Below, piece by piece: positions 1 to 64,000 of a stretch of DNA of 64,000 nt. The notes under the pieces are model-generated. The model was not told the DNA's origin. It made no database searches and saw only the letters and a list, made by a program, of their open reading frames with translations. The stretch spans positions 1-64,000 of the forward strand of contig QZKU01000115.1 in NCBI GenBank assembly GCA_003598085.1, written 5' to 3'. Within the stretch, counting starts at the first letter, position 1; every line of letters begins with the position of its first letter. The position numbers were made by a program, and so were the translations under genes. Source of the DNA: Candidatus Abyssobacteria bacterium SURF_5 (GTDB lineage Bacteria; Abyssobacteria; SURF-5).

Positions 1-50
1 CATCTCCAAAACCACAAAGGAAACCCAACAGAGCCAATAAGAAGGAGCAG

Positions 51-161
51 TCAGCAAAAATCCGCCCCCAAGGGCCGATTTAGATGCGTAAGCCCTATGC
101 GCGCGCGGCTCTTGTCGGCAAGCGCCTTGAAGACGGTGGTATACTCTTTTAGCTCTTCCAT
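51..161 (-). pseudogene. Truncated ArsR-family regulator, N-terminal fragment only
   Basis: The reading frame starts MEELKEYTTVFKALADKSRARI, the usual first helix of ArsR/SmtB repressors (KALADxxRxRI), then loses all similarity and stops after 36 residues. The winged-helix DNA-binding domain is absent and is not visible in the other frames out to the window edge. The gene keeps a consensus promoter and a dyad just upstream, so the truncation looks recent. It is divergent from the diheme peroxidase. It could instead be a short leader ORF, but the family match of the first 22 residues argues for a broken repressor. Confidence 0.6.
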
Positions 162-207
162 ATATATTACCCAATGGCAATATATCAAAAAAGCGTCGCT
201 TTGTCAA
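162..207 (-). promoter_or_regulatory. Promoter and operator dyad of the broken ArsR gene
   Basis: On the minus strand TTGACA (207-202) is followed after 17 bases by TATATT (184-179). An inverted repeat, ATATATT (162-168) against AATATAT (179-185), lies over the -10 and the start region, with an inner CC/GG match. This is the position expected for an autoregulated ArsR operator. Confidence 0.6.
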
Positions 208-257
208 CCAGTCTGCGCCGCCGGTTTCCAAAGATAAAAAGCGTTTCTACGGCTTCC

Positions 258-482
258 GGGTAGTACCTCTGCTGACACGGCGAACGCTCTCCATTTTGGC
301 AGTATGGAGTCGCCGGTGCGACAGGATTTTGCCGCTGTCACTAGCGCAGAAATCAAACTTCCGGCATGATTGTGTGTTCAGGACAACGGTTTCAGGTGAC
401 CAGCCCGCGGGACGCAAGTCCTGAAAGAGCATCCTTATCCGGAGGAGTCCGCGTTGCGCGGACGTGCTGTGGGTCATACCCC
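258..482 (+). promoter_or_regulatory. Structured leader region before the diheme peroxidase (candidate cis-regulatory RNA)
   Basis: Two folded blocks are visible. Block 1 (268-350) can form a branched structure: TCTGC/GCAGA closing (268-272 with 346-350), a CACGGCGA arm (276-283 with 310-318, one bulge) capped by CTCCAT/ATGGAG (289-294 with 304-309), and GACAG/CTGTC (320-324 with 335-339). Block 2 has an 8-bp stem TTCAGGAC/GTCCTGAA (377-384 with 418-425) enclosing GGGACGCAA, and a GTCCGCG/CGCGGAC hairpin further on. GGGACGCAA inside such a helix resembles the core of the cyclic-di-GMP-I (GEMM) riboswitch, which often precedes cytochrome genes; the rest of the match is imperfect. Confidence 0.35.
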
Positions 483-529
483 GTCTGTGTCCCATAAGTC
501 AGTTCTTGCAGAGAGGAAGGAGAAAGACG

Positions 530-1687
530 ATGTCAGGCAGAAGTCCATCAGGTCGCCGAATCACCCTTTTCGCTGTAGTGCCGGTCCTGGCAATCGCGAT
601 GGTGCTCATCAGCGCGTTCCAGGTCTGGGCTTCCGAGGACGATGACCTTGTTTTTCTTGGAAAATCTATCTTTTTCGACACAAACCTGTCGAAGCCGCCC
701 GGCCAAGCCTGCGCTTCATGTCACGATCCGGCGGCGGGATTCGCAGACCCCGACAGCGACCTGCCGGTATCACAAGGGGCTCTCCCATTTGCCGTCAAGA
801 GCCGAAACGCCCAAAGCGTGGGGTATGCCGCTTTCAGCCCGGCGCTGTATTACGACCCGACGCCGCGTCCCGGGATCATGGAAGGCATGTATGTAGGCGG
901 ACTATTCTGGGATGGGCGGGCGGACACGCTTGAGGAACAGGCTCAAATGCCGTTGCTCGACCCGCTCGAGATGCATAACCGGAACAAGCGTCAGGTTGTG
1001 ATGGCGGTGTTGCGTTCCGACTATGCGCCGCTCTTCATCGAGGTGTTCGGCTGGAAATCGCTACGGAGCATGGACGAGGCGTTTGAGTCAGTGGCCGAGG
1101 CAATCGCAGCGTATGAGCGCTCTGAGGAGGTAAGCCCGTTCACCTCGAAATTCGATTATTGGCAGGACGGAGAGACTGAACTCACCGAAGCCGAGTTGCG
1201 CGGGTATGACCTGTTCACGGGCAAGGCCAAATGCAAGAACTGCCACTCGCTCGACGGCGGTCCCGACGGCAGGCCGCTTTTCACAAATTTCGGCCACCAG
1301 AATCTCGGCACCCCAAAGAACCCGGATAATCCATTCTATCTCCTGCCGCCGCCGTTCAATCCCGAGGGCGACGACTATGTGGATTTGGGTCTGGGCGCTG
1401 TCTTAAACGACCCGATGGAAAACGGCAAGTTCAAAATCCCCTCGTTGCGCAATGTCGCGATGACTCCGCCGTACGAACACAATGGCGTGTTTGAGACGCT
1501 TCATGAAGTGGTCCAATTCAACAACACGCGCGACGTGGCCGACTGGCCGCCGCCGGAGGTCCCCGAGAACGTCCATCGGCACGACCCTCCGATGCCGGGC
1601 ACGTTCGGCAGGCTGGGCCTGACTGATGAGGAAGTGGATGATATTGTCGCTTTCCTCGAGACGCTGACCGACGGCTATCAACCATGA
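530..1687 (+). CDS. Diheme cytochrome c peroxidase / MauG-family protein, secreted
   Basis: A 385-residue periplasmic diheme enzyme. The start at 530 is preceded by GGAAGGAG; an upstream in-frame ATG (464) has no comparable ribosome site. Residues 8-34 form a signal peptide (hydrophobic run ending VWA). Heme sites are CASCH (Cys61, Cys64, His65) and CKNCH (Cys235, Cys238, His239), the two-domain layout of bacterial cytochrome c peroxidases. Members reduce H2O2 with electrons from small cytochromes or oxidise other substrates (MauG type). The C-terminal NVAMTPPYEHNG segment is typical of the family. It is a single gene with a structured leader, and I cannot tell peroxidase from MauG-like function. 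Confidence 0.9.
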   Translation: MSGRSPSGRRITLFAVVPVLAIAMVLISAFQVWASEDDDLVFLGKSIFFDTNLSKPPGQACASCHDPAAGFADPDSDLPVSQGALPFAVKSRNAQSVGYAAFSPALYYDPTPRPGIMEGMYVGGLFWDGRADTLEEQAQMPLLDPLEMHNRNKRQVVMAVLRSDYAPLFIEVFGWKSLRSMDEAFESVAEAIAAYERSEEVSPFTSKFDYWQDGETELTEAELRGYDLFTGKAKCKNCHSLDGGPDGRPLFTNFGHQNLGTPKNPDNPFYLLPPPFNPEGDDYVDLGLGAVLNDPMENGKFKIPSLRNVAMTPPYEHNGVFETLHEVVQFNNTRDVADWPPPEVPENVHRHDPPMPGTFGRLGLTDEEVDDIVAFLETLTDGYQP

Positions 1688-1689
1688 AA

Positions 1690-1841
1690 GTGAAAGGAAA
1701 TCAGGCTCGGCGGAAGCCCGGCCGGATTCAATCCATTCCGCACAGCGCGATGTAACCGATCGCAAGAGGGAACAAGGTGCCGAAATCGCCCATCGAGCCA
1801 GCCAGTTCTCGGAGGTTGAATTCAAAACTGCCGATTTTCAT
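1690..1841 (-). pseudogene. Remnant of a putative sulfate/molybdate (MolT-type) transporter
   Basis: A minus-strand frame from ATG 1841, with AGGAG upstream, reads MKIGSFEFNLRELAGSMGDF and then GTLFPLAIGYIAL, the opening of SulP-related molybdate/sulfate permeases. It stops at 1728, but a one-base shift restores NGLNPAGL, the next conserved stretch, before similarity ends near the peroxidase stop codon. The gene therefore carries a frameshift and has lost most of its length. It lies just after the ABC permease in the same direction, so it may once have been the last gene of that operon. Confidence 0.6.
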
Positions 1842-1856
1842 CCGTGCCTTCTCCTC

Positions 1857-2594
1857 CTACACGATCCACTTCCGGCGGATGTTTCGCAGGCTGACTGCGA
1901 AGAGAGCCGCGCAGAACGCCGCCAGCAACCCGAAGTCCAGCGGCAACGGCATTTGCCCGACCTGGCTGACCGACGCGTGCAGCACGTCGGCGCCGTAGGT
2001 GAGCGGCAGCGCGTACGACAAAGGTTTGAGAAACAGCGGCAGCTTTTCGATGGGGAAGAACAGCCCGCAGAGGAAGATCATGGGAAATCGGAAGAAGTTG
2101 GAGAACGTTTGGGCCTCGAACACCTCGCTGACCGCCACGGCGATGAAGAGGCCCAGAAAGGTCGAGGCAACAGCGATCAGGAAAACAGCCGGAATAAACG
2201 CGCTCCATGCCACCCGCGACAGATCGACCAGAAACGCCGCTAACACGACAGGCACGGAGGCGTTGGCGATGCCGAATGCAATTGCTCCACCCGTCTTGGC
2301 CAGCATCAGGAGTTCCAATGGAATGGGTGCGAGCAGCAGGCGCTCGAATGAGCGCTGCTTCTTCTCGAAGGTCACCGTCACCGCAAGCATGGAGGTTGTT
2401 CCGAACAGGATCGAGACGGCCACCACTCCCGGAAGCAGGCTCAGGATGCTTCCCACACCGGTTCCAGACCTGATGAAAAACATGGCCGTCCAAGCCAGAG
2501 GGAACACAATTCCCCAACTGACGTTGGGCGGTTTCAAATAATAGGTTCGCATGTCCTTGAGGACGATATTCCAGAAAGCGATCCACAGCTTCAT
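1857..2594 (-). CDS. ABC-2 type transporter permease
   Basis: A 245-residue integral membrane protein with about six hydrophobic segments, the ABC-2 permease layout (cytoplasmic N-terminus WNIVLKDMRTYYLKP, long central membrane block, RFPMIFLCGLFFP segment). With the ATPase encoded immediately upstream it would form a DrrAB/NodIJ-like exporter in the inner membrane. Its start overlaps the ATPase stop by 4 bases (ATGA), which implies translational coupling. The substrate is unknown; placement under an ArsR repressor suggests toxicant or lipid export in response to metal stress. Confidence 0.85.
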   Translation of the reverse strand: MKLWIAFWNIVLKDMRTYYLKPPNVSWGIVFPLAWTAMFFIRSGTGVGSILSLLPGVVAVSILFGTTSMLAVTVTFEKKQRSFERLLLAPIPLELLMLAKTGGAIAFGIANASVPVVLAAFLVDLSRVAWSAFIPAVFLIAVASTFLGLFIAVAVSEVFEAQTFSNFFRFPMIFLCGLFFPIEKLPLFLKPLSYALPLTYGADVLHASVSQVGQMPLPLDFGLLAAFCAALFAVSLRNIRRKWIV

Positions 2595-3574
2595 TGGCCG
2601 CCTCCCGCTTTTTCCTTCTCTTTGCGCATGGCATCGGCCTCGATGCCGGTTATCCGCACGAATACGTCCTCGAGCGAGGGCCGCATTCTCCGGGCCTCTC
2701 TGACCTCGACCCCCTGCTCTTCCAAAAGGCGGATTATCGGCCCGACGCGGACAGGCTCGTCTGCCTCTACACGAATCACGCCGGGCGCGAGGATGGAGAA
2801 GTCCAGATCGGCGAAGGAATCAGCGAGCTTGTCCAGTATGTTCGACAGTTGATCTGCGCAGGCAATCTGGACCACGTGCTTCTCCTGGATGGGCTGAACC
2901 AGATGCTCGACTGAATCGATCCGGACGATGCGGCCGGACACGATAAACGCGATGCGATCGCACAGCCGCTCCGCCTCTTCGATATAATGCGTAGTCAGAA
3001 ATATGGTGGTTCCGCCTTGATGCAGATCGGCGATGAGCTGACGCAACTGCCGCGCGCTGGCCACGTCGATGCCGGTGGTCGGTTCGTCCAGGAACAGGAT
3101 TTCGGGGGTGTGGATGATCCCGGCGGCGATGGTGAGCTTGCGCTTCATGCCCTTGGAATAACCGCCGAACTTGCGGTCCGCCGCCTCGCTCAACCCGAAA
3201 TCGCCGAGAAGAGCCTTTGCTCTGGTCTGCCGTTCGCTCTTGCCGATTCCGTAAAGAGACGCGCAGAAGCAGAGATTTTCGAAGCCGGTGAGCTCCGGGT
3301 AGAGGTTGCTTTCGTCCGGCACCACGCCGATGAGATGCTGGGCCGCCCGGGGATTCTTCACGCAGTCGATGCCGCCGATCCGGATAGTTCCCAAGTCGGG
3401 TCGGGCCAGGCCGGTGAGCATGTTGATCGTTGTGGTTTTGCCCGCGCCATTGGGGCCGAGAAACCCGAACAGCTCGCCACGCCGCACGTCGAAGCTGACG
3501 GAATCGACGGCAACGACATCGCCGAAGCGCTTGGCCAGATGAGAAGCCTCAATTATCTGAGTGTCCTTCGTCAT
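2591..3574 (-). CDS. ABC exporter ATPase (DrrA/CcmA-like)
   Basis: A 327-residue ABC ATPase. Walker A GPNGAGKTT is at residues 40-48, the YSKGMKRKL signature near 140, Walker B ILFLDEPTTGID near 157-168 and the switch His in TTHYIEEAE. The C-terminal 100 residues form the regulatory extension typical of DrrA/NodI-type exporters, including the EARRMRPSLEDVFVRITG segment. It pairs with the permease that overlaps it by 4 bases. The gap to the upstream ATPase gene is only 8 bases, so the two exporters are probably co-transcribed. Confidence 0.9.
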   Translation of the reverse strand: MTKDTQIIEASHLAKRFGDVVAVDSVSFDVRRGELFGFLGPNGAGKTTTINMLTGLARPDLGTIRIGGIDCVKNPRAAQHLIGVVPDESNLYPELTGFENLCFCASLYGIGKSERQTRAKALLGDFGLSEAADRKFGGYSKGMKRKLTIAAGIIHTPEILFLDEPTTGIDVASARQLRQLIADLHQGGTTIFLTTHYIEEAERLCDRIAFIVSGRIVRIDSVEHLVQPIQEKHVVQIACADQLSNILDKLADSFADLDFSILAPGVIRVEADEPVRVGPIIRLLEEQGVEVREARRMRPSLEDVFVRITGIEADAMRKEKEKAGGGQ

Positions 3575-3582
3575 CTATTTCC

Positions 3583-4311
3583 TTACGAACCTGAGGATTT
3601 CGAGTTTTCAAGGGCGCCGACTCGGTTTTGCCAATGGTCAATACGTCCGTCTTTCAAGTGATATACGTGGTCGAAACCCTCGATCATCCTCACATCATGA
3701 GTGACCACGATTACCGCTGACTTATTTTGTCCGGCGATCCGCTTCAATAATTCCATGACCCGTTTCCCTCTGGTTGTGTCAAGGGAGGCAGTCGGTTCAT
3801 CGGCAAGGATCAAGCGCGGGCTGTTGGCCAAGGCCCGCGCAATCGCCACGCGCTGTTGTTCGCCTCCGGAAAGGAAGGCTGGCAGGTAATCGGCCCTATC
3901 AGCGATTTCCATGTATTCGAGAAGCTCCGTAACCCGAGTTTGAGCCTGATTTCCCGTTACGCCAACCAGGTTCAAGGAGAAAAGCACATTTTGCCGCGCC
4001 GTAAGAAATGGGATCAGATTATGAGATTGAAAAACGAATCCGATTTTCTCGCGGCGCAGGCGGCGGACATCGACGCCTGTCCAGCCGTTCTTCTGAAAAA
4101 TTGTCTGTCCATCGAAGACGATCGTGCCTGCTGTGGGTTTAAGAATCAGACTAATGCACAGGAGCAATGTTGTCTTCCCGGAGCCGCTCGGTCCGAGTAA
4201 TGCCACAAGATTGCCCTCGGAGACGGCCAGATTTACATCCTCGAGAGCTTGGACCTCAAGATGGCCGGATCCGAATAATTTTGAGAGCGCTTCGGCCCTG
4301 AGAACTTCCAT
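3583..4311 (-). CDS. ABC transporter ATPase, MacB/LolD/DevA type
   Basis: A 242-residue ATPase with Walker [10 protein letters not shown] (about residues 39-47), signature LSGGEQQR, Walker [13 protein letters not shown] and switch His in VVTHD. The [10 protein letters not shown] wording and short length are characteristic of the MacB/LolD/DevA branch, which powers mechanotransmission-type FtsX-like permeases. Such a permease is encoded 2 bases upstream, followed by a membrane fusion protein. These three genes form a DevBCA-like tripartite exporter. Confidence 0.9.
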
Positions 4312-4313
4312 TC

Positions 4314-5510
4314 CTATCCTCCCAAAGCCCTAGCGGGTTCCGTCCTTATCGCCCGCCACAGGCCCAAAATGCTCGCGAAAATGCCGCCGATCAAAGCAAT
4401 GGCGAATGTAATGACATCATCGGAAGGAACCCTCAATATTGTTCTGGGGAACAGCGTGTACGTGTTCTGAATAACAATCAGGCCAAACAGAAAGGAGCTT
4501 GCTGTCAGGAGAAGCGATTGTTCCATCACGAGGCGAGCTATCACGAAGTTAGGGGCGCCAATGAGCTTCATGACGGCTATGCTTTGAATTTTCTCCGTGG
4601 TGAAGGTGTAGACCACCAGAGAAATGATGACCACGGATACGATCATGAGAAGCGTTCTGAAGAGGAAAAGCTGTTTCTTCATGGTTCCCAGTCGTCCCTT
4701 CATCATTAATTGACTCTCTTCTTGTGTGCTGAAGGCCGATAAATAGAGCCATTTCTTGATATACTGCGCTACCTGGTCACGGTCTGCGCCAGGCTGCAGG
4801 CGGACAAGAATTGCATTGATAATGTGGGTATCCGCTTGAAGCAGAGGAACCAGTTTTTGTGATTGGGCGGGTGATAAATACGTCTGCTTCGATAGAGTTT
4901 GAAGAAGCCGCTCGCGCTGGGCGCGCACCTCCTCATTGTCTTTTTGGTAGAGCACTTCCTGGGCGTCAGGCAGCGAAAGGTAAACGAGGGGTTCTCCATC
5001 GGGAGAGATTGCTTCTTTGGCCAAACCGACCACTATATAGGTGTGCAGGCCCAGGCGTATTTTGTCTCCAAGGCTCACTCCCAATTTTGGATGGGCTACC
5101 ATTTCATAATGAGCTTGTTGGATGCTTCTGCCGGCGTATATCTTTTTCGGTCCGCCTAGTCCGCCAAAAACGTCATAACCGACAATGCTGAAGCGCCGGC
5201 TCCTGCCGTTTATTACTCGCTCCACAACGTAAAAGATGAGAGGACTGGCTTTTTCGACTCCCGGTGTCGCCCCGACCCTGTAGTGATAATATTGGGGCAG
5301 AGTGGACTGCTCGTTGAATGGTCCTCCTCGATATCTCTCCACGACCCAAAGATCGGGATTCGTCACTCGAATGAAAGCGAGTCCCTCAAAAATAACTCCG
5401 CGATAGATGCCGTTCATGGCGAGGACAATGGTAAAGAGCAAGCCAACGCCTAGAACCGTGGCAACAAAGCGGCCCTTATGAATCTTCAGGTCGTATACCG
5501 CTAAATCCAT
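4314..5510 (-). CDS. FtsX/DevC-like ABC permease
   Basis: A 398-residue permease with one N-terminal membrane helix (about residues 17-37), a large periplasmic domain and three C-terminal helices, ending with a segment like those of FtsX-domain permeases (WRAIRTEPARALGG). This is the MacB/DevC architecture in which the ATPase is a separate protein. It lies 3 bases after the membrane fusion protein gene and 2 before the ATPase gene. It would sit in the inner membrane and drive export of an unidentified substrate across the periplasm. Confidence 0.85.
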   Translation of the reverse strand: MDLAVYDLKIHKGRFVATVLGVGLLFTIVLAMNGIYRGVIFEGLAFIRVTNPDLWVVERYRGGPFNEQSTLPQYYHYRVGATPGVEKASPLIFYVVERVINGRSRRFSIVGYDVFGGLGGPKKIYAGRSIQQAHYEMVAHPKLGVSLGDKIRLGLHTYIVVGLAKEAISPDGEPLVYLSLPDAQEVLYQKDNEEVRAQRERLLQTLSKQTYLSPAQSQKLVPLLQADTHIINAILVRLQPGADRDQVAQYIKKWLYLSAFSTQEESQLMMKGRLGTMKKQLFLFRTLLMIVSVVIISLVVYTFTTEKIQSIAVMKLIGAPNFVIARLVMEQSLLLTASSFLFGLIVIQNTYTLFPRTILRVPSDDVITFAIALIGGIFASILGLWRAIRTEPARALGG

Positions 5511-5513
5511 GAA

Positions 5514-6662
5514 TCAGCTCGCGCTCGCCTCAAGTTCCGGTTTCACATAATTGCCAGGCTTGATTCCCGCCGGGTTGATTATCACCATGTCACCCTCTTT
5601 GAGTCCGTCTATTATCGCTACTTTCCCCCCGTTTTCAAACCCTGTCGAAACAGGACGGAAGCTTACGAGCGCATCGGAGACCAAGAAGACCCCTTTCGAG
5701 CCTTTCTGCTGGGTTATGGCGGACAGCGGAGCCACAGGGGCTGTCTGAGTTCCAGTTTGAATTTCAACTTCCGTTTCTTCTCCGATCACCAGAGGTTCCG
5801 GCAAGGAGTCAAACTTCACATCCACTTCCAGTTCGCGAGTCACGATATCCGCCTCCTTATTTATGCGGACGACCTCTCCCTGAAAGACCCGTCCCGACCT
5901 GAGTCTGATGGAAGCTTTCTGTCCCTCACGCAATTCGGCCAACTTCGTTTCGTCTATCCACGTGGCTGACCAGACCTGATAATCCACCATTTGGAAAATG
6001 GGCAGTCCGGGAGAGATGGTGTCTCCGACTTCCGTCGTTCGCGAAGTAACGAGTCCGTCCATAGGAGCAAAAATGCGGGTATACGCGAATTCCGCCTCCG
6101 CCGCACGTTCCCTGAAGTCGGCCTCCTGAAACTCCGCTTCCGCAGCGGCTATAGCATGCTCGGAAACAGTGACATTGCTCTCGGCGACTTTGAGCGCGGC
6201 CTCAGTAGTGTCAAAGACCGCTTGCGAAATGATGCCGTTTTTCAGCAACTCCGAATATCGCCGATAATTGCTTTGGGTCAATTCCAGATTCGCCTGGCTT
6301 TTTAGCAGGTCGGCCCGGGCCCCCGATAGAGTCTGTTCGGCTCGATTTTTCGCAGCGCGAGCGCCGGCCATTTGCGCTCTTAATTGATCAGAGTCCAATT
6401 CGGCCAGAAGTTGCCCTTTCTTTACTCGTTCCCCCTGGTCCGCATAGAGTTTCACTAAAATACCCGTTATTTTGGCGCCCACCGCGACCGGCACCCGCGA
6501 CTGTACCGTTCCCGGCCCCTGCACCAAGCGCTGAATCTCCGCTTTCCTGACTAAGGTAACAGCGATCGAATGACGATACCAGAATAATCGATAGGCCAAA
6601 AGCATGATAACGAGGACGAAAATCAGAAGCGTAGCGATTTTCTTCCCATTTAATGGTTTCAT
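5514..6662 (-). CDS. HlyD/DevB-like membrane fusion protein
   Basis: A periplasmic adaptor of about 382 residues. The start at 6662 (MKPLNGKK) is preferred to the in-frame ATG at 6755, which would run 44 bases into the ArsR gene. It has a membrane anchor at about residues 8-27, a biotinyl-lipoyl-like barrel (VAVGAKITGILVKLYADQGE), a long alpha-helical hairpin rich in Ala, Glu and Gln, then a beta-barrel (YTRIFAPMDGLVTSRTTEVGD). It links the FtsX-like permease to an outer-membrane channel; no TolC gene is seen in the window. It is the second gene of the ArsR-led operon. Confidence 0.88.
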   Translation of the reverse strand: MKPLNGKKIATLLIFVLVIMLLAYRLFWYRHSIAVTLVRKAEIQRLVQGPGTVQSRVPVAVGAKITGILVKLYADQGERVKKGQLLAELDSDQLRAQMAGARAAKNRAEQTLSGARADLLKSQANLELTQSNYRRYSELLKNGIISQAVFDTTEAALKVAESNVTVSEHAIAAAEAEFQEADFRERAAEAEFAYTRIFAPMDGLVTSRTTEVGDTISPGLPIFQMVDYQVWSATWIDETKLAELREGQKASIRLRSGRVFQGEVVRINKEADIVTRELEVDVKFDSLPEPLVIGEETEVEIQTGTQTAPVAPLSAITQQKGSKGVFLVSDALVSFRPVSTGFENGGKVAIIDGLKEGDMVIINPAGIKPGNYVKPELEASAS

Positions 6663-6711
6663 TTCCGTGAATCCTTGATGTTGCTTGATTGAAAAATGAG
6701 ATGATTTGATT

Positions 6712-7164
6712 TCAGTCTTTCCGCTTTGGGCGGACGGTATTCTTTGCTTCCCCATGGCATTTCCTGTCCTGTTTCAGCGAATGATTGCCGTCATTTTGCA
6801 GTTCTTCGGGTCCGTGACAATTCTTGTTGCCCTGGCACAGGCACGGCGGCTTCTTCTTGCCGGCTGGCCGCTTGTGCGCGAGCGCCGCGCCGGCTTGGGA
6901 AATCCATTCAATCGCCTCTTTCCATTGGCCGAAAGCTTCTTCGTTCAAACGATAGTGTAGAAAATAGCTATGACGCTCCGGCGTCACCAGACCCATTTCT
7001 CGAAGGGCGCGAAGGTGCTGCGATACAGCTCCCTGGCTGACACCCAGTCGCTCGGAAAGCGCTCCAACGCACAGCGTATGCCGCTTCAACAAGTACACCA
7101 TGCGAACACGCGTCTCAGAAGAAAGGGCTTTGAAAAAGCGGGATAATTCTTTGATGTCGTCCAT
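6712..7164 (-). CDS. ArsR/SmtB-family metal-responsive repressor with Cys-rich tail
   Basis: A 150-residue winged-helix repressor (HTH near residues 33-60, LGVSQGAVSQHLRALREMG). Cys32 lies at the start of the recognition region. The C-terminal tail holds Cys108, Cys110 and Cys116 in a Lys/Asn-rich, probably disordered extension, a plausible thiophilic metal site. It is the first gene of the exporter operon and divergent from another ArsR gene. Its promoter and a TTAG-6-CTAA dyad are visible, consistent with autorepression lifted by a metal or metalloid. The ligand cannot be assigned. Confidence 0.88.
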   Translation of the reverse strand: MDDIKELSRFFKALSSETRVRMVYLLKRHTLCVGALSERLGVSQGAVSQHLRALREMGLVTPERHSYFLHYRLNEEAFGQWKEAIEWISQAGAALAHKRPAGKKKPPCLCQGNKNCHGPEELQNDGNHSLKQDRKCHGEAKNTVRPKRKD

Positions 7165-7185
7165 AAATGAGGCCGCCGAACTGTT

Positions 7186-7229
7186 TTAGTACATGCTAAT
7201 ATGATATAGGGTGTATTGGCGTTTGTCAA
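7186..7229 (-). promoter_or_regulatory. Promoter and operator for the exporter operon
   Basis: Minus strand: TTGACA (7229-7224), a 17-base spacer, TATCAT (7206-7201). Just downstream lies TTAG (7186-7189), six bases, CTAA (7196-7199), an inverted repeat located where an ArsR dimer would block transcription start. Confidence 0.65.
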
Positions 7230-7257
7230 ACGGGGATTGTAACGCCGGAAAAATTGC

Positions 7258-7302
7258 TTGAAAAAACATGAATCGTGGCGTATTATTTAAGCAAATACTT
7301 AA
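7258..7302 (+). promoter_or_regulatory. Promoter and operator for the second ArsR gene
   Basis: Plus strand: TTGAAA (7258-7263), a 17-base spacer, TATTAT (7281-7286). Immediately after is TTAAG (7287-7291), six bases, CTTAA (7298-7302), a perfect inverted repeat with the same half-site spacing as the divergent operator. Confidence 0.7.
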
Positions 7303-7316
7303 TTGAGGGCCATCAT

Positions 7317-7733
7317 ATGGAAAGTAGAGAAGCTGAACTGTTCAAAGCGCTTGGGGTTGAATCGCGCATCAAGATCATAAATGCCCTGAGAGAAAGGGGG
7401 CCCCTGGGCGTGAACCAACTGGCAAAAGAGCTGGGTATTACTCCCGCCGCTGTTTCTCAACACTTGAAGGTGCTCAAGCTGACAGGACTGGTGCGGAGCG
7501 AGCGAAAAGGATATTCAATTCCGTATGATATTGACCACGATGCTCTCGAACATTGCCAGGAAGTCCTTTCAAAGGTGTGCGCCTGTGGATGCCGGGGAAA
7601 GGCGCGTGCTCGCAAGGGGCCGCGGAAGGCGGCTCATGATAGCTTAACGCTTCTCAGGAAGTATGAACAAGAACTCCGGAGGGAACTCGAAGCCGTCCTT
7701 TCCCGAATTCACGAGATCGAGCGGAAGGCGTAA
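7317..7733 (+). CDS. ArsR-family transcriptional regulator with CACGC tail
   Basis: A 138-residue winged-helix regulator. The start at 7317 has GAGGG upstream, while the longer frame from 7275 would begin inside the promoter. The DNA-binding segment LGITPAAVSQHLKVLK is at about residues 39-54. Cys80 and a Cys88-x-Cys90-x-Cys92 cluster followed by a basic stretch form a likely metal or metalloid sensor site, unlike the classical site in helix 3. It is divergent from the exporter operon and followed by a separate small gene that also encodes a CGCGC motif. Confidence 0.88.
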   Translation: MESREAELFKALGVESRIKIINALRERGPLGVNQLAKELGITPAAVSQHLKVLKLTGLVRSERKGYSIPYDIDHDALEHCQEVLSKVCACGCRGKARARKGPRKAAHDSLTLLRKYEQELRRELEAVLSRIHEIERKA

Positions 7734-7740
7734 TTTTTTT

Positions 7741-7769
7741 TTCAAATTTATTTAAATTATTGCTTTAAT
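7741..7769 (+). promoter_or_regulatory. Possible promoter for the Cys-rich peptide
   Basis: TTCAAA (7741-7746), 17 bases, TTTAAT (7764-7769), followed by ATACTTAAT, the same string found in the operator of the upstream ArsR gene. This suggests, without proving, shared control. Confidence 0.35.
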
Positions 7770-7842
7770 ACTTAATGACAGAGACTTGAACGGGATGGGG
7801 GCTTCAGCGACTCTGATATCTGACGAAAAGGAGGTGATACAA

Positions 7843-7938
7843 ATGTCTTCGAAGAAGAGCAAGGGTTGTGGATGTGGTTGCCAGTCTTCGACGAAAGAGG
7901 GCGCCAAGAACCCAAAGTCTAAGTCAAAAAGGAAGTAA
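7843..7938 (+). CDS. Small Cys-rich peptide (31 aa), putative metal-binding
   Basis: A tiny gene with a very strong ribosome site, AAAAGGAGGTGAT, 6 bases before ATG. It encodes 31 residues, 10 of them Lys, with a central CGCGC cluster (Cys9, Cys11, Cys13) and no hydrophobic segment, so the product should be a soluble cytoplasmic peptide. The cluster mirrors the CACGC of the ArsR protein encoded just upstream. A metallothionein-like or metalloid-buffering role is inference; I do not recognise a named family. Confidence 0.6.
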   Translation: MSSKKSKGCGCGCQSSTKEGAKNPKSKSKRK

Positions 7939-8239
7939 GTTAGTCTCTCAGACTTAAGCTGTGAGCTCGGCGGGAGAAGGATGCGCTCCCGCCGAGGCTC
8001 GGCTTTGCATCAGGGACCAGCGCTTAAGCGGCTGGATCATACAAACTCGAGTCTCAAAGGAAAGCGCCTTAAAAAAACCTCGTCACCTTCTCCGTTGGAG
8101 ACGCCATATTCGTCCATTCAAGCCTATACGCAGATTGTACATCAATTTGCTCCACTTTGTTAATAGATTTCTTCAATTGTTCCGCGTCCGATTTTCCCAA
8201 GGTATTGAAATGTGCGAGGAGATGAGAATTCACGGAGAT
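7939..8239. other. Intergenic stretch with a GC-rich hairpin
   Basis: No convincing gene is seen. A 14-bp class inverted repeat, GAGCTCGGCGGGAG (7963-7976) against CTCCCGCCGAGGCTC (7986-8000) with one extra base, follows the Cys-rich peptide gene. It has no T-run on either side, so it could be an RNA stabiliser or a weak terminator between the convergent genes. The remaining 240 bases show nothing recognisable. Confidence 0.5.
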
Positions 8240-8935
8240 TTATGAAAAAGAAAGATGGAAGATATAGACTGTGCAGAAATACAGCCCAATCGCAATGAAG
8301 AGTAAAGCGGTTATGCGGCGTGCCCACAGCTCGAAGGCGGTGATTCGGTTGAACACTTTTCCGACCGAATGCACACCGGACGCTATGAGGATGGCGAACA
8401 GAGCGACGGGCAGAGCCGTGCCGATGCCATAGACCGACGGCAACAAAGCGGTCGATCCGGCGCTGACGGCGAGCGGGATCAGGCTTCCGAAGAACAGCGC
8501 CGCGGATACCGGACAGAACGAGAGCGCGAAAATGATCCCCAATAAAGCCGCGCCGCCGACGCCCATTCTCTCTATTCGGCGTTTGAATGAATCGCTCAGG
8601 CCGATGCCGGGAAGCGAGAAGCGGAAGACGCCCAAAAGGAATAATCCGACCAGAATCAGGACAGGTCCGAGAATCTTGTTCATGTTCGACTGCAAAAAGA
8701 ACGATATCTGAGGCGCGGAAAGCAGGCTCTTTACCAGAAGGGCGCCCAGGAACAGGTATGTGAATGCCCTTCCCAATGTATAGAGGATGCCGCTTGCGAA
8801 CACGTGGCGGGGGCTGCCGACGCGCCTGCCGATATAGGACATTGCGGCGATGTTAGTGGCGAGCGGGCAGGGGCTTATCGACGTCAATATGCCGAGCCAC
8901 AGTGCAGAAAAGGCGCCCAAGACAACTTCAGTCAT
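8240..8935 (-). CDS. DsbD/CcdA-like permease, ArsG-family (aromatic arsenical efflux) candidate
   Basis: A 231-residue polytopic protein with six to seven membrane helices and a Cys in two of them (SPCPLATN, Cys23; LSFCPVSAALFFG), the pattern of DsbD/CcdA/TauE-like transporters. The pairing with a downstream-reading ArsF-like protein matches the arsFG arrangement described in Shewanella, where ArsG exports trivalent aromatic arsenicals. The coding start overlaps the ArsF-like stop by 4 bases. Alternatives are cytochrome c biogenesis (CcdA) or thiol-electron transfer to the periplasmic thioredoxin-fold proteins of this operon. Confidence 0.75.
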   Translation of the reverse strand: MTEVVLGAFSALWLGILTSISPCPLATNIAAMSYIGRRVGSPRHVFASGILYTLGRAFTYLFLGALLVKSLLSAPQISFFLQSNMNKILGPVLILVGLFLLGVFRFSLPGIGLSDSFKRRIERMGVGGAALLGIIFALSFCPVSAALFFGSLIPLAVSAGSTALLPSVYGIGTALPVALFAILIASGVHSVGKVFNRITAFELWARRITALLFIAIGLYFCTVYIFHLSFS

Positions 8936-9456
8936 GAATTACTCTCTTTCAAAAAGTCCGCGGCTTCCGTCTGGATATAAGAGAAGAATTCCTGTTTATT
9001 TCGGACCAACTGCCACACTTTGTCGAGGTTCTTCCATTTTGTTTGCTTACCATCCTGCACAGCGGAGAGAACAACTGATTGCGCGTACAACTGGTAATCG
9101 TTCACGAAATGTTTGTTCTCGGCGACTGTGATATCGATGGAGCGCCAAACGAGCTTGCCCTTCTCCAGTTCTTCCGCAAATTTCTCCTTCAACGCCTCTT
9201 CCGTGTACGCCTCAATCGTGAGGCATGTTCTGCACCGCCTGTTTCCATGGAAATAAGACGCGACAATCTGGTTTGATGCGCTATTATCCTGCGATGTCGT
9301 TTGGTCTTTCCCCGGCAGCGCGTCGTTCGAAGGCCTCGATTGAACCGATTGTTCCGCAGATATGCCTTCGTTGTCCCCGCCGGAAAAGATCAGATAGATG
9401 GAGATTGCGCAGATGGCCAATAGAAAGAGTGTGGTAATTGATTTTATTTTCGTCAC
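8932..9456 (-). CDS. ArsF-like membrane-anchored thiol protein
   Basis: A 174-residue protein starting at GTG 9456 behind AAAGGAG. Residues 6-25 form an N-terminal membrane anchor, then a low-complexity linker, then a thioredoxin-like domain with YFHGNRRCRTC and IEAYTEEAL, the signature of the ArsF family (nitrophenyl-compound nitroreductase subunit in the arsEFG system). The CxxC pair is a likely redox or metal site facing the periplasm. It is translationally coupled to the ArsG-like permease. An obvious ArsE partner is not recognised, so the full nitroreductase role is unproven. Confidence 0.72.
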   Translation of the reverse strand: MTKIKSITTLFLLAICAISIYLIFSGGDNEGISAEQSVQSRPSNDALPGKDQTTSQDNSASNQIVASYFHGNRRCRTCLTIEAYTEEALKEKFAEELEKGKLVWRSIDITVAENKHFVNDYQLYAQSVVLSAVQDGKQTKWKNLDKVWQLVRNKQEFFSYIQTEAADFLKESNS

Positions 9457-9539
9457 GTTACGGCTCCTTTACAGATGCGGCCGCGTCCAAGGCTTCTCTC
9501 GCGTCACAAGACGCCGCCTGTGGACGACGGTCTCCTAAT

Positions 9540-9992
9540 CTATTTCCTTTGGTTGTCGACTCTCAAAACCAGTTCTTCGATTTTGGCGCGCACCGCGTTC
9601 TCGTCCGAGAAATCCTCGCATAGCCAGACCAGCCGGTCGCCCTCGAGCACCACGAGAACCGGGAGCATGATAGCATCGTACTTTTCCATCAGCGGCTTTG
9701 CCGTTTCGTTCTCAAGTTCATAATCGATCGTCTTGAAGCGCATCCGGCTTGAGAAGTCTGCTTTTAATGCCTGCACGATTCCCTCGGCTACCCTGCATTG
9801 TTCGCGGGTGCACGGACAACTCATTTCATTCACGAACAGTATGGCAGAAAGGGCCAGGTCTGACTCATTTTCTCCTGTTTGCGGGCTGCTTCCCGCGGCG
9901 CTTCCCAGCACTGTGCCTTGCTTGCACGCGGTGCCGAAAAGAACGAGAGCAAAAACCATTTCCAACAGCAGAGCGCGCCGAATCAGCCGCAT
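9540..9992 (-). CDS. Thioredoxin-fold lipoprotein
   Basis: A protein of 150 residues from ATG 9992, which overlaps the previous stop (TAATG). A lipobox, LFGTAC, ends at Cys23, so the mature protein should be membrane-attached. The remainder has a thioredoxin-like fold with a Cys-rich motif SCPCTREQC in place of CxxC, followed by AEGIVQALKADF. No exact family is recognised. Position between two other thioredoxin-fold genes suggests an electron relay or thiol chaperone on the periplasmic side of the same system. Confidence 0.7.
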   Translation of the reverse strand: MRLIRRALLLEMVFALVLFGTACKQGTVLGSAAGSSPQTGENESDLALSAILFVNEMSCPCTREQCRVAEGIVQALKADFSSRMRFKTIDYELENETAKPLMEKYDAIMLPVLVVLEGDRLVWLCEDFSDENAVRAKIEELVLRVDNQRK

Positions 9993-10519
9993 TATTCCTT
10001 CCTTTTCTGTGCTTCTTCCTGAAGCCATTTTTTTATCTGCTCCCTTTTCGGAACGCGCCCAACCGATTTGACATCTTTATTGAAAACAAGAGCAGGCGTT
10101 CCAACAGCGCTATACTCGGCGATCTGATTGATGTCGGTGACGTGCTCGACATCGGCTGCAAGCCCGAGCTCGCCGAGCGCCGCCATGACCTCCTGCGTCA
10201 ACTGCTCGCATCTCGGGCAGCCCTGTCCGAGCACCTTGATCGTGAGTCCGGCAGGCTCGTCATCGTCGACCGGTTCGCCCAGGTACCTGCGGTATTCCCG
10301 CAGCAAAGCCCTCTCGTATTTCGTCTCGGCCGCCTGCGGGATGTAATTTTTCATGTTCCGCATCTCCTCGACGAGGGCGCGTTTGAGCGCTCTCTCCGAA
10401 TCAAGGTGACGCCGCCGTACGTTCTCAAAGGCCGTTTCCAGGCTGCGCAATCCGATCGGTTGCCCGTCGACCAGGATGCGAGTGATTTTCGGTTGTACCT
10501 CTTCTTGGCTCATTCTCAT
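9992..10519 (-). CDS. Two-part protein: unknown N-terminal domain plus thioredoxin-like domain
   Basis: A 175-residue soluble protein. Residues 1-90 form a charged, mainly helical region (RSLETAFENVRRRHLDSER) that I do not recognise. Residues 92-170 are a small thioredoxin/glutaredoxin-like domain of the MTH895 type with Cys101-Pro-Arg-Cys104, closely resembling the free 77-residue protein encoded at 11612-11845. The start overlaps the upstream stop (ATGA). The fusion suggests that the unknown domain docks this disulfide carrier to a partner, perhaps the Fe-S protein encoded just upstream. Confidence 0.75.
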   Translation of the reverse strand: MRMSQEEVQPKITRILVDGQPIGLRSLETAFENVRRRHLDSERALKRALVEEMRNMKNYIPQAAETKYERALLREYRRYLGEPVDDDEPAGLTIKVLGQGCPRCEQLTQEVMAALGELGLAADVEHVTDINQIAEYSAVGTPALVFNKDVKSVGRVPKREQIKKWLQEEAQKRKE

Positions 10520-11028
10520 CCAAACCGCTTCAGAAGCTCAGCACGTTTCTGCGGGTCATCACGCAGGGGAGGGCAGTCGTCGGGGCCCGCTTCTCCTGTG
10601 GCGACCGCGGCCGCGAACGCCATGCAGGTCTGCTTTTTGCAGAGACCGCAATTGGTTCGGGGAAGCAGCCGGAAGATATCGAGCGGCTTGAGACTCGAAA
10701 GGCTCCAGGTCGATGGCCGAATTTCCTGCTTCCTCTCGGCCACATCATTCACAAACTGCCGAATCCACTCAAAAACCTCTTGCGCCTCGTCCTCGTCCCT
10801 CAGAGGATTGATGAGGATTTTATCCGGATAGATCGCGAACGTTTTCCCGGATTTCCGGAACCGGAGAAACGGGATATTAGGCTCGTAAATGCACGGCGCG
10901 AACTCGGCGTTCAGGTATGGCAGCAGTTGCGTCAGGTCATCGTCGAAATCGACCTGTGCGACGACGGCCACAGATGACGGCAAACATTCCGGCGTGCTGA
11001 CCGTCAGCTTATATTTTTGAAACAGCAT
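10516..11028 (-). CDS. Fe-S protein with C-terminal NCGLC four-cysteine cluster
   Basis: A 170-residue protein from ATG 11028 (GAGGAG upstream); a longer frame to 11247 runs through repeats and is rejected. The C-terminus has Cys127-x2-Cys130-x4-Cys135-x16-Cys152, the 4Fe-4S motif (PF04060-like) found in the CODH/acetyl-CoA synthase gamma subunit and in RnfB. The first 120 residues are unfamiliar but contain IYPDKILINPLRDEDEA, suggesting a substrate or corrinoid-type interface. It overlaps the next gene by 4 bases. An electron donor role for the adjacent thioredoxin-like proteins is inference. Confidence 0.75.
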   Translation of the reverse strand: MLFQKYKLTVSTPECLPSSVAVVAQVDFDDDLTQLLPYLNAEFAPCIYEPNIPFLRFRKSGKTFAIYPDKILINPLRDEDEAQEVFEWIRQFVNDVAERKQEIRPSTWSLSSLKPLDIFRLLPRTNCGLCKKQTCMAFAAAVATGEAGPDDCPPLRDDPQKRAELLKRFG

Positions 11029-11320
11029 GACATTCTCCTCGTATGCACTCTGAATCGGTGGGGACAGACTCCATTCTATGAATCCACAAACGGAGAATCC
11101 ACAAGCGGGATTCCGTAAATGGAGTAAGCCTCTTCGCTGACATTGATGCTCTTGGGTCAGTCTCTGCCACGGAGAAATCCCCCTTAGTCCCCCTTTCCCA
11201 AAGGGGGAATGACTGCATGCGAGCATTAATGCTGGCTCGAAAGACAATCCCCGGTGTTTTCCGCAAATGGAGTCAGCCCCCTTCGCTCTTGGCCAGTCCC
11301 TGCCGCCTCCGTAAATGAAG
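11029..11320. repeat. Intergenic repeats, including a CCCCCTTT/AAAGGGGG palindromic element
   Basis: A dispersed palindromic element sits at 11177-11210 (CCCCCTTAGT then CCCCCTTTCCCAAAGGGGG); an inverted-orientation relative is at 15753-15787. Around it, a sequence of about 60 bases (CCGTAAATGGAGTAAGCC then CTTCGCT and CAGTCTCTGCC) occurs near 11107-11172 and again near 11258-11310. Small frames here derive from the repeats and are not annotated. Confidence 0.65.
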
Positions 11321-11599
11321 TCAATCGGCGCCGTGCCAGCGGTCCTTCATCTCCTTCAGCATGCTGAGCGGTGGGAACGCGATCGCTTGTGAAGGGCAGA
11401 GGCCGGCGCAATTGCTGCATTGCACGATGCAGTTATAAGGCCGGGCTGCGACAGGCCGCGTGTTCTGTTCGTCCCAGTCGTATGTGTTATGCGGACAAAA
11501 CTCGAAGCAGGTCTTGCAGCCGTCGCATTTCTCATAGTCGACCGTCGGGTACCATGGGATCTTTTCCCGCGGGATGCCTTCCCATTCAAGCTGGTCCAT
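11321..11599 (-). CDS. Dicluster ferredoxin-like protein
   Basis: A 92-residue protein with GTAGGAGAAG before the start. The first cluster motif is CDGCKTCFEFCP, the second CIVQCSNCAGLCP, the latter with an altered spacing (C-x3-C-x2-C-x3-CP). Both are typical of 4Fe-4S electron carriers. The N-terminal MDQLEWEGIPREKIPWYPTV is shared by small ferredoxins found near metal-resistance permeases. It lies 12 bases downstream of the thioredoxin-like gene in the same operon and probably supplies reducing equivalents to it. Confidence 0.85.
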   Translation of the reverse strand: MDQLEWEGIPREKIPWYPTVDYEKCDGCKTCFEFCPHNTYDWDEQNTRPVAARPYNCIVQCSNCAGLCPSQAIAFPPLSMLKEMKDRWHGAD

Positions 11600-11611
11600 T
11601 TCCGTCTTCTC

Positions 11612-11845
11612 CTACTTTTTCAGCCACTTTTCGATGTCGGACGCCTTCGGCACTTTTCCTTCGATTTTTTTCTCGCCGTCAATGAAGACAGCCGGAGTGA
11701 ACATCACGCCTCGGTCCACGATCGTATCGAGGTCGGTGATGTGCTCGATAGCGACATCGATACCCAATTGCTTCACGACCTTCGCGACTTCTTGCTCGGT
11801 TTTCTGGCATTTCGCGCAGCCAGGTCCGAAAATTTCGATTTTCAT
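11612..11845 (-). CDS. Small thioredoxin-like protein (MTH895/TM0996 type)
   Basis: A 77-residue redox-active disulfide protein (GGGAGG upstream). It has GPGCAKCQKTEQEV with Cys10 and Cys13, a cis-Pro region MFTPAVFIDGEKK and the compact fold of the thioredoxin_3 family. Such genes commonly sit beside large DUF318-type permeases, as here, where the permease gene lies 16 bases upstream. A direct role is to reduce or carry thiols for the permease or for the metalloid substrate. Confidence 0.88.
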   Translation of the reverse strand: MKIEIFGPGCAKCQKTEQEVAKVVKQLGIDVAIEHITDLDTIVDRGVMFTPAVFIDGEKKIEGKVPKASDIEKWLKK

Positions 11846-11861
11846 GGATTACCTCCCATTT

Positions 11862-13031
11862 TCACGCGATGACGGCGCCGTAAATCATGCCGCTAATCGT
11901 CGCCATGATTACCACCAGCACGCAGTACACGATTGTTTTTTGCGTCCCGATTACGCTCCGAATCACGAGCATGCTCGGCAGGCTCAATGCAGGCCCCGCC
12001 AGCAGCAAAGCCAGAGACGGGCCCGGCCCCATTCCATTGCCCATCAGTCCCTGCACGATCGGCACTTCTGTCAGCGTGGCGAAATACATGAATGCGCCGG
12101 CTAACGAGGCGAAGAAATTCGCCCACAGGCTGTTTCCGCCGACCACGCCCGCGACGTATCGTGCGGGAATCAGGCCACTATCGACGCCGGGCCGCCCCAG
12201 GAGGAGGCCCGCCGCGAGCACTCCGAAGAACAACAGCGGCATGATCTGTTTGGCGAATCCCCACGTGGTCTCGACCCACTCGGAAAGCTCTTCTTTATTG
12301 AACCACTTCCAGAGGATGATGGATAGCGCGACAGCGAAAGCACCTGTCAGCGGCCAGTGAATGCGATACACGGCATCCCACAAACCCACCGGCTGCGCGG
12401 GTTTGCCCCATGCCGCAAAAACCAGGATCGGAACCATTGCGCCAAAATACATGGCCGTCTGGGCCAGCGGGCGAGCTTCTCCTACAGGAGCTGCCGCGGC
12501 GGCCGCAGCTTTTTTCTCACTCTCTTCCTTCCGATAAATGAAGGCCATGATCAGGCCGATCACAACCGAGAAGATGACGGCGCCCACCGCTCGCGCGAGT
12601 CCCAACTGCCAGCCGAGCACGCGAGCCGTGAGAATGACGGCGAGCACGTTGATTGCCGGGCCGGAGTAGAGGAACGCTATCGCCGGACCGAGCCCCGCGC
12701 CGCGCCGGTGAATGCCGGCGAACAGCGGCAGTATCGTGCACGAGCACACGGCCAGAATGGTCCCCGATACCGACGCCACTCCATAGCTCAGTATCTTGTT
12801 GGCGCCCGCACCGAAGTACTTCATCACCGACGCCTGCGAAACGAAACAGGCGATTGCGCCCGCAATGAAGAACGCCGGCACGAGGCAAAAGAGCACGTGC
12901 TCGCGGGCGTAGTCCTTCACCATGAAGAACGCCTCGGCGAGAGAGCTTTGAAAACGAGGATGTCCTACCGGAAGAAAATATGCGAGAACAAAAGCTCCCA
13001 CAAGCAATGCGAATTTTGTTCGTTCCTTCAT
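11862..13031 (-). CDS. Permease of the ArsP/DUF318 family
   Basis: A 389-residue membrane protein with eight or more helices and the family motif AVCSCTILPLFAGIHRRGAGLGPA, plus GPALSLPSMLVIR in the second half. Two-halved permeases of this family include ArsP, which exports organic arsenicals, and uncharacterised relatives linked with thioredoxins, as here. The adjacent Cys pair in AVCSC could bind a thiophilic substrate. It is the first gene after the ArsR-family gene, with AGAGG before its start. The exact substrate is unknown. Confidence 0.83.
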   Translation of the reverse strand: MKERTKFALLVGAFVLAYFLPVGHPRFQSSLAEAFFMVKDYAREHVLFCLVPAFFIAGAIACFVSQASVMKYFGAGANKILSYGVASVSGTILAVCSCTILPLFAGIHRRGAGLGPAIAFLYSGPAINVLAVILTARVLGWQLGLARAVGAVIFSVVIGLIMAFIYRKEESEKKAAAAAAAPVGEARPLAQTAMYFGAMVPILVFAAWGKPAQPVGLWDAVYRIHWPLTGAFAVALSIILWKWFNKEELSEWVETTWGFAKQIMPLLFFGVLAAGLLLGRPGVDSGLIPARYVAGVVGGNSLWANFFASLAGAFMYFATLTEVPIVQGLMGNGMGPGPSLALLLAGPALSLPSMLVIRSVIGTQKTIVYCVLVVIMATISGMIYGAVIA

Positions 13032-13085
13032 ATCTCACCTCTACTGCCATCTATGGCGAAAGCGCCATGAATCGCCGCAAAAAAA

Positions 13086-13415
13086 TCAGCGCGCCGAAAG
13101 AGCCTCTTGCTGTGCTTTCAGATTCTCTTCCATCACCTGTTCGACGCACTCGAAGAAATTCAGCACGCACGGGCGCGCGAGCCGATAGAAGGATTTCGTG
13201 CCTTCTTTCCGGTCGTCCACCAGCCCGGCCTGCTTGAGGAGCGCCAGATGTTTCGAGACGGTTGACTGGTCGGCGCCGACCAGATCGACGAGATCGCAGA
13301 CGCACATTTCGCCGTGCTCGTTCAGAGCGTCGATCATCAGGAGACGGCTCGGATGCGCCATCGCCTTGAGGATATTGGCGCGCATCTCATAGATTTTCTT
13401 GTTCCTGTTTTTCAT
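13086..13415 (-). CDS. ArsR-family repressor with classical CVC metalloid site
   Basis: A 109-residue repressor with Cys38-Val-Cys40 in EMCVCDLVDLVGADQSTVSKHL, the classical ArsR alpha-3 site that binds As(III)/Sb(III), plus Cys83 and Cys90 near the C-terminus. ATG codons at 13454 and 13427 lie in or before the promoter; 13427 overlaps the -10 box, so 13415 is preferred. That leaves almost no untranslated leader, implying leaderless translation. It precedes the permease operon and should control it. Confidence 0.85.
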   Translation of the reverse strand: MKNRNKKIYEMRANILKAMAHPSRLLMIDALNEHGEMCVCDLVDLVGADQSTVSKHLALLKQAGLVDDRKEGTKSFYRLARPCVLNFFECVEQVMEENLKAQQEALSAR

Positions 13416-13419
13416 ATCA

Positions 13420-13454
13420 ATGGTCATTTTACCATATAACCATGAAAAAGGCAA
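13420..13454 (-). promoter_or_regulatory. Promoter and operator of the CVC-type ArsR gene
   Basis: Minus strand: TTGCCT (13454-13449), 17 bases, TAAAAT (13431-13426). A perfect dyad ATGGT (13420-13424), six bases, ACCAT (13431-13435) covers the -10 and expected start site. The spacing matches the operators at 7186 and 7287. Confidence 0.6.
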
Positions 13455-13617
13455 GAAGAAGATTCGTTCGGTTCACATCGATAGGCTGGAGCCGCTCCGG
13501 CGGTTCGCGCGACAGCCAATAAGTTTTTCTTCTTCAGTCTCGTGCGGCGGGAAGATCGGAATTAGCTCATGTTCAGTCGCGGAAGTCCGTCCATTGATGA
13601 CGGACCTCTCGCCGGAA

Positions 13618-13896
13618 TTATTTCTTTTCTTCGACCAATGTCCCATTGACATACTTGTGAAGAATGCTGGAAACAAACGTCTGATAGGGCAGCCCTTCCT
13701 TGATTGCGCGTTTCTGTAATTCAAGCAGATCTCTTTCGGAAATTCGTATATTGAGTCTCTTGTCCTTTCGCAAAGTGTTTCGCGCGTACCGCATCAGCTC
13801 TTTTTTTCTTCGAGGAAGGTCTTTCACCGGTACGAACTCGCCTTTTTCAAGGCTTTTGACGATTTCATTCTCTTTTTTGGTTAATTTTGTCTTCAT
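13618..13896 (-). CDS. CopG-type (ribbon-helix-helix) antitoxin-like protein
   Basis: A 92-residue, highly charged protein (GGAGAG before the start). The C-terminal half, RLNIRISERDLLELQKRAIKEG then LPYQTFVSSILHKYVNG, is a ribbon-helix-helix dimerisation and DNA-binding domain; the N-terminal part with EFVPVKDLPRRKK is typical of antitoxins that neutralise a toxin encoded just upstream. Here only a short toxin-like remnant precedes it, so the antitoxin appears orphaned. Confidence 0.75.
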   Translation of the reverse strand: MKTKLTKKENEIVKSLEKGEFVPVKDLPRRKKELMRYARNTLRKDKRLNIRISERDLLELQKRAIKEGLPYQTFVSSILHKYVNGTLVEEKK

Positions 13897-14006
13897 TGTT
13901 TCTCTCCAAAGTATTTCTCTGTGGCCTTCCTGCTTGGAATTTTCAGGAACAGTTCATCCTCGGTCTCGACATAGGGGAAGAGATAGGCGTCATCATTAAT
14001 GGATAC
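13893..14006 (-). pseudogene. C-terminal remnant of a toxin-like protein
   Basis: An open frame directly before the antitoxin ends ELFLKIPSRKATEKYFGEKQ and its stop overlaps the antitoxin start (ATGA). The -PSRKAT-KY-G- ending resembles the C-terminus of toxins paired with CopG-like antitoxins. It has no ATG, and its first in-frame stop upstream is that of the ferredoxin gene, so only about 36 residues remain. Family assignment is tentative. Confidence 0.4.
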
Positions 14007-14234
14007 TCAGCATTTGAGCGAGATGGCGCCGGGCTTGCACATGTTTACACATCGCATGCAGCCGTCGCAGAGCAGTGGATGGGTGGCCTGGATGATTACA
14101 TCGCTTGAAGGATTTGCGGGATCGAGCGGGCGGTGCGCCAGCACCTTTGTGGGGCACGCGTTAAGGCATTCGAGGGCGCACTGCGCCGGGGCCCGGCACT
14201 TTTCCATATCTATCGCGATCAGATACTTTCCCAT
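14007..14234 (-). CDS. 4Fe-4S ferredoxin-type protein
   Basis: A protein of about 75 residues starting at MGKYLIAIDMEKC. ATG 14234 is 9 bases from AGGGA and overlaps the preceding stop (TAATG); ATG 14240 is too close to the ribosome site. It has an incomplete first motif, CRAPAQCALECLNACP, and a complete second, CDGCMRCVNMCKPGAI. It probably forms an electron-transfer partner of the larger Fe-S protein translated just before it. Confidence 0.8.
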   Translation of the reverse strand: MGKYLIAIDMEKCRAPAQCALECLNACPTKVLAHRPLDPANPSSDVIIQATHPLLCDGCMRCVNMCKPGAISLKC

Positions 14235-15085
14235 TACCATTCATCCCTTACGGTTTCCACGGTTTCCCTGTCGACCAGGCTGATCGCGCCGCGGGGGCAT
14301 CTCGATCTGCACACCCCGCACCCGAAACAGAGAGAAGGAACGATGATCGCCCGCTGTTCCCGCCGCGAGAACCGCATTGCGCCGAAAGAGCAGGCGGACA
14401 TGCACTGGGGCTTTTCGCGGCAGCCGTTGCAGGCGGAGTAGTCAACCCTGGCGATATAATGGCTTTTCAAAGCAGGCCCGTACAGCCGGGGGAACAGATG
14501 GTTTCTTAATGGCACACAGTAGGGCAACTCGCAGTTGCAGATGTTCATCACATAAGGGATTGGAACGCCGCTGACCCACTGCACGCATCCTCGCTCGCCG
14601 GCCTTCCGAGTGATCTCCTTAGCCTCCTCGGCGTCCACGTACCGGTTATATTCCTTCACGGGAAGCGACTTTTGCGTGATCAGATCACACACCGGCTGGA
14701 AGTGCATGCATACCATCTCGTCAATGCCGCCCCACAACTTTCTGCATTCGCAGATGGTCAGCCCGATCTTGACATCGAAATTCTGCGGGAGTTCGAGCAC
14801 CTTGAGCGCGTCCTCGAGGGGAAGTATCTGCCCGATGATCGAGGATTCGCGATTAAACTCGTTCATGGAGTTTATCAGGTCCGGCGGCGGGTTGAGGCTG
14901 TCGAAGCACGCATCGAGAATCTTGAAACGGCCCATCATTCCCTCGCCGAACGCGAGAGAGAATGTTGCCTCCATCACTCGCTGAAAGAGGGGGTCTTCCC
15001 GCCACGCCTTCCACAGGTCGAAGTTTTTGGGCGTCAGATACCATTTCGTGTTGTCTGAACCATGCTGGCGACAGAATTCACACAT
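14234..15085 (-). CDS. Multi-cysteine protein with C-terminal dicluster ferredoxin domain
   Basis: A 283-residue protein (GGAGGGGG upstream) that starts MCEFCRQHG. The middle region has conserved-looking Cys clusters (GLTICECRK; GERGCVQWVSG; MNICNCELPYC). Residues 216-270 form a ferredoxin domain with CNGCREKPQCMSACSFGAM and CFGCGVCRSRCPRGAI. It resembles uncharacterised 4Fe-4S proteins of anaerobes; no reaction can be assigned. It starts the minus-strand redox island, and the coupled small ferredoxin implies a two-component electron-transfer module. Confidence 0.75.
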   Translation of the reverse strand: MCEFCRQHGSDNTKWYLTPKNFDLWKAWREDPLFQRVMEATFSLAFGEGMMGRFKILDACFDSLNPPPDLINSMNEFNRESSIIGQILPLEDALKVLELPQNFDVKIGLTICECRKLWGGIDEMVCMHFQPVCDLITQKSLPVKEYNRYVDAEEAKEITRKAGERGCVQWVSGVPIPYVMNICNCELPYCVPLRNHLFPRLYGPALKSHYIARVDYSACNGCREKPQCMSACSFGAMRFSRREQRAIIVPSLCFGCGVCRSRCPRGAISLVDRETVETVRDEW

Positions 15086-16378
15086 GTCCGGGCTTCCCCC
15101 TCCATATGGCAGGACGTTAATCGGCTGTCCGAATCATTTCGTATCTTCTCCTGCTCCGGCTGAAGCGCGCCGGTATGAGCGGTACCCATGATACCAGATT
15201 TGCTGATGAAAGAGAAAGATAGACATGATTTCTGGATGAACATTGCGGTCCGGGGGTAGTCGGGGAGAAACATTCTGATAAAACTCTTGATTGCGAATGA
15301 GCGCGAAATAAGTGCAAAAACAGAATGAAAACTGCACAAATGCATTTAACCACCGATTTCACGGATTGACACGGAGTGCTGAACGAAGTGAAGTCACGCG
15401 TTTGGCGTGATCATTCTGACCCCGCTGACCTGCCACGCGTTTCGCGTGGTTCGCGGGGGAAGAATCTCTCTTTTCAACCGCCGATGAACGCCGAGTGCGC
15501 CGATGTAGGGGCACGGCATGCCGTGCCCGAAATGTTTTCGTTACGGGGAAAGAGACAAAATCCAACCACCAAGGCACGAAGGCACAAAGAAAACAAAGGC
15601 GAAAAGGCACGAAACCCACGATTTTCGAATTTCACATCTTTTCTGGTTACAATCGAAAACATGTTCCGGATTCTGATCGGGAGTGGAATATGTGTTCACC
15701 GTAGGGGCGACCCGGTGGGTCGTCCGCGAATCTTTGAATTCCGCCATACACCATTCCCCCTTTGACAAAGGGGGACTAAGGGGGAATCTCTTTTCTCACC
15801 CCCGAACCGTAGGGGCGGTCCAACGTGGCCGCCCGCTTCTCGTCATACATTCCCGCGCCTCGCGGCATTACCTGCCTTTATCTCTTCAGACCTTGAACTT
15901 TGGACCTTGAACTAATTTCTCGCCACGAAAGCGCACGAAAACCACGAATCGCAAATTAGACATCTTTCTGGCTGCAATCGAAAACATGTTTCGGATCCTC
16001 AATTGAGTCGAGGAACGGCTTTGATCCGGGATCGGTTGCGGTCCTTTGGTAGTCGAAGAGGCGCTAGCCAAGCCTTCTCTCATGCTCAGCATTCGGTCTG
16101 GCATATCTGAAGATAACATGATGAATGCTTGACTTCGGAGGTTGATTGAATAAATGCGACTTCTAACTAAATGTTTCATATATTTTCTATTTGGAGAAGA
16201 TGGGCGGAGAAATAACCTTTGACAAGATAAGGACTTATGGAGAAAAATCGGGCTCTGTCCCTAATTTCGCCCCAAATCCTGGAAAGTTCTGGTCCGTCGT
16301 CGGCGCAAACGCCATCATTGCTTCGCGCTGCCCAATTCTCCGGCAGCTTTGATATTTCCCGGGAGGAATTATCAGCCT
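15086..16378. repeat. Gene-free region of dispersed palindromic and decayed direct repeats
   Basis: No supported gene is seen in 1.3 kb. Repeats include three GTAGGGGC-type palindromic elements (15505-15530, 15701-15729, 15809-15836); the ATTCCCCCTTTG/CAAAGGGGGACT element (15753-15787); and an imperfect direct repeat of about 75 bases, near 15605-15677 and 15930-16003, sharing CAATCGAAAACATGTT and flanking CACGAAAACCACGA-like strings. Sequences such as CACCGATTTCACGGATTGACACGG are also of the non-coding dispersed type. Frames of 60-130 codons here are repeat-derived. Confidence 0.7.
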
Positions 16379-17698
16379 TTAGAATGTTGTGCCGCCCCAC
16401 CCGGAGACGCGGCTGACGGCATCGGCTGCGCTCGCCATCGCCGCCTCCATGAAGCAGCCGCCGAGGATATCGCTCACAAAGGAGACTCCTCTAAGGTCCT
16501 TAGCCGTCTTCTTGAAGTCCAGAATTTTTTGGTATGAGCCCGGCGGATAATGACCCATTCCGGCCTCCTGATGCCAGAAAACCCTCGCTTCTTCCACCCA
16601 GTTCGACATGCCCGGTATCGCCGGTTCAATATCTTCGAGGGCCTGCTTGATGATTTCGTCATCAGGCCTGTCTACGAGGTCCAATGTGTGCGGGTAGCAA
16701 GACCAGGCGCTCACTACGCCTTTCCCGCTGGGAATCATCGCCGGGCACTTGACAAGATGATCCTCAAAAAAGCTGAAGGTTCTCTTGAGAGCCGGCTTGT
16801 TGAAGTACGACCAGAGGTCGTGCGAGACGGGACGATCGAGGAAGAAAACCGGCATGGGAAGAGGAGCCTGTGTGATCGAGTTGAAGAATTCGCGCTGCTG
16901 TGCAAGCTCGTCCGGAAGCAGGCGGCCAACTGAGCGAGCCGCCGCCGCCACTATCACGTGCCCCGCCCTCTGGATCGCCCCGTCCTTCTCCAACTGAACT
17001 CCCACAACACGGCCCTTCTCCATCACCAGTCGTCGCGCTGGCGTCTCATAATGTACTTTGAGCTGCTTGGCGAGTTCTTCGGCCAGCATGGAGGTGCCCC
17101 CCACCATCGAATAGTAATGCGTGAACATATCGATGCGAAGCAATTTAATGAAATGAAGCAGGCTCATCCATTCTGGTTCGCTCAAGTTGCTTGCCAGTGT
17201 TATCGACGACAAGACGTCCCTCAATTTCAGGTCCTGCGGCGCATTAAACGCTTCCAAAGCTTCCGTGTCATCCAGCTCAGGGTTAGCCTCTTCAATTCGA
17301 TACATCGGCGGCCGATGCGCAAGAATAATGTTCTCGAGCATGAACCGATACAGCTTCAGATTCTTTGCGAACCCCAGGCCTTTGATAAAAAAGGAGTGCG
17401 GAATGAAAGTCCCGGCGCCGCCGTCGCTGAAATTGAATCTCACTTTCCCCTTGATCTCGATGAGGCGGCTGCGCAGATTCATAGCGTCGATCAGGTCGAA
17501 AGCATAACGATAGTTCGAATGGAAGAACTGGGCGCCCACATCGACCTTGTCGCCTTTGCGCTCTATCGTCGCCATCCGCCCGCCTGCTCGATCCAGGGTC
17601 TCCAGAATTTCTACATCGTACCCGCGCCGCTGCAGCCAGTAGCCCGCCGAGAGGCCGCCGATGCCAGCTCCAATGATAATTATTTTTCTGTTCTCCAT
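16379..17698 (-). CDS. FAD-dependent amine oxidase/phytoene desaturase-like protein (copy 1)
   Basis: A 439-residue flavoprotein. ATG 17698 follows GGAGG; the longer frame from 17755 has no such site. GAGIGG at about residues 10-15 is the FAD dinucleotide-binding fold, continued by ETLDRAGGRMATIERKGDKV and DVGAQFFHSNYR. The C-terminal FAD motif lies near GVSFVSDILGGCFMEAAMAS. The family oxidises amines or desaturates isoprenoid-like substrates; the actual substrate is unknown. It lies 64 bases after a TetR gene in the same direction and has a paralogue at 19089-20429. Confidence 0.83.
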   Translation of the reverse strand: MENRKIIIIGAGIGGLSAGYWLQRRGYDVEILETLDRAGGRMATIERKGDKVDVGAQFFHSNYRYAFDLIDAMNLRSRLIEIKGKVRFNFSDGGAGTFIPHSFFIKGLGFAKNLKLYRFMLENIILAHRPPMYRIEEANPELDDTEALEAFNAPQDLKLRDVLSSITLASNLSEPEWMSLLHFIKLLRIDMFTHYYSMVGGTSMLAEELAKQLKVHYETPARRLVMEKGRVVGVQLEKDGAIQRAGHVIVAAAARSVGRLLPDELAQQREFFNSITQAPLPMPVFFLDRPVSHDLWSYFNKPALKRTFSFFEDHLVKCPAMIPSGKGVVSAWSCYPHTLDLVDRPDDEIIKQALEDIEPAIPGMSNWVEEARVFWHQEAGMGHYPPGSYQKILDFKKTAKDLRGVSFVSDILGGCFMEAAMASAADAVSRVSGWGGTTF

Positions 17699-17762
17699 GT
17701 TCGACCTCCTTTGCCGCTCCTGCCGGATGGGCTCCTGAGTAACAGTGGTGGACAAATGAACA

Positions 17763-18401
17763 TCAGGGAGCGATATCTTTCTTCTTTTTTCCTCGCATCT
17801 TTTCTTCCGCGTAGAGTTCCAGAAAGCGCCGTATCAACCGGGCCATCCTCGCCGGGAAGACATTTTCACCGTCCATGTCAAGAATATAGAACGTGCCTTC
17901 TACAAGCGCGATCAGGATATTTGCGATTTCGTGCATGTCCGCTCTCGATAATCCGGCAAGTTCCGGTGTTTTTGTCAGCGTGTCCACAATGACGAGACGC
18001 TGACGTCGCACCTGCTCCCGAAATGTGCTGCGAACGGTCGTGCTCCTGTGGGCAAGAGACCAAAAATCGTAATATAAACTGCCGTCCTCCAACTTCTGCG
18101 ACTTGGGACTGAAAAGGAAGTCGATGCTCTTTGTGAAGCGCCGGTCGGGATCGGATTCCTCCCGGAGTTCTGAGCCGAGATCAGCAATAATCCCGCCGAT
18201 GATCTGTGTGACGAGTTCACTTACCATCTCGTCTCGGTTCTTGAAGAAGTGGTGCAGGTTGCTTACCGGCAAGCCGGCCTCTTCGGCAACCTCTCGAAGC
18301 GAGGCGTTTTCCAGTCCTCTTCTCACCGCACAGACATGAAAAGCATCCAGAATCTGGGCGCGTCTCTCGTCGGCGATGCTCTTTCTGCCTCTCTTTGCCA
18401 T
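17763..18401 (-). CDS. TetR-family transcriptional regulator
   Basis: A 212-residue regulator (GGGGAGGAG before the start). The N-terminal HTH is AQILDAFHVCAVRRG then ASLREVAEEAGLPVSNLHHFF at about residues 15-50; the rest is a helical ligand-binding domain ending in a basic tail (KMRGKKKKD). The FHVCAVRRG and LHHFFKNRDEM wording is standard TetR. A perfect promoter with a dyad in its spacer lies upstream, consistent with autoregulation and control of the flavoprotein gene that follows. Confidence 0.9.
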   Translation of the reverse strand: MAKRGRKSIADERRAQILDAFHVCAVRRGLENASLREVAEEAGLPVSNLHHFFKNRDEMVSELVTQIIGGIIADLGSELREESDPDRRFTKSIDFLFSPKSQKLEDGSLYYDFWSLAHRSTTVRSTFREQVRRQRLVIVDTLTKTPELAGLSRADMHEIANILIALVEGTFYILDMDGENVFPARMARLIRRFLELYAEEKMRGKKKKDIAP

Positions 18402-18452
18402 GGAGCGACTCCTCCCCTAAGAATAATAGATGGAACAACCCACCTAAAATTA

Positions 18453-18481
18453 ATTATAGCTCGCAATTCGATTGCTGTCAA
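18453..18481 (-). promoter_or_regulatory. Consensus promoter with TetR-type operator in the spacer
   Basis: Minus strand: TTGACA (18481-18476), exactly 17 bases, TATAAT (18458-18453), a perfect sigma-70 promoter. The spacer contains GCAAT (18463-18467), three bases, ATTGC (18471-18475), an inverted repeat placed to exclude RNA polymerase when bound. Confidence 0.75.
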
Positions 18482-18709
18482 GAGAAAAAATGTTTATGTT
18501 CTCTTTCCTGGACTTGGGGGGAATAATTGGGGGCTGCGCAGGTCTTCGCACTTGACAAGGTCTTTGAATGAAAAACTGTGGTTTTCCTCCAAAATCTGCA
18601 GTGATCTTTTCCAATCTCGAAATATCAACCTTCCGTTATCGAATCTCGACTCCTCGGGTTACATGGCAGAAAATCATCTTCGCCGCGCCATTCGGGCAAT
18701 GTTCCAGCG

Positions 18710-18955
18710 CTAGTCGATTCTTACGCCCTGCTTCTTGAGAGCATTCTGCACCGTTGAGATGTCGACGTCGCGGCAAGTCGCCTTGTCTTTCAGTGAAACA
18801 GCCGCGGCGACGCCCGTTCCCTGCCCGGTGACCGCGCAGCATAGCATCTGGCGAATGGCTGCGTGCGATATCTTGTCGCCCGCGACGCAGCGAAAAGGGG
18901 CGGAGGATTCATGCGGATGGTTGAGTTTAAGGACGGGGTGGTTCTTGATCGCCTG
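18710..18955 (-). pseudogene. C-terminal remnant of an FAD-dependent oxidoreductase
   Basis: The frame ends ISHAAIRQMLCCAVTGQGTG, then VAAAVSLKDKATCRDVDIS and a Lys/Gly-rich end, which is the typical C-terminus of FAD-dependent oxidoreductases of the PF12831 type. It is preceded by about 30 less certain residues and then an in-frame stop. No FAD-binding N-terminus, start codon or ribosome site is present, so this is a fragment. Confidence 0.55.
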
Positions 18956-19105
18956 TCATCGCTTTGTCTTCATTTCATAGGCGATACCGCCAGGATTGCT
19001 CACTTTATCGGAGGCGTCAAGAATCTCAATGGCATATGCCATTCCATTTTCATCGTAATCGATAATTACCACTCTAACCAACATATACTTACCCATATCC
19101 ATCAT
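18956..19105 (-). CDS. Short DUF2283-like protein (49 aa), probably truncated
   Basis: The 49-residue frame contains VVIIDYDENGMAYAIEILDA, matching the second half of DUF2283 proteins (usual form VDYDxxGNVVGIEILDAS). The beta strands that normally precede it are missing, so it may be a decayed copy. Its start lies inside the end of the upstream flavoprotein gene (17 bases overlap). Function of the family is unknown. Confidence 0.45.
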   Translation of the reverse strand: MMDMGKYMLVRVVIIDYDENGMAYAIEILDASDKVSNPGGIAYEMKTKR

Positions 19106-20429
19106 TAAGTGTCGCTTCTGATAGATCCTCTTTTCGGAGCTTCTCGACTGCGCGATTGGCGGACCGGATGACGGTCTCGAGTGTAGAATGTCCGTAGTAG
19201 TCGCCCACGAGATAGAGGCCCTTGAATCGTGCGGTGGTTTCGAGAAACTTTCGCAGTCGCGAATAGACGCCGACCTTGTAGCGAGACATGCCGGTGTGAT
19301 GGCGCACGACCTGTACCGATTCGATCTCATGGTCGAAACGGTGGATGATGCGCTCCATTTCCTTTTTGGCCTGTTCGATGATAACATTGTTGGGCTGGTC
19401 GACGAGCTCTTCGCCGGGTCCGCCGACGAACCACACCTGCAGCACCGATTTGCCGGACGGCACCATCTGCGCGCATTTGAATGCCGCGTCGGACGCGAAT
19501 GATGCCTTGAAATTTTCCGTTCGCGAGAACACGAATGCCCAATGGTTCTCAGGAAGGCGCTTCTTCAGGAAGAACACCACCAGCGGGAATTGGGAATAGA
19601 CGTAATCGCGGGCGACGCTTTTCTCTTCGTCCGAAAGCTCCGGCAGCATGCGAGGAAGTTCCTTGAGCGGAGTGGCGCAGACGACTGCATCGGTCTTCAC
19701 GGTCTGCGATTTTCCTCCGATCTTCACCTGCAGCCCTGTCACGCGATTCGCATCGAGCAGGATTCGCTCGACCTCGGCTTGATATGTGACGGGCAGGCGC
19801 GCGGCCAGTTTCTCGGGGAACGAGTACATGCCCATCGGCAGACACGTGTCGGAGGACGTGAGGAACTGTTTTGTGATGCGCAGGAAATGGGCGAGGCTTT
19901 CGCCTTCGGGCTCGGACAGATTGAAGGCGGTGATGATCGGGTACACGAGGAACTCGAGCGCGTCGCGGTCGCATCTCTTCAGGATATAATCGGAAAGCTC
20001 GACGTCCTCGAACTCGGGCAGGGGAGTGTTAAAGTACGGGTCGAGCCGGCCGAAATTGAGGAGGGCGGTGAGAATAATCTTGCCGAACTTCAGGTTCGAG
20101 CTGAGCGGGATCATCTTGTATCGTTTCGTATTGTGTTTCACGAGGTAGCCGCGCCCGCCGCGCATGATCTTCACCGGCGGGCGGATCGGGATCAGATGCT
20201 CTTTAAGGCCGACCTCCTCGAGCAGTTGGTATGTCTCGGTATAGTTCGTATGAAAATACTGGGTTCCGACATCAACGCGCGCTCCGTCTTTTTCGAGCAG
20301 TTGAATTCTGCCCCCGGGAACGGCGGCTTTTTCATAGATTTCGATTGCACCACCTGACTTCTTCAAGAAATGCGCCGATGCCAGCCCGCCGATGCCCGCG
20401 CCGATGATCGCAGTCTTTGGTTGCTCCAT
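19089..20429 (-). CDS. FAD-dependent amine oxidase/phytoene desaturase-like protein (copy 2)
   Basis: A 446-residue flavoprotein, started at ATG 20429 behind AGAGGTG. It has GAGIGG near residue 9 and KDGARVDVGTQYFHTNY, aligning with copy 1 (KGDKVDVGAQFFHSNY). The C-terminal FAD motif is GLYLVGDYYGHSTLETVIRS. The two proteins share length, motif order and an unusual FH(S/T)NY region, so they are paralogues separated by 1.4 kb of remnants and the TetR gene. Reaction and substrate are unknown. Confidence 0.83.
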   Translation of the reverse strand: MEQPKTAIIGAGIGGLASAHFLKKSGGAIEIYEKAAVPGGRIQLLEKDGARVDVGTQYFHTNYTETYQLLEEVGLKEHLIPIRPPVKIMRGGRGYLVKHNTKRYKMIPLSSNLKFGKIILTALLNFGRLDPYFNTPLPEFEDVELSDYILKRCDRDALEFLVYPIITAFNLSEPEGESLAHFLRITKQFLTSSDTCLPMGMYSFPEKLAARLPVTYQAEVERILLDANRVTGLQVKIGGKSQTVKTDAVVCATPLKELPRMLPELSDEEKSVARDYVYSQFPLVVFFLKKRLPENHWAFVFSRTENFKASFASDAAFKCAQMVPSGKSVLQVWFVGGPGEELVDQPNNVIIEQAKKEMERIIHRFDHEIESVQVVRHHTGMSRYKVGVYSRLRKFLETTARFKGLYLVGDYYGHSTLETVIRSANRAVEKLRKEDLSEATLNDGYG

Positions 20430-20685
20430 GGGTACACCTCTGGCCTGCATGCCTTAAATGGTTCGCAATTGATACGGGCAGTTGTGCGAATGAATTCGCA
20501 CCTACCGCGCGGCGGGGATTTGATGCAATTGACTCTGATGATTCTCGGGATCGAACAGCATCCCCCGCGCAGGTTCACCCGCGTTCCAACAAAAGAGGAG
20601 CTTGCATTCAAGTACAAGCTCCTCCCAGGATTATTTTCTCGATGTATCGGTTGTTCAATTAACAGGCGTTATTCCTGTCGACTAC
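20430..20685. other. Intergenic region with palindromic repeat and terminator
   Basis: It holds TGCGAATGAATTCGCACCTAC (20485-20505), whose exact reverse complement recurs at 23328-23348, and the terminator described separately. No gene is seen. Confidence 0.6.
20588..20624 (-). terminator. Rho-independent terminator of the radical SAM gene
   Basis: On the minus strand, a 10-bp stem GAGGAGCTTG/CAAGCTCCTC (20624-20615 with 20604-20595) with a 10-base loop is followed by TTTTGTT. It lies 60 bases after the radical SAM stop codon. Confidence 0.85.
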
Positions 20686-22782
20686 TTATGGAGCCGCTTT
20701 CACCGCCTCGAGAGTCGCCTTCGCGAAGGTGGTGACTGCGGGATGCGTCAGCAATTTTTTCAGGCCGTTCCCATCCTGCAGCTGAGTCGCATAATAATCC
20801 AGCAGGAGAGCCATTTTGTCTTTTGCGTTGCTGACGGAAAAGTCTATTTCGTTTTCGGGATTCTCGCCGGCCTCGATCGCCTTGACAAGCAGATCGGTGA
20901 GCCCATTTTTCAATTCGCCCAACATCTCCCGGACATCGACTTTCGGCGCACGCAGATGGTTGGCCATCGAATGCAGGAGCGATGACGCGTCGGTGCGAAG
21001 CTCCTTGACGGTGTCGTGCAGTTTCGCTTCGGGGAAGTCGAGCACTTGCCCGACGGCATGAGCCACGCCAAGCAGTCCCCATTCCGCATCCTGTATTTTC
21101 ATGTCGCGGACGTAATTGGGGTCTTCGTTCAGGTATTCCTTGCGATAGGGGAGACTGCCGTCGTCCTTGATGTCCTTTCCGAAGAAATGGTAGCGTTTCG
21201 CGGGCGGAATTTTGATGTGGCGATTGGCCGGGTCGATGATCTCCTTCAATGTGGCCCAAATCGCCTTCATTTCCGTATAGCCTGCCTGCACTTTCAGGAA
21301 AGTCGAGGGCTCGCCGAAATGTTTCTTCCAGCGCTGCTCGAGTTCCTTCACCATTTTTCGGACGCGCCCGTTGACGGCGAACCGCTCCATCGCCGGGAGC
21401 ATTGCATAGGCCTGATACAGTTGCTGGCGGTGCCCCTCGGCGATCTGCTGGAAATGTTTGTCATCATAATTTCGGAACCGCTCGAAGCCGTTCATGTGCA
21501 CCTTGAGCATGCGCAGGATACTCGGGCCCCACGTGTGCAGCAGCCGCTCGTCGCCCTTGCGAATGATCTCCATGATTTCGTGCTCGTACAGGTTCTTGTG
21601 CACCATGCCGCCGCCGTAAAAACTCACATCTTCCCATTTGAAGGGTTTGACGCGTCCTTCCTCCTTGAGCCGGTTATAGAGCGGAGTGCCGGGATAGGGG
21701 GTTACTCGCGTGAGTTGCGCCGTCGGCGGTTCGCATGAGAGGAAATACTGGAAGTCTTCTTCGACTGTTTCCCGGTTGTGGAAATCGAATCCGACCATCC
21801 ACCCGACCGTGGTTCCGATGCCGCGCGCATAGAGAGCATGGAAAATCTCTCTCGCGTCGCCTGCGCGCTTGCCGTAGCCTTCGCCGGGCGCGAACTTCGA
21901 TTCGAGGCCGATGAAGATGTGGGCGATATTGTCGTGCGCCAGTTCGTCCAGGTCAGGATACGTTGACAGAGTCCTGATGCTGGTGAGGATGGTGATCGAG
22001 AACTGTGAAAAATCAAGTTCGGGGTCCTCGCGCATCAGGCGGCCGACTTCATTTATGAAATCCCGATCCTGGTCTTCCTCATAAATGATGTAGTGGGTTC
22101 CCGGCTCGCGTTTCTGCCACATCTTGATTTCTTCTTTCACCTGCTCCGGCGTCACCAGGAGAATGCGTTTCCCGCCGAAATGAGTGGTCGTGGTGCAGAA
22201 ATCGCATCCGTTCGTACAGCCGACGGCGGCGATAAGCGCCGTTGTTTCGCCTTCGGGCCAGCGATCGAGCCAGGGAGGCGCTCCGAATGCGCACCGCGGA
22301 AGAAAATGCTGGCGGACCGGCGTGTGCGTTTCGTCACCCAGAAGTTTCCGGAACCACATGACTCCGTCGCCAAGTACAATGTGGTCGACCAGCTTCTTCC
22401 ATTCCTCCTCGGGGTAATACGCGCCCACGCTCTGGGCGACGAAGCCGCCGAGAATGATTTCGCTCTTGGGCGAGTGTTTACGAACCTGGCGGCACATTTC
22501 CATTACGCTCTCGAGGTTCGGCGTCAGGGCCGAAATGCCGACATAGTCGTACCCTTTCTTAATTTCATCTACCCAGTTCTCCATCGTCGGGTGGTCAAGA
22601 ACGGTGCAGGGAGCGGAGATGTTCTGAGCGATGATGAACGGGCCAGCCAGGTGCATGTGGCCTTCATGCGTGAAAATGCCCTGCCCCTTCATGAATCGCT
22701 GGCGCATGATATCGGTCGGCGTATCATGCCAGGGCTGGATCGGGTACGGAGTTACCGGTGTTGCGAGCAGAACTTTCTTCAT
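20686..22782 (-). CDS. B12-binding radical SAM protein (698 aa)
   Basis: An N-terminal cobalamin-binding-like domain (residues 1-150; YDYVGISALTPNLESVMEM, EIILGGFVAQSVGAYYPEEEW) precedes a radical SAM core with Cys189-x3-Cys193-x2-Cys196 (GCTNGCDFC). After the barrel, with TRVTPYPGTPLYNRL near residue 360, come about 300 residues of mostly helical sequence with no recognised domain. Such proteins carry out radical methylations or rearrangements. It has its own promoter (22843-22871) and terminator, so it is monocistronic; neighbouring flavoproteins hint at a shared lipid or terpenoid pathway, which is inference. Confidence 0.85.
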   Translation of the reverse strand: MKKVLLATPVTPYPIQPWHDTPTDIMRQRFMKGQGIFTHEGHMHLAGPFIIAQNISAPCTVLDHPTMENWVDEIKKGYDYVGISALTPNLESVMEMCRQVRKHSPKSEIILGGFVAQSVGAYYPEEEWKKLVDHIVLGDGVMWFRKLLGDETHTPVRQHFLPRCAFGAPPWLDRWPEGETTALIAAVGCTNGCDFCTTTTHFGGKRILLVTPEQVKEEIKMWQKREPGTHYIIYEEDQDRDFINEVGRLMREDPELDFSQFSITILTSIRTLSTYPDLDELAHDNIAHIFIGLESKFAPGEGYGKRAGDAREIFHALYARGIGTTVGWMVGFDFHNRETVEEDFQYFLSCEPPTAQLTRVTPYPGTPLYNRLKEEGRVKPFKWEDVSFYGGGMVHKNLYEHEIMEIIRKGDERLLHTWGPSILRMLKVHMNGFERFRNYDDKHFQQIAEGHRQQLYQAYAMLPAMERFAVNGRVRKMVKELEQRWKKHFGEPSTFLKVQAGYTEMKAIWATLKEIIDPANRHIKIPPAKRYHFFGKDIKDDGSLPYRKEYLNEDPNYVRDMKIQDAEWGLLGVAHAVGQVLDFPEAKLHDTVKELRTDASSLLHSMANHLRAPKVDVREMLGELKNGLTDLLVKAIEAGENPENEIDFSVSNAKDKMALLLDYYATQLQDGNGLKKLLTHPAVTTFAKATLEAVKAAP

Positions 22783-23433
22783 GTTAAACCCCCCCAGTAG
22801 CCGCTGCGGCTCAGGAATCGGACACTGCCGAATTTTAAGAATATGTTAGCGCGGACTTCTGACTGAGTCAAGTGAAATTTATGAATCATCTTCATTTTTC
22901 TGAATAATTTAGAACCTGGGCTATTTCTCTCTTCTCCACCGGGCGCAGCCGTTAAGAGCAACCAATGTCTCGTAATCCTGGAGAGTATCTTCGTAACTAT
23001 AGCCAAAGCTTATAGTTACATTTCACAGCAGCACGAGAAAATCCGGCACAACGGTCACCCAATGGGGGTTAAATCTAATTATAAACGTCTACTTTAAGAT
23101 AATTATGAGTATGTCCCCGAAAATTTCCCAATTTTTCAGCCTGCATAGGCACATTAAACGGTAGCACGGAAAATCCCGCAAAAAAGGCCATGGAAATGGG
23201 TTGAGCATAATTATAGAAGTCTATCTTAGAAATAACCAGATTCCGTTCCCGAAATTTGAGCCTAAGGATAGATGCCTACTTTTGATTCTGCTACAAAACC
23301 CCCGCCCTCGGGTTCAACCGCGCTATGGTAGGTGCGAATTCATTCGCATATTCAAGACTGGCCGAATGAATTCGGCCCTACCCAATGGGGGATCTGCAGC
23401 GGAATCTACTTTTAAGATAATTAGGCTTTTCCC
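22783..23433. repeat. Repeat-rich intergenic region
   Basis: It contains a hairpin GTAACTATA/TATAGTTAC (22993-23001 with 23011-23019); three diverged copies of a sequence of about 50 bases (near 23058-23108, 23190-23237, 23381-23426) sharing an AATGGG start and CTACTTTAAGATAATTA-like end; and palindromic elements 23328-23348 and 23360-23382 (GGCCGAATGAATTCGGCC followed by CTACC). No gene is supported. Confidence 0.65.
22843..22871 (-). promoter_or_regulatory. Promoter of the radical SAM gene
   Basis: Minus strand: TTGACT (22871-22866), 17 bases, TAACAT (22848-22843), about 60 bases before the start codon. Confidence 0.55.
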
Positions 23434-24339
23434 TTAATTTTTCAGGTTGAGGATGCGCTCGGCGTTTGCGCCGAGAAGCTGGGTCTTATCTTTTTCGGTG
23501 AAGTCTTTCAGGCCCATCATCTGCAGAGGGGGCGCCATAGACAGTTCTTTAATGTAGTTCACCCACTCCTTGTGGGAGAGCAGAGGAGTAAGGAGCGGCC
23601 AGTCGCTTCCGAACAGCACCTTGTGCATTCCGCCGCAGCCGATTTTGAGCTGAGTGAGCGCCTGGCACAGCACAAAAGGTGTTTTCGAGAAGACCTGCCA
23701 CTGGGAGATGTCGACGTATACGTTTGGGTTTTTTATTACAATGGCCACGGCCTCATCGATCCACGGCATTCCAAGGTGGGCCATGATGATGGGGATTTCC
23801 GGGAAATCGACCGCCATTTTGTCGACGTAGACCGGCCTGTTGAATTTCAAATACGTTCCGGGCGGTCCGGTCCCTGTGTGAACCACGATCGGCATTTTCA
23901 GCTCCGCGGCCCGTTCGTAGAGCGGATAATAGCGCTCATCGTCGGGATAGAAACCGGTCAGCGTCCAGAGTTTGAGCCCGCGGAGTCCGATGTCTGCGCA
24001 TCTGTCGAGTTCGACGAGCGCCTCTTTCCCTCGCCTCGGATCGATGCCTGCAAACCCGATGATTCTGTCGGGGTGCCGTTTTACGATGTCGGCGACATAA
24101 TCATTGTAATCCCGCACGGTCAGATGCGACGGGAACGCGAGTCCGGCATCGAGCGCAAGCAGCACTGTCTTATCAATTCCCGCCTCATCCATCTCGCCGA
24201 GCAGGCGCTCGATGGTTCCATTGGATAACTGGTCGGGATATTGCGGCTTGAATCTCTCCGCAACGGCGTCGATGATCCGCCTCATCTCGGCGGACATGAG
24301 TTTCTCTTCCCAGATATGGCAATGGGCGTCGATGATCAT
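23434..24339 (-). CDS. Amidohydrolase family 2 (TIM-barrel metal-dependent hydrolase)
   Basis: A 301-residue enzyme from ATG 24339, whose codon overlaps the MFS stop (ATGA). Metal ligands are visible: DAHCHIW (HxH) at residues 4-8, PIVVHTGTGPPG, PIIMAHLGMPW and LFGSDWPL. This is the decarboxylase/hydrolase clan that includes ACMSD and gamma-resorcylate decarboxylase. As the last gene of the CoA-ligase/dehydrogenase/transporter operon it may decarboxylate or hydrolyse a carboxylic or aromatic substrate; the substrate is not determined. Confidence 0.87.
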   Translation of the reverse strand: MIIDAHCHIWEEKLMSAEMRRIIDAVAERFKPQYPDQLSNGTIERLLGEMDEAGIDKTVLLALDAGLAFPSHLTVRDYNDYVADIVKRHPDRIIGFAGIDPRRGKEALVELDRCADIGLRGLKLWTLTGFYPDDERYYPLYERAAELKMPIVVHTGTGPPGTYLKFNRPVYVDKMAVDFPEIPIIMAHLGMPWIDEAVAIVIKNPNVYVDISQWQVFSKTPFVLCQALTQLKIGCGGMHKVLFGSDWPLLTPLLSHKEWVNYIKELSMAPPLQMMGLKDFTEKDKTQLLGANAERILNLKN

Positions 24340-25589
24340 ATTCCGATTTCCTCTCTCTCCACCATTGGTACCGATATCGCCGCTCGCTTCGCGCTCACTC
24401 CGCAATAAGCGGCGGCGGAAATGAGGACGATGAACAGCGTGAAAGCGGGCCAGTAGCCGCCGGCCAAATCATAGATTACGCCGGTGAGCGTCGCTCCGAT
24501 GGCCGCTCCCGCGGTGTTGAGCAGGGTCAGGATCCCGAAGATCGCGCCGAAGTGAGCGAGTCCCATGCATTCCGCAGTCAGTCCCGGATTGATCAGAAGA
24601 GGAGCGCCTATCGCAAACCCGTACACAATGGCGAAGACAACCGCAACTCCGAAAATGTCGGCCCTCATCAGCAGGACAATCCCCACGAGTATCATTGCGC
24701 ACGTAATCATGACCGCCGAGCGCAATCCCCATCGATCAGCGACAAATCCGGTCCCGATCTTGCCGAGAACGGTCATGCCTGAAACGGTAGCGATAAGCAG
24801 TCCGGCCGTAGTCTCGCGGTGCCCGATGTCGGTCAGGTACGGCATCAAATGCACGCCGACGCCCATCGCGACCAGTCCGAACAACAACATCATTGCTCCG
24901 ATGAGCCAGAATCTCCTGGTGTGAAAAGCCTCGGATATGCTCAGCCCGCTGGCAGGGATTGGCTTGGAATCGCCTATGAGTCCGCCATCGGGAAGGAGGC
25001 CTTTTTCAGACGGCTTTGTTCGGATCACGAGCAGGTTTAGCGGCGCCACGAGGAGGATGATGCAGCCCATGATCATGTAGCTGGTGCGCCATCCCCAGTT
25101 GACGACGATCAGGCTGGTGACCGGTACCATGACCATTGCGCCGAGGCCGGTGCCGGTCATCACGATGCCGAGCGCCATTCCGCGTTTGGCGCTGAACCAG
25201 TTGGAAATGACGAGGGAGATCGGGATCAGCGTTGCGCCCGCCTGGGCGACGCCCGCCAGAGCGTAGAGTCCGAGGAAGTACGGCAGCGACCGTGATTGCG
25301 AGAGCAGGATCGACAGGACGCCGATGGCTGACGCTCCGGCAGCCATGACCCACCGTGCGCCGACCCGATCGATTAATCTTCCAATGAATGGAGCGGACAT
25401 TCCCATCGCGATAGCTGAGATAGTGACTCCGAACGCAATTTTACCGCGCGACCAGCCGAGGTCCTCCTGGATGGGCTTGATGTAGACGGTGAAGGTATTG
25501 ACCGAAATGCCGAAGACGATAAACGCAACGACGAAACATGCCGCCACGATATACCAGCCGTAGAAGATTTGGTGTTTAGCCGTCTGCAT
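24336..25589 (-). CDS. MFS transporter (monocarboxylate/oxalate-formate type)
   Basis: A 417-residue permease from ATG 25589 (AAAGGGA upstream) with about 12 membrane helices. Residues 8-30 (YGWYIVAACFVVAFIVFGIS) and the loop LIDRVGARWVMAAGA match the MFS signature of the oxalate/formate or monocarboxylate subgroup. A central hydrophilic loop separates the two halves. It is co-transcribed with the amidohydrolase, so it probably imports the compound metabolised by this operon. Confidence 0.87.
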   Translation of the reverse strand: MQTAKHQIFYGWYIVAACFVVAFIVFGISVNTFTVYIKPIQEDLGWSRGKIAFGVTISAIAMGMSAPFIGRLIDRVGARWVMAAGASAIGVLSILLSQSRSLPYFLGLYALAGVAQAGATLIPISLVISNWFSAKRGMALGIVMTGTGLGAMVMVPVTSLIVVNWGWRTSYMIMGCIILLVAPLNLLVIRTKPSEKGLLPDGGLIGDSKPIPASGLSISEAFHTRRFWLIGAMMLLFGLVAMGVGVHLMPYLTDIGHRETTAGLLIATVSGMTVLGKIGTGFVADRWGLRSAVMITCAMILVGIVLLMRADIFGVAVVFAIVYGFAIGAPLLINPGLTAECMGLAHFGAIFGILTLLNTAGAAIGATLTGVIYDLAGGYWPAFTLFIVLISAAAYCGVSAKRAAISVPMVEREEIGI

Positions 25590-25698
25590 GAGACGAATCC
25601 CTTTCCGGGGTGGGTTCTCTCCAGATGCAGGAAATAGCATCTACAATTTTTTGCGGCCGCTGGTCAAACGATCCAGGCTCACGTGCGCCGGCACGAGA

Positions 25699-26922
25699 TC
25701 ATGTCACATGGTACGGGTAATATCCTCTGGCGATGTCGAAGCGGCCGAGTTGTGCGCCGCCCAGCCAGAGCTGGATTTCCTTCACATCGCGCCAGTACTT
25801 CTCGACGTGATAGTCGCGGATGTAGCCGTAGGAGCCCATCAGCTCCATCGCCTTGTTTGTTACCATTATGGCCATTTCGGTTGCGTAATTCTTGCTGATG
25901 CTGGCCTGGCAGAGCATCTGTTCCGAGTATGCCGGCGGGTACTGATCGCGGTGGCTGAGCATGTATGCCACCTGCAGGTAATGAGCGCGCGCGGTCTCGA
26001 TACCGGTAGCCATCTCGGCGAGCATACCGGCTGCGATCGAATGTTCGCGGAGGGGTTTGCCTTCGGCGACTCGTTCGCCGGTATATCGAAGGACTTCTTC
26101 GAAAGCTCCTTGTGCGCAGCCGACGGCCGCCGCCGCGCTGCAGACTCTTCCAATGGTGAGGTTGCTCTTGAAGAGTTGGGTGTCCATGCCCGGTTCGCTG
26201 GCGCGGTACGTTCTCGGAACGCGCACGTTATCGAAGTAGATGTCGGCGTTGCGGTCCGATTGCATGCCCGCCTTTTTCTCGAATTTGCCGAAACTGAGGC
26301 CGGCAGTCTCGCGCGGCACGTAGATCAGTGCGATGCCTTCCTCTTTTTTGCTCGGGTCGGTCTGGCAGACGACGCAATACAGGCAGGCGACGTTGGCGCT
26401 GCTCGGGAATCGCTTGGCGCCATTGATCACCCACTCGTCTCCGTCGAGCACGGCGCGCGTGTGAATAGTCTTCCCGTGAAGCGCCGGGATGTTTTCGATA
26501 TCGCATCCGCCGGCGGGCTCGGTCATCGCGAAGCATGCGAGGCAGGGCGATTCCTTCTGGCCGAGCGATTCGAAGAGGTCGAGCACTTCCTTGTTTCCGG
26601 TCTGAGAAGCGGGAGCGAGCGCCCATCCGTTGACGCCGGCGACGATTCCGATGCCGGCATCGCCGCGCGACATTTCCTCGAGGACGATGCACGATGTCAC
26701 GAGGGAGGGGCCTGCGGCGTCCGGCTCGGCCTGCTCGTCGCGCGCGCGAACGCGGAAGACGCCGAGATCGGACAGCTTGCGCAGAATGTCATTGATGATG
26801 ATGTGTTCGTTGTCATCGTCGAGCAAATGGCGCACCGGCATGATTTCGCGATCGACGAACTGGCGGATCATCTGCACGATCATACGGTCCTGGTCCGATA
26901 CGATCAGCGGAAAGTAATCCAT
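25699..26922 (-). CDS. Acyl-CoA dehydrogenase-like flavoprotein lacking the usual catalytic Glu
   Basis: A 407-residue protein of acyl-CoA dehydrogenase length and order: helical N-terminus, FAMTEPAGGCD middle strand motif, FDNVRVPR, and a C-terminal helical domain with MELMGSYGYIRDYHVEKYWR. In typical members the following segment reads RDxKxxxIYEGTxEI with the catalytic base Glu; here it is RDVKEIQLWLGGAQLGR, so that Glu is Leu. Either the base sits elsewhere, as in isovaleryl-CoA dehydrogenase, or the reaction differs. It follows the CoA ligase gene with a one-base gap. Confidence 0.85.
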   Translation of the reverse strand: MDYFPLIVSDQDRMIVQMIRQFVDREIMPVRHLLDDDNEHIIINDILRKLSDLGVFRVRARDEQAEPDAAGPSLVTSCIVLEEMSRGDAGIGIVAGVNGWALAPASQTGNKEVLDLFESLGQKESPCLACFAMTEPAGGCDIENIPALHGKTIHTRAVLDGDEWVINGAKRFPSSANVACLYCVVCQTDPSKKEEGIALIYVPRETAGLSFGKFEKKAGMQSDRNADIYFDNVRVPRTYRASEPGMDTQLFKSNLTIGRVCSAAAAVGCAQGAFEEVLRYTGERVAEGKPLREHSIAAGMLAEMATGIETARAHYLQVAYMLSHRDQYPPAYSEQMLCQASISKNYATEMAIMVTNKAMELMGSYGYIRDYHVEKYWRDVKEIQLWLGGAQLGRFDIARGYYPYHVT

Positions 26923-26923
26923 A

Positions 26924-28432
26924 TTATCCCTCTGCTTTCTGGCGGCCGATGTCCTGCCGCCGTTCCTGAGACACTCTGAGAAGAAACTGTCTCCTCTCGA
27001 TCAGCCGTTTGGTCGCTTCAACACCTCTCCTGAAACTGGGATAGGGGAATACTCCCTGTGACTCCAAATATTCGAGAGAACCTTTGCGGTCCTCCGCCGA
27101 GAACATAGCTCCTTCCGAAACAACGAGGATCGGTTTTTGGAATTTATCAATGCATTCGACAACGACCTTGGCCGAATTGATGTCCTCCTCAATGGTCCTG
27201 TTACACATTTCGCGGAGAGCGGTATCACTATAAAAAGCCGTCTTCTCCAAAAGTTTTGCACGGGTTGTGCCGAATCCCATCCCGAGCATGAGGATGCAAT
27301 CGACCTCATCGGCGCTCGCGAGGGCTTCGAGGCACCCGCGCACGCTGCTGCGCGAGAGGCCGGCCACGAGGTCGACCGGATTCCCCCGGTTCCACCATGG
27401 CGGCAGGACCGCATCGAGTTTGGCAATCGTCTGCGGGCTAAGCCGGGAGACGTTCAAGCCCATATTGTAGCAGACGTCGGAACAGAGGACTCCGAGCCCG
27501 CCGCCTGTCGTCAATATGGCAACCCGATCTCCCTTCGGCAGGGGCTGGCGCCTGAGTGCAAGCGCGATGTCGAACAATTCGTCGATATCGCTTACGAGCA
27601 GGATTCCCGCCTGTTTGCACATGGCGGAGAAGACGGCATCGGAGCCGGCGAGCGAGCCGGTGTGCGAACTGGCGGCGATGCTGCCCGCAGGGGTGCGCCC
27701 GCCCTTGATCATGGCAATCGGTTTTACCGTAGAGACTTTTCTCGCGACCTCCATGAGGCGTTTGCCGTCGCGCGCTCCCTCGACATACGACAAGATTACT
27801 TCGGTGTCGGGATCATGGAGGAAATACTCGAAGTAATCTTCCATATGCAGGTCGGCCTCGTTCCCGCTGCTGACGTACTTGCCGAAGCCGCAATTGCGGA
27901 GCATCGACATTCTGAGCGTGATCCCGCCGATGTTTCCGCTTTGCGAGGCGAGGCTGATCTTGTTGGGGCTCGGAAAGTACGGCGGCATGAGCGCGTACAG
28001 GCTCGAGGGAGACGAGCACATAACTCCGTTGCAGTTCGGGCCGACGACGCGGATGCCGGCTTCGCGCGCCGCCTGCACGAGCGCATCCTCGAGTTTTTTC
28101 TCTTCGGCTCCGAGTTCACCAAACCCGGCTGTAATCACGAGAGCTACTTTCGCCCTTCCCTTGCATTCGTGGATAGCGGGCGGTACTTTGGGGGGCGGCA
28201 GAACGACGAACACCAGGTCCACCGGCTCGGGGACGGCTGCTATCGAAGGATAGACTTTCAGGCCGAGTATTTCGCTTTCGCTCGGGTTTATCGGATAGAT
28301 GCGCCCCTTGTATCCCCCGAGGAGAAGGTTCATCAAGATGAGGCATCCCCATTTGCCGGGGTTTCTGGAGGCGCCGATAAAGGCGATGGATTTCGGTTTG
28401 AAGAGGTGGTCGATCGTGTTATTCGAATCCAT
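26924..28432 (-). CDS. NDP-forming acyl-CoA synthetase, alpha-type subunit only
   Basis: A 502-residue protein with an N-terminal CoA-binding Rossmann domain (IAFIGASRNPGKWG to about residue 135), then succinyl-CoA-ligase-like domains (VGPNCNGVM; LASQSGNIGG) and SSHTGSLAGSDAVF, which carries the His normally phosphorylated. The ATP-grasp beta region found in fused family members is absent, and no separate beta subunit is encoded nearby. It would activate a carboxylic acid to its CoA thioester with formation of ADP. It is the first gene of the catabolic operon. Confidence 0.83.
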   Translation of the reverse strand: MDSNNTIDHLFKPKSIAFIGASRNPGKWGCLILMNLLLGGYKGRIYPINPSESEILGLKVYPSIAAVPEPVDLVFVVLPPPKVPPAIHECKGRAKVALVITAGFGELGAEEKKLEDALVQAAREAGIRVVGPNCNGVMCSSPSSLYALMPPYFPSPNKISLASQSGNIGGITLRMSMLRNCGFGKYVSSGNEADLHMEDYFEYFLHDPDTEVILSYVEGARDGKRLMEVARKVSTVKPIAMIKGGRTPAGSIAASSHTGSLAGSDAVFSAMCKQAGILLVSDIDELFDIALALRRQPLPKGDRVAILTTGGGLGVLCSDVCYNMGLNVSRLSPQTIAKLDAVLPPWWNRGNPVDLVAGLSRSSVRGCLEALASADEVDCILMLGMGFGTTRAKLLEKTAFYSDTALREMCNRTIEEDINSAKVVVECIDKFQKPILVVSEGAMFSAEDRKGSLEYLESQGVFPYPSFRRGVEATKRLIERRQFLLRVSQERRQDIGRQKAEG

Positions 28433-28900
28433 ATATAATAGCTGCTCCCGCTTTTGGGTGCATGATAAAGAGGAATCCTTTTGCTGGACAGGGGTTCACG
28501 CGCCGGGAGCCGGACGCTATTCTATCAATCCGGCCCGTGTTGGTCAAGGGGAATCGGTGTGCATGTAAGTGATCGGATTAGTGCAGCGCCTTGCGAATTT
28601 GCATGCAAGAGTATATATTTTTGTAACACTTCTTTATCTCCTCCGGGTGAATCAGAGATGCCGGCCGGGTGAAAATTCCCCGACTCGTCAGAAGAGCCCT
28701 GGAAAAGATGAGAAAGCAGTCGATCGATCCGACAGGTCTGATCTTTCCGACACTGACAAAGAAGAAATCGGCGGCCGGGGCTTGTGCGATTCATGCCAGA
28801 GACGGCGCTGGCAGAATGTCTGAACAGCATGTGGCCGGTCCCGGGGCTCGCTGCTCTTGCTATTTGAAGAACAAGCCTTCTGAATTCAGGGAATTGTAGA
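28433..28900. other. Divergent intergenic region between the CoA-ligase and nuo operons
   Basis: This gap of 468 bases must hold the promoters of both operons, but no box is convincing. A short Lys-rich frame (28669-28899) has no recognisable homology and no ribosome site. I see no RNA gene. Confidence 0.5.
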
Positions 28901-29356
28901 ATGGACACTGTTTACTGGCCGTTTATGGCATATCTGGGGCTTGTCTTTGTGCTGGTGGCTTCCATACTCGGGATATCGCATTTTCTGGGCGAGCGGCATA
29001 TCGAGCGGACGACACCCGATCCATTTGAATCCGGAATTGTCGGAACGGGCACCGCACGCTCTCGCTTATCTATCAAGTTCTATCTCGTTGCTCTGTTCTT
29101 TGTTATTTTCGATGTCGAATCGGTTTTCATTTTCGCCTGGGCAATAGCGTTTCGGGAAGTCGGTTGGACGGCGTATATTGAAGTCCTTTTCTTTATAGCG
29201 GTTCTGGTAGCGGCATGGGTATATCTCTGGCGGCAGGGGGCGCTTGATTGGGGGACCACGTGGCATCAGAAGCTGGAGCGCCAGAGGCGGGCGCGCGGAG
29301 AGGAGAAAGGCGGACTTGGAAGTGGACCATCAGCGACAGAGCGGGCAGACCTTTGA
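28901..29356 (+). CDS. nuoA: NADH-quinone oxidoreductase subunit A
   Basis: A 151-residue membrane subunit with three helices. It has the first-loop motif [10 protein letters not shown] and the second-helix [17 protein letters not shown] typical of NuoA. The tail after residue 120 is longer and more charged than usual ([20 protein letters not shown]). AGGGA precedes the start. First gene of the complex I operon; its end overlaps the likely nuoB start. Confidence 0.95.
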
Positions 29357-29930
29357 GCAGGCAGCACAGGGGAATTTTCTTTTCGCCCGATTGCAGCAGT
29401 TGATCTCATGGGGGCGGAAGAACTCGATTTGGCCGTTTAACTTTGGACTTTCCTGCTGCTACGTCGAGATGGCCACCAGCATCACAAGCAAGTACGACAT
29501 CGCGAGGTTCGGGTCGGAGGTGATCAGGGGGACACCTCGCGAGGCCGACACGATGGTGATAGCCGGGACCGTATTTATCAAGATGGCGCCGGTGATCAAG
29601 CGTTTATATGAGCAAATGATGCAGCCCCGCTGGGTCATCTCGATGGGTTCGTGCGCCAATTCCGGCGGCATGTACGACATCTACAGCGTCGTTCAGGGAG
29701 TAGACAAGTTTCTGCCCGTCGACGTCTATGTGGTCGGATGCCCGCCGCGTCCCGATGCCTTTATGGAAAGCCTTCTTCTCTTGCAGAATGCGGTGGGCGC
29801 GGAAAAGCGCCCGTTGAGTTGGGTGGTTGGGCCGCAAGGGGTACATCGAGCAACCATGCCCTCTCTGAGAGACATCAAGCGATCCGACAGACAGAAGGCG
29901 ACGGAGCTGCGCACACCTGATCACGTCTAG
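29322..29930 (+). CDS. nuoB: NADH-quinone oxidoreductase subunit B
   Basis: A protein of about 202 residues carrying the N2 cluster ligands: [11 protein letters not shown] (tandem Cys), GSCANSGG and [11 protein letters not shown]. It is the electron exit to quinone, at the NuoB/NuoD interface. The frame opens at ATG 29244, but that lies deep within nuoA; GTG 29322, with AGGAGAAAGG 11-20 bases upstream, gives a normal family length. TTG 29316 is also possible. It overlaps the nuoA end by 35 bases. Confidence 0.93.
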
Positions 29931-29949
29931 ACCAGCGGAAGAAGATCGA

Positions 29950-31695
29950 ATGCATTCCAATGCGATTGTAGCGGAACTCGGCGAGCGATTTGGAGCGGAA
30001 TCGATCCGGCCTCAGCAAACGCGTGACGGCGTGTCAACCGCCTGGGTTGCGCGCGATCTGGTTCACGATGTTCTCCGGTACCTGAAGTGGGATGCGAGCA
30101 AGCCGTACAAAATGTTGTACGATCTGACCGCAATCGACGAAAGAACCCGTATAAACAGGAATGGCGAACCTGCCGGCGATTTTACCGTTGTCTATCACCT
30201 GTATTCGTTTGACCGGAACGAATACGTGCGCCTGAAGGTCGCTCTTGAGGACGAGCATACCGCGATTCACACGATTACCGATTTGTGGCCGTCGGCCAAC
30301 TGGTACGAGCGCGAAATCTGGGACATGTTCGGCATCAAGGTGGAGGGACACCCCTATCTTGCGCGCATCCTGATGCCGCCGTGGTGGGAAGGTCATCCGC
30401 TGAGGAAAGATCATTATGCGCGGGCGACCGAAGCCGAACCGTTTCGTCTGCCGGAGGAAAAACACGAGGAGGACGAGAACCTGCTCCGGTTTCAGCCCGA
30501 ACAGTGGGGATTGAAACGTCAGAGCGAGGATACCGACTTCATCTTTCTGAACATGGGTCCGCAGCATCCGGGAACGCATGGAGTGCTTCGACTGGTCCTC
30601 CAGCTTGACGATGAGGAGATTGTTGACGTGGTGCCCGACATCGGATTTCATCATCGCGCCGCCGAGAAGATGGGGGAGCGGCAGTCGTGGCATACATATA
30701 TCCCGTACACCGACCGCGTCGATTATCTCGGCGGCGTCATGAACAATCTTGCTTACCTGATGGCGCTCGAGCTTCTGGCGGGCATTGAGGCGCCCGACCG
30801 CGCGAAAGTTGTCCGAGTCATGATGTCGGAACTGTTCCGGATCGCGAGCCACCTGGTATGGTACGGCACGTTCGCGCAGGACGTCGGCGCGCTCTCGCCG
30901 GTGTTCTACATGTTCACGGACCGCGAGCGAATCTTCACGATTGTCGAGGCGATCTGCGGCGGACGCATGCATCCGAACTGGTTTCGCATCGGCGGCGTGG
31001 CCCAGGATTTGCCGGTCGGCTGGGATGACCTCATGCGCGATTTCCTGGATTATCTGCCGAAGCGGATGAAGGAGTACGACAGGCTGGTGATGCAGAACAG
31101 CATCTTCAAGGCGCGCACGAAAGGGATCGGGACTTACACGCTGGAGCAAGCGATTGACTGGGGAGTGACGGGGCCGAATCTGCGCGCCTGCGGTCTGAAT
31201 TGGGATTTCCGCAAGAAGACGCCGTATTCAGGCTATGAGCAGTTTGATTTCGAGATACCGACTGCGCGGAACGGAGACAGCTATGACCGGGCTGTGGTCC
31301 GAGTCGAGGAGATTCGGCAGAGCCTGCGCATCATTCGGCAATGCGTCGAAAATATGCCGTCGGGGCCGTGGATGGCTGATCACCCTGCCGCGACGCCTCC
31401 CATGAAGCCGCGCACGATGCGCGATATTGAAACGCTGATCGTCCATTTTCTGAACGTGAGTTGGGGGCCGGTGATCCCGCCGGGCGAGGCTTTTTTCGGG
31501 ATCGAGGCAACCAAAGGCAATAATGGTTATTACCTGATCAGCGACGGGGGAACGATGGCGTATCGATTACGAATTCGCACGCCTTCGTTCCCGCATATTC
31601 AGACGGTGCCGTTGCTGGCGCGGGGGTTGATGGTTTCGGACCTGATCACGATCTTGGGAAGCATTGATTTTGTCATGTCGGATGTCGACCGATAG
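29950..31695 (+). CDS. nuoCD: NADH-quinone oxidoreductase subunits C and D, fused
   Basis: A 581-residue fusion. Residues 1-190 are NuoC (30-kDa: [21 protein letters not shown] and HPLRKD), residues 195-581 NuoD (49-kDa: [33 protein letters not shown], and a C-terminal [13 protein letters not shown]). The NuoCD fusion is known in enterobacteria and several other lineages. NuoD forms the quinone pocket with NuoB. AGAAGA lies before the start. The stop is followed within 17 bases by nuoE. Confidence 0.95.
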
Positions 31696-31711
31696 GAGCG
31701 GAGCAAGAAAC

Positions 31712-32176
31712 GTGTTGTCAGAGGAAGAACGGGCGGAGATAGAAGAAGAGGCAACCAAGTATAAATACAGGAAGGCTGTCGGTCCCGAAGCGTTAAAGAT
31801 CGTTCAGAAAAATCGGCGGTGGATATCCGATGAGACGCTGAAGGAAGTTGCTGCTTTTCTCGGGATGACCGCTGACGAACTGGACAGCGTGGCCACGTGC
31901 TACAACCTGATTTTTCGCCGACCGGTCGGCAGGCACGTCATCTTTATTTGCGACAGTGTTAGCTGCTGGATCATGGGTTATGAAGACGTTCGCGACTACT
32001 TGTTCCAGCGGCTCGGGGTCTCATTCGGGCAAACGACTTCCGACGGCCGGTTTACGCTTTTGCCGATTGCCTGCTTAGGCGCATGCGATGAGGCGCCCGC
32101 TATGATAGTTGACGAGCAGCTTTACACAATGCTTGACGCCGCCCAAATAGATGCGATTCTGGAGCGATATCAGTAA
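31712..32176 (+). CDS. nuoE: NADH-quinone oxidoreductase subunit E
   Basis: A protein of about 154 residues. N-terminal helices (EALKIVQKNRRWISDETLKEVA) precede a thioredoxin-like 2Fe-2S domain with ligands CDSVSC and CLGAC (C-x4-C, C-x3-C). GTG 31712 is preferred: GGAG lies 8 bases upstream and the start matches NuoE family length. ATG 31682, overlapping nuoCD, is the alternative. The stop overlaps the nuoF ATG by one base. Part of the NADH-input module. Confidence 0.92.
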   Translation: MLSEEERAEIEEEATKYKYRKAVGPEALKIVQKNRRWISDETLKEVAAFLGMTADELDSVATCYNLIFRRPVGRHVIFICDSVSCWIMGYEDVRDYLFQRLGVSFGQTTSDGRFTLLPIACLGACDEAPAMIVDEQLYTMLDAAQIDAILERYQ

Positions 32177-33450
32177 TGGATAAGCCGCTGACTCAGAATT
32201 TTCGCATTGAAGAAGAACCACCGAGCATACAGGAGTACGAGAAGAGCGGTGGTTACATGGCTTTGCGTAAAGCGCTGGAAATTCCGCCGCAGGACGTGCA
32301 GCGTCTGGTCAAAGAGTCCAATTTGAGGGGAAGGGGAGGCGCCGGTTTTCAAACAGGGATGAAATGGAGCTTTGTCCCGATGGGGCCCGATGCTCCCCGC
32401 CCGAAATATTATGTGGTGAATGCCGACGAAATGGAACCGGGCACCTTCAAAGACCGGTACCTGCTGGAGAACGATCCCCATCAGATTATCGAAGGCGCGA
32501 TAATCGGCGCCTATGCCATCGAAGCGGAATTCTCATACATTTTTCTTCGATGGGAATACAGAAGAGCGGCGCGGCGGATCGAGAAGGCGATTGCTGAGGC
32601 GTATCAGCGAGGATATTTGGGAAAGAATATTCTCAAATCGGGAATGAATCTTGAGATGCACCTGCACGTCAGCGCGGGCCGCTATATGTGCGGTGAGGAA
32701 TTCGGGCTGCTTGATGCGCTGGAGGGCAGACGCGCACACCCTCGCGCGAAACCGCCGTTCCCGCAAGTGTGCGGGTTATGGGGCAGGCCGACCGTGGTCA
32801 ACAACGTGGAAACAGTTGCGAACATCCGCCACATCATCATGAACGGCCCCGAGTGGTACAGGGGTCTGAGCCTGAGCGGCGATGGGGGAACGAAGCTGTT
32901 CGGCGTCAGCGGAAAGGTGCGGCGGCCGGGCCTGTGGGAGCTGCCGATGGGCATTTCTCTTGAAGAGCTTCTTGTCGAGCACGCGGGCGGAATGCAGGAG
33001 GGATATCGGCTGAAAGGCCTGCTTCCCGGCGGGGCATCGACGGACTTTCTCACCCATGAGCATCTTCAGGTGAAACTGGATTTTGATTCCGTCCAGCAGA
33101 TTGGCAGCCGGCTTGGAACCGGCACAGTCGTGGTTCTTGATGATAAGACATGCCCGGTTGGAATGGTGCATAACCTGATGGAATTCTTTGCCCGGGAATC
33201 CTGCGGCTGGTGCACGCCGTGCCGGGAAGGGCTTCCGTGGATCGAGAAGACGATGGCTGCGATTGAGAATGGGAATGGCAAGCCGGGCGATATAGAAATG
33301 CTGGAGGAGCAGACTCGTCTCATGGCGCCCGGAAACACGTTTTGTGCGCTTGCGCCGGGAGCGATGGAGCCGCTTCAGAGCGCGATCAAACATTTTCGTG
33401 ATGATTTCGAGAGACATATCAGCGAGCGTCGTTGCCCGTGGAGAAAATAA
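32176..33450 (+). CDS. nuoF: NADH-quinone oxidoreductase subunit F
   Basis: A 424-residue flavoprotein that oxidises NADH. NADH/FMN-binding glycine-rich motifs GRGGAGFQTGMKW (about residue 52) and the VVNADEMEPGTFKDR stretch are present. The 4Fe-4S N3 cluster ligands are ESCGWCTPCREG and the distal Cys in TFCALAPGAMEP. Its presence with NuoE and NuoG shows that this complex I takes electrons from NADH rather than ferredoxin or F420. Confidence 0.96.
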   Translation: MDKPLTQNFRIEEEPPSIQEYEKSGGYMALRKALEIPPQDVQRLVKESNLRGRGGAGFQTGMKWSFVPMGPDAPRPKYYVVNADEMEPGTFKDRYLLENDPHQIIEGAIIGAYAIEAEFSYIFLRWEYRRAARRIEKAIAEAYQRGYLGKNILKSGMNLEMHLHVSAGRYMCGEEFGLLDALEGRRAHPRAKPPFPQVCGLWGRPTVVNNVETVANIRHIIMNGPEWYRGLSLSGDGGTKLFGVSGKVRRPGLWELPMGISLEELLVEHAGGMQEGYRLKGLLPGGASTDFLTHEHLQVKLDFDSVQQIGSRLGTGTVVVLDDKTCPVGMVHNLMEFFARESCGWCTPCREGLPWIEKTMAAIENGNGKPGDIEMLEEQTRLMAPGNTFCALAPGAMEPLQSAIKHFRDDFERHISERRCPWRK

Positions 33451-36186
33451 GTGCCGGTCATTTACATTGAAAATGCGCCCTATGAGGTGAAAGACGGCCA
33501 GAACCTTTTAGCGGCATCGCTGTCGCTCGGATTTAATGTGCCGTACTTCTGCTGGCATCCGGCGATGCATTCGATTGGCGCATGCCGTCTGTGCGCGGTA
33601 AAGCAGTTTCGGGACGAGAACGATCACAAAGGGAAAATCGTGATGTCCTGCATGACACCTGCGACCGAGGGCACGCGCATCTCGATCTCCGATCCCGACG
33701 CCGTGAAATTTCGCAAGAGCGTGATCGAGTGGCTCATGGTTAATCACCCGCACGATTGTCCGGTCTGCGATGAGGGCGGCGAATGTCATCTGCAGGATAT
33801 GACGCTGCTGACGGGCCACGTTTACCGCAGATTCCGCTTCAAGAAACGGACTTACCGGAACCAGTATCTTGGGCCGTTCATCAACCACGAGATGAACCGG
33901 TGCATCCAGTGCTACCGCTGCGTGCGGTTCTATTGCGACTATGCCGGCGGGCGCGACTTGAACGTTTTCGGCTGGCACGACAACGTGTACTTCGGGCGGC
34001 ATGAAGACGGATTTCTGCAGAGCGAATTTGCCGGGAACCTTGTCGAGGTATGTCCGACGGGCGTATTTACCGACAAGACGCTGAAGCAGCATTATGCGCG
34101 GAAATGGGATTTACAGACGGCGCCATCGGTCTGCGTTCACTGCAGTCTGGGCTGCAACACGATTCCCGGCGAGCGGTATGGCATGCTTCGCCGCATCCGC
34201 AACCGGTACAACCGCGAAGTGAATGGTTATTTCCTGTGCGATCGCGGCCGCTTCGGCTATGAATTCGTGAACCATTCGGCCCGCATAAAGCAGCCGCTCA
34301 TTCGCAGGAACGGGAATCTTGAACCGATCGCGCGCGAAAACATCCTGAGCGAGCTCGAGCCGATAATCAAGAGCGAGGCGCATATTATCGGAATCGGTTC
34401 ACCGCGGGCGTCGGTGGAGGCCAACTATGCGCTACGCGCGCTGGTGGGTCCGGAGAATTTCTATCAGGGAACGACGCAAATCGAATTCGACGCGGTTTCA
34501 CTTATGGTTGATGTTCTGCGAAGAGGTCCGGCGCCTTCCGCTTCTTTGCATGATGTCGAGCGCGCCGACGCCGTGCTGGTGCTGGGGGAGGATGTGCCGA
34601 ATACCGCGCCCATTGCCGCGCTGGCGCTGCGCCAGTCTGTGATGAAGAAGCCGCTCGCGATCTCCCGGCAGATGAAGATTGATGACTGGCATGATATGGC
34701 CATGCGCGAGGCGATTCAGGATGACTATGGCCCGTGTTTTGTGGCTGCGCCACGTGCAACCAGGCTTGATGATATTGCAACGGCTGTATACCGGGCGGCG
34801 CCGGACGATATCGCCAGATTCGGATTTGCCGTTGCCCATGAACTGGATGCACAGGCGCCCGCTGTTCCCGATTTATCAGACGATGCGCTCGGACTTGCCA
34901 AACGAGCGGCGGTCGCGTTGAGAAATGCGGAGCGTCCTTTGGTCGTTTCCGGCAGCGGCTGCATGAATGCTTCATTGATCGAGGCGGCGGCACGCGTGGC
35001 GTTCGCCCTCGACTCTGTGGGAAAATCCTCGAACATTTTCCTTGTGCCCTCGTCGTGCAACAGCATGGGCGCGGCCATGCTGGGCGGAAAGCCGTTGGAT
35101 GAGGTAATGGAGGCGGCGGAAAAGGGAGCGGTGGATACCGCCATTATTCTCGAGAACGATCTTTACAGCAAGCTGGGATTTGCGCGCGCGGAGAAGTTCT
35201 TATCGGCAGTCGGAAAAGTTATCGTTCTCGATTCGCTGGCCACCTTTACGACGGAAAGAGCCGATATCGTTTTGCCCGCTGCGACATTTGCCGAATCCGA
35301 TGGGACTTTGATGAACAATGAGGCGCGGGCGCAGCGTTTTTTCAAAGTGCTCGCGCCGGAGGCCGATGTCCAAGAAAGCTGGAGATGGCTGAGCGATCTC
35401 CTTTCTTTCTCGGGTAACAATCACCACGCCGGGTGGAAAACGCTTGACGAACTGATCGCTGATATCGCAGCACATGTGCGGATATTCCGTCTTCTTCCTG
35501 AAGTTGCGCCGCCCGCGGACTTCCGTATTTCCGGCCAAAAGGTTCCACGCCAGCCGCATCGATACAGCGGCCGCACCGCAATGCATGCGCATATCGCCGT
35601 GCATGAAGCGGAGCCGCCCGAAGATATCGATTCGCCTCTCGCTTTTACGATGGAAGGATATCAGAGTCAGCCGCCTTCCTCTTTGATCGCCCATTTCTGG
35701 GCGCCGTACTGGAATTCGATCCAGTCGGTCACCAAATTTCAAAGCGAGGTTAATGGGGAGTTGGCGGGAGGAGACCCGGGGAAACGGCTTATTGAACCGG
35801 CGAGAGACAAGTCAATCACTCTTCCAGGTCGAGTTCCCGCCGCACTCAAAGTTCGTTCTGGCGAAGTGTTGGTTGTGCCGGCGTATCATGTTTTCGGATC
35901 GGAAGAGCTGAGCAGCCGCGCCGCCGGAATAGCGCAGCTTTCGCCGGCGCCTTATGTCGCGCTGAATCAAGCGGATGCGGAAGCCCAACGGCTGACTGAC
36001 GGCGACGCGCTCGAGCTGGAGATATCGGGCAAGAGCCACAGGCTGTTCCTCAAAGTCGATCCCTCTTTGCCGCCGGGGGTTGCCGCATTGCCTGCAGGTC
36101 TGTCGGGTGTGCCATGGGATCGTTCACCGTTTTGGTATGAATTGAAAAAAATGAAAAAGGTTTCGGCCAATGTTGGAGACGGCTAG
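33451..36186 (+). CDS. nuoG: NADH-quinone oxidoreductase subunit G
   Basis: A 911-residue subunit started at GTG 33451 directly after the nuoF stop. The N-terminal 2Fe-2S ligands are Cys34, Cys45, Cys48 and Cys67; then [18 protein letters not shown] (His-ligated N5), [11 protein letters not shown], and a further 4Fe-4S set (CVHCSLGC) corresponding to the N7-type cluster. A long molybdopterin-oxidoreductase-like domain follows without cofactor-binding obligations. Length is at the upper end for the family. It overlaps nuoH by 17 bases. Confidence 0.95.
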
Positions 36187-37123
36187 ATCGATCATCATTG
36201 TCTTCGGCATCCTGTTCGGGGCGTTCACGATCGCCTCAGGTCTGATCTGGCTTGAGCGGCGGCTGCTGGCCTTATGGCAGGACCGATACGGCCCGAACCG
36301 TGTCGGCGCGTTCGGCTCGCTTCAGGTGGTAGCCGACATAATCAAGATATTCATGAAGGAGGATTGGATTCCTCCATTCGCCGATAGACCGGTTTTCGTT
36401 ATTGCCCCGGCAATCATTGTGATTACCACGCTGATGGCTTTTGCCATTATTGTTGTTTCGCCGGGAATAACCGTTGTCGATATGGGAGTCGGATTGTTAT
36501 TCTTTCTGGCGATGTCTTCGATGGGGGTATACAGCCCGTCGCTGGGTGGCTGGTCTTCGAATAATAAGTACGCTCTTCTTGGGGGTCTTCGCGCGGCGGC
36601 GCAAATGCTGAGTTACGAAGTCTTCATGGGGCTTTCGCTCATGGGCGTGGTGATGCTGGCGGGCTCATTCAATATAACCGACATAGTCGAAGCTCAAGAG
36701 GAGGTGTGGTTTTGCATTCCGCAAGTGTTGGGGTTCATCGTATTTTTTGTAGCAGGAGTTGCCGAGACGCGGCGGCTGCCTTTTGATCTGCCGGAAGCGG
36801 AGAACGAGTTGATTGCGGGATATCACGCCGAATATTCGGGAATGAAATTCGGGATGTTCTTCGTTGGGGAATACATCGGGATTACCTTGATATCGGCGTT
36901 GCTGACGACCCTGTTTTTCGGGGGATGGCTCGGGCCGCTCTTTCCGGGCATCGTCTGGTTCGCGCTCAAGACGTTCTTTTTCATCTGTATTTTCATTCTG
37001 CTGAGAGGTACTCTGCCGCGTCCCCGGTACGACCAGCTCATGGCGATCGGCTGGAAGGTGATGCTTCCGCTGGCGCTGTTGAACCTGGTGATAACGGGGG
37101 CGGTCCTGCTGGCGCGCGGATAG
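36170..37123 (+). CDS. nuoH: NADH-quinone oxidoreductase subunit H
   Basis: A 317-residue membrane subunit with about eight helices linking the quinone site to the proton-pumping arm. It has the conserved [18 protein letters not shown] loop, [20 protein letters not shown] and [13 protein letters not shown], which line the quinone channel. The start overlaps the nuoG end by 17 bases. All the family segments I can check are present. Confidence 0.95.
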
Positions 37124-37131
37124 GAGGATTA

Positions 37132-37647
37132 ATGTTCAGCTTGCTGAAGGCGATGGCGATCGTTTTCTCGCACATGTTTCGCAAGCGCGAGACGGTCCTG
37201 TATCCCGAGGAGAAGCCGTCGATCCCGCCGCGGTGGCGGGGGCGCATCATTTTGTCGCGCGATCCGGACGGAGAGGAACGATGCGTCGCCTGCTATTTAT
37301 GCGCCGTTGCGTGTCCGGTGGATTGTATCGCGCTTCAATCAGCCGAGGACGAGCACGGCAGGCGCTACCCCTCGTTTTTCCGAATCAATTTCTCGCGGTG
37401 TATCTTCTGCGGTTTCTGTGAGGAGGCATGTCCCACGTATGCGATTCAATTGACTCCTGACTTTGAGATGAGCGAGTATCGCAGGGAGAGCCTGGTTTAT
37501 GAGAAGGAAGACCTGCTGATCAGCGGGACAGGCAAATATCCCGGCTACAATTTCTACAGGGTCGCGGGACTGGCGATTGGCGGAAAAGACAAAGGCGAAG
37601 CCGAAGGCGAAGAACCGCCGGTCGATGTGCGCGAATTGATGCCCTGA
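37132..37647 (+). CDS. nuoI: NADH-quinone oxidoreductase subunit I
   Basis: A 171-residue Fe-S subunit (TAGGAGG before ATG 37132). Two complete 4Fe-4S motifs are present, [12 protein letters not shown] and [12 protein letters not shown] (clusters N6a and N6b), which pass electrons towards NuoB. The C-terminal tail is acidic and Gly-rich ([12 protein letters not shown]), slightly longer than average. It lies 8 bases after nuoH. Confidence 0.95.
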
Positions 37648-37661
37648 AGGAAGGATGAGAA

Positions 37662-38174
37662 ATGAACACGACGTTTTATGTTACGGCTGCGGTGGGCATC
37701 TTATCGACGTTATTCGTCATCACCAGTCTGAATGCGGTGCATGCGCTCTTGTTCTTCATCGTTTCGCTTTTGGCGACTTCTCTCATTTTTTATATCCTCG
37801 GTGCCCCATTCGCGGCGATGCTGGTGATCATCATCAACGCGGGCGCAATCATGGTTTTGTTCGTGTTCGCCATCATGATTCTGAACCTGGGGCCGCATAT
37901 GACGGAATACGAAAAGCCGTCGTTTCAGCCGCGACAATGGGTGTTTCCCGTGTTCCTGGCGCTCATCCTCATTGGAGAATTCGTTTTCACCTTCTTTCAA
38001 CATAGTCCCGGCGTTGGAGTGCGCGAGATTGTGGACGCAAAACGAGTGGGCATCGCGCTGTTCGGGCCGTACGTGCTTGGAGTCGAAATGGCGTCGCTGC
38101 TCCTGCTGGCCGGACTGCTTGGCGCATATCACCTGGGGCCATATGCGATTAATCCAAGGGAGGCGAAGAAATAA
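37662..38174 (+). CDS. nuoJ: NADH-quinone oxidoreductase subunit J
   Basis: A 170-residue membrane subunit with five hydrophobic helices (FYVTAAVGILSTLFVITSLN at the start; ILGAPFAAMLVIIINAGAIM in the third helix, the conserved pi-bulge helix). It joins NuoH to the antiporter-like subunits. GGAAGGATGAG precedes the start. The stop abuts the nuoK ATG without a gap. Confidence 0.94.
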   Translation: MNTTFYVTAAVGILSTLFVITSLNAVHALLFFIVSLLATSLIFYILGAPFAAMLVIIINAGAIMVLFVFAIMILNLGPHMTEYEKPSFQPRQWVFPVFLALILIGEFVFTFFQHSPGVGVREIVDAKRVGIALFGPYVLGVEMASLLLLAGLLGAYHLGPYAINPREAKK

Positions 38175-38483
38175 ATGGTGTCCATACCGCTTGAAGCCGG
38201 CCTTCTTCTTGCCGCTGTCTTATTCGTCATCGGTCTCGTCGGCATCCTGATACGGCGCAATATCCTGTTCATTCTCCTCTCGATCGAGATATTGCTGAAC
38301 GCGTCCGGCCTGGCCTTTATCGTGGCGGGATACCATTGGAACCAGCCGGACGGGCAGGTAATGTTTTTCTTCATACTAACCATGGCGGCGGCGGAAGTTG
38401 CAGTCGGGCTCGCGCTGGCGCTTCTTATGTTTCATGAATTCAAGACACTTAATATCGATCAACTGACCAGGATGCAGGGATAA
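38175..38483 (+). CDS. nuoK: NADH-quinone oxidoreductase subunit K
   Basis: A 102-residue subunit with three helices, homologous to MrpC. It has GILIRRNILFILLSIEILLN, which carries the conserved Glu of the second helix, and AAAEVAVGLALALLMF with the third-helix Glu. Both Glu residues take part in proton translocation in known complexes. It directly follows nuoJ. Confidence 0.95.
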   Translation: MVSIPLEAGLLLAAVLFVIGLVGILIRRNILFILLSIEILLNASGLAFIVAGYHWNQPDGQVMFFFILTMAAAEVAVGLALALLMFHEFKTLNIDQLTRMQG

Positions 38484-38484
38484 C

Positions 38485-40374
38485 ATGCTAAAGGTTCTGT
38501 GGCTGGTGCCGGCATTGCCGCTGGCGACCTTTTTCCTGCTGGCGGTAGCGGGCGCGCGGATGCCGCGGCGCATGACGGCGATAATCGGCGTAGGCTCGGT
38601 GGGGCTTTCTGCGATACTGACAATACTTATAGGATTGGAGTTCATAAACACGCCCCCGCCGGATTTCCGGTTCACGCAAACGCTCTGGACGTGGATGCTG
38701 GTGGGCGATTTCCGGGCTGATTTCGGCCTGCATCTCGATGCGCTTTCTCTGGTCATGATATTCGTTGTTACGTTTGTCGGCTATTTCATCCATTTCTATT
38801 CGACTGATTTCATGCATGATGATGACGGGTTCAGCCGTTTTTTCGCTTACATGAATCTGTTCGTTGCCTCGATGCTCATCCTGGTACTTGCGGACAACCT
38901 GCTCTTTCTGCTGCTCGGCTGGGAGGGCGTCGGCCTGTGCAGTTACCTGCTTATCGGGTTCTGGTACAGAAATTCCGAAAACGGAAAAGCGGCCATAAAG
39001 GCTTTTGTCGTTACGCGAATCGGCGATGTCGCTTTTCTCATCGCTCTGTTTGTCATTTTTACGAGTCTGGCAACGCTGGACATTCGGGAGGCGATGGAGC
39101 GCGCGGGGCTGCAGTGGACGCCAAATTCGGCGGTCGCGCTGTGGGCGGCGCTCCTCCTATTGATTGGAGCGATCGGCAAATCCGCTCAGCTTCCGCTGCA
39201 GGTGTGGCTGCCGGACGCGATGGCGGGCCCGACTCCCGTCAGCGCATTGATTCATGCCGCCACCATGGTTGCCGCAGGCGTATACCTGGTGGCGCGAATG
39301 AACGGGCTCTTTGTGCTGGCGCCTTCGATTCAGCAGCTCATCTTGATTCTTGCAATCGCGACGGTATTGATGGCAGGGTGCAGCGCTCTGGTGCAGGAAG
39401 ACCTTAAGCGGGTGCTCGCGTATTCCACGATCAGTCAGATGGGCTACATGTTCCTTGCGCTCGGAGCGGGGGCGTGGGCGGCGGCCATCTTTCATTTTCT
39501 GACGCATGCTTTCTTCAAGGCGCTCCTGTTCTTGTGCGCGGGCGTCGTCATTCTGGCGGTCCATCACGAGACCAGCATCTTCAAGATGGGGGGGCTGCGA
39601 AACAAGATTCCGCTCGTCTTCTGGACCTTTCTGATTGGCGCATTGACGACATCGGGAATTCCGCCGACAGCCGGTTTTGCGAGCAAGGATCTGATCATGT
39701 ATAGCGTGTGGAACCTTCCCAACGGAGGCCCGATCCTCTGGGGAGCCGCACTGCTCGGAGTCTTCATCACTTCGTTGTACAGTTTTCGGATGCTATTCCT
39801 GGTCTTCTTCCGGGAGACCAAAGCGGAACCGGCGAGGCGAGCCGGCTTCTATATGGGGATGCCGCTTGCTGTGCTTGCAACATTTTGTTTCCTGACCGCG
39901 GTTCTCGATTGGCCCCATGCCTTTTTCGGATCGCCGATCCTTTCCAATTTTTTGGCTTCCTCATTTCCTCCAATGCCCGCGAGTCAGCCCTCGGTTTCAG
40001 TGGAATCAATAACCGGAGCAGTTTCGGTTGCGGCGGGCATCTTGGGGATTTTTGCGGCATGGCTGTTCTTCCTGGCCAAGCGTGAGTACGTGAATGCCAT
40101 CATTTCAACAAGGGCGGGCTCGCTTGTGCATCGGTTCTGGTTTTCCGGATGGGGTTTCGATTGGCTTTACGAGCGGGTATTCATCCGGCCGTATGTCCGG
40201 GCGACGCGCAGGAACAGGAATGATGTTATTGATCGTTTCTATGACGGAGTTGCCGCCGTTATGGAGAATGTGCACGGGTTGCTCTCCCTCACGCAGAACG
40301 GAAACCTGCGCTGGTATGCGATGAGCATAGTGATCGGCGCAATCGTTTTTCTGGCGGTGATAATCTTCTCATGA
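38485..40374 (+). CDS. nuoL: NADH-quinone oxidoreductase subunit L
   Basis: A 629-residue antiporter-like proton pump with about 14 core helices, the conserved Glu in LLGWEGVGLCSYLLIGFWY, broken-helix motifs (GKSAQLPLQVWLPDAMAGPT, with the Lys) and a C-terminal extension that forms the lateral helix and an anchoring helix (residues 500-629). It starts one base after the nuoK stop and overlaps nuoM by 4 bases. Confidence 0.95.
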   Translation: MLKVLWLVPALPLATFFLLAVAGARMPRRMTAIIGVGSVGLSAILTILIGLEFINTPPPDFRFTQTLWTWMLVGDFRADFGLHLDALSLVMIFVVTFVGYFIHFYSTDFMHDDDGFSRFFAYMNLFVASMLILVLADNLLFLLLGWEGVGLCSYLLIGFWYRNSENGKAAIKAFVVTRIGDVAFLIALFVIFTSLATLDIREAMERAGLQWTPNSAVALWAALLLLIGAIGKSAQLPLQVWLPDAMAGPTPVSALIHAATMVAAGVYLVARMNGLFVLAPSIQQLILILAIATVLMAGCSALVQEDLKRVLAYSTISQMGYMFLALGAGAWAAAIFHFLTHAFFKALLFLCAGVVILAVHHETSIFKMGGLRNKIPLVFWTFLIGALTTSGIPPTAGFASKDLIMYSVWNLPNGGPILWGAALLGVFITSLYSFRMLFLVFFRETKAEPARRAGFYMGMPLAVLATFCFLTAVLDWPHAFFGSPILSNFLASSFPPMPASQPSVSVESITGAVSVAAGILGIFAAWLFFLAKREYVNAIISTRAGSLVHRFWFSGWGFDWLYERVFIRPYVRATRRNRNDVIDRFYDGVAAVMENVHGLLSLTQNGNLRWYAMSIVIGAIVFLAVIIFS

Positions 40375-41939
40375 TTCTGGCATGGCTGTTGATAGTGTTA
40401 CTCGCCGGCGCCGCGCTCTCGTGGTTGGTGAGTCGATGGAGCTCGCAGGCGAGCCGGTGGATTGCGCTCGCGGCGCTTGCAGTCGACTTTGCGCTCGTGG
40501 TTTTCCTTTGGGCTCGGCATCCCATTTCGCCTTCTCTCGATCCAACTGTGCTCGCGGAAATAAATTGGCGATGGATTCCGCAGATAGGCGCATCGTTCCA
40601 TCTCGCCGCGGATGGGCTGAGCCTGATTCTCGTGACGCTCACGCTGTTTCTGGGTGGCGCGGCGGTGGCGGCCTCCTGGACCGAAATACGACATCGAGTC
40701 GGCTTCTTCCATTTCAATTTGCTTCTCACGCTCGCCGGCATTATCGGCGTGTTTACCGCGCTGGACTTATTCCTCTTTTATTTTTTCTGGGAATTGATGC
40801 TTGTCCCGATGTATTTCCTCATCATTCTGTGGGGACATGAAAATCGAGTTCGGGCCGGGCTGAAGTTTTTCATTTTCACACAGGCCAGCGGCCTCCTGAT
40901 GCTGGTATCGATTCTCGCGCTGTATTTTCTTTATGCGGAAGGCGGAGGAGTCTACAGCTTCGATTACAGAGAATTGCTGCAGGTTGCAGTCGAGAGGAAG
41001 CCGCATGCCGTTTGGCTTATGCTTGGCTTTTTCGCCGCCTTCGCGGTCAAGCTTCCTGTTGTTCCGTTGCATGTGTGGTTGCCGGACGCTCATACGGAAG
41101 CGCCGACGGCGGGAAGCGTTATTCTTTCCGGACTGATGTTAAAGACGGGAGCTTACGGATTCTTGCGTTTTTTGGTCCCATTCTTTCCCGGAATCGCAGC
41201 CGAATTCATGACCGCCGCATTTGTTCTCGCCGTTGTTGGGATTCTATATGGAGCGGCGCTCGCGTTCGCACAAACCGATCTAAAGCGGTATGTCGCTTTT
41301 TCGAGTGTGAGCCACATGGGCTTTATCCTGCTCGGTATTGCTGCCTGGAACGAGCTGGCCCTGCAGGGCGTGGTTATTGTCATACTCGCTCATGGTTTGA
41401 GCACGAGCGCACTGTTTATTCTGGTTGGCGCGCTTCAGGAGCGGATACACACGCGCGATCTCGGCGTAATGGGCGGCCTGTGGGATGTCCTTCCGAAAAT
41501 GGGGGGGGCAGGCACGTTTTTCGCGCTGGCATCGCTTGGTTTGCCCGGACTTGCCAACTTCGTGGGCGAATTCCTCGTACTGTTGGGAACATACCAGGTG
41601 AATCCCACTCTTGCCATTCTTTCCGCGTTGGGTCTTGTTTTCTCGGCTGTGTACTCCTTATGGCTGGTGCAGCGCGCGTTTCACGGATCGGTTATCCGGC
41701 AGTGGGATTTGCCGAGAACCAGTATTCGCGAGATGACCGTCTTTGGGCTTTTTATGGCCGGGCTCATTTGGATCGGGTTGTTTCCCCAGCCTGTATTTCG
41801 TGCGGCTGGGCCCGCACTGGAAGCGCTTCGTGCGGGTACGGCGAAAAAGAGTCAGCGGGATTCTCACAGAGATTCAGCCGCAGCAGTCCCTGATCCCGTT
41901 GCTGAAGACAGGTTGCCTCCGGCAAAGGCCTTTCAATGA
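40371..41939 (+). CDS. nuoM: NADH-quinone oxidoreductase subunit M
   Basis: A 522-residue antiporter-like subunit. The conserved Glu is in FYFFWELMLVPMYFLI, the broken-helix Lys region in FAVKLPVVPLHVWLPDAHTEA, and AFAQTDLKRYVAFSSVSHMG marks the second half. The hydrophilic tail after residue 490 (RAGTAKKSQRDSHRDSAAAV) is longer than in common homologues. Overlaps of 4 bases with nuoL and nuoN indicate coupled translation. Confidence 0.94.
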   Translation: MILAWLLIVLLAGAALSWLVSRWSSQASRWIALAALAVDFALVVFLWARHPISPSLDPTVLAEINWRWIPQIGASFHLAADGLSLILVTLTLFLGGAAVAASWTEIRHRVGFFHFNLLLTLAGIIGVFTALDLFLFYFFWELMLVPMYFLIILWGHENRVRAGLKFFIFTQASGLLMLVSILALYFLYAEGGGVYSFDYRELLQVAVERKPHAVWLMLGFFAAFAVKLPVVPLHVWLPDAHTEAPTAGSVILSGLMLKTGAYGFLRFLVPFFPGIAAEFMTAAFVLAVVGILYGAALAFAQTDLKRYVAFSSVSHMGFILLGIAAWNELALQGVVIVILAHGLSTSALFILVGALQERIHTRDLGVMGGLWDVLPKMGGAGTFFALASLGLPGLANFVGEFLVLLGTYQVNPTLAILSALGLVFSAVYSLWLVQRAFHGSVIRQWDLPRTSIREMTVFGLFMAGLIWIGLFPQPVFRAAGPALEALRAGTAKKSQRDSHRDSAAAVPDPVAEDRLPPAKAFQ

Positions 41940-43393
41940 CGATAAATGACATTGTAACGCTGCTGCCACTGATCGCGTTGAGCGTATCAGCGGCGACGAT
42001 CATGCTGGTGATTCCGTTCCGGCGTTCTCACCGGTTGACGTTCGGCTTGACGCTGGGAGCGTTGCTCGTGTGTTTCGCTCTGCTGCCGGTATCATTATTT
42101 TGGGGATCTGCCCGTGTTTGTCCCCTCCTGACAGTTGACGGGTTCGCGCTCTTCTATATGGGCCTCTTTCTTCTTACGACTGCGGTAGTGGCGGGTCTTT
42201 CATACGAATATATCGAGGGACGAGAGACAAAGAAAGAAGAGTTTTATGTTTTGCTGCTGATTGGGACGCTGGGTGCCTCAATTATTGTCTCGAGCGCGCA
42301 TTTTGCATCTCTTTTTCTCGGACTGGAATTGCTGAGCGTGGCGCTGTATGTTCTGATCGCCTACCTGCGGTCGATTAATCTGCACTTTGAAGCCGCGATT
42401 AAATATCTGATTCTGGCGTCAACATCGGTTGCTTTTCTGTTGTTCGGCATGGCGTTGATCTACGCGGATGTCGGCACGATGAGCTTTCGCGGCATTGCGG
42501 ATGCAATAACGATGTCGGAAAGGTTGGATGCGTTGCTGCTGGCGGGCTCGGTCCTGTTGCTTATCGGCATTGGATTCAAACTCGCGGTCGTGCCGTTCCA
42601 TTTGTGGACGCCGGATGTGTATCAGGGTGCTCCTTCGCCGGTTGCGGGATTCATTGCCACTGCCTCGAAAGGTTCCATTGTGGCGCTGCTGTTGCGGTAC
42701 TTCTCCATAGTGGGGAGCGAGCGGTTCGACTCTCTTTTCATGATGCTGTCGATCATCGCAGTCGCCTCAATGCTCGCGGGCAATATACTGGCGCTCTTGC
42801 AGCGGAACGTCAAGCGGCTGCTGGCATACTCATCGATTTCTCATATGGGGTACATGCTGGTGGCCTTGCTGGCGAGCGGAAACGCAGCGATTTTTGCGAT
42901 CAGCTTTTATCTGATCGTATATTTTATCGCCACTTTAAGCGCGTTTGGAGTGATAAGCGTGCTTTCCGCGAAAGAGAGGGATTATGATGAGCTTTCGGAA
43001 TATCGCGGGCTCGCGTATCAGCATTTTTGGCTGTCGGCGCTGATGACCGGAGCGCTCCTATCTCTGGCGGGGATTCCGATAACTGCGGGATTTATCGGGA
43101 AGTTCCTTTTGGTTTCGGCCGCTGTCGGCGCCCGGCTCTGGCTGTTGATTATCGCGCTTATCATAAGCAGTGCAATCAACGTGTTTTATTATCTTCGAGT
43201 GGTTGTTTATCTGTACTCGAGACCGGGAGAAGAATACGTGTTGTTGCCGGAAGAGACGCGCGAAGTTCTTCCTTCGTTTTCAATTTGTGCCGGTTTTGCG
43301 CTCGCAGCGCTTGCATTCCTTCTGGTGCTAGTCGGAATTTTCCCTTCGCCGCTAATCCGGTTGATTCAGATTCTGGCGATGCAGTTGGAATGA
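41936..43393 (+). CDS. nuoN: NADH-quinone oxidoreductase subunit N
   Basis: A 485-residue antiporter-like subunit with about 14 helices, GLELLSVALYVLIAYLR carrying the key Glu, FKLAVVPFHLWTPDVYQGAP (Lys) and LLQRNVKRLLAYSSISHMGY. It ends the operon, only 5 bases from the convergent M20 peptidase gene, leaving no room for a normal terminator between them. Confidence 0.95.
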   Translation: MTINDIVTLLPLIALSVSAATIMLVIPFRRSHRLTFGLTLGALLVCFALLPVSLFWGSARVCPLLTVDGFALFYMGLFLLTTAVVAGLSYEYIEGRETKKEEFYVLLLIGTLGASIIVSSAHFASLFLGLELLSVALYVLIAYLRSINLHFEAAIKYLILASTSVAFLLFGMALIYADVGTMSFRGIADAITMSERLDALLLAGSVLLLIGIGFKLAVVPFHLWTPDVYQGAPSPVAGFIATASKGSIVALLLRYFSIVGSERFDSLFMMLSIIAVASMLAGNILALLQRNVKRLLAYSSISHMGYMLVALLASGNAAIFAISFYLIVYFIATLSAFGVISVLSAKERDYDELSEYRGLAYQHFWLSALMTGALLSLAGIPITAGFIGKFLLVSAAVGARLWLLIIALIISSAINVFYYLRVVVYLYSRPGEEYVLLPEETREVLPSFSICAGFALAALAFLLVLVGIFPSPLIRLIQILAMQLE

Positions 43394-43398
43394 TCTCC

Positions 43399-44595
43399 TC
43401 AAGAGCCGAGCAACTCGATCGCAAGAAGCGCGTACAGTTTCGTTGCCTCAATAATCGCATTGACCGGCACATGCTCATCAGGTGTATGCGCGAGCTCGGC
43501 TACTCCCGGCCCGAGCAGCATCGTGAGAATTCCGCGGTCGGCGAAGAAGCGTCCGTCACTTACCTGTTGATAGCCGATCGGCTCAGGGTTAAGGTCGAGA
43601 AGACTGCAGACGTATCCGGCGGATTTAACGAGAGGGCTGTCCGCGGGCGTTTCGAAGGCATTTGCGCGATGCAGAATCGTATAGTCGGCTTCGAAGGAAG
43701 GGTCTTGTGCTTTGAGTCGTTGCAGTATGCCGCCGATTTCCCGCTCGGCCTCCTCGAGCGATTCACCCGGGATACAGCGGCGGTCGAGGGTGAGCCTGCA
43801 ATTATCAGGCACGACATTAATCGCGATGCCGCCCTCGATGATCCCGAAATTGAACGATGGCGGCGGCGTCAATGGATGTCGCTTGTTTTTGAACGATGAC
43901 TCGAGGGCTTCCTCGATCTCGCGCGCCAGCTTGAGCATTTGACGGATCGCGCTGACGCCTTCCCACGGCGTGCTCGCATGCGCTGTGCGCCCGTGGGTGT
44001 TCAGGGTAAACACCAGCAGCCCCTTCTCGGCAATCGCGACCCGATTTGAAGTTATCTCTCCAATGACGGCAAAATCCGGCTTTAGTATTTCCTTTTCCAG
44101 GAGGTACTGCGTCCCGAGCGCTCCGCCGGTCTCTTCATCGCTGACTATCGCGATATCGAGTTCTCCGTTCAAATCAAGTTTCATCCTTTCGAGAACGAGC
44201 GCAGCCATCAGCATGGCGGCGGCGCATCCTTTGGCGTCGGCACTGCCGCGGCCATAGACATTGCCGCCTGCGATCTCGCCGCCGAACGGGTCGAATTTCC
44301 AGCGACTGCTGTCGCCCACCGGAACAGTGTCCATGTGAGAATTGAAGCAAAGCGACTTGCCGCCGCGCCTCCCGACCCGCAACACGATGTTGGGTTTCAG
44401 ATCGTCGAAGGCATGGATTTCGAGGTCTCCCTTCATCTGTGACGCGGCTTCGCGGACGACGTTTGCGGCCGGTGTGGTATCGCCGGGCGGATTGAATGAT
44501 TGCGCTTTCACCAGTTGAATCAAGAAATCAACGACTTCATCCGCCATTGCCTCAGTCGTTTTCTCAACCTGTTCAACCAATTCACTTGTGCGCAT
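43399..44595 (-). CDS. M20 family metallopeptidase (ArgE/DapE-like)
   Basis: A 398-residue dizinc amidohydrolase. Metal-binding stretches are NSHMDTVPVGD, GRGSADAKGC and IVSDEETGG, with a lid domain inserted at about residues 180-300 (HGRTAHASTPWEG). The C-terminal HTPDEHVPV carries a last ligand. It belongs to the ArgE/DapE/ACY1 group, which removes acyl groups from amino acids. As the following genes encode a flavin reductase-like protein and a D-aminoacylase, it may work on N-acyl amino acids; the substrate is not fixed. Confidence 0.88.
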   Translation of the reverse strand: MRTSELVEQVEKTTEAMADEVVDFLIQLVKAQSFNPPGDTTPAANVVREAASQMKGDLEIHAFDDLKPNIVLRVGRRGGKSLCFNSHMDTVPVGDSSRWKFDPFGGEIAGGNVYGRGSADAKGCAAAMLMAALVLERMKLDLNGELDIAIVSDEETGGALGTQYLLEKEILKPDFAVIGEITSNRVAIAEKGLLVFTLNTHGRTAHASTPWEGVSAIRQMLKLAREIEEALESSFKNKRHPLTPPPSFNFGIIEGGIAINVVPDNCRLTLDRRCIPGESLEEAEREIGGILQRLKAQDPSFEADYTILHRANAFETPADSPLVKSAGYVCSLLDLNPEPIGYQQVSDGRFFADRGILTMLLGPGVAELAHTPDEHVPVNAIIEATKLYALLAIELLGS

Positions 44596-44656
44596 GGAGC
44601 ACCTTAAGATTAACTGATCGGAGCATTCGGGAAAGGGAGAATTGGGCGTTCATATT

Positions 44657-45130
44657 TCAGGAATCGCCCTGATAAATCTTTCCATAATCCCAGCCGGTCA
44701 TGGGGGCGCCTTTACCGGACACGCCGGCGGAGACAACCTCGCCGATAAATAGGGTGTGATCGCCGGTATCAAACGTTTGCCGCAGGCGGCATTCCGCGTA
44801 AGCCGGTACGTTCTTTATTATCGGCGCGCCGGTCGCTCCTGTGGCGCACTCGACGCCGGCAAATCTCTCTGCCGGTGAAGGATATTTGAAGCGGCTGACA
44901 ATCTGTTTCGCGTCCTTGTCAAGCACGTGCAGAACGAAAGAGCCGGCTTCTTCCACAATGGGATGCATTCGACGATTCTTGCGAATGGCGGCCATTACGA
45001 GCGGCGGATCGTGCGAAATTTGGGACACCCACGACACGATCATGCCGTGTTTTTCGTCTCCCTTTTGGCTCGTGAGGATATAGATGCCGTAGGTGAATAG
45101 TCCTAACGCCTCGTGAATCTGTTCTTTCAT
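44657..45130 (-). CDS. Flavin reductase-like (FMN-binding split-barrel) protein
   Basis: A 157-residue protein of the flavin reductase/FlaRed-domain family: LGLFTYGIYILTS at the start, MIVSWVSQISHDPPLVMAAI forming the FMN-binding strand, and GDHTLFIGEVVSAGV near the end. Members reduce FMN or act as FMN-dependent electron carriers. It lies between the D-aminoacylase and M20 genes in the same direction, with gaps of 61-84 bases. A direct link with these hydrolases is not obvious. Confidence 0.87.
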   Translation of the reverse strand: MKEQIHEALGLFTYGIYILTSQKGDEKHGMIVSWVSQISHDPPLVMAAIRKNRRMHPIVEEAGSFVLHVLDKDAKQIVSRFKYPSPAERFAGVECATGATGAPIIKNVPAYAECRLRQTFDTGDHTLFIGEVVSAGVSGKGAPMTGWDYGKIYQGDS

Positions 45131-45214
45131 GGGAAGCCTCTTTTCTTTCCGGAAAAGCTTGGCTATGCCGCGTTGTGAGATAGAAGATGTTCACGCGAGC
45201 GGCAATTTCAGGGT

Positions 45215-46870
45215 TTAGCTTCTGCGCAAAACTTTGCCATGGAGTTGCCGCGATTTGTATGTGCCGTTATCCACCACGACGTGCCCGTTCAGCAGCACGT
45301 ATTTGATTCCCTCCGACTCTGCCGTCGGATTCTTCAGGGTCGCATGATCGATGACAGTCTTCGGATCGAACGCGACCACGTCAGCCGCATAAGCCTTCTT
45401 CAGCAGGCCGCGGTCCTTCAACCCGGTCCGAGCAGCCGGCAGCGAGGTCATTTTGCGAACAGCCTCTTCGAGCGACATCAGCTTCAATTCGCGCACGTAA
45501 TGTCCGAGGATGCGCGGATAATTTCCCCATGAGTTCGGATATTGCCACCCCTTGCGCGTGATCATGCAATCAGTCTCAAACGAATTCAGCGGATGCGCCA
45601 GCACACGCCGCAGGACGGCCTCATCACGCTTGTTTCCGCTGTACTGCGCGAGGAAAATGCGCGCCAGCACCTTGCTTTCCACGACCAGATAGCAATAAGC
45701 ATCGAATGGGTCTTCATTTCGCATCTCGGCGATTTCGCGAACATTTTTCCCTTCATATTTTTCCAGGCTCGGAACACCGCCCCACATGAGCACCAGGTCG
45801 TCGTAGTCGAATTGAAGCAGCACCTTTGCCGTGTCCATTTCCGCGCGAATCCGCTCCCTTGTCTGGGGGTTCTTCAGATTATTCACCAAATCGGGCAGCG
45901 CCCATGCCGGGAAAATGACGGCGATGGTGGAGATGCCGACGGTGTAGGCGTAGGCATCGAAGCCGACGTCGATTCCCCGCTTAACGGCCGCTTCGATCTC
46001 GTTGATGACGGCATCGGTCGTCGATTGCCATGTATTCTGCCCGACAAAGATCAGGTGTGAAATCTGCAGCGGCTGGCCCGTCAATTCGCCCACCTTGATG
46101 AAATCTTTCACCGAGCGCAGGTTATGCGGCTCGCCTCCGATTTCTTCGTATGCCGGCGAAACCCAACTGTAGGCCTGCAGGTGCGACGGGAACATCGCGT
46201 TGTATTCTTTCACGATTTTTGCGAACTCGATAACTTCCTCCTGCGGACTGAAGATGCCGGGCGAGTACCCAAGGCCTGTCGAGATGCCGAAAGCTCCCTC
46301 CTCGAGGCTCCGGCGCACCAGTTGCTTCATTTTTTCGAGTTCTTCCTTGTTCGGCGGCGCCGTATCCTCCCCTTTAACCGCGAAATGAAGCGCTGCGTGT
46401 CCTACAAGTTCAGCTACATTGAAGGAGACGCCCTGCCTGTCGATATGATCGAGAAACTGCCCCATCGAGTGCCACGGGAAAACTTCATCCAGGTTTTTTC
46501 CGGCCGGCATGTCTCCGAGCAGTAGCGAGATGGCGCGCCTCATCGCGATCTCTTTGAACCGGCTCGACAGCGGCGCCGGCGAGAAACCGCAATTGCCGGT
46601 GACCATCGTGGTGACGCCCTGCTTGAGCAACGGACTGAGGAGGTCGCTGTGGTCGGGGTCGAGGATCGGCCAATCGAAATGGGAATGGATATCGATAAAT
46701 CCCGGGGTTACCACCATGCCGGAGGCATCGATTACGCGATCGGCCTGAGCGCCTGCGAGATCGCCGACGTCCGCTATTCTGTCGCCGGAAATCCCGACGT
46801 CCGCCCGAAATGCCGCCTTCCCACTGCCATCGATAACGTTTCCGTGCTTGATCAGTACATCGAAAGTCAT
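45215..46870 (-). CDS. D-aminoacylase / N-acyl-D-amino-acid deacylase
   Basis: A 551-residue metal-dependent amidohydrolase. The N-terminal domain ends in TPGFIDIHSHFDW (HxH); VTTMVTGNCGFSPAPL and LIFVGQNTWQSTTDAV are standard for the D-aminoacylase branch, and residues 420-551 include KMTSLPAARTGLKDRG, the typical C-terminal barrel return. It hydrolyses N-acyl-D-amino acids or related N-acyl compounds. AAGGTG precedes the start. Likely first gene of the small minus-strand operon. Confidence 0.9.
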   Translation of the reverse strand: MTFDVLIKHGNVIDGSGKAAFRADVGISGDRIADVGDLAGAQADRVIDASGMVVTPGFIDIHSHFDWPILDPDHSDLLSPLLKQGVTTMVTGNCGFSPAPLSSRFKEIAMRRAISLLLGDMPAGKNLDEVFPWHSMGQFLDHIDRQGVSFNVAELVGHAALHFAVKGEDTAPPNKEELEKMKQLVRRSLEEGAFGISTGLGYSPGIFSPQEEVIEFAKIVKEYNAMFPSHLQAYSWVSPAYEEIGGEPHNLRSVKDFIKVGELTGQPLQISHLIFVGQNTWQSTTDAVINEIEAAVKRGIDVGFDAYAYTVGISTIAVIFPAWALPDLVNNLKNPQTRERIRAEMDTAKVLLQFDYDDLVLMWGGVPSLEKYEGKNVREIAEMRNEDPFDAYCYLVVESKVLARIFLAQYSGNKRDEAVLRRVLAHPLNSFETDCMITRKGWQYPNSWGNYPRILGHYVRELKLMSLEEAVRKMTSLPAARTGLKDRGLLKKAYAADVVAFDPKTVIDHATLKNPTAESEGIKYVLLNGHVVVDNGTYKSRQLHGKVLRRS

Positions 46871-47107
46871 GGCGTCACCTTCTTGTTCTTGACGATGTTG
46901 TTATCGCTTCGCGAGTTGTCGCCGGCGTCACCCAAGGCCCACGATTAACCTTCCCGGCAAAGCGCCTTCAGTATAACATCTCACCCCTGATTCGTCGAGA
47001 GGATTTGCCGGCGGCCGGCTCTTTCGGCGTTGCTCGCGGGCCGCGGAAACTCCGGGTGTTTCACATTTCTTCTAAAAAGGACACGCTGGGGGTAAGGACA
47101 TCCTGCA

Positions 47108-48979
47108 ATGAGTTCAAAAAAATGCAGATACTGCCGGAATGCCGTACCGCTTTCGTGCCTCCCCCAAGGGGAAGAACCGAAAGACGTATGCATACTGCAC
47201 GATCCCGACGCGAGGAAGGATGTCGCTCAGTTTTTGGCGCTGGTTCATGCACGGCTGAACAGCGGCAATTATAATTTCTCCGGCTTTGTGTTTCCTGAAG
47301 GGGCGTCAGATTTCAGAGGACAAAATTTTGGCGCCGACGCGGACTTTTCGAAAGCCGTATTTTTGGGAGACGCCTCATTCCGATCAACTCGATTCGGCGG
47401 GACGTCGGTTGATTTCAGCGGGGCCGAGTTTCGAGGAAGAGCCGATTTTAGCGATTCGACCTTCGAATGCGGGACGCTTTTTTTTTCGCACGCCATTTTC
47501 TCCGGCTCGACCGCCGAATTCAGCCGCGCTTCTTTCCGGAGCGAGACGACGAACTTTAATGGAGTCAGCTTTGAAGCGGCCGCCGATTTCAGCGGAGCTT
47601 GTTTTGAGGGCATGGGGACATACTTCACCGAAGGCATTTTTTCCGGACGCCGCGCCGACTTTTCGCGGTGCTATTTCGACGGTGAAATGACAAATTTCAA
47701 ATGGTTGCAATTTTTGTGCGACATCGATTTCAGCGAGTCCCGATTTACCGGGAGAGAGGTCAATTTTCAGGAGACAAGATTCTCGCGAGGAGTCGCTCGA
47801 TTTGAGAAGGCTTGTTTTCTCGGGAACAAGACTGTCTTCGCCGAGTGCCGCTTCTCGGGCGGCGGGTGCAGTTTCAGCAGAGCGCACTTTGGCGGAGAGG
47901 AAGTCGTTTTTCACGGGACTCAGTTTGCCGGCGAGACAGCCTCATTCTCCGATGCGAAATGCACGTGCTCAAAGATCAGTTTTCATCCCGCTCTATTCTC
48001 AGCCGAGCAGAGCGATTTCTCAAAAATGCAGTTTCATCTCGCATCTGCCGATTTCCGTGAAACCGTCTTCTCCGGCGCGTCCACCACATTTGCAGGGGCT
48101 GAATTCAATGGGAAGGCGGAGTTTGACGGCGCCACATTTTCAATGGAGTATCCTCCACTCTTTGACGATGTCCAGTTTTGCGATTCCGCCTCATTCAGTA
48201 AAGTCCGGTTGGATTACGGAGCGAGTTTTGATGGCGCGAAGTTTCTCGCGGAGGCGGATTTCTCGCACGCACGCTTTGCCGGCAAATCCGGCAGACCGAT
48301 CAGCTTTCAGCGGGCGCGTTTTTCAGGGGCTTGCTCATTCGAACGCGTCGATCTGCGGCACACGCTGTTCGGCGATTTTCAGATGCAGTCGCAGTTTCGG
48401 GCCGACCGAGCCGCATGGCCTTCCATCCGATATTTCCTTTACCTAAGAAAGCGCTACACCTGCGCCGACGAAATCGAGGCTCGCGATCCCGGGGCGCAAC
48501 GGAGCGCGGCGGCCGCCCTGGAAATTCTGGAACAGGCTGCCCGAACAGAATCAAACAAGCGTCTTGCAAACGATTTTGCATTCTCGGCGCACGAATGCCG
48601 TCGAAAAGCACGCCTGCTATTTTCGCTTCGCCGCTATTTGGAACTCGTGTTTGGCGCATGGCTCAGCGGGTATGGCCGGAAAATCGGAAATATTGCGCTG
48701 TCAGCCGTGTTCATTATTCTTATTTTCGCTGCCATATTTTTTCTTGTAGGCGAAATGACTTCAGCCGCGGCTGCCGGTATGGGCGGAAACGGTGAATGGG
48801 CAATTTGTCGGTTCGCGGGGTGCGTGGCGAAGAGTATGTACATATTCTTTTCGGCCGGTCTGACTGATCTGGAGGCAGCGACGAAGCCAGGCGATTTGCT
48901 GGTGAGACTGGAGGGCGTCATCGGCTTTTTGATCATGTCTATATTCCTTTTTGTGGTCCTTCGGAACCGCAAAACCTAG
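47108..48979 (+). CDS. Pentapeptide-repeat protein with channel-like C-terminal membrane pair
   Basis: A 623-residue protein. The N-terminus has a zinc-ribbon-like set CRYCRNAVPLSC and CILHDP. Residues about 55-405 are imperfect Phe-centred pentapeptide repeats (ADFSxAxFxG units), predicted to form a right-handed quadrilateral helix. The C-terminus has helices near 515-537 and 596-618 with a loop AKSMYIFFSAGLTDLEAATK and GVIGFLIMSIFLFVVLRNRK, like the two-helix K+ channel module, but the TxGYGD filter is absent. Function is unknown; a membrane sensor or a degenerate channel is possible. Confidence 0.85.
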   Translation: MSSKKCRYCRNAVPLSCLPQGEEPKDVCILHDPDARKDVAQFLALVHARLNSGNYNFSGFVFPEGASDFRGQNFGADADFSKAVFLGDASFRSTRFGGTSVDFSGAEFRGRADFSDSTFECGTLFFSHAIFSGSTAEFSRASFRSETTNFNGVSFEAAADFSGACFEGMGTYFTEGIFSGRRADFSRCYFDGEMTNFKWLQFLCDIDFSESRFTGREVNFQETRFSRGVARFEKACFLGNKTVFAECRFSGGGCSFSRAHFGGEEVVFHGTQFAGETASFSDAKCTCSKISFHPALFSAEQSDFSKMQFHLASADFRETVFSGASTTFAGAEFNGKAEFDGATFSMEYPPLFDDVQFCDSASFSKVRLDYGASFDGAKFLAEADFSHARFAGKSGRPISFQRARFSGACSFERVDLRHTLFGDFQMQSQFRADRAAWPSIRYFLYLRKRYTCADEIEARDPGAQRSAAAALEILEQAARTESNKRLANDFAFSAHECRRKARLLFSLRRYLELVFGAWLSGYGRKIGNIALSAVFIILIFAAIFFLVGEMTSAAAAGMGGNGEWAICRFAGCVAKSMYIFFSAGLTDLEAATKPGDLLVRLEGVIGFLIMSIFLFVVLRNRKT

Positions 48980-49044
48980 CGATTCTGTAAAAAGATGTTA
49001 ATACTCTATGCAACCGGGTTGGAATGGTTCGGGAGGGAGCGCGT

Positions 49045-49719
49045 ATGAGGTTCTTATGGGGATTTTTGGCGGCGATTCTGATTGTTGTCATTGTGGTGAT
49101 TATTTTTGGCATCGATTCGATTCGAGGCGGCGCAATAGAGGAACCACCGGCCTACCAGTCCGCCGTTATCAATCAAGTGAAGCTCTGGTTTATACCCGAA
49201 GCCCGGGAAGTCCTGCCTCCACCCGAAAAGACCCGGGAAGCGCTTCTTGAGGGCGGCGAACATTTTAACCATCACTGTGCTGTCTGCCACGATCTGAGCG
49301 GTGATGCGGATTCCTTGTTAGCCGAGTCATTCCATCCTCAAGTGACTGACCTGACGGATGACGTGGTGCAGGCGTATTCCGACGAACAGTTGAAATGGAT
49401 CACCGACAACGGCATACGCTACACCGGAATGCCGGGATGGGCGAAGCTGATAGATGATGATGTCCAGTGGAAGATCGTCTATTATATGCGGGTTCTGGGC
49501 GATCCCGATCAGAAGGGGAACTATGAAGAGATGCTGAAGGAGAGGGGCTTGTGGAAAATAGGCCTGCCGGTCGGAGAGCACGAGCATGAAGAAGAGCCCG
49601 GGCGGCAGCCTTCTGAGCAGCAGCCTTCCGAGCAACAGCCCGCGGCGCCGTCGCAACAGGAACCCGTTCCCGAGCGGGACCATTCGCACGAGCAGGAGAC
49701 GGATGACCATGAGCATTGA
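49045..49719 (+). CDS. Membrane-anchored monoheme cytochrome c
   Basis: A 224-residue protein from ATG 49045 (GGGAGGGAG upstream). One N-terminal membrane helix (residues 2-26) is followed by a periplasmic class I cytochrome domain with CAVCH as heme site and GMPGW as probable Met ligand region. The C-terminal 40 residues are His, Glu and Gln rich (SEQQPSEQQPAAPSQQ, then HDHEH-like), which may bind metal. It could serve as electron donor for the diheme peroxidase or a terminal oxidase; no partner is adjacent. Confidence 0.85.
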   Translation: MRFLWGFLAAILIVVIVVIIFGIDSIRGGAIEEPPAYQSAVINQVKLWFIPEAREVLPPPEKTREALLEGGEHFNHHCAVCHDLSGDADSLLAESFHPQVTDLTDDVVQAYSDEQLKWITDNGIRYTGMPGWAKLIDDDVQWKIVYYMRVLGDPDQKGNYEEMLKERGLWKIGLPVGEHEHEEEPGRQPSEQQPSEQQPAAPSQQEPVPERDHSHEQETDDHEH

Positions 49720-49743
49720 GATTTTTTGCCGGAGTTGAATTCT

Positions 49744-49772
49744 CTGCTCAAACACTTTTTGGAAGTGAGCAG
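49744..49772 (+). terminator. Hairpin after the cytochrome gene (weak terminator candidate)
   Basis: CTGCTCA (49744-49750) pairs with TGAGCAG (49766-49772), with alternative CACTT/AAGTG pairing inside. No T-run follows, so function is uncertain. Confidence 0.35.
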
Positions 49773-49914
49773 GGCCTCAAGAGGGGATGCGAAACGTCAC
49801 AACAAAAGAAGCTTGATCGAGAGTCCCCTCCTTTCTTGACGGTGGTTTCACGGCTTTGATAAAATAGCCACAGAATGAAACCGCTTCCCACACGCACCTT
49901 CCGTAAACATTTTC

Positions 49915-51435
49915 ATGCATAAAATTCACTGGACCCTTATCTTCTGCCTGCTCGCCGGAGCAGTCTCTCTGGTTTACATGAATTCTTTGACGGCTGATTT
50001 TGTCTACGACGATTATGCTTTCATCTGCAACAATCACGCGATCCGCACGCTCACACCGTTATCGAAGTTCTTGTTCTCGCCCGAGGCTTTTTCTCAGCCG
50101 GTCAGTTACCATGTCTTTCGACCGCTTGCATCCTTCAGTTTTGCCTTGAATTATGCCGCCCACGGGCTGGAGCCGGCGGGCTTCCGTGCGGTGAACGTTT
50201 TGTTTCATATTTTGAACGCCTTCCTGTTGTTCCTGGTGCTGCGGCGGATCGGTCTCGCGGAACTGCCTTCAGTTCTGGGCGCCTTGGTGTTTGCAGTGCA
50301 TCCGGTGCATACGGAGGCGGTAACCTGGATTTCGGGACGCGGAAATGTGCTTTTTTTGTTTTTCTTTTTGCTCTCGTACCTGATGTATGCAGGCATCGAT
50401 GAGGCGAAGGGGCCAGGAAGATGGCTGTTGCTGGCCGGCGCGGTCGGCGCATACTTGCTCGCTCTCTTGGGAAAGGAAATGGCGCTGCCGCTGCCGGCAC
50501 TCTTGCTGGGCCACGATCTGTACGTGCACGGCAGGCGCGAACTGAAAAGGCGTCTGAAGTTGTATCTGCCGTTTGTCGCAGTTGCGGCGGCGTACCTGAT
50601 ATTGCGGGCGGAGGTGCTGGGAAGGGTTGGGCAGGTGGAGTATCATGGAGGAAGCAGCTACACGACTTTTCTCGCCATGCTGCGCGCGGCGGCGGTTTAC
50701 ATGAGGCTGCTCTTTGTCCCGGTGGAGTTGTCGCTTTCGCGTCATTTCGAACCGCCCCAGACCTTCTTTGACGCCGGCATCCTCTTCAGCCTCTTCCTGG
50801 TGACGGCGGTTATCCTTATGGCTTACTTCCTGTATAGGCGAGTCCCGCTGGTTTCTTTCGGGATTTACTGGTTTGCTGCGGCGATGGCGCCCGTTTCAAA
50901 TATCATTCCCGTTAACGCGATTGTGGCTGACAGGTTCCTCTATGGCCCGTCTATTGGATTCTGTATTGTCGCGGCGACGGCGGTGCAGGCGGCCGCCGGA
51001 ATTCCTTTGCGCTACAGGCGCCTTTCGGTTTCGGCTGTCGTCGTGCTGCTGTTCCTGCTGATGACCTTGGCGATCAGGCGGAATATTGATTGGAGACACC
51101 CCGTATTGTTATGGTCGAAAACCGCACAATTATCACCTACAAGTTACGTCGCCTGGAATAACCTGGCGCTTGAGTACATGAAGCTGGGGCAAGCCGAGGA
51201 ATCGGTGGAAGCCCTTCAGAAGGCTCTGGCATTGCGGGATGATTTGCCCCAGACTCACGTGAATCTCGCACGCTGCTATTCACAACTTGGGCGGGTAACG
51301 GAGGCGGCGGTTCATTATTCGATTGCACTTGACCTCATGGGAGACGACCCGAAAATAAGGGAAGAACTGCAGGCGCTTCGGCGGCAGCATTCGGCCATTC
51401 CGCCGCCGCCGCGAGCTTCGAGCGATCTCGAATAG
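49915..51435 (+). CDS. TMTC/DUF1736-like membrane glycosyltransferase with TPR tail
   Basis: A 506-residue protein with about 10 helices. It has the GT-C acidic motif TADFVYDDYAFICNN in the first loop, FRPLASFSFALNYAAHGLEP, VFAVHPVHTEAVTWISGRGN, then two to three tetratricopeptide repeats (residues 400-480; SYVAWNNLALEYMKLGQAEES). This is the architecture of protein O-mannosyltransferases of the TMTC type, which use polyprenyl-linked sugars. The bacterial function is not settled. Monocistronic. Confidence 0.87.
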   Translation: MHKIHWTLIFCLLAGAVSLVYMNSLTADFVYDDYAFICNNHAIRTLTPLSKFLFSPEAFSQPVSYHVFRPLASFSFALNYAAHGLEPAGFRAVNVLFHILNAFLLFLVLRRIGLAELPSVLGALVFAVHPVHTEAVTWISGRGNVLFLFFFLLSYLMYAGIDEAKGPGRWLLLAGAVGAYLLALLGKEMALPLPALLLGHDLYVHGRRELKRRLKLYLPFVAVAAAYLILRAEVLGRVGQVEYHGGSSYTTFLAMLRAAAVYMRLLFVPVELSLSRHFEPPQTFFDAGILFSLFLVTAVILMAYFLYRRVPLVSFGIYWFAAAMAPVSNIIPVNAIVADRFLYGPSIGFCIVAATAVQAAAGIPLRYRRLSVSAVVVLLFLLMTLAIRRNIDWRHPVLLWSKTAQLSPTSYVAWNNLALEYMKLGQAEESVEALQKALALRDDLPQTHVNLARCYSQLGRVTEAAVHYSIALDLMGDDPKIREELQALRRQHSAIPPPPRASSDLE

Positions 51436-51588
51436 GCGCTTCAGATCAGTAACCTGCCAGGCTTTTCTGTTTCCATTCAGCAGATTTAACCTTTTTAGAA
51501 CTAATGGCTTACGCTTTCCATGCGGGGATCGATTCTCCTTTGGGCGAGTGGAAAGGGAAGGTTTTTCCTGCATAGAACAAATTTATCA

Positions 51589-51618
51589 TTGACACCGTCC
51601 GTAAATGTGTGTTAGTAT
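51589..51618 (+). promoter_or_regulatory. Promoter upstream of lysA
   Basis: TTGACA (51589-51594), 18 bases, TAGTAT (51613-51618); an alternative -10 TATAAA is at 51616-51621. It lies about 100 bases before lysA. Confidence 0.5.
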
Positions 51619-51638
51619 AAATCGCCAAAGGAGTTAGG

Positions 51639-51692
51639 ATGAAGATGGCACGGCAGCCGAGTGGCGGTTGGAAAACCTATCTCCTTGTCTGA
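51639..51692 (+). CDS. Possible 17-codon leader peptide before lysA
   Basis: AAAGGAG, five bases, then ATG opens a 17-codon frame MKMARQPSGGWKTYLLV ending at 51692, 26 bases before lysA. The good ribosome site is the only evidence. It has two Lys codons, not enough to argue for attenuation. Confidence 0.25.
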   Translation: MKMARQPSGGWKTYLLV

Positions 51693-51718
51693 TTTTGAAT
51701 TGCAACGCGGTGGCTCCG

Positions 51719-52966
51719 ATGAACCTGTTCGCGTACAAAGATGGAATTCTGCACTGCGAAGACCTGCCGATCCCCTCAATCCTCGATCGCGTTGGAAGCC
51801 CGTTTTATCTTTACAGCAAAAACACACTGTTGCGCCATTATCGGCATCTGGACCAATCTCTCGCCCGCATCGAACATGTGATTTGTTACGCGATGAAAGC
51901 CAATTCATCGATGGCGATTTGTTCCCTGTTGGCCGGCGAAGGCGCCGGCGCCGACGTGGTGTCAGGCGGCGAGCTTTTCCGTGCGCTTCGAGGTGGAATT
52001 CCGGCGTCGAAAATAGTTTTCAACGGGAACGGGAAGACGGCTGAGGAAATAAGGTCTGCCCTTGAGCATGACATTTTGATGTTCAACGTCGATTCAGAAA
52101 GTGAACTGTATTTGCTCGATGGCATCGCGGGAGAGATGGGCCGTCGGGCAAAGATCGCCCTGCGGGTCAACCCCGACATCGATCCTCGAACGCATCCGTA
52201 TATTTCCACCGGGTTACGCGAGAACAAGTTCGGCATCCCGATAGAACAGGCGCTCGAATATTACCGGAAGGTTCTTTTATTGCGGAACGTGGACGTCGTT
52301 GGCATCCACAAGCACATTGGGTCTCAGATCATTCAACTGTCGCCGTTTGTCGAGAGCCTGGAGCGAGTTGTGGCGCTGGTGGCCCAATTGAAAAATGAAG
52401 GGGTCAAGCTGCGATACATTGATATGGGCGGCGGTATCGGGATCACATATGATGGAGAGCAGCCGCCTTCCTTGGAGGAATATGCGGAGGCCATCCATCC
52501 GTTGATTGCGGAGTCGGGCTGCACCTTGATAGTTGAGCCGGGCCGCGTGCTTGTGGGCAATGCCGGAATTTTGGTCACGAAGGTGTTGCATGTGAAAGTA
52601 ACGCCGAACAAGATATTCATTGTTGTTGATGCCGCCATGAACGACCTGATCAGACCCAGCGTGTACGGTGCGTACCATCGCATTCTTCCGATCCACGAAG
52701 CGGGAGAGGAGCGCGCGATGATAGTAGCCGATGTGGTCGGCGGGATTTGTGAATCGGCGGATTTCTTCGCCCGCGGCAGAAGCATGCCCGAGGTCAAGCC
52801 GGGTGACGCACTGGCGATCATGAGCGCAGGCGCGTACGGGTCGGCGATGTCTTCCAATTATAATTCGCGTCCGCTCATTGCGGAAGTGCTTGTTGACGGC
52901 GCGCAGATGAAGGTGATTCGCCGCCGCCAGACATTTGAGGAGATGATCGCCCTGGAAAGCTGCTAA
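51719..52966 (+). CDS. lysA: Diaminopimelate decarboxylase
   Basis: A 415-residue PLP enzyme that makes L-lysine from meso-diaminopimelate. PLP-binding Lys is in CYAMKANSS; GGGIGITYDGEQPPS and TLIVEPGRVLVGNAG bind the phosphate; CESADFFARGR and SAGAYGSAMSSNYNSRP form the active site at the dimer interface. ATG 51719 gives the usual N-terminus (MNLFAYKDGILHCEDL); the upstream in-frame ATG 51668 lacks a site. The next gene, disA, starts 18 bases later. Confidence 0.96.
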   Translation: MNLFAYKDGILHCEDLPIPSILDRVGSPFYLYSKNTLLRHYRHLDQSLARIEHVICYAMKANSSMAICSLLAGEGAGADVVSGGELFRALRGGIPASKIVFNGNGKTAEEIRSALEHDILMFNVDSESELYLLDGIAGEMGRRAKIALRVNPDIDPRTHPYISTGLRENKFGIPIEQALEYYRKVLLLRNVDVVGIHKHIGSQIIQLSPFVESLERVVALVAQLKNEGVKLRYIDMGGGIGITYDGEQPPSLEEYAEAIHPLIAESGCTLIVEPGRVLVGNAGILVTKVLHVKVTPNKIFIVVDAAMNDLIRPSVYGAYHRILPIHEAGEERAMIVADVVGGICESADFFARGRSMPEVKPGDALAIMSAGAYGSAMSSNYNSRPLIAEVLVDGAQMKVIRRRQTFEEMIALESC

Positions 52967-52984
52967 CACAAGGCCGGAAGGAAA

Positions 52985-54091
52985 GTGAAAGATCAGCCAA
53001 AACATATGACCCCAACAGACAAGGCGAGTTTATACGAAGACAGGAAATTTCTTGAAGCCCTTCGAAAGGTGGCGCCGGGAACAATGCTTCGTGAGGGGCT
53101 TTCCTATATCATCCAGGGCAGTACCGGCGGATTAATCGTCATCAGCAGCAGCCCGAAGGCTCGCGCCTTGGCCGAGGGTGGAGTGAAAATCAACAGTCCT
53201 TTCCAGCCGACACTCCTCTATGAACTGGCGAAAATGGACGGCGCAATCTTCGTGGACAAGGATGTCACCAAAATCATTTCCGCCAACACTTTTCTTGTTC
53301 CCGATGAGACCATCTATTCGGAAGAGACCGGCACGCGCCATCGGGCCGCCCAACGCTTCGCCTGTCAAACGGGGGAGATAGTGATAGCGATCTCGCAGCG
53401 GCGTTCGACAGTCACGTTGTACGTCGGCGAGATCAAGCACGTGATGGATAACATTGCGACTCTGCTGAACAAGGCGAGCCAGGCGCTTCAGACCCTCGAG
53501 AAATACAAGGCGACGCTCGACCGCCTGCTGGTCGAGCTGAGCGTGCGCGAGTTGGAAGACCTGGTGACCATTTACGACGTTGCACGCACGATCCAGCATA
53601 CCGAGATGGTGCTGAGGATTGTAAAAGAGGTCAAGTACTATATCGTCGAACTCGGTGTCGAGGGACGCCTCCTCGAAATGCAGTTGCGGGAGCTCGAAGA
53701 GAGCGCGAATGAGGGGCTGATGGTGATTCGCGATTACTTCCGCGACAAGGAGATTCGCAGCGAGAAGGAAGTGCTTAACCGGTTGAGCAAGTTCTCGTCG
53801 ATGGAACTTCTCAACCTGGGGAACATCTCGAATGCGCTCGGGTTCGGCCTCAACATCAGTGCGGTTGATGAGTACCTGATCCCGCGCGGCTATCGCATAT
53901 TGATGAAAACCCACCGGCTTCCGCGGCCGGTTATCGAAAACCTGGTGAATACGTTCAGCAATCTCAGAGCAATTGTGCAGGCGCCCCGTGAGAAGCTGAC
54001 CGTCGTCGAGGGAATGGGCGACGTCCGGGCCGAGAAATTGAAGGAAGGCCTGAAGCTGCTCCGCAACCAACTCATCTTCGACCTCCACTAA
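52985..54091 (+). CDS. disA: Diadenylate cyclase DisA
   Basis: A 368-residue protein started at GTG 52985 behind GGAAGG. The DAC domain (residues 1-145) has MDGAIFVDKD and GTRHRAAQ, the DGA and RHR motifs that convert two ATP to c-di-AMP. A helical linker domain follows, then a C-terminal helix-hairpin-helix DNA-binding domain (VEGMGDVRAEKLKEGL). DisA scans DNA and couples lesions to c-di-AMP signalling in other bacteria. It lies between lysA and pyrK. Confidence 0.95.
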   Translation: MKDQPKHMTPTDKASLYEDRKFLEALRKVAPGTMLREGLSYIIQGSTGGLIVISSSPKARALAEGGVKINSPFQPTLLYELAKMDGAIFVDKDVTKIISANTFLVPDETIYSEETGTRHRAAQRFACQTGEIVIAISQRRSTVTLYVGEIKHVMDNIATLLNKASQALQTLEKYKATLDRLLVELSVRELEDLVTIYDVARTIQHTEMVLRIVKEVKYYIVELGVEGRLLEMQLRELEESANEGLMVIRDYFRDKEIRSEKEVLNRLSKFSSMELLNLGNISNALGFGLNISAVDEYLIPRGYRILMKTHRLPRPVIENLVNTFSNLRAIVQAPREKLTVVEGMGDVRAEKLKEGLKLLRNQLIFDLH

Positions 54092-54111
54092 GAGAAGGCG
54101 GTTCCATCGAA

Positions 54112-55503
54112 GTGACAAAAAAAAAGCCGAATTCCGCCCGCGGAAGAATCCGCTCAGAGCTTGCCGACTTTCTCGCCGATTACGCCCGAAAACATTATAT
54201 GGATGCGGAGGCCGGTCTGCGCCTCAAGGGGGCGCCGGCCAAACGTGCTGCAGTCGCTCGCAAGAGAAGCCCTTTGCCGGAGCCTGACCTCTCATGGGCG
54301 GAGCGGGGGAGTGCAATCTGGAAATTTTATATTCTGCCGGAGCCGTCTGCCGTGCGTCGTTTGGCTGAAGGCGTTCCTTTTCTGAAAGACACGATCGTAT
54401 ACTCCGATAAGGCGGGCAGCATCGGTTTTATCGAACCGCTCCCGTTTCTTCGCTTCCTCGATGAGGAATCAGCGGGAGAAGATCATGCGAGAATACTGGC
54501 GCTGATGGAATGCCTGCCTGCGGCGGCGCCGCTGCAGCCGCCTTCCCAATTCAACGGCACCGTCGTCGACTCGGCTGAATTCATTCGCGATCACTTCTCG
54601 CTGAAGGTGAAAGCGCCTTATGCGCAGAGGCCTTTGCCCGGCCAGTTCCTGCAAGTGATGTGCGATCCTGTCCCGCATGTCTCTGATCCGAAGTACCGCT
54701 CGTTCGAGTATTCTGAAAAGACACTGCCCCGCCTGCGCGGGATCGAACTGCTCGAGCGGCGTCCGTTCCTGCGGCGCCCTTTCAGCATTGCCTCCTATAA
54801 AGCAGGTCCGGCTGACGCGAATGAGGCGTGGCTTGATCTGGTGACGTGGCTTGGGGCGGAATTCGAGATAATTTATAGACGGATTCCCGGCGGACCCGGT
54901 ACCGGAGCATTGAGCCGGTATGCCGCCGGTGACAAGATAGATATTGTCGGGCCGCTCGGGAAAGGATTTGCCGTTGGTCCCATTCCTGAAATCGCTCTCC
55001 TGGTCGGCGGCGGCATTGGAGCGCCGCCACTCATATTTCTTGCGGAAGAGCTCAGCCGGAGAGGCTGCGAAGTCAAGCTTTTTCTGGGCGCTGTCTCGAA
55101 AGATAGAATTCCTTTTTGTCTTGAAGGAGAGAATGGTGATACCATAGAGCGATTCGAGCGAATGGGGCTCTGTCCGGCCGTCTGCACCGACGACGGCAGC
55201 GCCGGCATCCATGGGCTGGTCACGAAGCCGTTGTTGGAGTATCTCGAACAAAATCAGGGGCGGCTTGCCTCGATGAAAATGTTCGCGTGCGGTCCGCGCC
55301 CGCTCTTATCGGCACTGAACGGGATCGCCAATCGTTTTCACCTGCCGTGCGAAGTCTTGCTGGAAGAACGAATGGCCTGCGGTATCGGCGCCTGCATCTC
55401 ATGTGTGTGCGCGGTGAAGGAGCCGGGCCAGAAAGCCCATTTCACGCGCATCTGCGTTGAAGGGCCGGCTTTTGATGTTAGAAAAGTGATGTGGCATGCA
55501 TAA
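54112..55503 (+). CDS. pyrK: Dihydroorotate dehydrogenase electron-transfer subunit with N-terminal extension
   Basis: A 463-residue protein from GTG 54112. Residues 150-463 are PyrK: FAD-binding RPFSIASYKAG, NAD-binding LLVGGGIGAPPL, and a 2Fe-2S site ERMACGIGACISCVCAV with a distal Cys near TRICVEGPAFDV. It passes electrons from PyrD to NAD+. Typical PyrK has about 260 residues; here 145 extra N-terminal residues (basic start, then GSAIWKFYILPEPSAVRRLA) have no recognised domain. It overlaps pyrD by 8 bases. Confidence 0.9.
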   Translation: MTKKKPNSARGRIRSELADFLADYARKHYMDAEAGLRLKGAPAKRAAVARKRSPLPEPDLSWAERGSAIWKFYILPEPSAVRRLAEGVPFLKDTIVYSDKAGSIGFIEPLPFLRFLDEESAGEDHARILALMECLPAAAPLQPPSQFNGTVVDSAEFIRDHFSLKVKAPYAQRPLPGQFLQVMCDPVPHVSDPKYRSFEYSEKTLPRLRGIELLERRPFLRRPFSIASYKAGPADANEAWLDLVTWLGAEFEIIYRRIPGGPGTGALSRYAAGDKIDIVGPLGKGFAVGPIPEIALLVGGGIGAPPLIFLAEELSRRGCEVKLFLGAVSKDRIPFCLEGENGDTIERFERMGLCPAVCTDDGSAGIHGLVTKPLLEYLEQNQGRLASMKMFACGPRPLLSALNGIANRFHLPCEVLLEERMACGIGACISCVCAVKEPGQKAHFTRICVEGPAFDVRKVMWHA

Positions 55504-56455
55504 ACCAAGTCTTCGAGTAAATGTCGGCGGCATCGACATGAAGAACCCGGTAATGACCGCCTCGGGCACGTTCGGGTATGGGCTCGAGTTCTCGCGCTTC
55601 ATAGACCTGTCGCGCCTCGGCGCCTTTGTCACCAAGGGCGTCTCGAGTCGTCCCTGGGCGGGAAACCGGCCGCCCCGCATCGTTGAAACGCGCGCGGGCA
55701 TGTTGAACGCAATCGGGTTGCAGAACGTGGGGCTGGATGCCTTTCTTACCGATAAGCTTCCGCGCATTCGGAAATTAAAAACCGCAGTCATCGCGAACGT
55801 CGTGGGCCGCGAGATTGATGATTATGTTGCGGTCGCGAAGCGATTGAATTCCGAGGAGGGAATCGCCGGCATCGAGCTAAACGTTTCCTGCCCGAACATC
55901 AAACAGGGCGGCATCTCATTCGGCCAGAATCCGAACCTCTGCGCGGAGATCACGCAGGCGGTAAAGAACGCGGCGCCGGATAAGCCGCTTATCGTCAAAC
56001 TGACTCCCAATGTTACCGATATAACCGCAATTGCATTGGCGGTTGAGCGCGGGGGCGCCGACGCGGTTTCCCTTATCAATACCATAACCGGCATGGCCAT
56101 CGATATCGCCACCCGCAGGCCCGTGCTTGCAAATATTACGGGCGGTCTTTCCGGGCCGGCCATAAAACCCGTTGCGCTGCGGATGGTTTGGGAAGTAGCC
56201 CATACCGTGAAAATTCCGGTGGTGGGTATCGGTGGAATTTCCTGCTGGCAGGACGCGGTTGAGTTTCTCATAGCGGGCGCAACCGCGATCGCTGTAGGAA
56301 CGGCCAATTTTATCAACCCGAAGATCACCATTGAAATAATTGAAGGAATCGAGCGGTACCTGATCGAGAACGAGATGAGCGATGTCTATCAGCTCATCGG
56401 GAGCATCATATCTGATGAACCTGGACCCCAGAGAAAAACTAATTGTTGCGCTTGA
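55496..56455 (+). CDS. pyrD: Dihydroorotate dehydrogenase (class 1B catalytic subunit)
   Basis: A 319-residue FMN enzyme that oxidises dihydroorotate to orotate. The catalytic Cys is in ELNVSCPNIKQGG, which identifies class 1B, matching the pyrK partner encoded just upstream. SLINTITGMAIDIATRRP and GIGGISCWQDAVEFLIAGA bind FMN. A C-terminal extension (SDEPGPQRKTNCCA) overlaps the pyrF start by 41 bases. Confidence 0.96.
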   Translation: MHKPSLRVNVGGIDMKNPVMTASGTFGYGLEFSRFIDLSRLGAFVTKGVSSRPWAGNRPPRIVETRAGMLNAIGLQNVGLDAFLTDKLPRIRKLKTAVIANVVGREIDDYVAVAKRLNSEEGIAGIELNVSCPNIKQGGISFGQNPNLCAEITQAVKNAAPDKPLIVKLTPNVTDITAIALAVERGGADAVSLINTITGMAIDIATRRPVLANITGGLSGPAIKPVALRMVWEVAHTVKIPVVGIGGISCWQDAVEFLIAGATAIAVGTANFINPKITIEIIEGIERYLIENEMSDVYQLIGSIISDEPGPQRKTNCCA

Positions 56456-57146
56456 TTTCGCGCGCGCCGAGCAGGCTCTAACCTTTGTCGAGGAGATGGG
56501 AGATGCTGTGCTCTTTTACAAGATCGGGCTGGAGCTCTTTTCAGCGAGCGGTCCCGCTATCGTGAAGGATATCAAATCGTTGGGAAAGAAGGTCTTTCTG
56601 GATTTGAAATTCCATGACATTCCGGCTACGGTTGCTGCCGCTTCCGCACGGGCGGTGGAGATTGGCGCAGATATGTTCAACGTGCATTCGCTGGGCGGCG
56701 TCGCCATGATGAGAGCGGCCGCGGCCTCGGCGCTTGAAGCGTCGGAGGCGCTGGGGACGGAACCTCCCGTCGTGCTGGCGGTGACCGTGCTGACGAGCCT
56801 GGATATTCGCACTCTGCAGGAGGAAATCGGCATTTCCACGGATAATCTGCGCGAGTTTGTTGTTGAGAAGGCGCGGCAGGCGCGGGAGGCCGGACTCGGC
56901 GGAGTTGTGGCCTCGGCGCAGGAAGCGGCCGACATCAGGAGCGCCTGCGGAAGCGAACTCGAAGTCGTCACACCCGGCATTCGGCCTGCGTGGGCTCCGA
57001 CTGACGATCAGCGCCGAATAACGACGCCCTCTGAAGCAGTCGCACTGGGAGCTTCCAGGATAGTAGTCGGACGTCCCATAACCAGAGCGGACGATCCATT
57101 TGAAGCAATAGAAAAAATAGTTGCCGAATTGGCGGAAAAAGCATGA
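56415..57146 (+). CDS. pyrF: Orotidine 5'-phosphate decarboxylase
   Basis: A 243-residue TIM-barrel enzyme that converts OMP to UMP. Motifs: LIVALDFARAEQAL at the start, catalytic FLDLKFHDIPATV, and TPGIRPAWAPTDDQRRI towards the end, with IVVGRPITRADDP as phosphate-binding loop. ATG 56415 gives the normal N-terminus MNLDPREKLIVALD; an upstream in-frame codon at 56382 lies inside pyrD. It overlaps pyrE by 4 bases. Confidence 0.95.
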   Translation: MNLDPREKLIVALDFARAEQALTFVEEMGDAVLFYKIGLELFSASGPAIVKDIKSLGKKVFLDLKFHDIPATVAAASARAVEIGADMFNVHSLGGVAMMRAAAASALEASEALGTEPPVVLAVTVLTSLDIRTLQEEIGISTDNLREFVVEKARQAREAGLGGVVASAQEAADIRSACGSELEVVTPGIRPAWAPTDDQRRITTPSEAVALGASRIVVGRPITRADDPFEAIEKIVAELAEKA

Positions 57147-57748
57147 ATCGGAAATCCACAGGCGCAGATAGGAAACTCACTTCGGTCCAGGTGCTCGAGA
57201 TGTTCGAGAAAAGAGGGGCATTGCTCTCCGGACATTTTCAGTTGACTTCAGGCCTTCACAGCGATCGATACCTGCAGTGCGCGCTCGTGTTGCAGTATCC
57301 GGAAACAGCCGGAGAACTGGGGGCCGCTATCGCGGCAAAGTTTCAGGGAGATGAAATCGACTGTGTTGTCGGGCCCGCTGTTGGCGGAATCGTCATTGCT
57401 CACGAGGTTGGCCGCGAGTTGGGAGCGCGCGTGATGTTCTGCGAGCGCGAGGCCGGATCGATGAAACTGAGGCGGGGATTTGCCATAGCTGGTAATGAGC
57501 GTGCGCTTGTAGTCGAGGACGTTACGACGACCGGTGGATCAGTGCGCGAGGTTATGTCCGCCCTCGAAAAAGCCGGCGCGGTCATCGTCGGAGTCGGCGC
57601 CATTATCGACAGGAGCGGCGGCGGCATAAAATTCGGGGTGCCGTTCAAGCCGCTCGCGAAGCTTGAAGTCTCGACATTCGAGCCTCGCTCCTGCCCGCTC
57701 TGTAAACAAGGGCTGCCGCTTTCCAAACCCGGCAGCCGTCAAATCTGA
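57143..57748 (+). CDS. pyrE: Orotate phosphoribosyltransferase
   Basis: A 201-residue enzyme that makes OMP from orotate and PRPP. The PRPP-binding motif VVEDVTTTGGSV is exact and SGLHSDRYLQCALVLQYPE is typical. The C-terminus contains FEPRSCPLCKQGLPL, a Cys pair common in this subgroup. Its ATG overlaps the pyrF stop (ATGA). Together pyrK-pyrD-pyrF-pyrE cover the last steps of UMP synthesis. Confidence 0.95.
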   Translation: MNRKSTGADRKLTSVQVLEMFEKRGALLSGHFQLTSGLHSDRYLQCALVLQYPETAGELGAAIAAKFQGDEIDCVVGPAVGGIVIAHEVGRELGARVMFCEREAGSMKLRRGFAIAGNERALVVEDVTTTGGSVREVMSALEKAGAVIVGVGAIIDRSGGGIKFGVPFKPLAKLEVSTFEPRSCPLCKQGLPLSKPGSRQI

Positions 57749-57751
57749 GAT

Positions 57752-58306
57752 ATGAATTCGGAATATCCTGAACAATATAAGAGACGCGTGACGCTTGCCG
57801 ATGGGACAGAAATCTCTTTGCGCCCTATCAAGCCGACCGACGAAGACTTGATGATCGAATTATTCAATTCGTTTTCGAAGGAGACCATTTACTTCCGCTT
57901 CTTCTCTACATTGAAATACATGCCGAAGGACCAGTTGGAGAAGATGACGCACATCGATTATGAGAAGCAGATGGCGATCGTTGCGCTGGTGGACGAGGAC
58001 GGCCGCGAGCGAATGGTTGCGGTCGGCAGGTACACCCTGGAGAAGGACAATCCCGATGAAGCTGAATTTGCGATCGTGGTTCAGGATTCCTACCAGAAAC
58101 GGGGGATCGGGACTGAAGTGCTGCGGCATCTTGCGCACGTGGCCAAGCTGCAAGGCGTGCGCGTAATCGTCGGGTATATCATGAACGAGAACGTGCGCAT
58201 GTTCGGCGTGCTCCGCAAGAGCGGCCTGATAATGAGCAAACACAACTGGGACCGGGGGGTCACCAGAGTCGATATCCCTATAGAGGCGAACGTGCAGATT
58301 CAGTAA
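57752..58306 (+). CDS. GNAT-family N-acetyltransferase
   Basis: A 184-residue protein with the acetyl-CoA-binding motif A VQDSYQKRGIGTEVLRHLAHV and a C-terminal VRMFGVLRKSGLIMSKHNW. The N-terminal half (DGTEISLRPIKPTDEDLMIE) resembles the GNAT domain attached to Pat-type NDP-forming acyl-CoA synthetases, so protein-lysine acetylation is one possibility. It starts 3 bases after pyrE and is probably co-transcribed. Confidence 0.87.
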   Translation: MNSEYPEQYKRRVTLADGTEISLRPIKPTDEDLMIELFNSFSKETIYFRFFSTLKYMPKDQLEKMTHIDYEKQMAIVALVDEDGRERMVAVGRYTLEKDNPDEAEFAIVVQDSYQKRGIGTEVLRHLAHVAKLQGVRVIVGYIMNENVRMFGVLRKSGLIMSKHNWDRGVTRVDIPIEANVQIQ

Positions 58307-58391
58307 TGATTCGAGCGGAAACTGCTTTGACAGCGCACATCGAAAATGGTAAAGTGCAGGTAAGCGGGCGGGAAGATCGTAGAGGATATTC

Positions 58392-59093
58392 ATGAACTCC
58401 AGACTTGTACAGATATTGTGCTTGATCACAGGTGTTTTCCTCCTCTCGTTGGGAGCGGGGCTTATCGGCGGGCGGATCAGTTCGCAGAAGCCGGTCGATT
58501 CAATTCCGCCTCTCGCTGCCGAGGAACCTGCGGCCAAAGAAGGCGTCGGCGCTCATGTCGCCGAGGACGAGGCTCCGGTTGAACAGCCGCTGCAGCCGCT
58601 GGAACCGGTCGGAATCCCCGAAATAAGTGATGCGCCAATAGAAGTTTCTTCTTCTTCTTCTTCTTCTTCTTCTTCTCCTCCTCCTCCTCCTCCGATGAAA
58701 CGGCCAATATTTTCGCAGCCGGTTCCTCCCGCTGTGTCGCCGCTGGATTCGCGTGTTTCTGCGTCCATGAAGGAGCCATCTGCTCCCGGAGAGAACGCAA
58801 TAATTACGAGAGGGCTCCCACTCCCTGTCAAAGAAGTGGGGCGGCAGGTGGAGAAACGATATGTGATCCAGGTGCATTCAACCACAACCCGCGCGGATGC
58901 CTCAGAGGCGCGAAACGAGATGATTGGCGCCGGCTTCCCTGCCGGCATTTTTGAAGCCGATCTTGGCGAGAGGGGCCTGTGGTACAGGATTTACGTAGGC
59001 CCATATGATTCGGAATACGAGGCGCAAATCCAGCTCGAATCAATAAGAGAGATGGCGGGTTACGGTTCGAGTTTTATAAAAGCGCTGGACTGA
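58392..59093 (+). CDS. SPOR-domain membrane protein with poly-Ser/poly-Pro linker
   Basis: A 233-residue protein with one N-terminal membrane helix (residues 8-27), a flexible linker containing nine or more Ser followed by six Pro, and a C-terminal SPOR domain (RYVIQVHSTTTRADASEARN; LWYRIYVGPYDSEYEAQIQ), which binds denuded septal peptidoglycan. The linker is encoded by (TTC)n and (CCT)n microsatellites. The predicted role is in cell division or envelope; no division partner is adjacent. Confidence 0.88.
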   Translation: MNSRLVQILCLITGVFLLSLGAGLIGGRISSQKPVDSIPPLAAEEPAAKEGVGAHVAEDEAPVEQPLQPLEPVGIPEISDAPIEVSSSSSSSSSSPPPPPPMKRPIFSQPVPPAVSPLDSRVSASMKEPSAPGENAIITRGLPLPVKEVGRQVEKRYVIQVHSTTTRADASEARNEMIGAGFPAGIFEADLGERGLWYRIYVGPYDSEYEAQIQLESIREMAGYGSSFIKALD

Positions 59094-59116
59094 AAAATTT
59101 CCGGAGGGAGACAGGC

Positions 59117-59842
59117 ATGAAAGGTGTTGTTCTGGCCGGCGGGTTGGGCACTCGGTTGTATCCGCTTACAAAAGTGACCAACAAGCACTTGCTTCCGATC
59201 TACAACAAGCCAATGATCTACTATCCGATCGAGACGCTGGTGGAAGCGGGTTTCACAGATATCCTTTTGGTGACCGGCGGCAACAGCGCGGGTGACTTCT
59301 TGCGACTTCTTGGGAATGGCAAGGAATTCGGGCTTAAGCACTTTAATTACACGTATCAGGAAGGCGAAGGCGGCATCGCCGAGGCGCTTGGACTTGCAGA
59401 ACATTTCGCGGCCGGTGACGATGTTACCGTAGTCTTGGGCGATAATCTCATTGAAGGTTCCATAAAAAAAGCTGTCCTTGATTTTCAGCGGCAGGGCGGG
59501 GGGGCCAAGATCTTTCTAAAAGAGGTCCCGGATCCTGAGCGCTTTGGAGTCGCTGTACTCTCAGGGGACAAGGTCGTCAGAATCGACGAGAAACCGAAGA
59601 ACCCGCAGTCGAAATATGCCGTTATCGGAATCTACATGTACGACAACGCAGTCTTCGACATCATCAAGACGCTCAAACCCTCCGATCGCGGGGAACTTGA
59701 GATAACCGACGTCAATAACGCCTACATCGAGCAGGGAAACATGACGTATGAAATTCTGCAGGGATGGTGGACTGACGCCGGCACGTTCCCTTCACTCGTC
59801 CGCGCAAACAAACTCGTCGCTAAACGGTACGGTATCGAATAA
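59117..59842 (+). CDS. Sugar nucleotidylyltransferase (glucose-1-phosphate thymidylyltransferase-like)
   Basis: A 241-residue nucleotidyltransferase (GGAGGGAG upstream) with the signature VVLAGGLGTRLYPLTKVTNK, NKPMIYYPIETL, VTVVLGDNLIEG and FGVAVLSGDKVVRIDEKP. This is the RmlA fold without the long C-terminal part, similar in length to archaeal and short bacterial forms. It would make a dTDP- or UDP-sugar for the nearby glycosyltransferases. Exact sugar and nucleotide are unknown. Confidence 0.88.
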   Translation: MKGVVLAGGLGTRLYPLTKVTNKHLLPIYNKPMIYYPIETLVEAGFTDILLVTGGNSAGDFLRLLGNGKEFGLKHFNYTYQEGEGGIAEALGLAEHFAAGDDVTVVLGDNLIEGSIKKAVLDFQRQGGGAKIFLKEVPDPERFGVAVLSGDKVVRIDEKPKNPQSKYAVIGIYMYDNAVFDIIKTLKPSDRGELEITDVNNAYIEQGNMTYEILQGWWTDAGTFPSLVRANKLVAKRYGIE

Positions 59843-59843
59843 T

Positions 59844-59912
59844 GCGATGGGGACTGTCCCAAGGATTACGGGCCGCATCTTTTCGGCCGTAGATTCGGGC
59901 CTGTCCCATCGC
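59844..59912. terminator. Long inverted repeat between convergent genes
   Basis: GCGATGGGGAC (59844-59854) pairs with GTCCCATCGC (59903-59912) with one bulge, with an inner GGCC/GGCC pair. It sits between convergent genes and could end transcription both ways, though T-runs are poor. Confidence 0.45.
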
Positions 59913-59951
59913 AAAAGCCACTCGCTCCAATCGTCGAACACTCTCTGTCTG

Positions 59952-62081
59952 CTACTTTTTCAGGGACTGTGCGAAGGCGTGTGCGCTCGTATTCCAGGTA
60001 TCGCGCTGCAGATACTCGTCAAAAACCCTCACCGCTTTGGCTGGATCTCCCTGCTCCTTGTAAACAAGCGCAAGATAGGCATACGCCTCGATGTTCCTGT
60101 CGGAGAATCGAATCGCCTGCTCCAGCGCTTTCTCTGCTTCCGAATACATTTTTCTGCGCAGATACAAATACCCGATATTGGAGCGACACTTGGAGAATTT
60201 CTGCCGGGCGGCGGCATCATGGTAGAAATGGGGGTTGTCAAAAAGATTTGACTCCAGGGTCTGCCAGTACTGTCGATCAGAGGCTATAAGCTGTGGAGAG
60301 AGGCGCTCAATCTTGGAAGCCTTCAATTCCATCAGCAATCCTGAGGGAACGGCGTAGTCGGCAATCCAATCAATCGGAAGCCCTTGATCGTAATACACCG
60401 GCCTCTCTGAGGCGAGTTTGCGATACAGCTTGAGCAGCAGGTAGGCGTTCAGCCGTCCCACCTTTCCGGCTCCATAGATGCCGTCGCTAGTATTCGGTGC
60501 GGCGCCATACTGTGAAAAAGCTTCTGCATAATCCTGTTCCGTCAAAAACGGCATTTCGGGAGCGTTGCGGCCAGCCTCGGTCCTGTACGAAAAATCGGAA
60601 AGCTTATTGACGCTGAGAATGGTTATATCGGGCCTCCTGCCCTGCACCCATTTGATGTACATCGGTATGGCGTAAGCGGAATCAGTTCCTGCAAACAGGA
60701 CTGTATCCGCGCGAAGACCGTTCACCAGCAACTGGCCATATCTTCTTCCAAAATCGTGTCCGCGCAGGCTTGCCGTGCGATAGTTGCCGATAGCGGCGCT
60801 GATCGGCAACAAGAGCCAAAGCGCCGCCAGCAGAACGGCCGGGAATGCATGCCGCCGCATCGTGCGCGACGCCCGTAGCGCCAGAAGATTTACCGCGCCA
60901 ATCCCATATGCTATCCAGATGGAAGCGAATATCCAGGGCGGCAGAAAATATATCCGCAGAAGGTCTTGAGCGTTCAGATCGAGTTCGGTATTTGCAACGA
61001 CAACGAGAAGGATGCCGGTGCAGGCGAATGCGGCCAGCGTGAAAACAAGCCATTTCCTTCCCTCTGCCCCGGCAAATCCAAGGGTGATGAGCGCGGGCAC
61101 GATGAGAACAAGCGGGAGCGTCTCGCTGGCGCTCGCGGTGAAAAAGAATTTGAGCTGGCCGGTGACCACCTCAAGCGGCCGCATCATGTCGAGGCTTCGA
61201 TATTGTTTTCGCAGCATGTGGAACCAGAACGCATCCCAATTTGCGGGATTGCCCCAATTGATGGGCGGATTTGCTGCAGCCCGAATCGGCAGGTACAGAT
61301 ATATCGAGAGCCCGAGCAGGAACAGAACCAGACAACCCGCCAGTACGCGCGGCGACAGCGCGGCCTTCGGCTTGACGAGCACAACGTACAGCGCAACGGG
61401 AGGGCCGAGCAATGCGAGGGTCTGATGATTTCCCAGGCCCAGCCCGAAGAGGAGTGCGATCAGGAAAAGCAGTCCGATCTTCTGTGGAAGTGTGCTCCAG
61501 AGAACGACGAGCAGGAGAATCAGGCAGATAATGAAATTATTCAGAGCATAAACTTCGGCGGATAGCGACTGCTGCCAATACGTAGGTGAAAATGCGAAAC
61601 AAAGAGCGGCCGCAGCCGATGCGGACCCGGTCAATATGCCGCCGATGGGAGATTCGACCAGATCGCGCGGCACAATTCGCGCGCTTACGTGCGGAAGCGT
61701 TTTGATGATTACCAGGGCCAGAAGCCCCGCCGCGGCGGAATTGAAAAGAGCCGACATCAAGTTAAAGCGGTAAGCGACGCTTCCGATCGGTAGCAGCGAA
61801 AACAGTTTCCCAACCAGCAGATATAGGGGATACCCCGGCGGGTGCGCCACTCCGAGATGGACCGCCGCCGTTATGAGCTCTCCCGAATCGCCGAATGTAA
61901 TGGCCGGTGCGAGCGAGAAAATGTATACGAATGCCGCGCCCCCGAAAGAGAGAAGCGCAAACAACAGTTCGAACGGGCGAAAAAGCGCCGCGACCTCTAC
62001 AGGGAAAAGCGGGCGATCGAGGAACGGCGGAGTTATCCGCTTCACGCGGCGCTCTATTTTCTGAATGGGGGGAATTTCCAC
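59952..62081 (-). CDS. DUF2723-family GT-C glycosyltransferase with TPR tail
   Basis: A 709-residue protein started at GTG 62081, within the end of the radical SAM gene (28-base overlap). DUF2723 motif TFGDSGELITAAVHLGVAHP near residue 60 holds the acidic residue; about ten helices follow, then a soluble domain and tetratricopeptide-like helices at the C-terminus (YLYLRRKMYSEAEKALEQA). It would transfer a sugar from a lipid carrier to a protein or glycan outside the inner membrane. The acceptor is unknown. Confidence 0.85.
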   Translation of the reverse strand: MEIPPIQKIERRVKRITPPFLDRPLFPVEVAALFRPFELLFALLSFGGAAFVYIFSLAPAITFGDSGELITAAVHLGVAHPPGYPLYLLVGKLFSLLPIGSVAYRFNLMSALFNSAAAGLLALVIIKTLPHVSARIVPRDLVESPIGGILTGSASAAAALCFAFSPTYWQQSLSAEVYALNNFIICLILLLVVLWSTLPQKIGLLFLIALLFGLGLGNHQTLALLGPPVALYVVLVKPKAALSPRVLAGCLVLFLLGLSIYLYLPIRAAANPPINWGNPANWDAFWFHMLRKQYRSLDMMRPLEVVTGQLKFFFTASASETLPLVLIVPALITLGFAGAEGRKWLVFTLAAFACTGILLVVVANTELDLNAQDLLRIYFLPPWIFASIWIAYGIGAVNLLALRASRTMRRHAFPAVLLAALWLLLPISAAIGNYRTASLRGHDFGRRYGQLLVNGLRADTVLFAGTDSAYAIPMYIKWVQGRRPDITILSVNKLSDFSYRTEAGRNAPEMPFLTEQDYAEAFSQYGAAPNTSDGIYGAGKVGRLNAYLLLKLYRKLASERPVYYDQGLPIDWIADYAVPSGLLMELKASKIERLSPQLIASDRQYWQTLESNLFDNPHFYHDAAARQKFSKCRSNIGYLYLRRKMYSEAEKALEQAIRFSDRNIEAYAYLALVYKEQGDPAKAVRVFDEYLQRDTWNTSAHAFAQSLKK

Positions 62082-63517
62082 AGGCTTCGCCTAAAGTTGT
62101 ACCACATGTCCTTGTGAAATGGCATCTGGATCAGGCGCGGAAGTATGAAAAACAGGTGAAACGACTGCAATAGTAGTTTGTGCAGGTTGCGCCGCAGCAG
62201 CATTTCGATGACGCGCGGCTTCACAAACGGAATGAGCGTGAAAAGCGTCTGCACTTGCGCCAGCGGACGAACGTCCTTCACGGAGCCGCCGCGGAAATAG
62301 TTGCGCTCACCCCCTTCTTCGATCGCTTCGATGTCGCCCGCCGTAAGAAGGCCTTCTCGGAGGGCGATATCGATGATCTGCGTGCCGGGATAGTAACGCA
62401 TCCAGAAGCAGTTGATATGGTCCGGCCTGACCCGCGCATACTGGCGAACGGCATCAACATAATCCTGCTGTTGATGGAGCGGAAGCCCGAAGATATGATC
62501 CACGTCGAGATAAATTCCCGCGCTTTTCACCGCCTCACACGCCCGCATTACCTGTTCATTCGTCTCGTTCCGATGGCATACTTTTCGCTTCAATTCTTCG
62601 TTCCAGGTCTGGATCCCGATTTGGATCCGTTTGCACCCTGCGTCGGCGAGAAGAAAAGCCACCTCGGCGTCGACGTTTTTCGCGCTTCCGATGCAGCGGA
62701 ATATGACGCCGATCTCCTCCTTGTAGATTTTGAGGAAATCGGCCAGCCATTTCTTATCGCTCAGGAAATCGTCGTCAACGAAGAAGACCATTTTAAACGG
62801 GTACCGCCTGCGGCCCTGGACAAGTTCCTCGATCACATTCTGCGGGGAACGCTTTCGCAGAAACTTTCTGCCCCCGTACAGGCGGTGAAGGATATTGTTG
62901 CAGCAATAGGTGCAGGCAAACGGACATCCCCGGCTGGTAAGGACGTAGTAGATCTCGTCGTAGATCGGCACTTGCTTGCTGAAGATGCCCTTGTCGGGGA
63001 ACGGAAGCGAGTTTATATCTTCGATCGGGGGACGCGGCGGATTCTGAATGATGGTTCCATTTGCTTTCGACCAGAGATTGGCGATCTCCGATACGCTTTT
63101 TCCGTCTCGCAGCGCATTCACCAGATCGAGCAGCGCGTATTCGCCTTCGCCTACTACTACGTAATCGACGAAGGGCTTCTGAATCACTCTTGTCGGCAGC
63201 GCTGTGGTGTGGATGCCGCCGAAAACAGTCGGCACGTCGCTCAGCTTTTTCAGCTCTTCCGCCACCGCGCACATCCACTGGTAATAATCGGTGACCACCG
63301 AGAAGGCGACAAGGTCGGGCTTCTGTGCCAGGATGCGCCGGGCTGTTCTTGCCGGTCGATTCGCGTATTTATAGACGGCAGGTATGTAGAGATAGTTTGT
63401 GTCGAAAAGAAAGGATTCGAAGACAAGCGACGTCTCGTGGCCGTGCTGCTTGAGGACGGCCGAGAGGTATTCAATGGCGAGCGATTCAGCTTCTTTGTAT
63501 ACGAAGACAACTTTCAT
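62054..63517 (-). CDS. B12-binding radical SAM protein (487 aa)
   Basis: A protein with an N-terminal cobalamin-like domain (residues 1-135; VFGGIHTTALPTR, YVVVGEGEYAL), then radical SAM Cys198-x3-Cys202-x2-Cys205 (SRGCPFACTYCCNN), and FWMRYYPGTQIIDIAL near residue 370. It resembles the Elp3/MiaB-like domain protein set found near surface-polysaccharide or lipid genes, where members methylate or rearrange sugar or lipid moieties. It is coupled by overlap to the DUF2723 gene. Confidence 0.87.
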   Translation of the reverse strand: MKVVFVYKEAESLAIEYLSAVLKQHGHETSLVFESFLFDTNYLYIPAVYKYANRPARTARRILAQKPDLVAFSVVTDYYQWMCAVAEELKKLSDVPTVFGGIHTTALPTRVIQKPFVDYVVVGEGEYALLDLVNALRDGKSVSEIANLWSKANGTIIQNPPRPPIEDINSLPFPDKGIFSKQVPIYDEIYYVLTSRGCPFACTYCCNNILHRLYGGRKFLRKRSPQNVIEELVQGRRRYPFKMVFFVDDDFLSDKKWLADFLKIYKEEIGVIFRCIGSAKNVDAEVAFLLADAGCKRIQIGIQTWNEELKRKVCHRNETNEQVMRACEAVKSAGIYLDVDHIFGLPLHQQQDYVDAVRQYARVRPDHINCFWMRYYPGTQIIDIALREGLLTAGDIEAIEEGGERNYFRGGSVKDVRPLAQVQTLFTLIPFVKPRVIEMLLRRNLHKLLLQSFHLFFILPRLIQMPFHKDMWYNFRRSLWKFPPFRK

Positions 63518-63529
63518 CGGCGTCCGCGG

Positions 63530-64000
63530 TTAATTCACCTTCTCCCATTGTGCGGATGCCCGTACCCTGGCCGTCAGCACGTCGTACCAGCCGAGGACGA
63601 TTCCCATCTGCTGGATAAGCGGAAAATATTGACCCGTAAGAATGATCGCGGGTAACGAAATTATGCCGCCCGCAACCGCCAGCTTCCAATCCCACCAGAA
63701 AACAAAGGAGACGACGTAGAGAAAAATCAGCGGAGAGAAGACCGCAAACATCCGGCGAATAGGAAAGATGAGCAGCCCGAAACCGCCGTAGCGGGGATTG
63801 AACAGCATGTGAATGTAATTGAAAAGAACCGGAATGGTGAGCGCCACTCGCCGGCGAATCTGTCTTATCTCCGCTCGAAGCGTTTGAGGACCGGTCTCGT
63901 ATACGATCGATTGATCGTCGATGACGGAACGGAACCCCTGCGAGCGCAGCCGGAAGGTTATCTCGAGGTCGTCGACCACAACGTCCGGCGGCAGGGCGGG
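63530..64000 (-). CDS. Membrane glycosyltransferase family 2, C-terminal part (cut by window edge)
   Basis: The visible 156 residues begin inside the enzyme at VVVDDLEITFRLRSQGFRSV, the conserved ED/QxxRW-like region of processive family 2 enzymes, followed by ETGPQTLRAEIRQIRRRVAL and three to four membrane helices. The N-terminal nucleotide-sugar binding half lies beyond position 64000. It is likely the upstream gene of the radical SAM-DUF2723 operon, 12 bases from the radical SAM start. Confidence 0.8.
   Translation of the reverse strand, partial: PALPPDVVVDDLEITFRLRSQGFRSVIDDQSIVYETGPQTLRAEIRQIRRRVALTIPVLFNYIHMLFNPRYGGFGLLIFPIRRMFAVFSPLIFLYVVSFVFWWDWKLAVAGGIISLPAIILTGQYFPLIQQMGIVLGWYDVLTARVRASAQWEKVN

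Follow-up and report, generated by a model that had tools for sequence, protein, structure and literature searches.

An ArsP-type permease and a candidate thiol electron relay in an arsenic-regulated operon of Candidatus Abyssobacteria bacterium SURF_5

The genome of the deep-subsurface bacterium Candidatus Abyssobacteria bacterium SURF_5 (GCA_003598085.1) encodes a set of thioredoxin-like and Fe-S proteins around an ArsP-like permease, raising the question of what these redox proteins do there and whether ArsG, encoded in the same set, is a second exporter. We analyzed a stretch of 64,000 nucleotides (contig QZKU01000115.1, positions 1-64,000; hereafter the window). The reading that we consider reasonably probable is an arsenical-resistance operon, controlled by ArsR, in which export by ArsP is combined with a thiol electron relay to the periplasm. 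A redox-coupled arsenical operon had been proposed in a first-pass annotation of this DNA, and our analysis bears it out.

The operon spans approximately 8240-13415 on the minus strand and encodes, in order, ArsR, an ArsP-type permease, ArsE, the ferredoxin Fd92, FeS170, TrxFUS, LipoTrx, ArsF and ArsG (Table 1). Overlaps of 4 bases (FeS170/TrxFUS), 1 base (TrxFUS/LipoTrx) and 4 bases (ArsF/ArsG) were identified; the remaining junctions are gaps of 54, 16, 12, 292 and 83 bases. The genes are thus tightly packed, as had been stated, but they overlap at only three of the eight junctions. Family membership is established at the sequence level, and the CVC-type ArsR at the operon head, the ArsP-like permease and the ArsF/ArsG-like pair were all recovered as anticipated. 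Three further thioredoxin-fold proteins had also been predicted: ArsE and TrxFUS bear this out, and LipoTrx has the cysteine motif CPCTREQC but matches no Pfam or NCBIfam family.

Table 1. Features of the operon, with coordinates in the window and the matches or motifs on which the assignments rest.
Feature	Coordinates	Strand	Match or motif
ArsR/SmtB repressor	13086..13415	-	NF033788 96.5 bits, cut-off 55
ArsP_1-family permease	11862..13031	-	PF03773 246.8 bits, cut-off 32.3
ArsE/MTH895-type thioredoxin, 77 aa, cytosolic	11612..11845	-	TIGR00412 94.0 bits, cut-off 62; PF13192
Fd92, 2x[4Fe-4S] ferredoxin	11321..11599	-	PF12837, PF00037, PF12838 above cut-off
FeS170, N-domain + PF04060 Fe-S domain	10516..11028	-	PF04060 50.4 bits
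TrxFUS, N-domain + ArsE domain (CPRC)	9992..10519	-	TIGR00412 87.1 bits, residues 94-167
LipoTrx	9540..9992	-	lipobox-like N-terminus, CPCTREQC
ArsF	8932..9456	-	NF040494 118.3 bits, cut-off 60
ArsG, CcdA/DsbD-type membrane protein	8240..8935	-	NF040495 290.8 bits, cut-off 200

The protein on which the reading turns is ArsG. It contains a DsbD-type domain (PF13386 DsbD_2, 57.6 bits, cut-off 24.9, E 2.1e-15), and its only invariant cysteines, C23 and C141 (17 of 17 sequences), are sited in TM1 and TM4. Against a canonical CcdA profile kept free of ArsG sequences, hhalign gave 99.2% (E 2.6e-19) over 214 columns, end to end, and both cysteines align with cysteines of CcdA; the reversed control gave 0.6%. 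Against 5vkv alone, the ArsG profile reached an E-value of only 0.02 by sequence. The predicted structure is of medium confidence (pLDDT 78; TM 0.44 to 5vkv), and its sole confident PDB match in Foldseek is CcdA 5vkv (prob 1.00, E 0.019; next best 0.25). The kinship of ArsG with CcdA, including both cysteines, can be considered established from these alignments. ArsG resembles the CcdA/DsbD relay (PDB 5vkv) in its fold, in having kinked helices that carry two redox cysteines, and in its adjacent secreted thioredoxin. It is distinguished by the ArsG-type motifs PCPLAT and FCPVSA, and the operon, unlike that relay, is arsenic-regulated and arsenic-clustered.

Two thioredoxins probably face the periplasm. 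The N-terminus of ArsF resembles a membrane anchor or signal, or a lipobox, and its CxxC (C75/C78, invariant) is kept in 19 of 19 homologues. No significant match was obtained when the ArsF profile was compared with the PDB by sequence; the fold predicted for ArsF matches thioredoxins (prob 1.00, E 3.9e-5). We take the CxxC, and the thioredoxin fold as a prediction, to be established. LipoTrx, a secreted lipoprotein, is probably a divergent periplasmic thioredoxin, with hhalign values of about 46% against both ArsF and periplasmic thioredoxin. In locus L119 a homologue immediately precedes a CcdA gene, and one ORF in locus L122 matches the LipoTrx and periplasmic thioredoxin profiles alike.

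The gene set did not arise by chance: its parts co-recur in 18 ArsG-anchored loci and in most of 20 TrxFUS-anchored loci. The order ArsR-ArsP-ArsE-ArsF-ArsG recurs in many phyla, so that conservation extends beyond close relatives, a point on which the first-pass annotation had staked its proposal. ACR3, ArsC or ArsM is present in 10 of the 18 ArsG-anchored and 11 of the 20 TrxFUS-anchored loci. Among 59 Desulfobacterota genomes, ACR3 is above cut-off in 33, and of the 14 of these genomes with TrxFUS, eight have the two genes no more than about 6 kb apart. In this phylum TrxFUS and FeS170 recur with ArsP, ArsE, ArsM, ArsC and ACR3, and the link to arsenic is therefore strong. Conserved order and arsenic neighbors are both established by these comparisons. 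Where ArsF-ArsG are absent, the same ArsP/ArsE/TrxFUS genes are accompanied by a periplasmic thioredoxin (PF00085) and a canonical CcdA (PF02683), as seen in Desulfobacterota and Acidobacteriota (e.g., loci L073, L077, L078, L081, L083, L084, L092 and L120). Given the ArsG cysteines, the likeness to CcdA and this exchange of operon slots, ArsFG is likelier to relay electrons from the cytosol to the periplasm than to act as an efflux pump. Sequence, predicted fold and slot swapping together indicate that ArsG is probably a CcdA-type transmembrane electron carrier and not a second export permease, and the earlier attribution of export to more than one permease is probably incorrect.

The remaining permease likely exports a trivalent (organo)arsenical, judging by its sequence. 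It shares with ArsP organoarsenical exporters the family (PF03773), the CSC motif (kept in 33 of 33 homologues) and the ars neighborhood, and differs in that it passes no NCBIfam equivalog of the superfamily. Membership in the Sao or SO_0444 efflux systems was considered and rejected, as the scores for SaoE (104.1 of 325 bits), SO_0444 (109.8 of 300) and SaoT (16.8 of 65) are all below cut-off.

In the mechanism that we propose, ArsR would control the operon and the permease would export a trivalent, probably organic, arsenical. The Fe-S proteins Fd92 and FeS170 may feed the cytosolic ArsE-type thioredoxins ArsE and TrxFUS, which would pass electrons to ArsG. As a membrane thiol carrier of the CcdA/DsbD type, ArsG would reduce the periplasm-facing ArsF and LipoTrx, and these may in turn reduce the arsenical, or thiols blocked by it, outside the cytoplasmic membrane. 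We infer that electrons run in this direction and originate from the Fe-S proteins, that the substrate is an arsenical, and that the relay ends in the step described. The step from Fe-S proteins to ArsE is conjecture, because no dedicated reductase feeding thioredoxins was found within the operon.

A different role for the same proteins follows from the canonical description of ArsEFG, in which ArsE and ArsF are nitroreductase subunits, ArsG is the efflux permease for aminophenyl arsenicals and a second arsenical leaves through ArsP. With ferredoxins as the electron source, it is the model of the first-pass annotation. Both ArsG and ArsF of the window pass the NCBIfam cut-offs, and the NCBIfam name for ArsG, 'aminobenzylarsenical efflux permease', presumably given after the 2019 experimental paper, counts against a carrier. 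We nevertheless regard this alternative as unlikely: ArsF combines a membrane- or lipoprotein-like signal with a predicted fold of the thioredoxin rather than the flavin nitroreductase type, ArsG is related to CcdA and carries both redox cysteines, and a CcdA-thioredoxin pair replaces ArsF-ArsG in related operons. For ArsG as an organic-arsenical efflux transporter there is a listing in PMC9144182.

The relay anatomy would be identical if the module served in repair, so that thiols of the periplasm or of ArsP stay reduced as trivalent arsenicals are exported and no arsenical is reduced outside the cell, and the invariant CSC of ArsP accords with such a role. Repair is quite improbable in our view, since it leaves unexplained both the Fe-S partners and the multihaem cytochrome insertion in SURF_17. 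It is very doubtful that the substrate is Sb, Hg, Se or Cu/Zn, with ars neighbors reflecting shared islands only. The weak similarity of the permease to SO_0444 (Cu/Zn; 110 bits) and SaoE (104 bits), at cut-offs of 300 and 325, and an ArsR C84/C91 pair that differs from the ArsR beside ACR3 would fit another substrate, but ACR3, ArsC and ArsM recur alongside in unrelated phyla and ArsG scores above its equivalog cut-off.

ArsEFG was reportedly named as a system by Chen, Zhang and Rosen in 2019, presumably from Shewanella putrefaciens 200. As in that system, a single operon here combines ArsE-, ArsF- and ArsG-family proteins, each scoring above its NCBIfam cut-off; arsE-arsF-arsG are contiguous in other phyla (e.g., L016, L017 and L021), whereas in the window four genes separate the free ArsE from ArsF. 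Beyond the ArsEFG set, the operon encodes ArsP, FeS170, a ferredoxin, TrxFUS and LipoTrx, and its ArsG, a permease in ArsEFG, is read here as a probable CcdA-type electron carrier. PMC9144182 and PMC10190100 credit ArsEFG to Chen, Zhang & Rosen (2019). Ars operons with a CcdA homologue, a thioredoxin and an ArsE-type protein, as here, were also described earlier; in the excerpted account, transmembrane electron flow was considered and judged less likely, the set was linked to ArsC, and ArsF, TrxFUS and FeS170 are not described. The claim of an undescribed system therefore fails for the core, which is already known, and holds for the expanded operon as a new variant.

We give somewhat less than even weight to a wider reading, in which ArsG proteins in general are CcdA-type carriers, and ArsFG (or thioredoxin and CcdA) with TrxFUS and FeS170 form a widespread, unnamed system of anaerobes that would send ferredoxin-derived electrons across the membrane and detoxify periplasmic arsenicals. 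If ArsG carries electrons, a curated family name in public genome annotation is wrong, arsenic resistance in anaerobes gains a periplasmic reductive arm, and the conserved partners TrxFUS and FeS170 can be put to the test as arsenic genes in Desulfobacterota that are cultivable.

ArsR is the probable first gene, with its ATG at about 13415. A promoter-like TTGCCT-17-TAAAAT occurs at 13454-13426, in a promoter scan not above chance expectation, and a search for inverted repeats as an ArsR operator gave nothing convincing. In addition to CVC (C39, C41), ArsR has a second cysteine pair, C84/C91, that differs from the ArsR adjoining ACR3.

Of four Fe-S proteins claimed for the cluster, Fd92 and FeS170 belong to the operon. 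The two encoded at 14234-15085 and 14007-14240 do not: these genes precede a CopG-like gene and the 200-bp gap ahead of ArsR, the operons of both relatives do not include them, and in both family genomes their homologues map to different contigs. Membership in HgcAB mercury methylation was likewise rejected (HgcB ferredoxin 36.7 bits, cut-off 99). No assigned role was found for TrxFUS or FeS170. TrxFUS, with a conserved N-domain, is matched in 107 of 395 Desulfobacterota genomes, mostly at full length, and the FeS170 family, with invariant cysteines C15/C127/C130/C135, recurs in ars operons of that phylum. Fd92 and LipoTrx are rare outside Abyssubacteria-type genomes. LipoTrx was rejected as a widespread component, with only two weak matches among 297 Desulfobacterota genomes, one of which occupies the same operon slot. 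In the Solibacteraceae locus L020 a homologue of Fd92 adjoins an ArsM-ArsE fusion.

The minus-strand ars gene set comprises nine genes running from ArsR to ArsG, and ArsG, ArsF and the two ArsE domains all score above the curated NCBIfam cut-offs. Because ArsEFG is an already named resistance set, we rate the operon as a new form of a known system rather than as a wholly new one. ArsG is given as a transporter in PMC9144182.

Features of the ars operon and its surroundings (spacing in bases to the next operon gene, in ArsR to ArsG order; negative values are overlaps)
Feature	Position	Description	Spacing
ArsR	13086-13415	regulator	54
ArsP		ArsP-type permease	16
ArsE			12
Fd92	11321-11599	2x[4Fe-4S] ferredoxin	292
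FeS170	10516-11028	PF04060 protein	-4
TrxFUS	9992-10519	N-domain plus ArsE domain	-1
LipoTrx	9540-9992	lipoprotein with CPCTREQC	83
ArsF	8932-9456		-4
ArsG	8240-8935		
Palindrome	11189-11207; 15756-15774	CCCCCTTT-NNN-AAAGGGGG	
CopG-like	13618-13896	antitoxin-like	
Fd77	14007-14240	4Fe-4S protein, 77 aa	
FeS283	14234-15085	4Fe-4S protein, 283 aa	
ArsR-family pair	6712-7938	divergent regulators	
HlyD/ABC	3583-6755	efflux set	

ArsG is a relative of CcdA, as judged from its sequence and modelled structure. It matches Pfam DsbD_2 (2.1e-15), and hhalign of a profile of 17 ArsG sequences against a profile built from 11 canonical CcdA sequences of Desulfobacterota loci gave 99.2% (E 2.6e-19, 214 columns; reversed control 0.6%). 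Only C23 (SPCPLAT) and C141 (SFCPVSA) are invariant among the 17, and both line up with CcdA cysteines. In the medium-confidence model, helices are interrupted at both Cys-Pro sites, and CcdA 5vkv is the sole confident PDB match (probability 1.00; next 0.25). The strongest support, in our view, is slot swapping: a secreted thioredoxin (PF00085) and canonical CcdA (PF02683) replace ArsF-ArsG in eight loci (L073, L077, L078, L081, L083, L084, L092 and L120), which keep ArsP, ArsE and TrxFUS, except that L073 and L092 each lack one of these.

ArsF and LipoTrx are predicted to face outward. A CxxC follows a signal or lipobox-like N-terminus in 19/19 ArsF (read by eye). The ArsF core is predicted at pLDDT >90 with thioredoxin topology, and Foldseek matches thioredoxins at probability 1.00; the TM-scores are modest, which is partly due to a disordered N-terminal region. 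No family match was found for LipoTrx; in L119 the gene for a homologue directly precedes one for CcdA, and an ORF in L122 fits both LipoTrx and periplasmic thioredoxin profiles.

Electrons probably enter through FeS170 and Fd92 to cytosolic ArsE and TrxFUS, which would reduce ArsG. Given its likeness to CcdA, ArsG could pass electrons via C23/C141 to ArsF and LipoTrx outside, and these may reduce an arsenical or arsenical-blocked thiols. ArsP presumably exports the trivalent product. In SURF_17, a multihaem c-type cytochrome fused to a cytochrome b domain (L034:6316-9048) is encoded within the ars operon beside FeS170, and another gene of this cytochrome family (L122:2-1354) follows FeS170. 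This association in or beside ars operons of two distant lineages fits an extracytoplasmic redox role.

Conservation of gene order across lineages, which the first-pass annotation had set as a check, was borne out. An ArsG scan of the genome contig collection returned 21 loci, from Zixibacteria, CSSED10-310, Krumholzibacteria, Bacteroidetes, Acidobacteria, Chitinivibrionales, Sumerlaea, Obscuribacter and Deltaproteobacteria. Among the 18 scored for partners, several of them incomplete at contig ends, ArsF occurs in 17, free ArsE in 15, ArsR in 14 and an ArsP-family permease in 12; ArsR-ArsP-ArsE-ArsF-ArsG is the most frequent order. The nearest named relative of the host (5.1 Mb genome) in this collection is Candidatus Abyssobacteria SURF_17, with ArsG 90% identical. 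Its operon (L034) reads ArsR-ArsP-ArsE-FeS170-Fd92-FeS170-multihaem cytochrome-TrxFUS-LipoTrx-ArsF-ArsG, and that of the second family relative (L035) ArsR-ArsP-ArsE-FeS170-ArsF-ArsG.

The accessory proteins are not all confined to the host lineage. TrxFUS has matches, mostly full-length, in 107/395 Desulfobacterota genomes, and in 12/247 Acidobacteriota genomes, of which just three have a match that clearly approaches full length. Twenty Desulfobacterota loci chosen by TrxFUS alone contain ArsR (15), ArsP (15), ArsE (14), FeS170 (8), ACR3 (8), ArsC (6) and ArsM (3); ArsM passes the arsenite methyltransferase model, as does ACR3 from L015 the ACR3 model. ACR3 is above cut-off in 33 of 59 sampled Desulfobacterota genomes and, by our reading of the coordinates, lies within ~6 kb of TrxFUS in 8 of the 14 among these 59 that bear TrxFUS, far above the ~0.2% estimated for a random 13-kb window (~33 genes in ~200 Mb). 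In a Solibacteraceae locus, ArsM and an ArsE thioredoxin domain are joined in one protein (L020:3190-4281), and an Fd92-like ferredoxin comes next. The host holds a separate ArsR-ACR3-ArsC operon, and an ArsM homologue (L118:3720-5371) with an adjoining weaker methyltransferase match, not near any recognised ars operon gene. GcvH-like lipoyl carrier and DGC-domain proteins occur in ars islands of three lineages (L028:10245-15768, L122:5228-7527, L020:4595-7643). L028 and L020 also encode a lipoate ligase, and a lipoyl-dithiol arsenic module is possible.

Nearly all non-Desulfobacterota ArsP-ArsE-ArsF-ArsG operons have an ArsR with C84/C91 besides C39. The C84/C91 pair is absent from ArsR adjoining ACR3, including SURF_17's own second ArsR and (by eye) the host's ACR3-linked ArsR. 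The difference, which the operon's ArsR also shows against those at L034:2295 and L094:88, hints at another inducer, with phylogeny as a confounder.

Four Fe-S proteins had been assigned to the island; Fd92 and FeS170 belong to the operon, and FeS283 and Fd77, whose genes overlap by 7 bases, were rejected as members. They are set off from ArsR by a CopG-like gene together with a gap of 200 bases, and in both family relatives the ars operon has no FeS283 homologue, these being found on other contigs. FeS283 paralogues occur elsewhere in family genomes without a tie to the ars operon. For the CopG-type gene, solitary and a short way upstream of ArsR, no toxin partner was recognised. The palindrome is dispersed, with one site in the 292-base gap (4 matches against 0.01 expected, both strands counted, thus two sites). 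The HlyD/ABC set adjoins the divergent ArsR-family regulators, which have additional C-terminal cysteines and are accompanied by a Cys-rich 50-aa ORF (GCGCGC).

Follow-up and report, generated by a model that had tools for sequence, protein, structure and literature searches.

A pentapeptide-repeat solenoid joined to a K+-channel-like module with a degenerate selectivity filter in Candidatus Abyssobacteria

Introduction

Does a protein whose C-terminus resembles a two-helix K+-channel pore still act as a channel when the signature of the selectivity filter is missing? The question is raised by P0001, the product of one gene in the window (the whole stretch of 64,000 nucleotides analysed here), for which a first-pass annotation had offered two readings, a non-canonical channel or a membrane sensor. 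No description of this architecture was found in open-licence papers, and a 2021 review of pentapeptide-repeat proteins (PMC8145042) does not use the word "channel".

Gene layout, N-terminus and solenoid

The gene lies exactly where the first-pass annotation had placed it, and its frame is intact over 623 codons (623 aa), beginning with ATG and preceded by TAAGGA about 9 bases upstream as a possible ribosome-binding site. From N- to C-terminus, P0001 consists of a CCCH N-terminus, a solenoid, a helical linker, TM1, a re-entrant-like helix and loop, and TM2 (Table 1). When P0001 was used as a single-protein query, no match was returned from the PDB, nor from a first scan of the genome contigs.

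Table 1. Features of the P0001 gene in window coordinates.
Feature	Position	Strand	Evidence
Whole gene: CCCH N-terminus, pentapeptide-type solenoid, linker and 2TM pore-like module with degenerate filter	47108..48979	+	ORF, translation, Pfam, relatives
N-terminal C-x2-C-x18-C-x2-H motif, putative metal-binding knuckle	47108..47215	+	Alignments; metal binding inferred
Solenoid, residues 60-420	47285..48367	+	Pfam, row listing, autocorrelation, model, PDB fold match
Helical linker, residues 431-526, ANDFxxSAxECRRK ... SGYGRK	48398..48685	+	Family conservation; helices in models
TM1, residues 527-552	48686..48763	+	Hydropathy and model
Pore-helix equivalent, residues 563-582	48794..48853	+	Low-confidence model and alignment with channel relatives
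Filter position S-A-G-L-T-D, residues 582-587, replacing T-V-G-Y-G-D	48851..48868	+	Gap-free alignment with L043, L045 and L046
TM2, residues 594-621	48887..48970	+	Alignment and model; the family's E and hinge-like G (LEGVIGF) retained

The Zn-ribbon-like N-terminus proposed earlier corresponds to a real C-x2-C-x18-C-x2-H motif, the four ligands of which (C6, C9, C28 and H31) are invariant in 6 aligned sequences and also in the 5-sequence full-length alignment; zinc binding itself is a plausible extension of this pattern.

The solenoid was likewise correctly recognized. The Pfam model Pentapeptide_3 matched P0001 in 10 stretches (E=1.9e-29), and about 27 repeat rows, mostly of 11-13 residues each, could be listed from residue 67 to about 408, with a dominant spacing of 12 residues (5+7) by both row listing and autocorrelation. 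In the AlphaFold2 model (five sequences), pLDDT was mostly >90 across residues 60-420, and a structure search identified QnrB1 as the nearest PDB fold to the solenoid. A pentapeptide-repeat protein is defined by at least eight contiguous pentapeptide-type repeats in a quadrilateral beta-helix, and the rows, the Pfam match, the model and the QnrB1 fold match place P0001 among these proteins, though with 12-residue spacing. The linker that follows is conserved across the family and ends in a GYG motif immediately N-terminal to TM1.

Homology of the C-terminal module

Hydropathy revealed two clear hydrophobic helices at the C-terminus. To relate them to channel pores, a profile was built from 21 filter-bearing pentapeptide-linked channels with P0001 left out (the filter-only profile), and it matched P0001 over residues 507-623 at E=3.5e-12 and a Theionarchaea relative, L045, at E=1.6e-22; reversed or C-terminally shuffled control proteins reached 1e-4 at best, with the linker still intact there. 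A family profile of 8 rows, P0001 included, retrieved KirBac, KCa3.1 and KcsA (best E=1.6e-8). Because the profile of filter-bearing relatives finds P0001, sequence comparison shows that its C-terminus is homologous to, and derived from, a K+-channel pore, as the earlier reading of channel-like helices had suggested; the TM1-P-TM2 module of the 2TM/P K+ channels is present by the same match.

Pfam could be cited for the view that the two helices are a membrane anchor arrived at by chance, with no relation to channels: it did not list Ion_trans_2 (PF07885) for P0001 and placed Ion_trans (its S5-P-S6 stretch) on residues 515-617 at E=0.0057, below the curated cut-off. We give this explanation virtually no credence, given the filter-only match and the linker and GYG motif held in common with the family.

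The AlphaFold2 model (five sequences) resolved TM1, the pore-helix equivalent, a loop and TM2 with the boundaries in Table 1, at block-mean pLDDT of about 36-68, and a model of the C-terminus only gave the same order of elements at a mean pLDDT of 65. When the latter was used in a structure search, the top matches were almost all K+-channel-superfamily or TRP pores, none of them significant (best E=0.16). The first-pass annotation had named a loop lying outside the pore as evidence against its reading; the models instead have the helix and loop following TM1 and preceding TM2, albeit with low confidence. Read from the sequence, Arg/Lys residues flank both presumed cytoplasmic membrane borders, and no signal peptide was seen.

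The replaced selectivity filter

TxGYGD is absent from P0001, and the loop AGLTDLEAATK occupies residues 583-593, both as previously reported. Where channel relatives read TVGYGD, P0001 reads SAGLTD, and the P-loops align without gaps: SVITFTTVGYGDISPATGLARTIAMAEG (L043), SMYIFFSAGLTDLEAATKPGDLLVRLEG (P0001) and SSITFSHLSQPTIAPAGGLARATVAVEG (L045). The filter of P0001 has therefore been substituted position by position and not deleted. Loop length is unchanged, and of TVGYGD the first G and the D remain; the main losses are Y to L and second G to T. The S and F of the pore helix and the E and G of TM2 are also retained. The earlier wording, a module without the selectivity filter, thus holds for the signature but slightly overstates the loss. 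With SAGLTD in place of T-x-G-[YF]-G, P0001 does not qualify as a K+ channel in the functional sense, while its descent from such channels is supported by the alignments; it probably no longer conducts K+ selectively.

One alternative is that P0001 is a working non-selective cation pore gated by the solenoid, in which SAGLTD keeps the inner half of the filter (S/T-A-G) and has lost the outer half. In NaK (filter TVGDG) and CNG channels (TIGETP), which are non-selective members of the K+-channel superfamily, the inner half is kept and the outer half changed, as in P0001, and CNG channels also carry T in the second-Gly position; they differ from P0001 in having no pentapeptide solenoid and in that their permeation has been measured. 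Several features speak for such a pore: the replacement involves no gap and leaves S, G and D in place, the pore helix and the hinge-like Gly of TM2 are preserved, and the models show the elements in the order of a channel. No other protein with the SAGLTD motif was found among the relatives, which counts against it, as do the pore-less relatives described below, and we consider it unlikely, if deserving of some weight.

Filter states among relatives

The survey of homologues for the filter that the first-pass annotation had proposed was carried out by using linker and N-terminal profiles, and the relatives fell into three states: those with a canonical filter, those with two helices and no filter, and those ending right after TM1. 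The canonical state is represented by L043 (Gemmatimonadota MAG CP070758.1) and L046 (TA06 SM23_40), each of which matches Ion_trans_2 (PF07885) at about 1e-15 and shares with P0001 the CCCH N-terminus, the Pentapeptide_3 solenoid, the linker with its GYG(E) motif and the TM1-P-TM2 order. They differ in reading TVGYGD for SAGLTD and in a shorter solenoid, which in L043 has a period of 11 and not 12.

Filter loss is also seen in related proteins across bacteria and archaea, among them L045 (Theionarchaea), L044 (Zixiibacteriota), L105 and L112, which have the solenoid, linker and 2TM hairpin of P0001 but differ in the loop: that of L045 reads HLSQPT, and most others have no recognizable remnant. 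In L045 (4001-5380, Theionarchaea archaeon SZ_28-30) the filter is wholly replaced but the pore helix and TM2 are otherwise preserved, which makes this archaeal protein a suitable natural counterpart to L043.

The linker tree comprised 10 relatives with the filter, 31 without (P0001 counted) and 3 TM1-only proteins. This ratio is skewed by the seed profile A2, most of which had no filter; it shows that filterless forms are common but not how frequent they are. Two to three changes of filter state are needed on this tree. Several independent losses are therefore likely but not proven, because the starred branches alone force one. The clearest separate loss is that of L045 when set against L043, to which it is 35% identical over 500 aa. 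For a further profile, A6, run over one large phylum, mainly linker-reaching matches were followed up, so that the search gives no prevalence figure; it mostly caught ordinary channels because of GYGD. One A2 match, L034, resembled a multi-TM permease and was excluded from the tree.

Two further proteins, L035 and L030 (genomes G122 and G259), have no solenoid; in each, a filterless two-helix module comes after a GYGERPLR motif, and L035 has the module twice in tandem. Genomes G413 and G449, of one family, encode several filterless solenoid-2TM paralogues (L105, L106, L110-L112, L116-L118 and L120), of which L106 has a filter.

Relatives that end after TM1

Five proteins from one other phylum (L102-L104, L158 and L039, from genomes G394, G395, G396, G145 and G282) keep the N-terminus, solenoid, linker and TM1 and lack the P-loop and TM2. 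No TM2 hidden by a frameshift was seen in the three downstream frames of L039 and L102-L104. The best full-length matches to P0001 were L102-L104 (E down to 5e-35), at about 25-28% identity across some 580 residues spanning the N-terminus, solenoid and linker. The TM1-only proteins and P0001 have in common the CCCH N-terminus, a long solenoid with a 12-residue period (tested in L102 and L039, as against 11 (5+6) in filter-bearing L043 and in L045) and an ANDF..SA.ECRRK-type linker; they differ in that P0001 retains the P-loop and TM2.

Among the sister orthologues L102, L103 and L104, dN/dS was 0.09-0.13 overall and 0.03-0.04 in the linker, which shows strong purifying selection and maintenance of these pore-less genes. 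At a dN/dS of about 0.1, the solenoid-linker-TM1 part therefore works without a pore, and the existence of such close full-length relatives weighs against the non-selective cation pore.

The linker tree groups P0001 with the TM1-only proteins (95/71), whereas a tree from N-terminus, solenoid and linker gives its place 48/53, probably owing to misaligned repeats. A position beside the TM1-only clade is thus weakly supported, and these proteins may not be its sisters. The first-pass annotation would have given up the channel reading for homologues with the same solenoid and no channel-like helices; the five proteins go part of the way, lacking P-loop and TM2 but still keeping TM1.

Genome context

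Three genomes of the phylum were searched in all, and the P0001 gene is absent from the two others, in which the cytochrome c gene found here downstream of P0001 lies elsewhere; in G001 it directly adjoins the diaminopimelate decarboxylase gene, without P0001. Because of this absence from both genomes and from that junction, P0001 appears to be an accessory gene; the genes around it are not informative on function. Elsewhere in the window, an N-acyl-D-amino-acid-deacylase-like amidohydrolase (45215-46870, - strand) has 11 matches in its own genome and 78% identical orthologues in two relatives, and a complex I gene run (29950-43393) ends in three consecutive Proton_antipo_M subunits.

A decaying pseudogene, or an assembly error hiding a TVGYGD filter, might be suspected of a single-copy gene absent from the other two genomes. 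We hold this to be highly improbable: the 623-aa frame is intact, the solenoid match is strong, other proteins show similar filter losses, and a frameshift does not explain SAGLTD because the loop aligns without a gap.

Electrically silent subunits keep the pore fold with a broken filter, and P0001 might by analogy assemble with a canonical K+ channel in its own cell as a dominant-negative or regulatory subunit. No second convincing member of the pore family was found in its genome, however, where the next profile matches were at E=0.16 and 0.18, and we think this role improbable.

PADLOC profiles, searched for an anti-phage defence effector, matched neither P0001 nor any of five relatives at E values up to 1. 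The full-length fold search listed HalA (PDB 9nyi) in second place (E=5e-3, rmsd 19), a weak and probably mixed match that was set aside.

Discussion

The reading that we favour, with somewhat more confidence than doubt, is that P0001 descends from a solenoid-bearing 2TM K+ channel and now most likely serves as a membrane-anchored scaffold or sensor. Its family combines a solenoid with a CCCH N-terminus, a helical linker and a two-helix K+-channel pore. In P0001 both termini, and with them the solenoid, would be cytoplasmic; replacement of the selectivity motif would have ended K+-selective conduction, and the 2TM hairpin would mainly anchor, and perhaps oligomerize, the solenoid on the cytoplasmic side of the membrane, and the solenoid together with the CCCH domain would bind a partner there. 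That the hairpin is probably chiefly an anchor and not a K+ channel follows from the loss of the filter motif in related proteins too, and the five TM1-only proteins favour the sensor or scaffold half of the earlier proposal over its non-canonical channel half.

Several comparisons suggest that the pore has lost its function: P0001 has a broken filter signature, its closest full-length relatives terminate behind TM1, the 12-residue period and the linker-tree grouping tie P0001 to those relatives, and filterless 2TM forms are common. The retention of TM2, pore helix, hinge-like Gly, loop length and the filter G and D would argue against a pure anchor, and the longer tree also counts against the scaffold or sensor reading. 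The bolder proposal, which we regard as rather doubtful, is that P0001 is a non-selective cation channel gated by its solenoid, that S-A-G-L-T-D is a kind of filter not described before, and that alteration or loss of the filter happened repeatedly in the family.

A membrane pentapeptide-repeat protein is known in HglK of Anabaena, which affects septal architecture and, like P0001, joins the repeats to membrane helices; it differs in its four N-terminal TM helices and AXLXX repeats, and no pore homology is reported for it (PMC8145042). With P0001, the role of membrane pentapeptide-repeat proteins becomes testable through its family. This family shows a K+-channel pore in progressively reduced states, from a canonical filter through a degenerate filter to the loss of P-loop and TM2, while solenoid and linker remain under selection as the attached pore is reduced, and it offers natural pseudo-channels and altered filters for channel biophysics.
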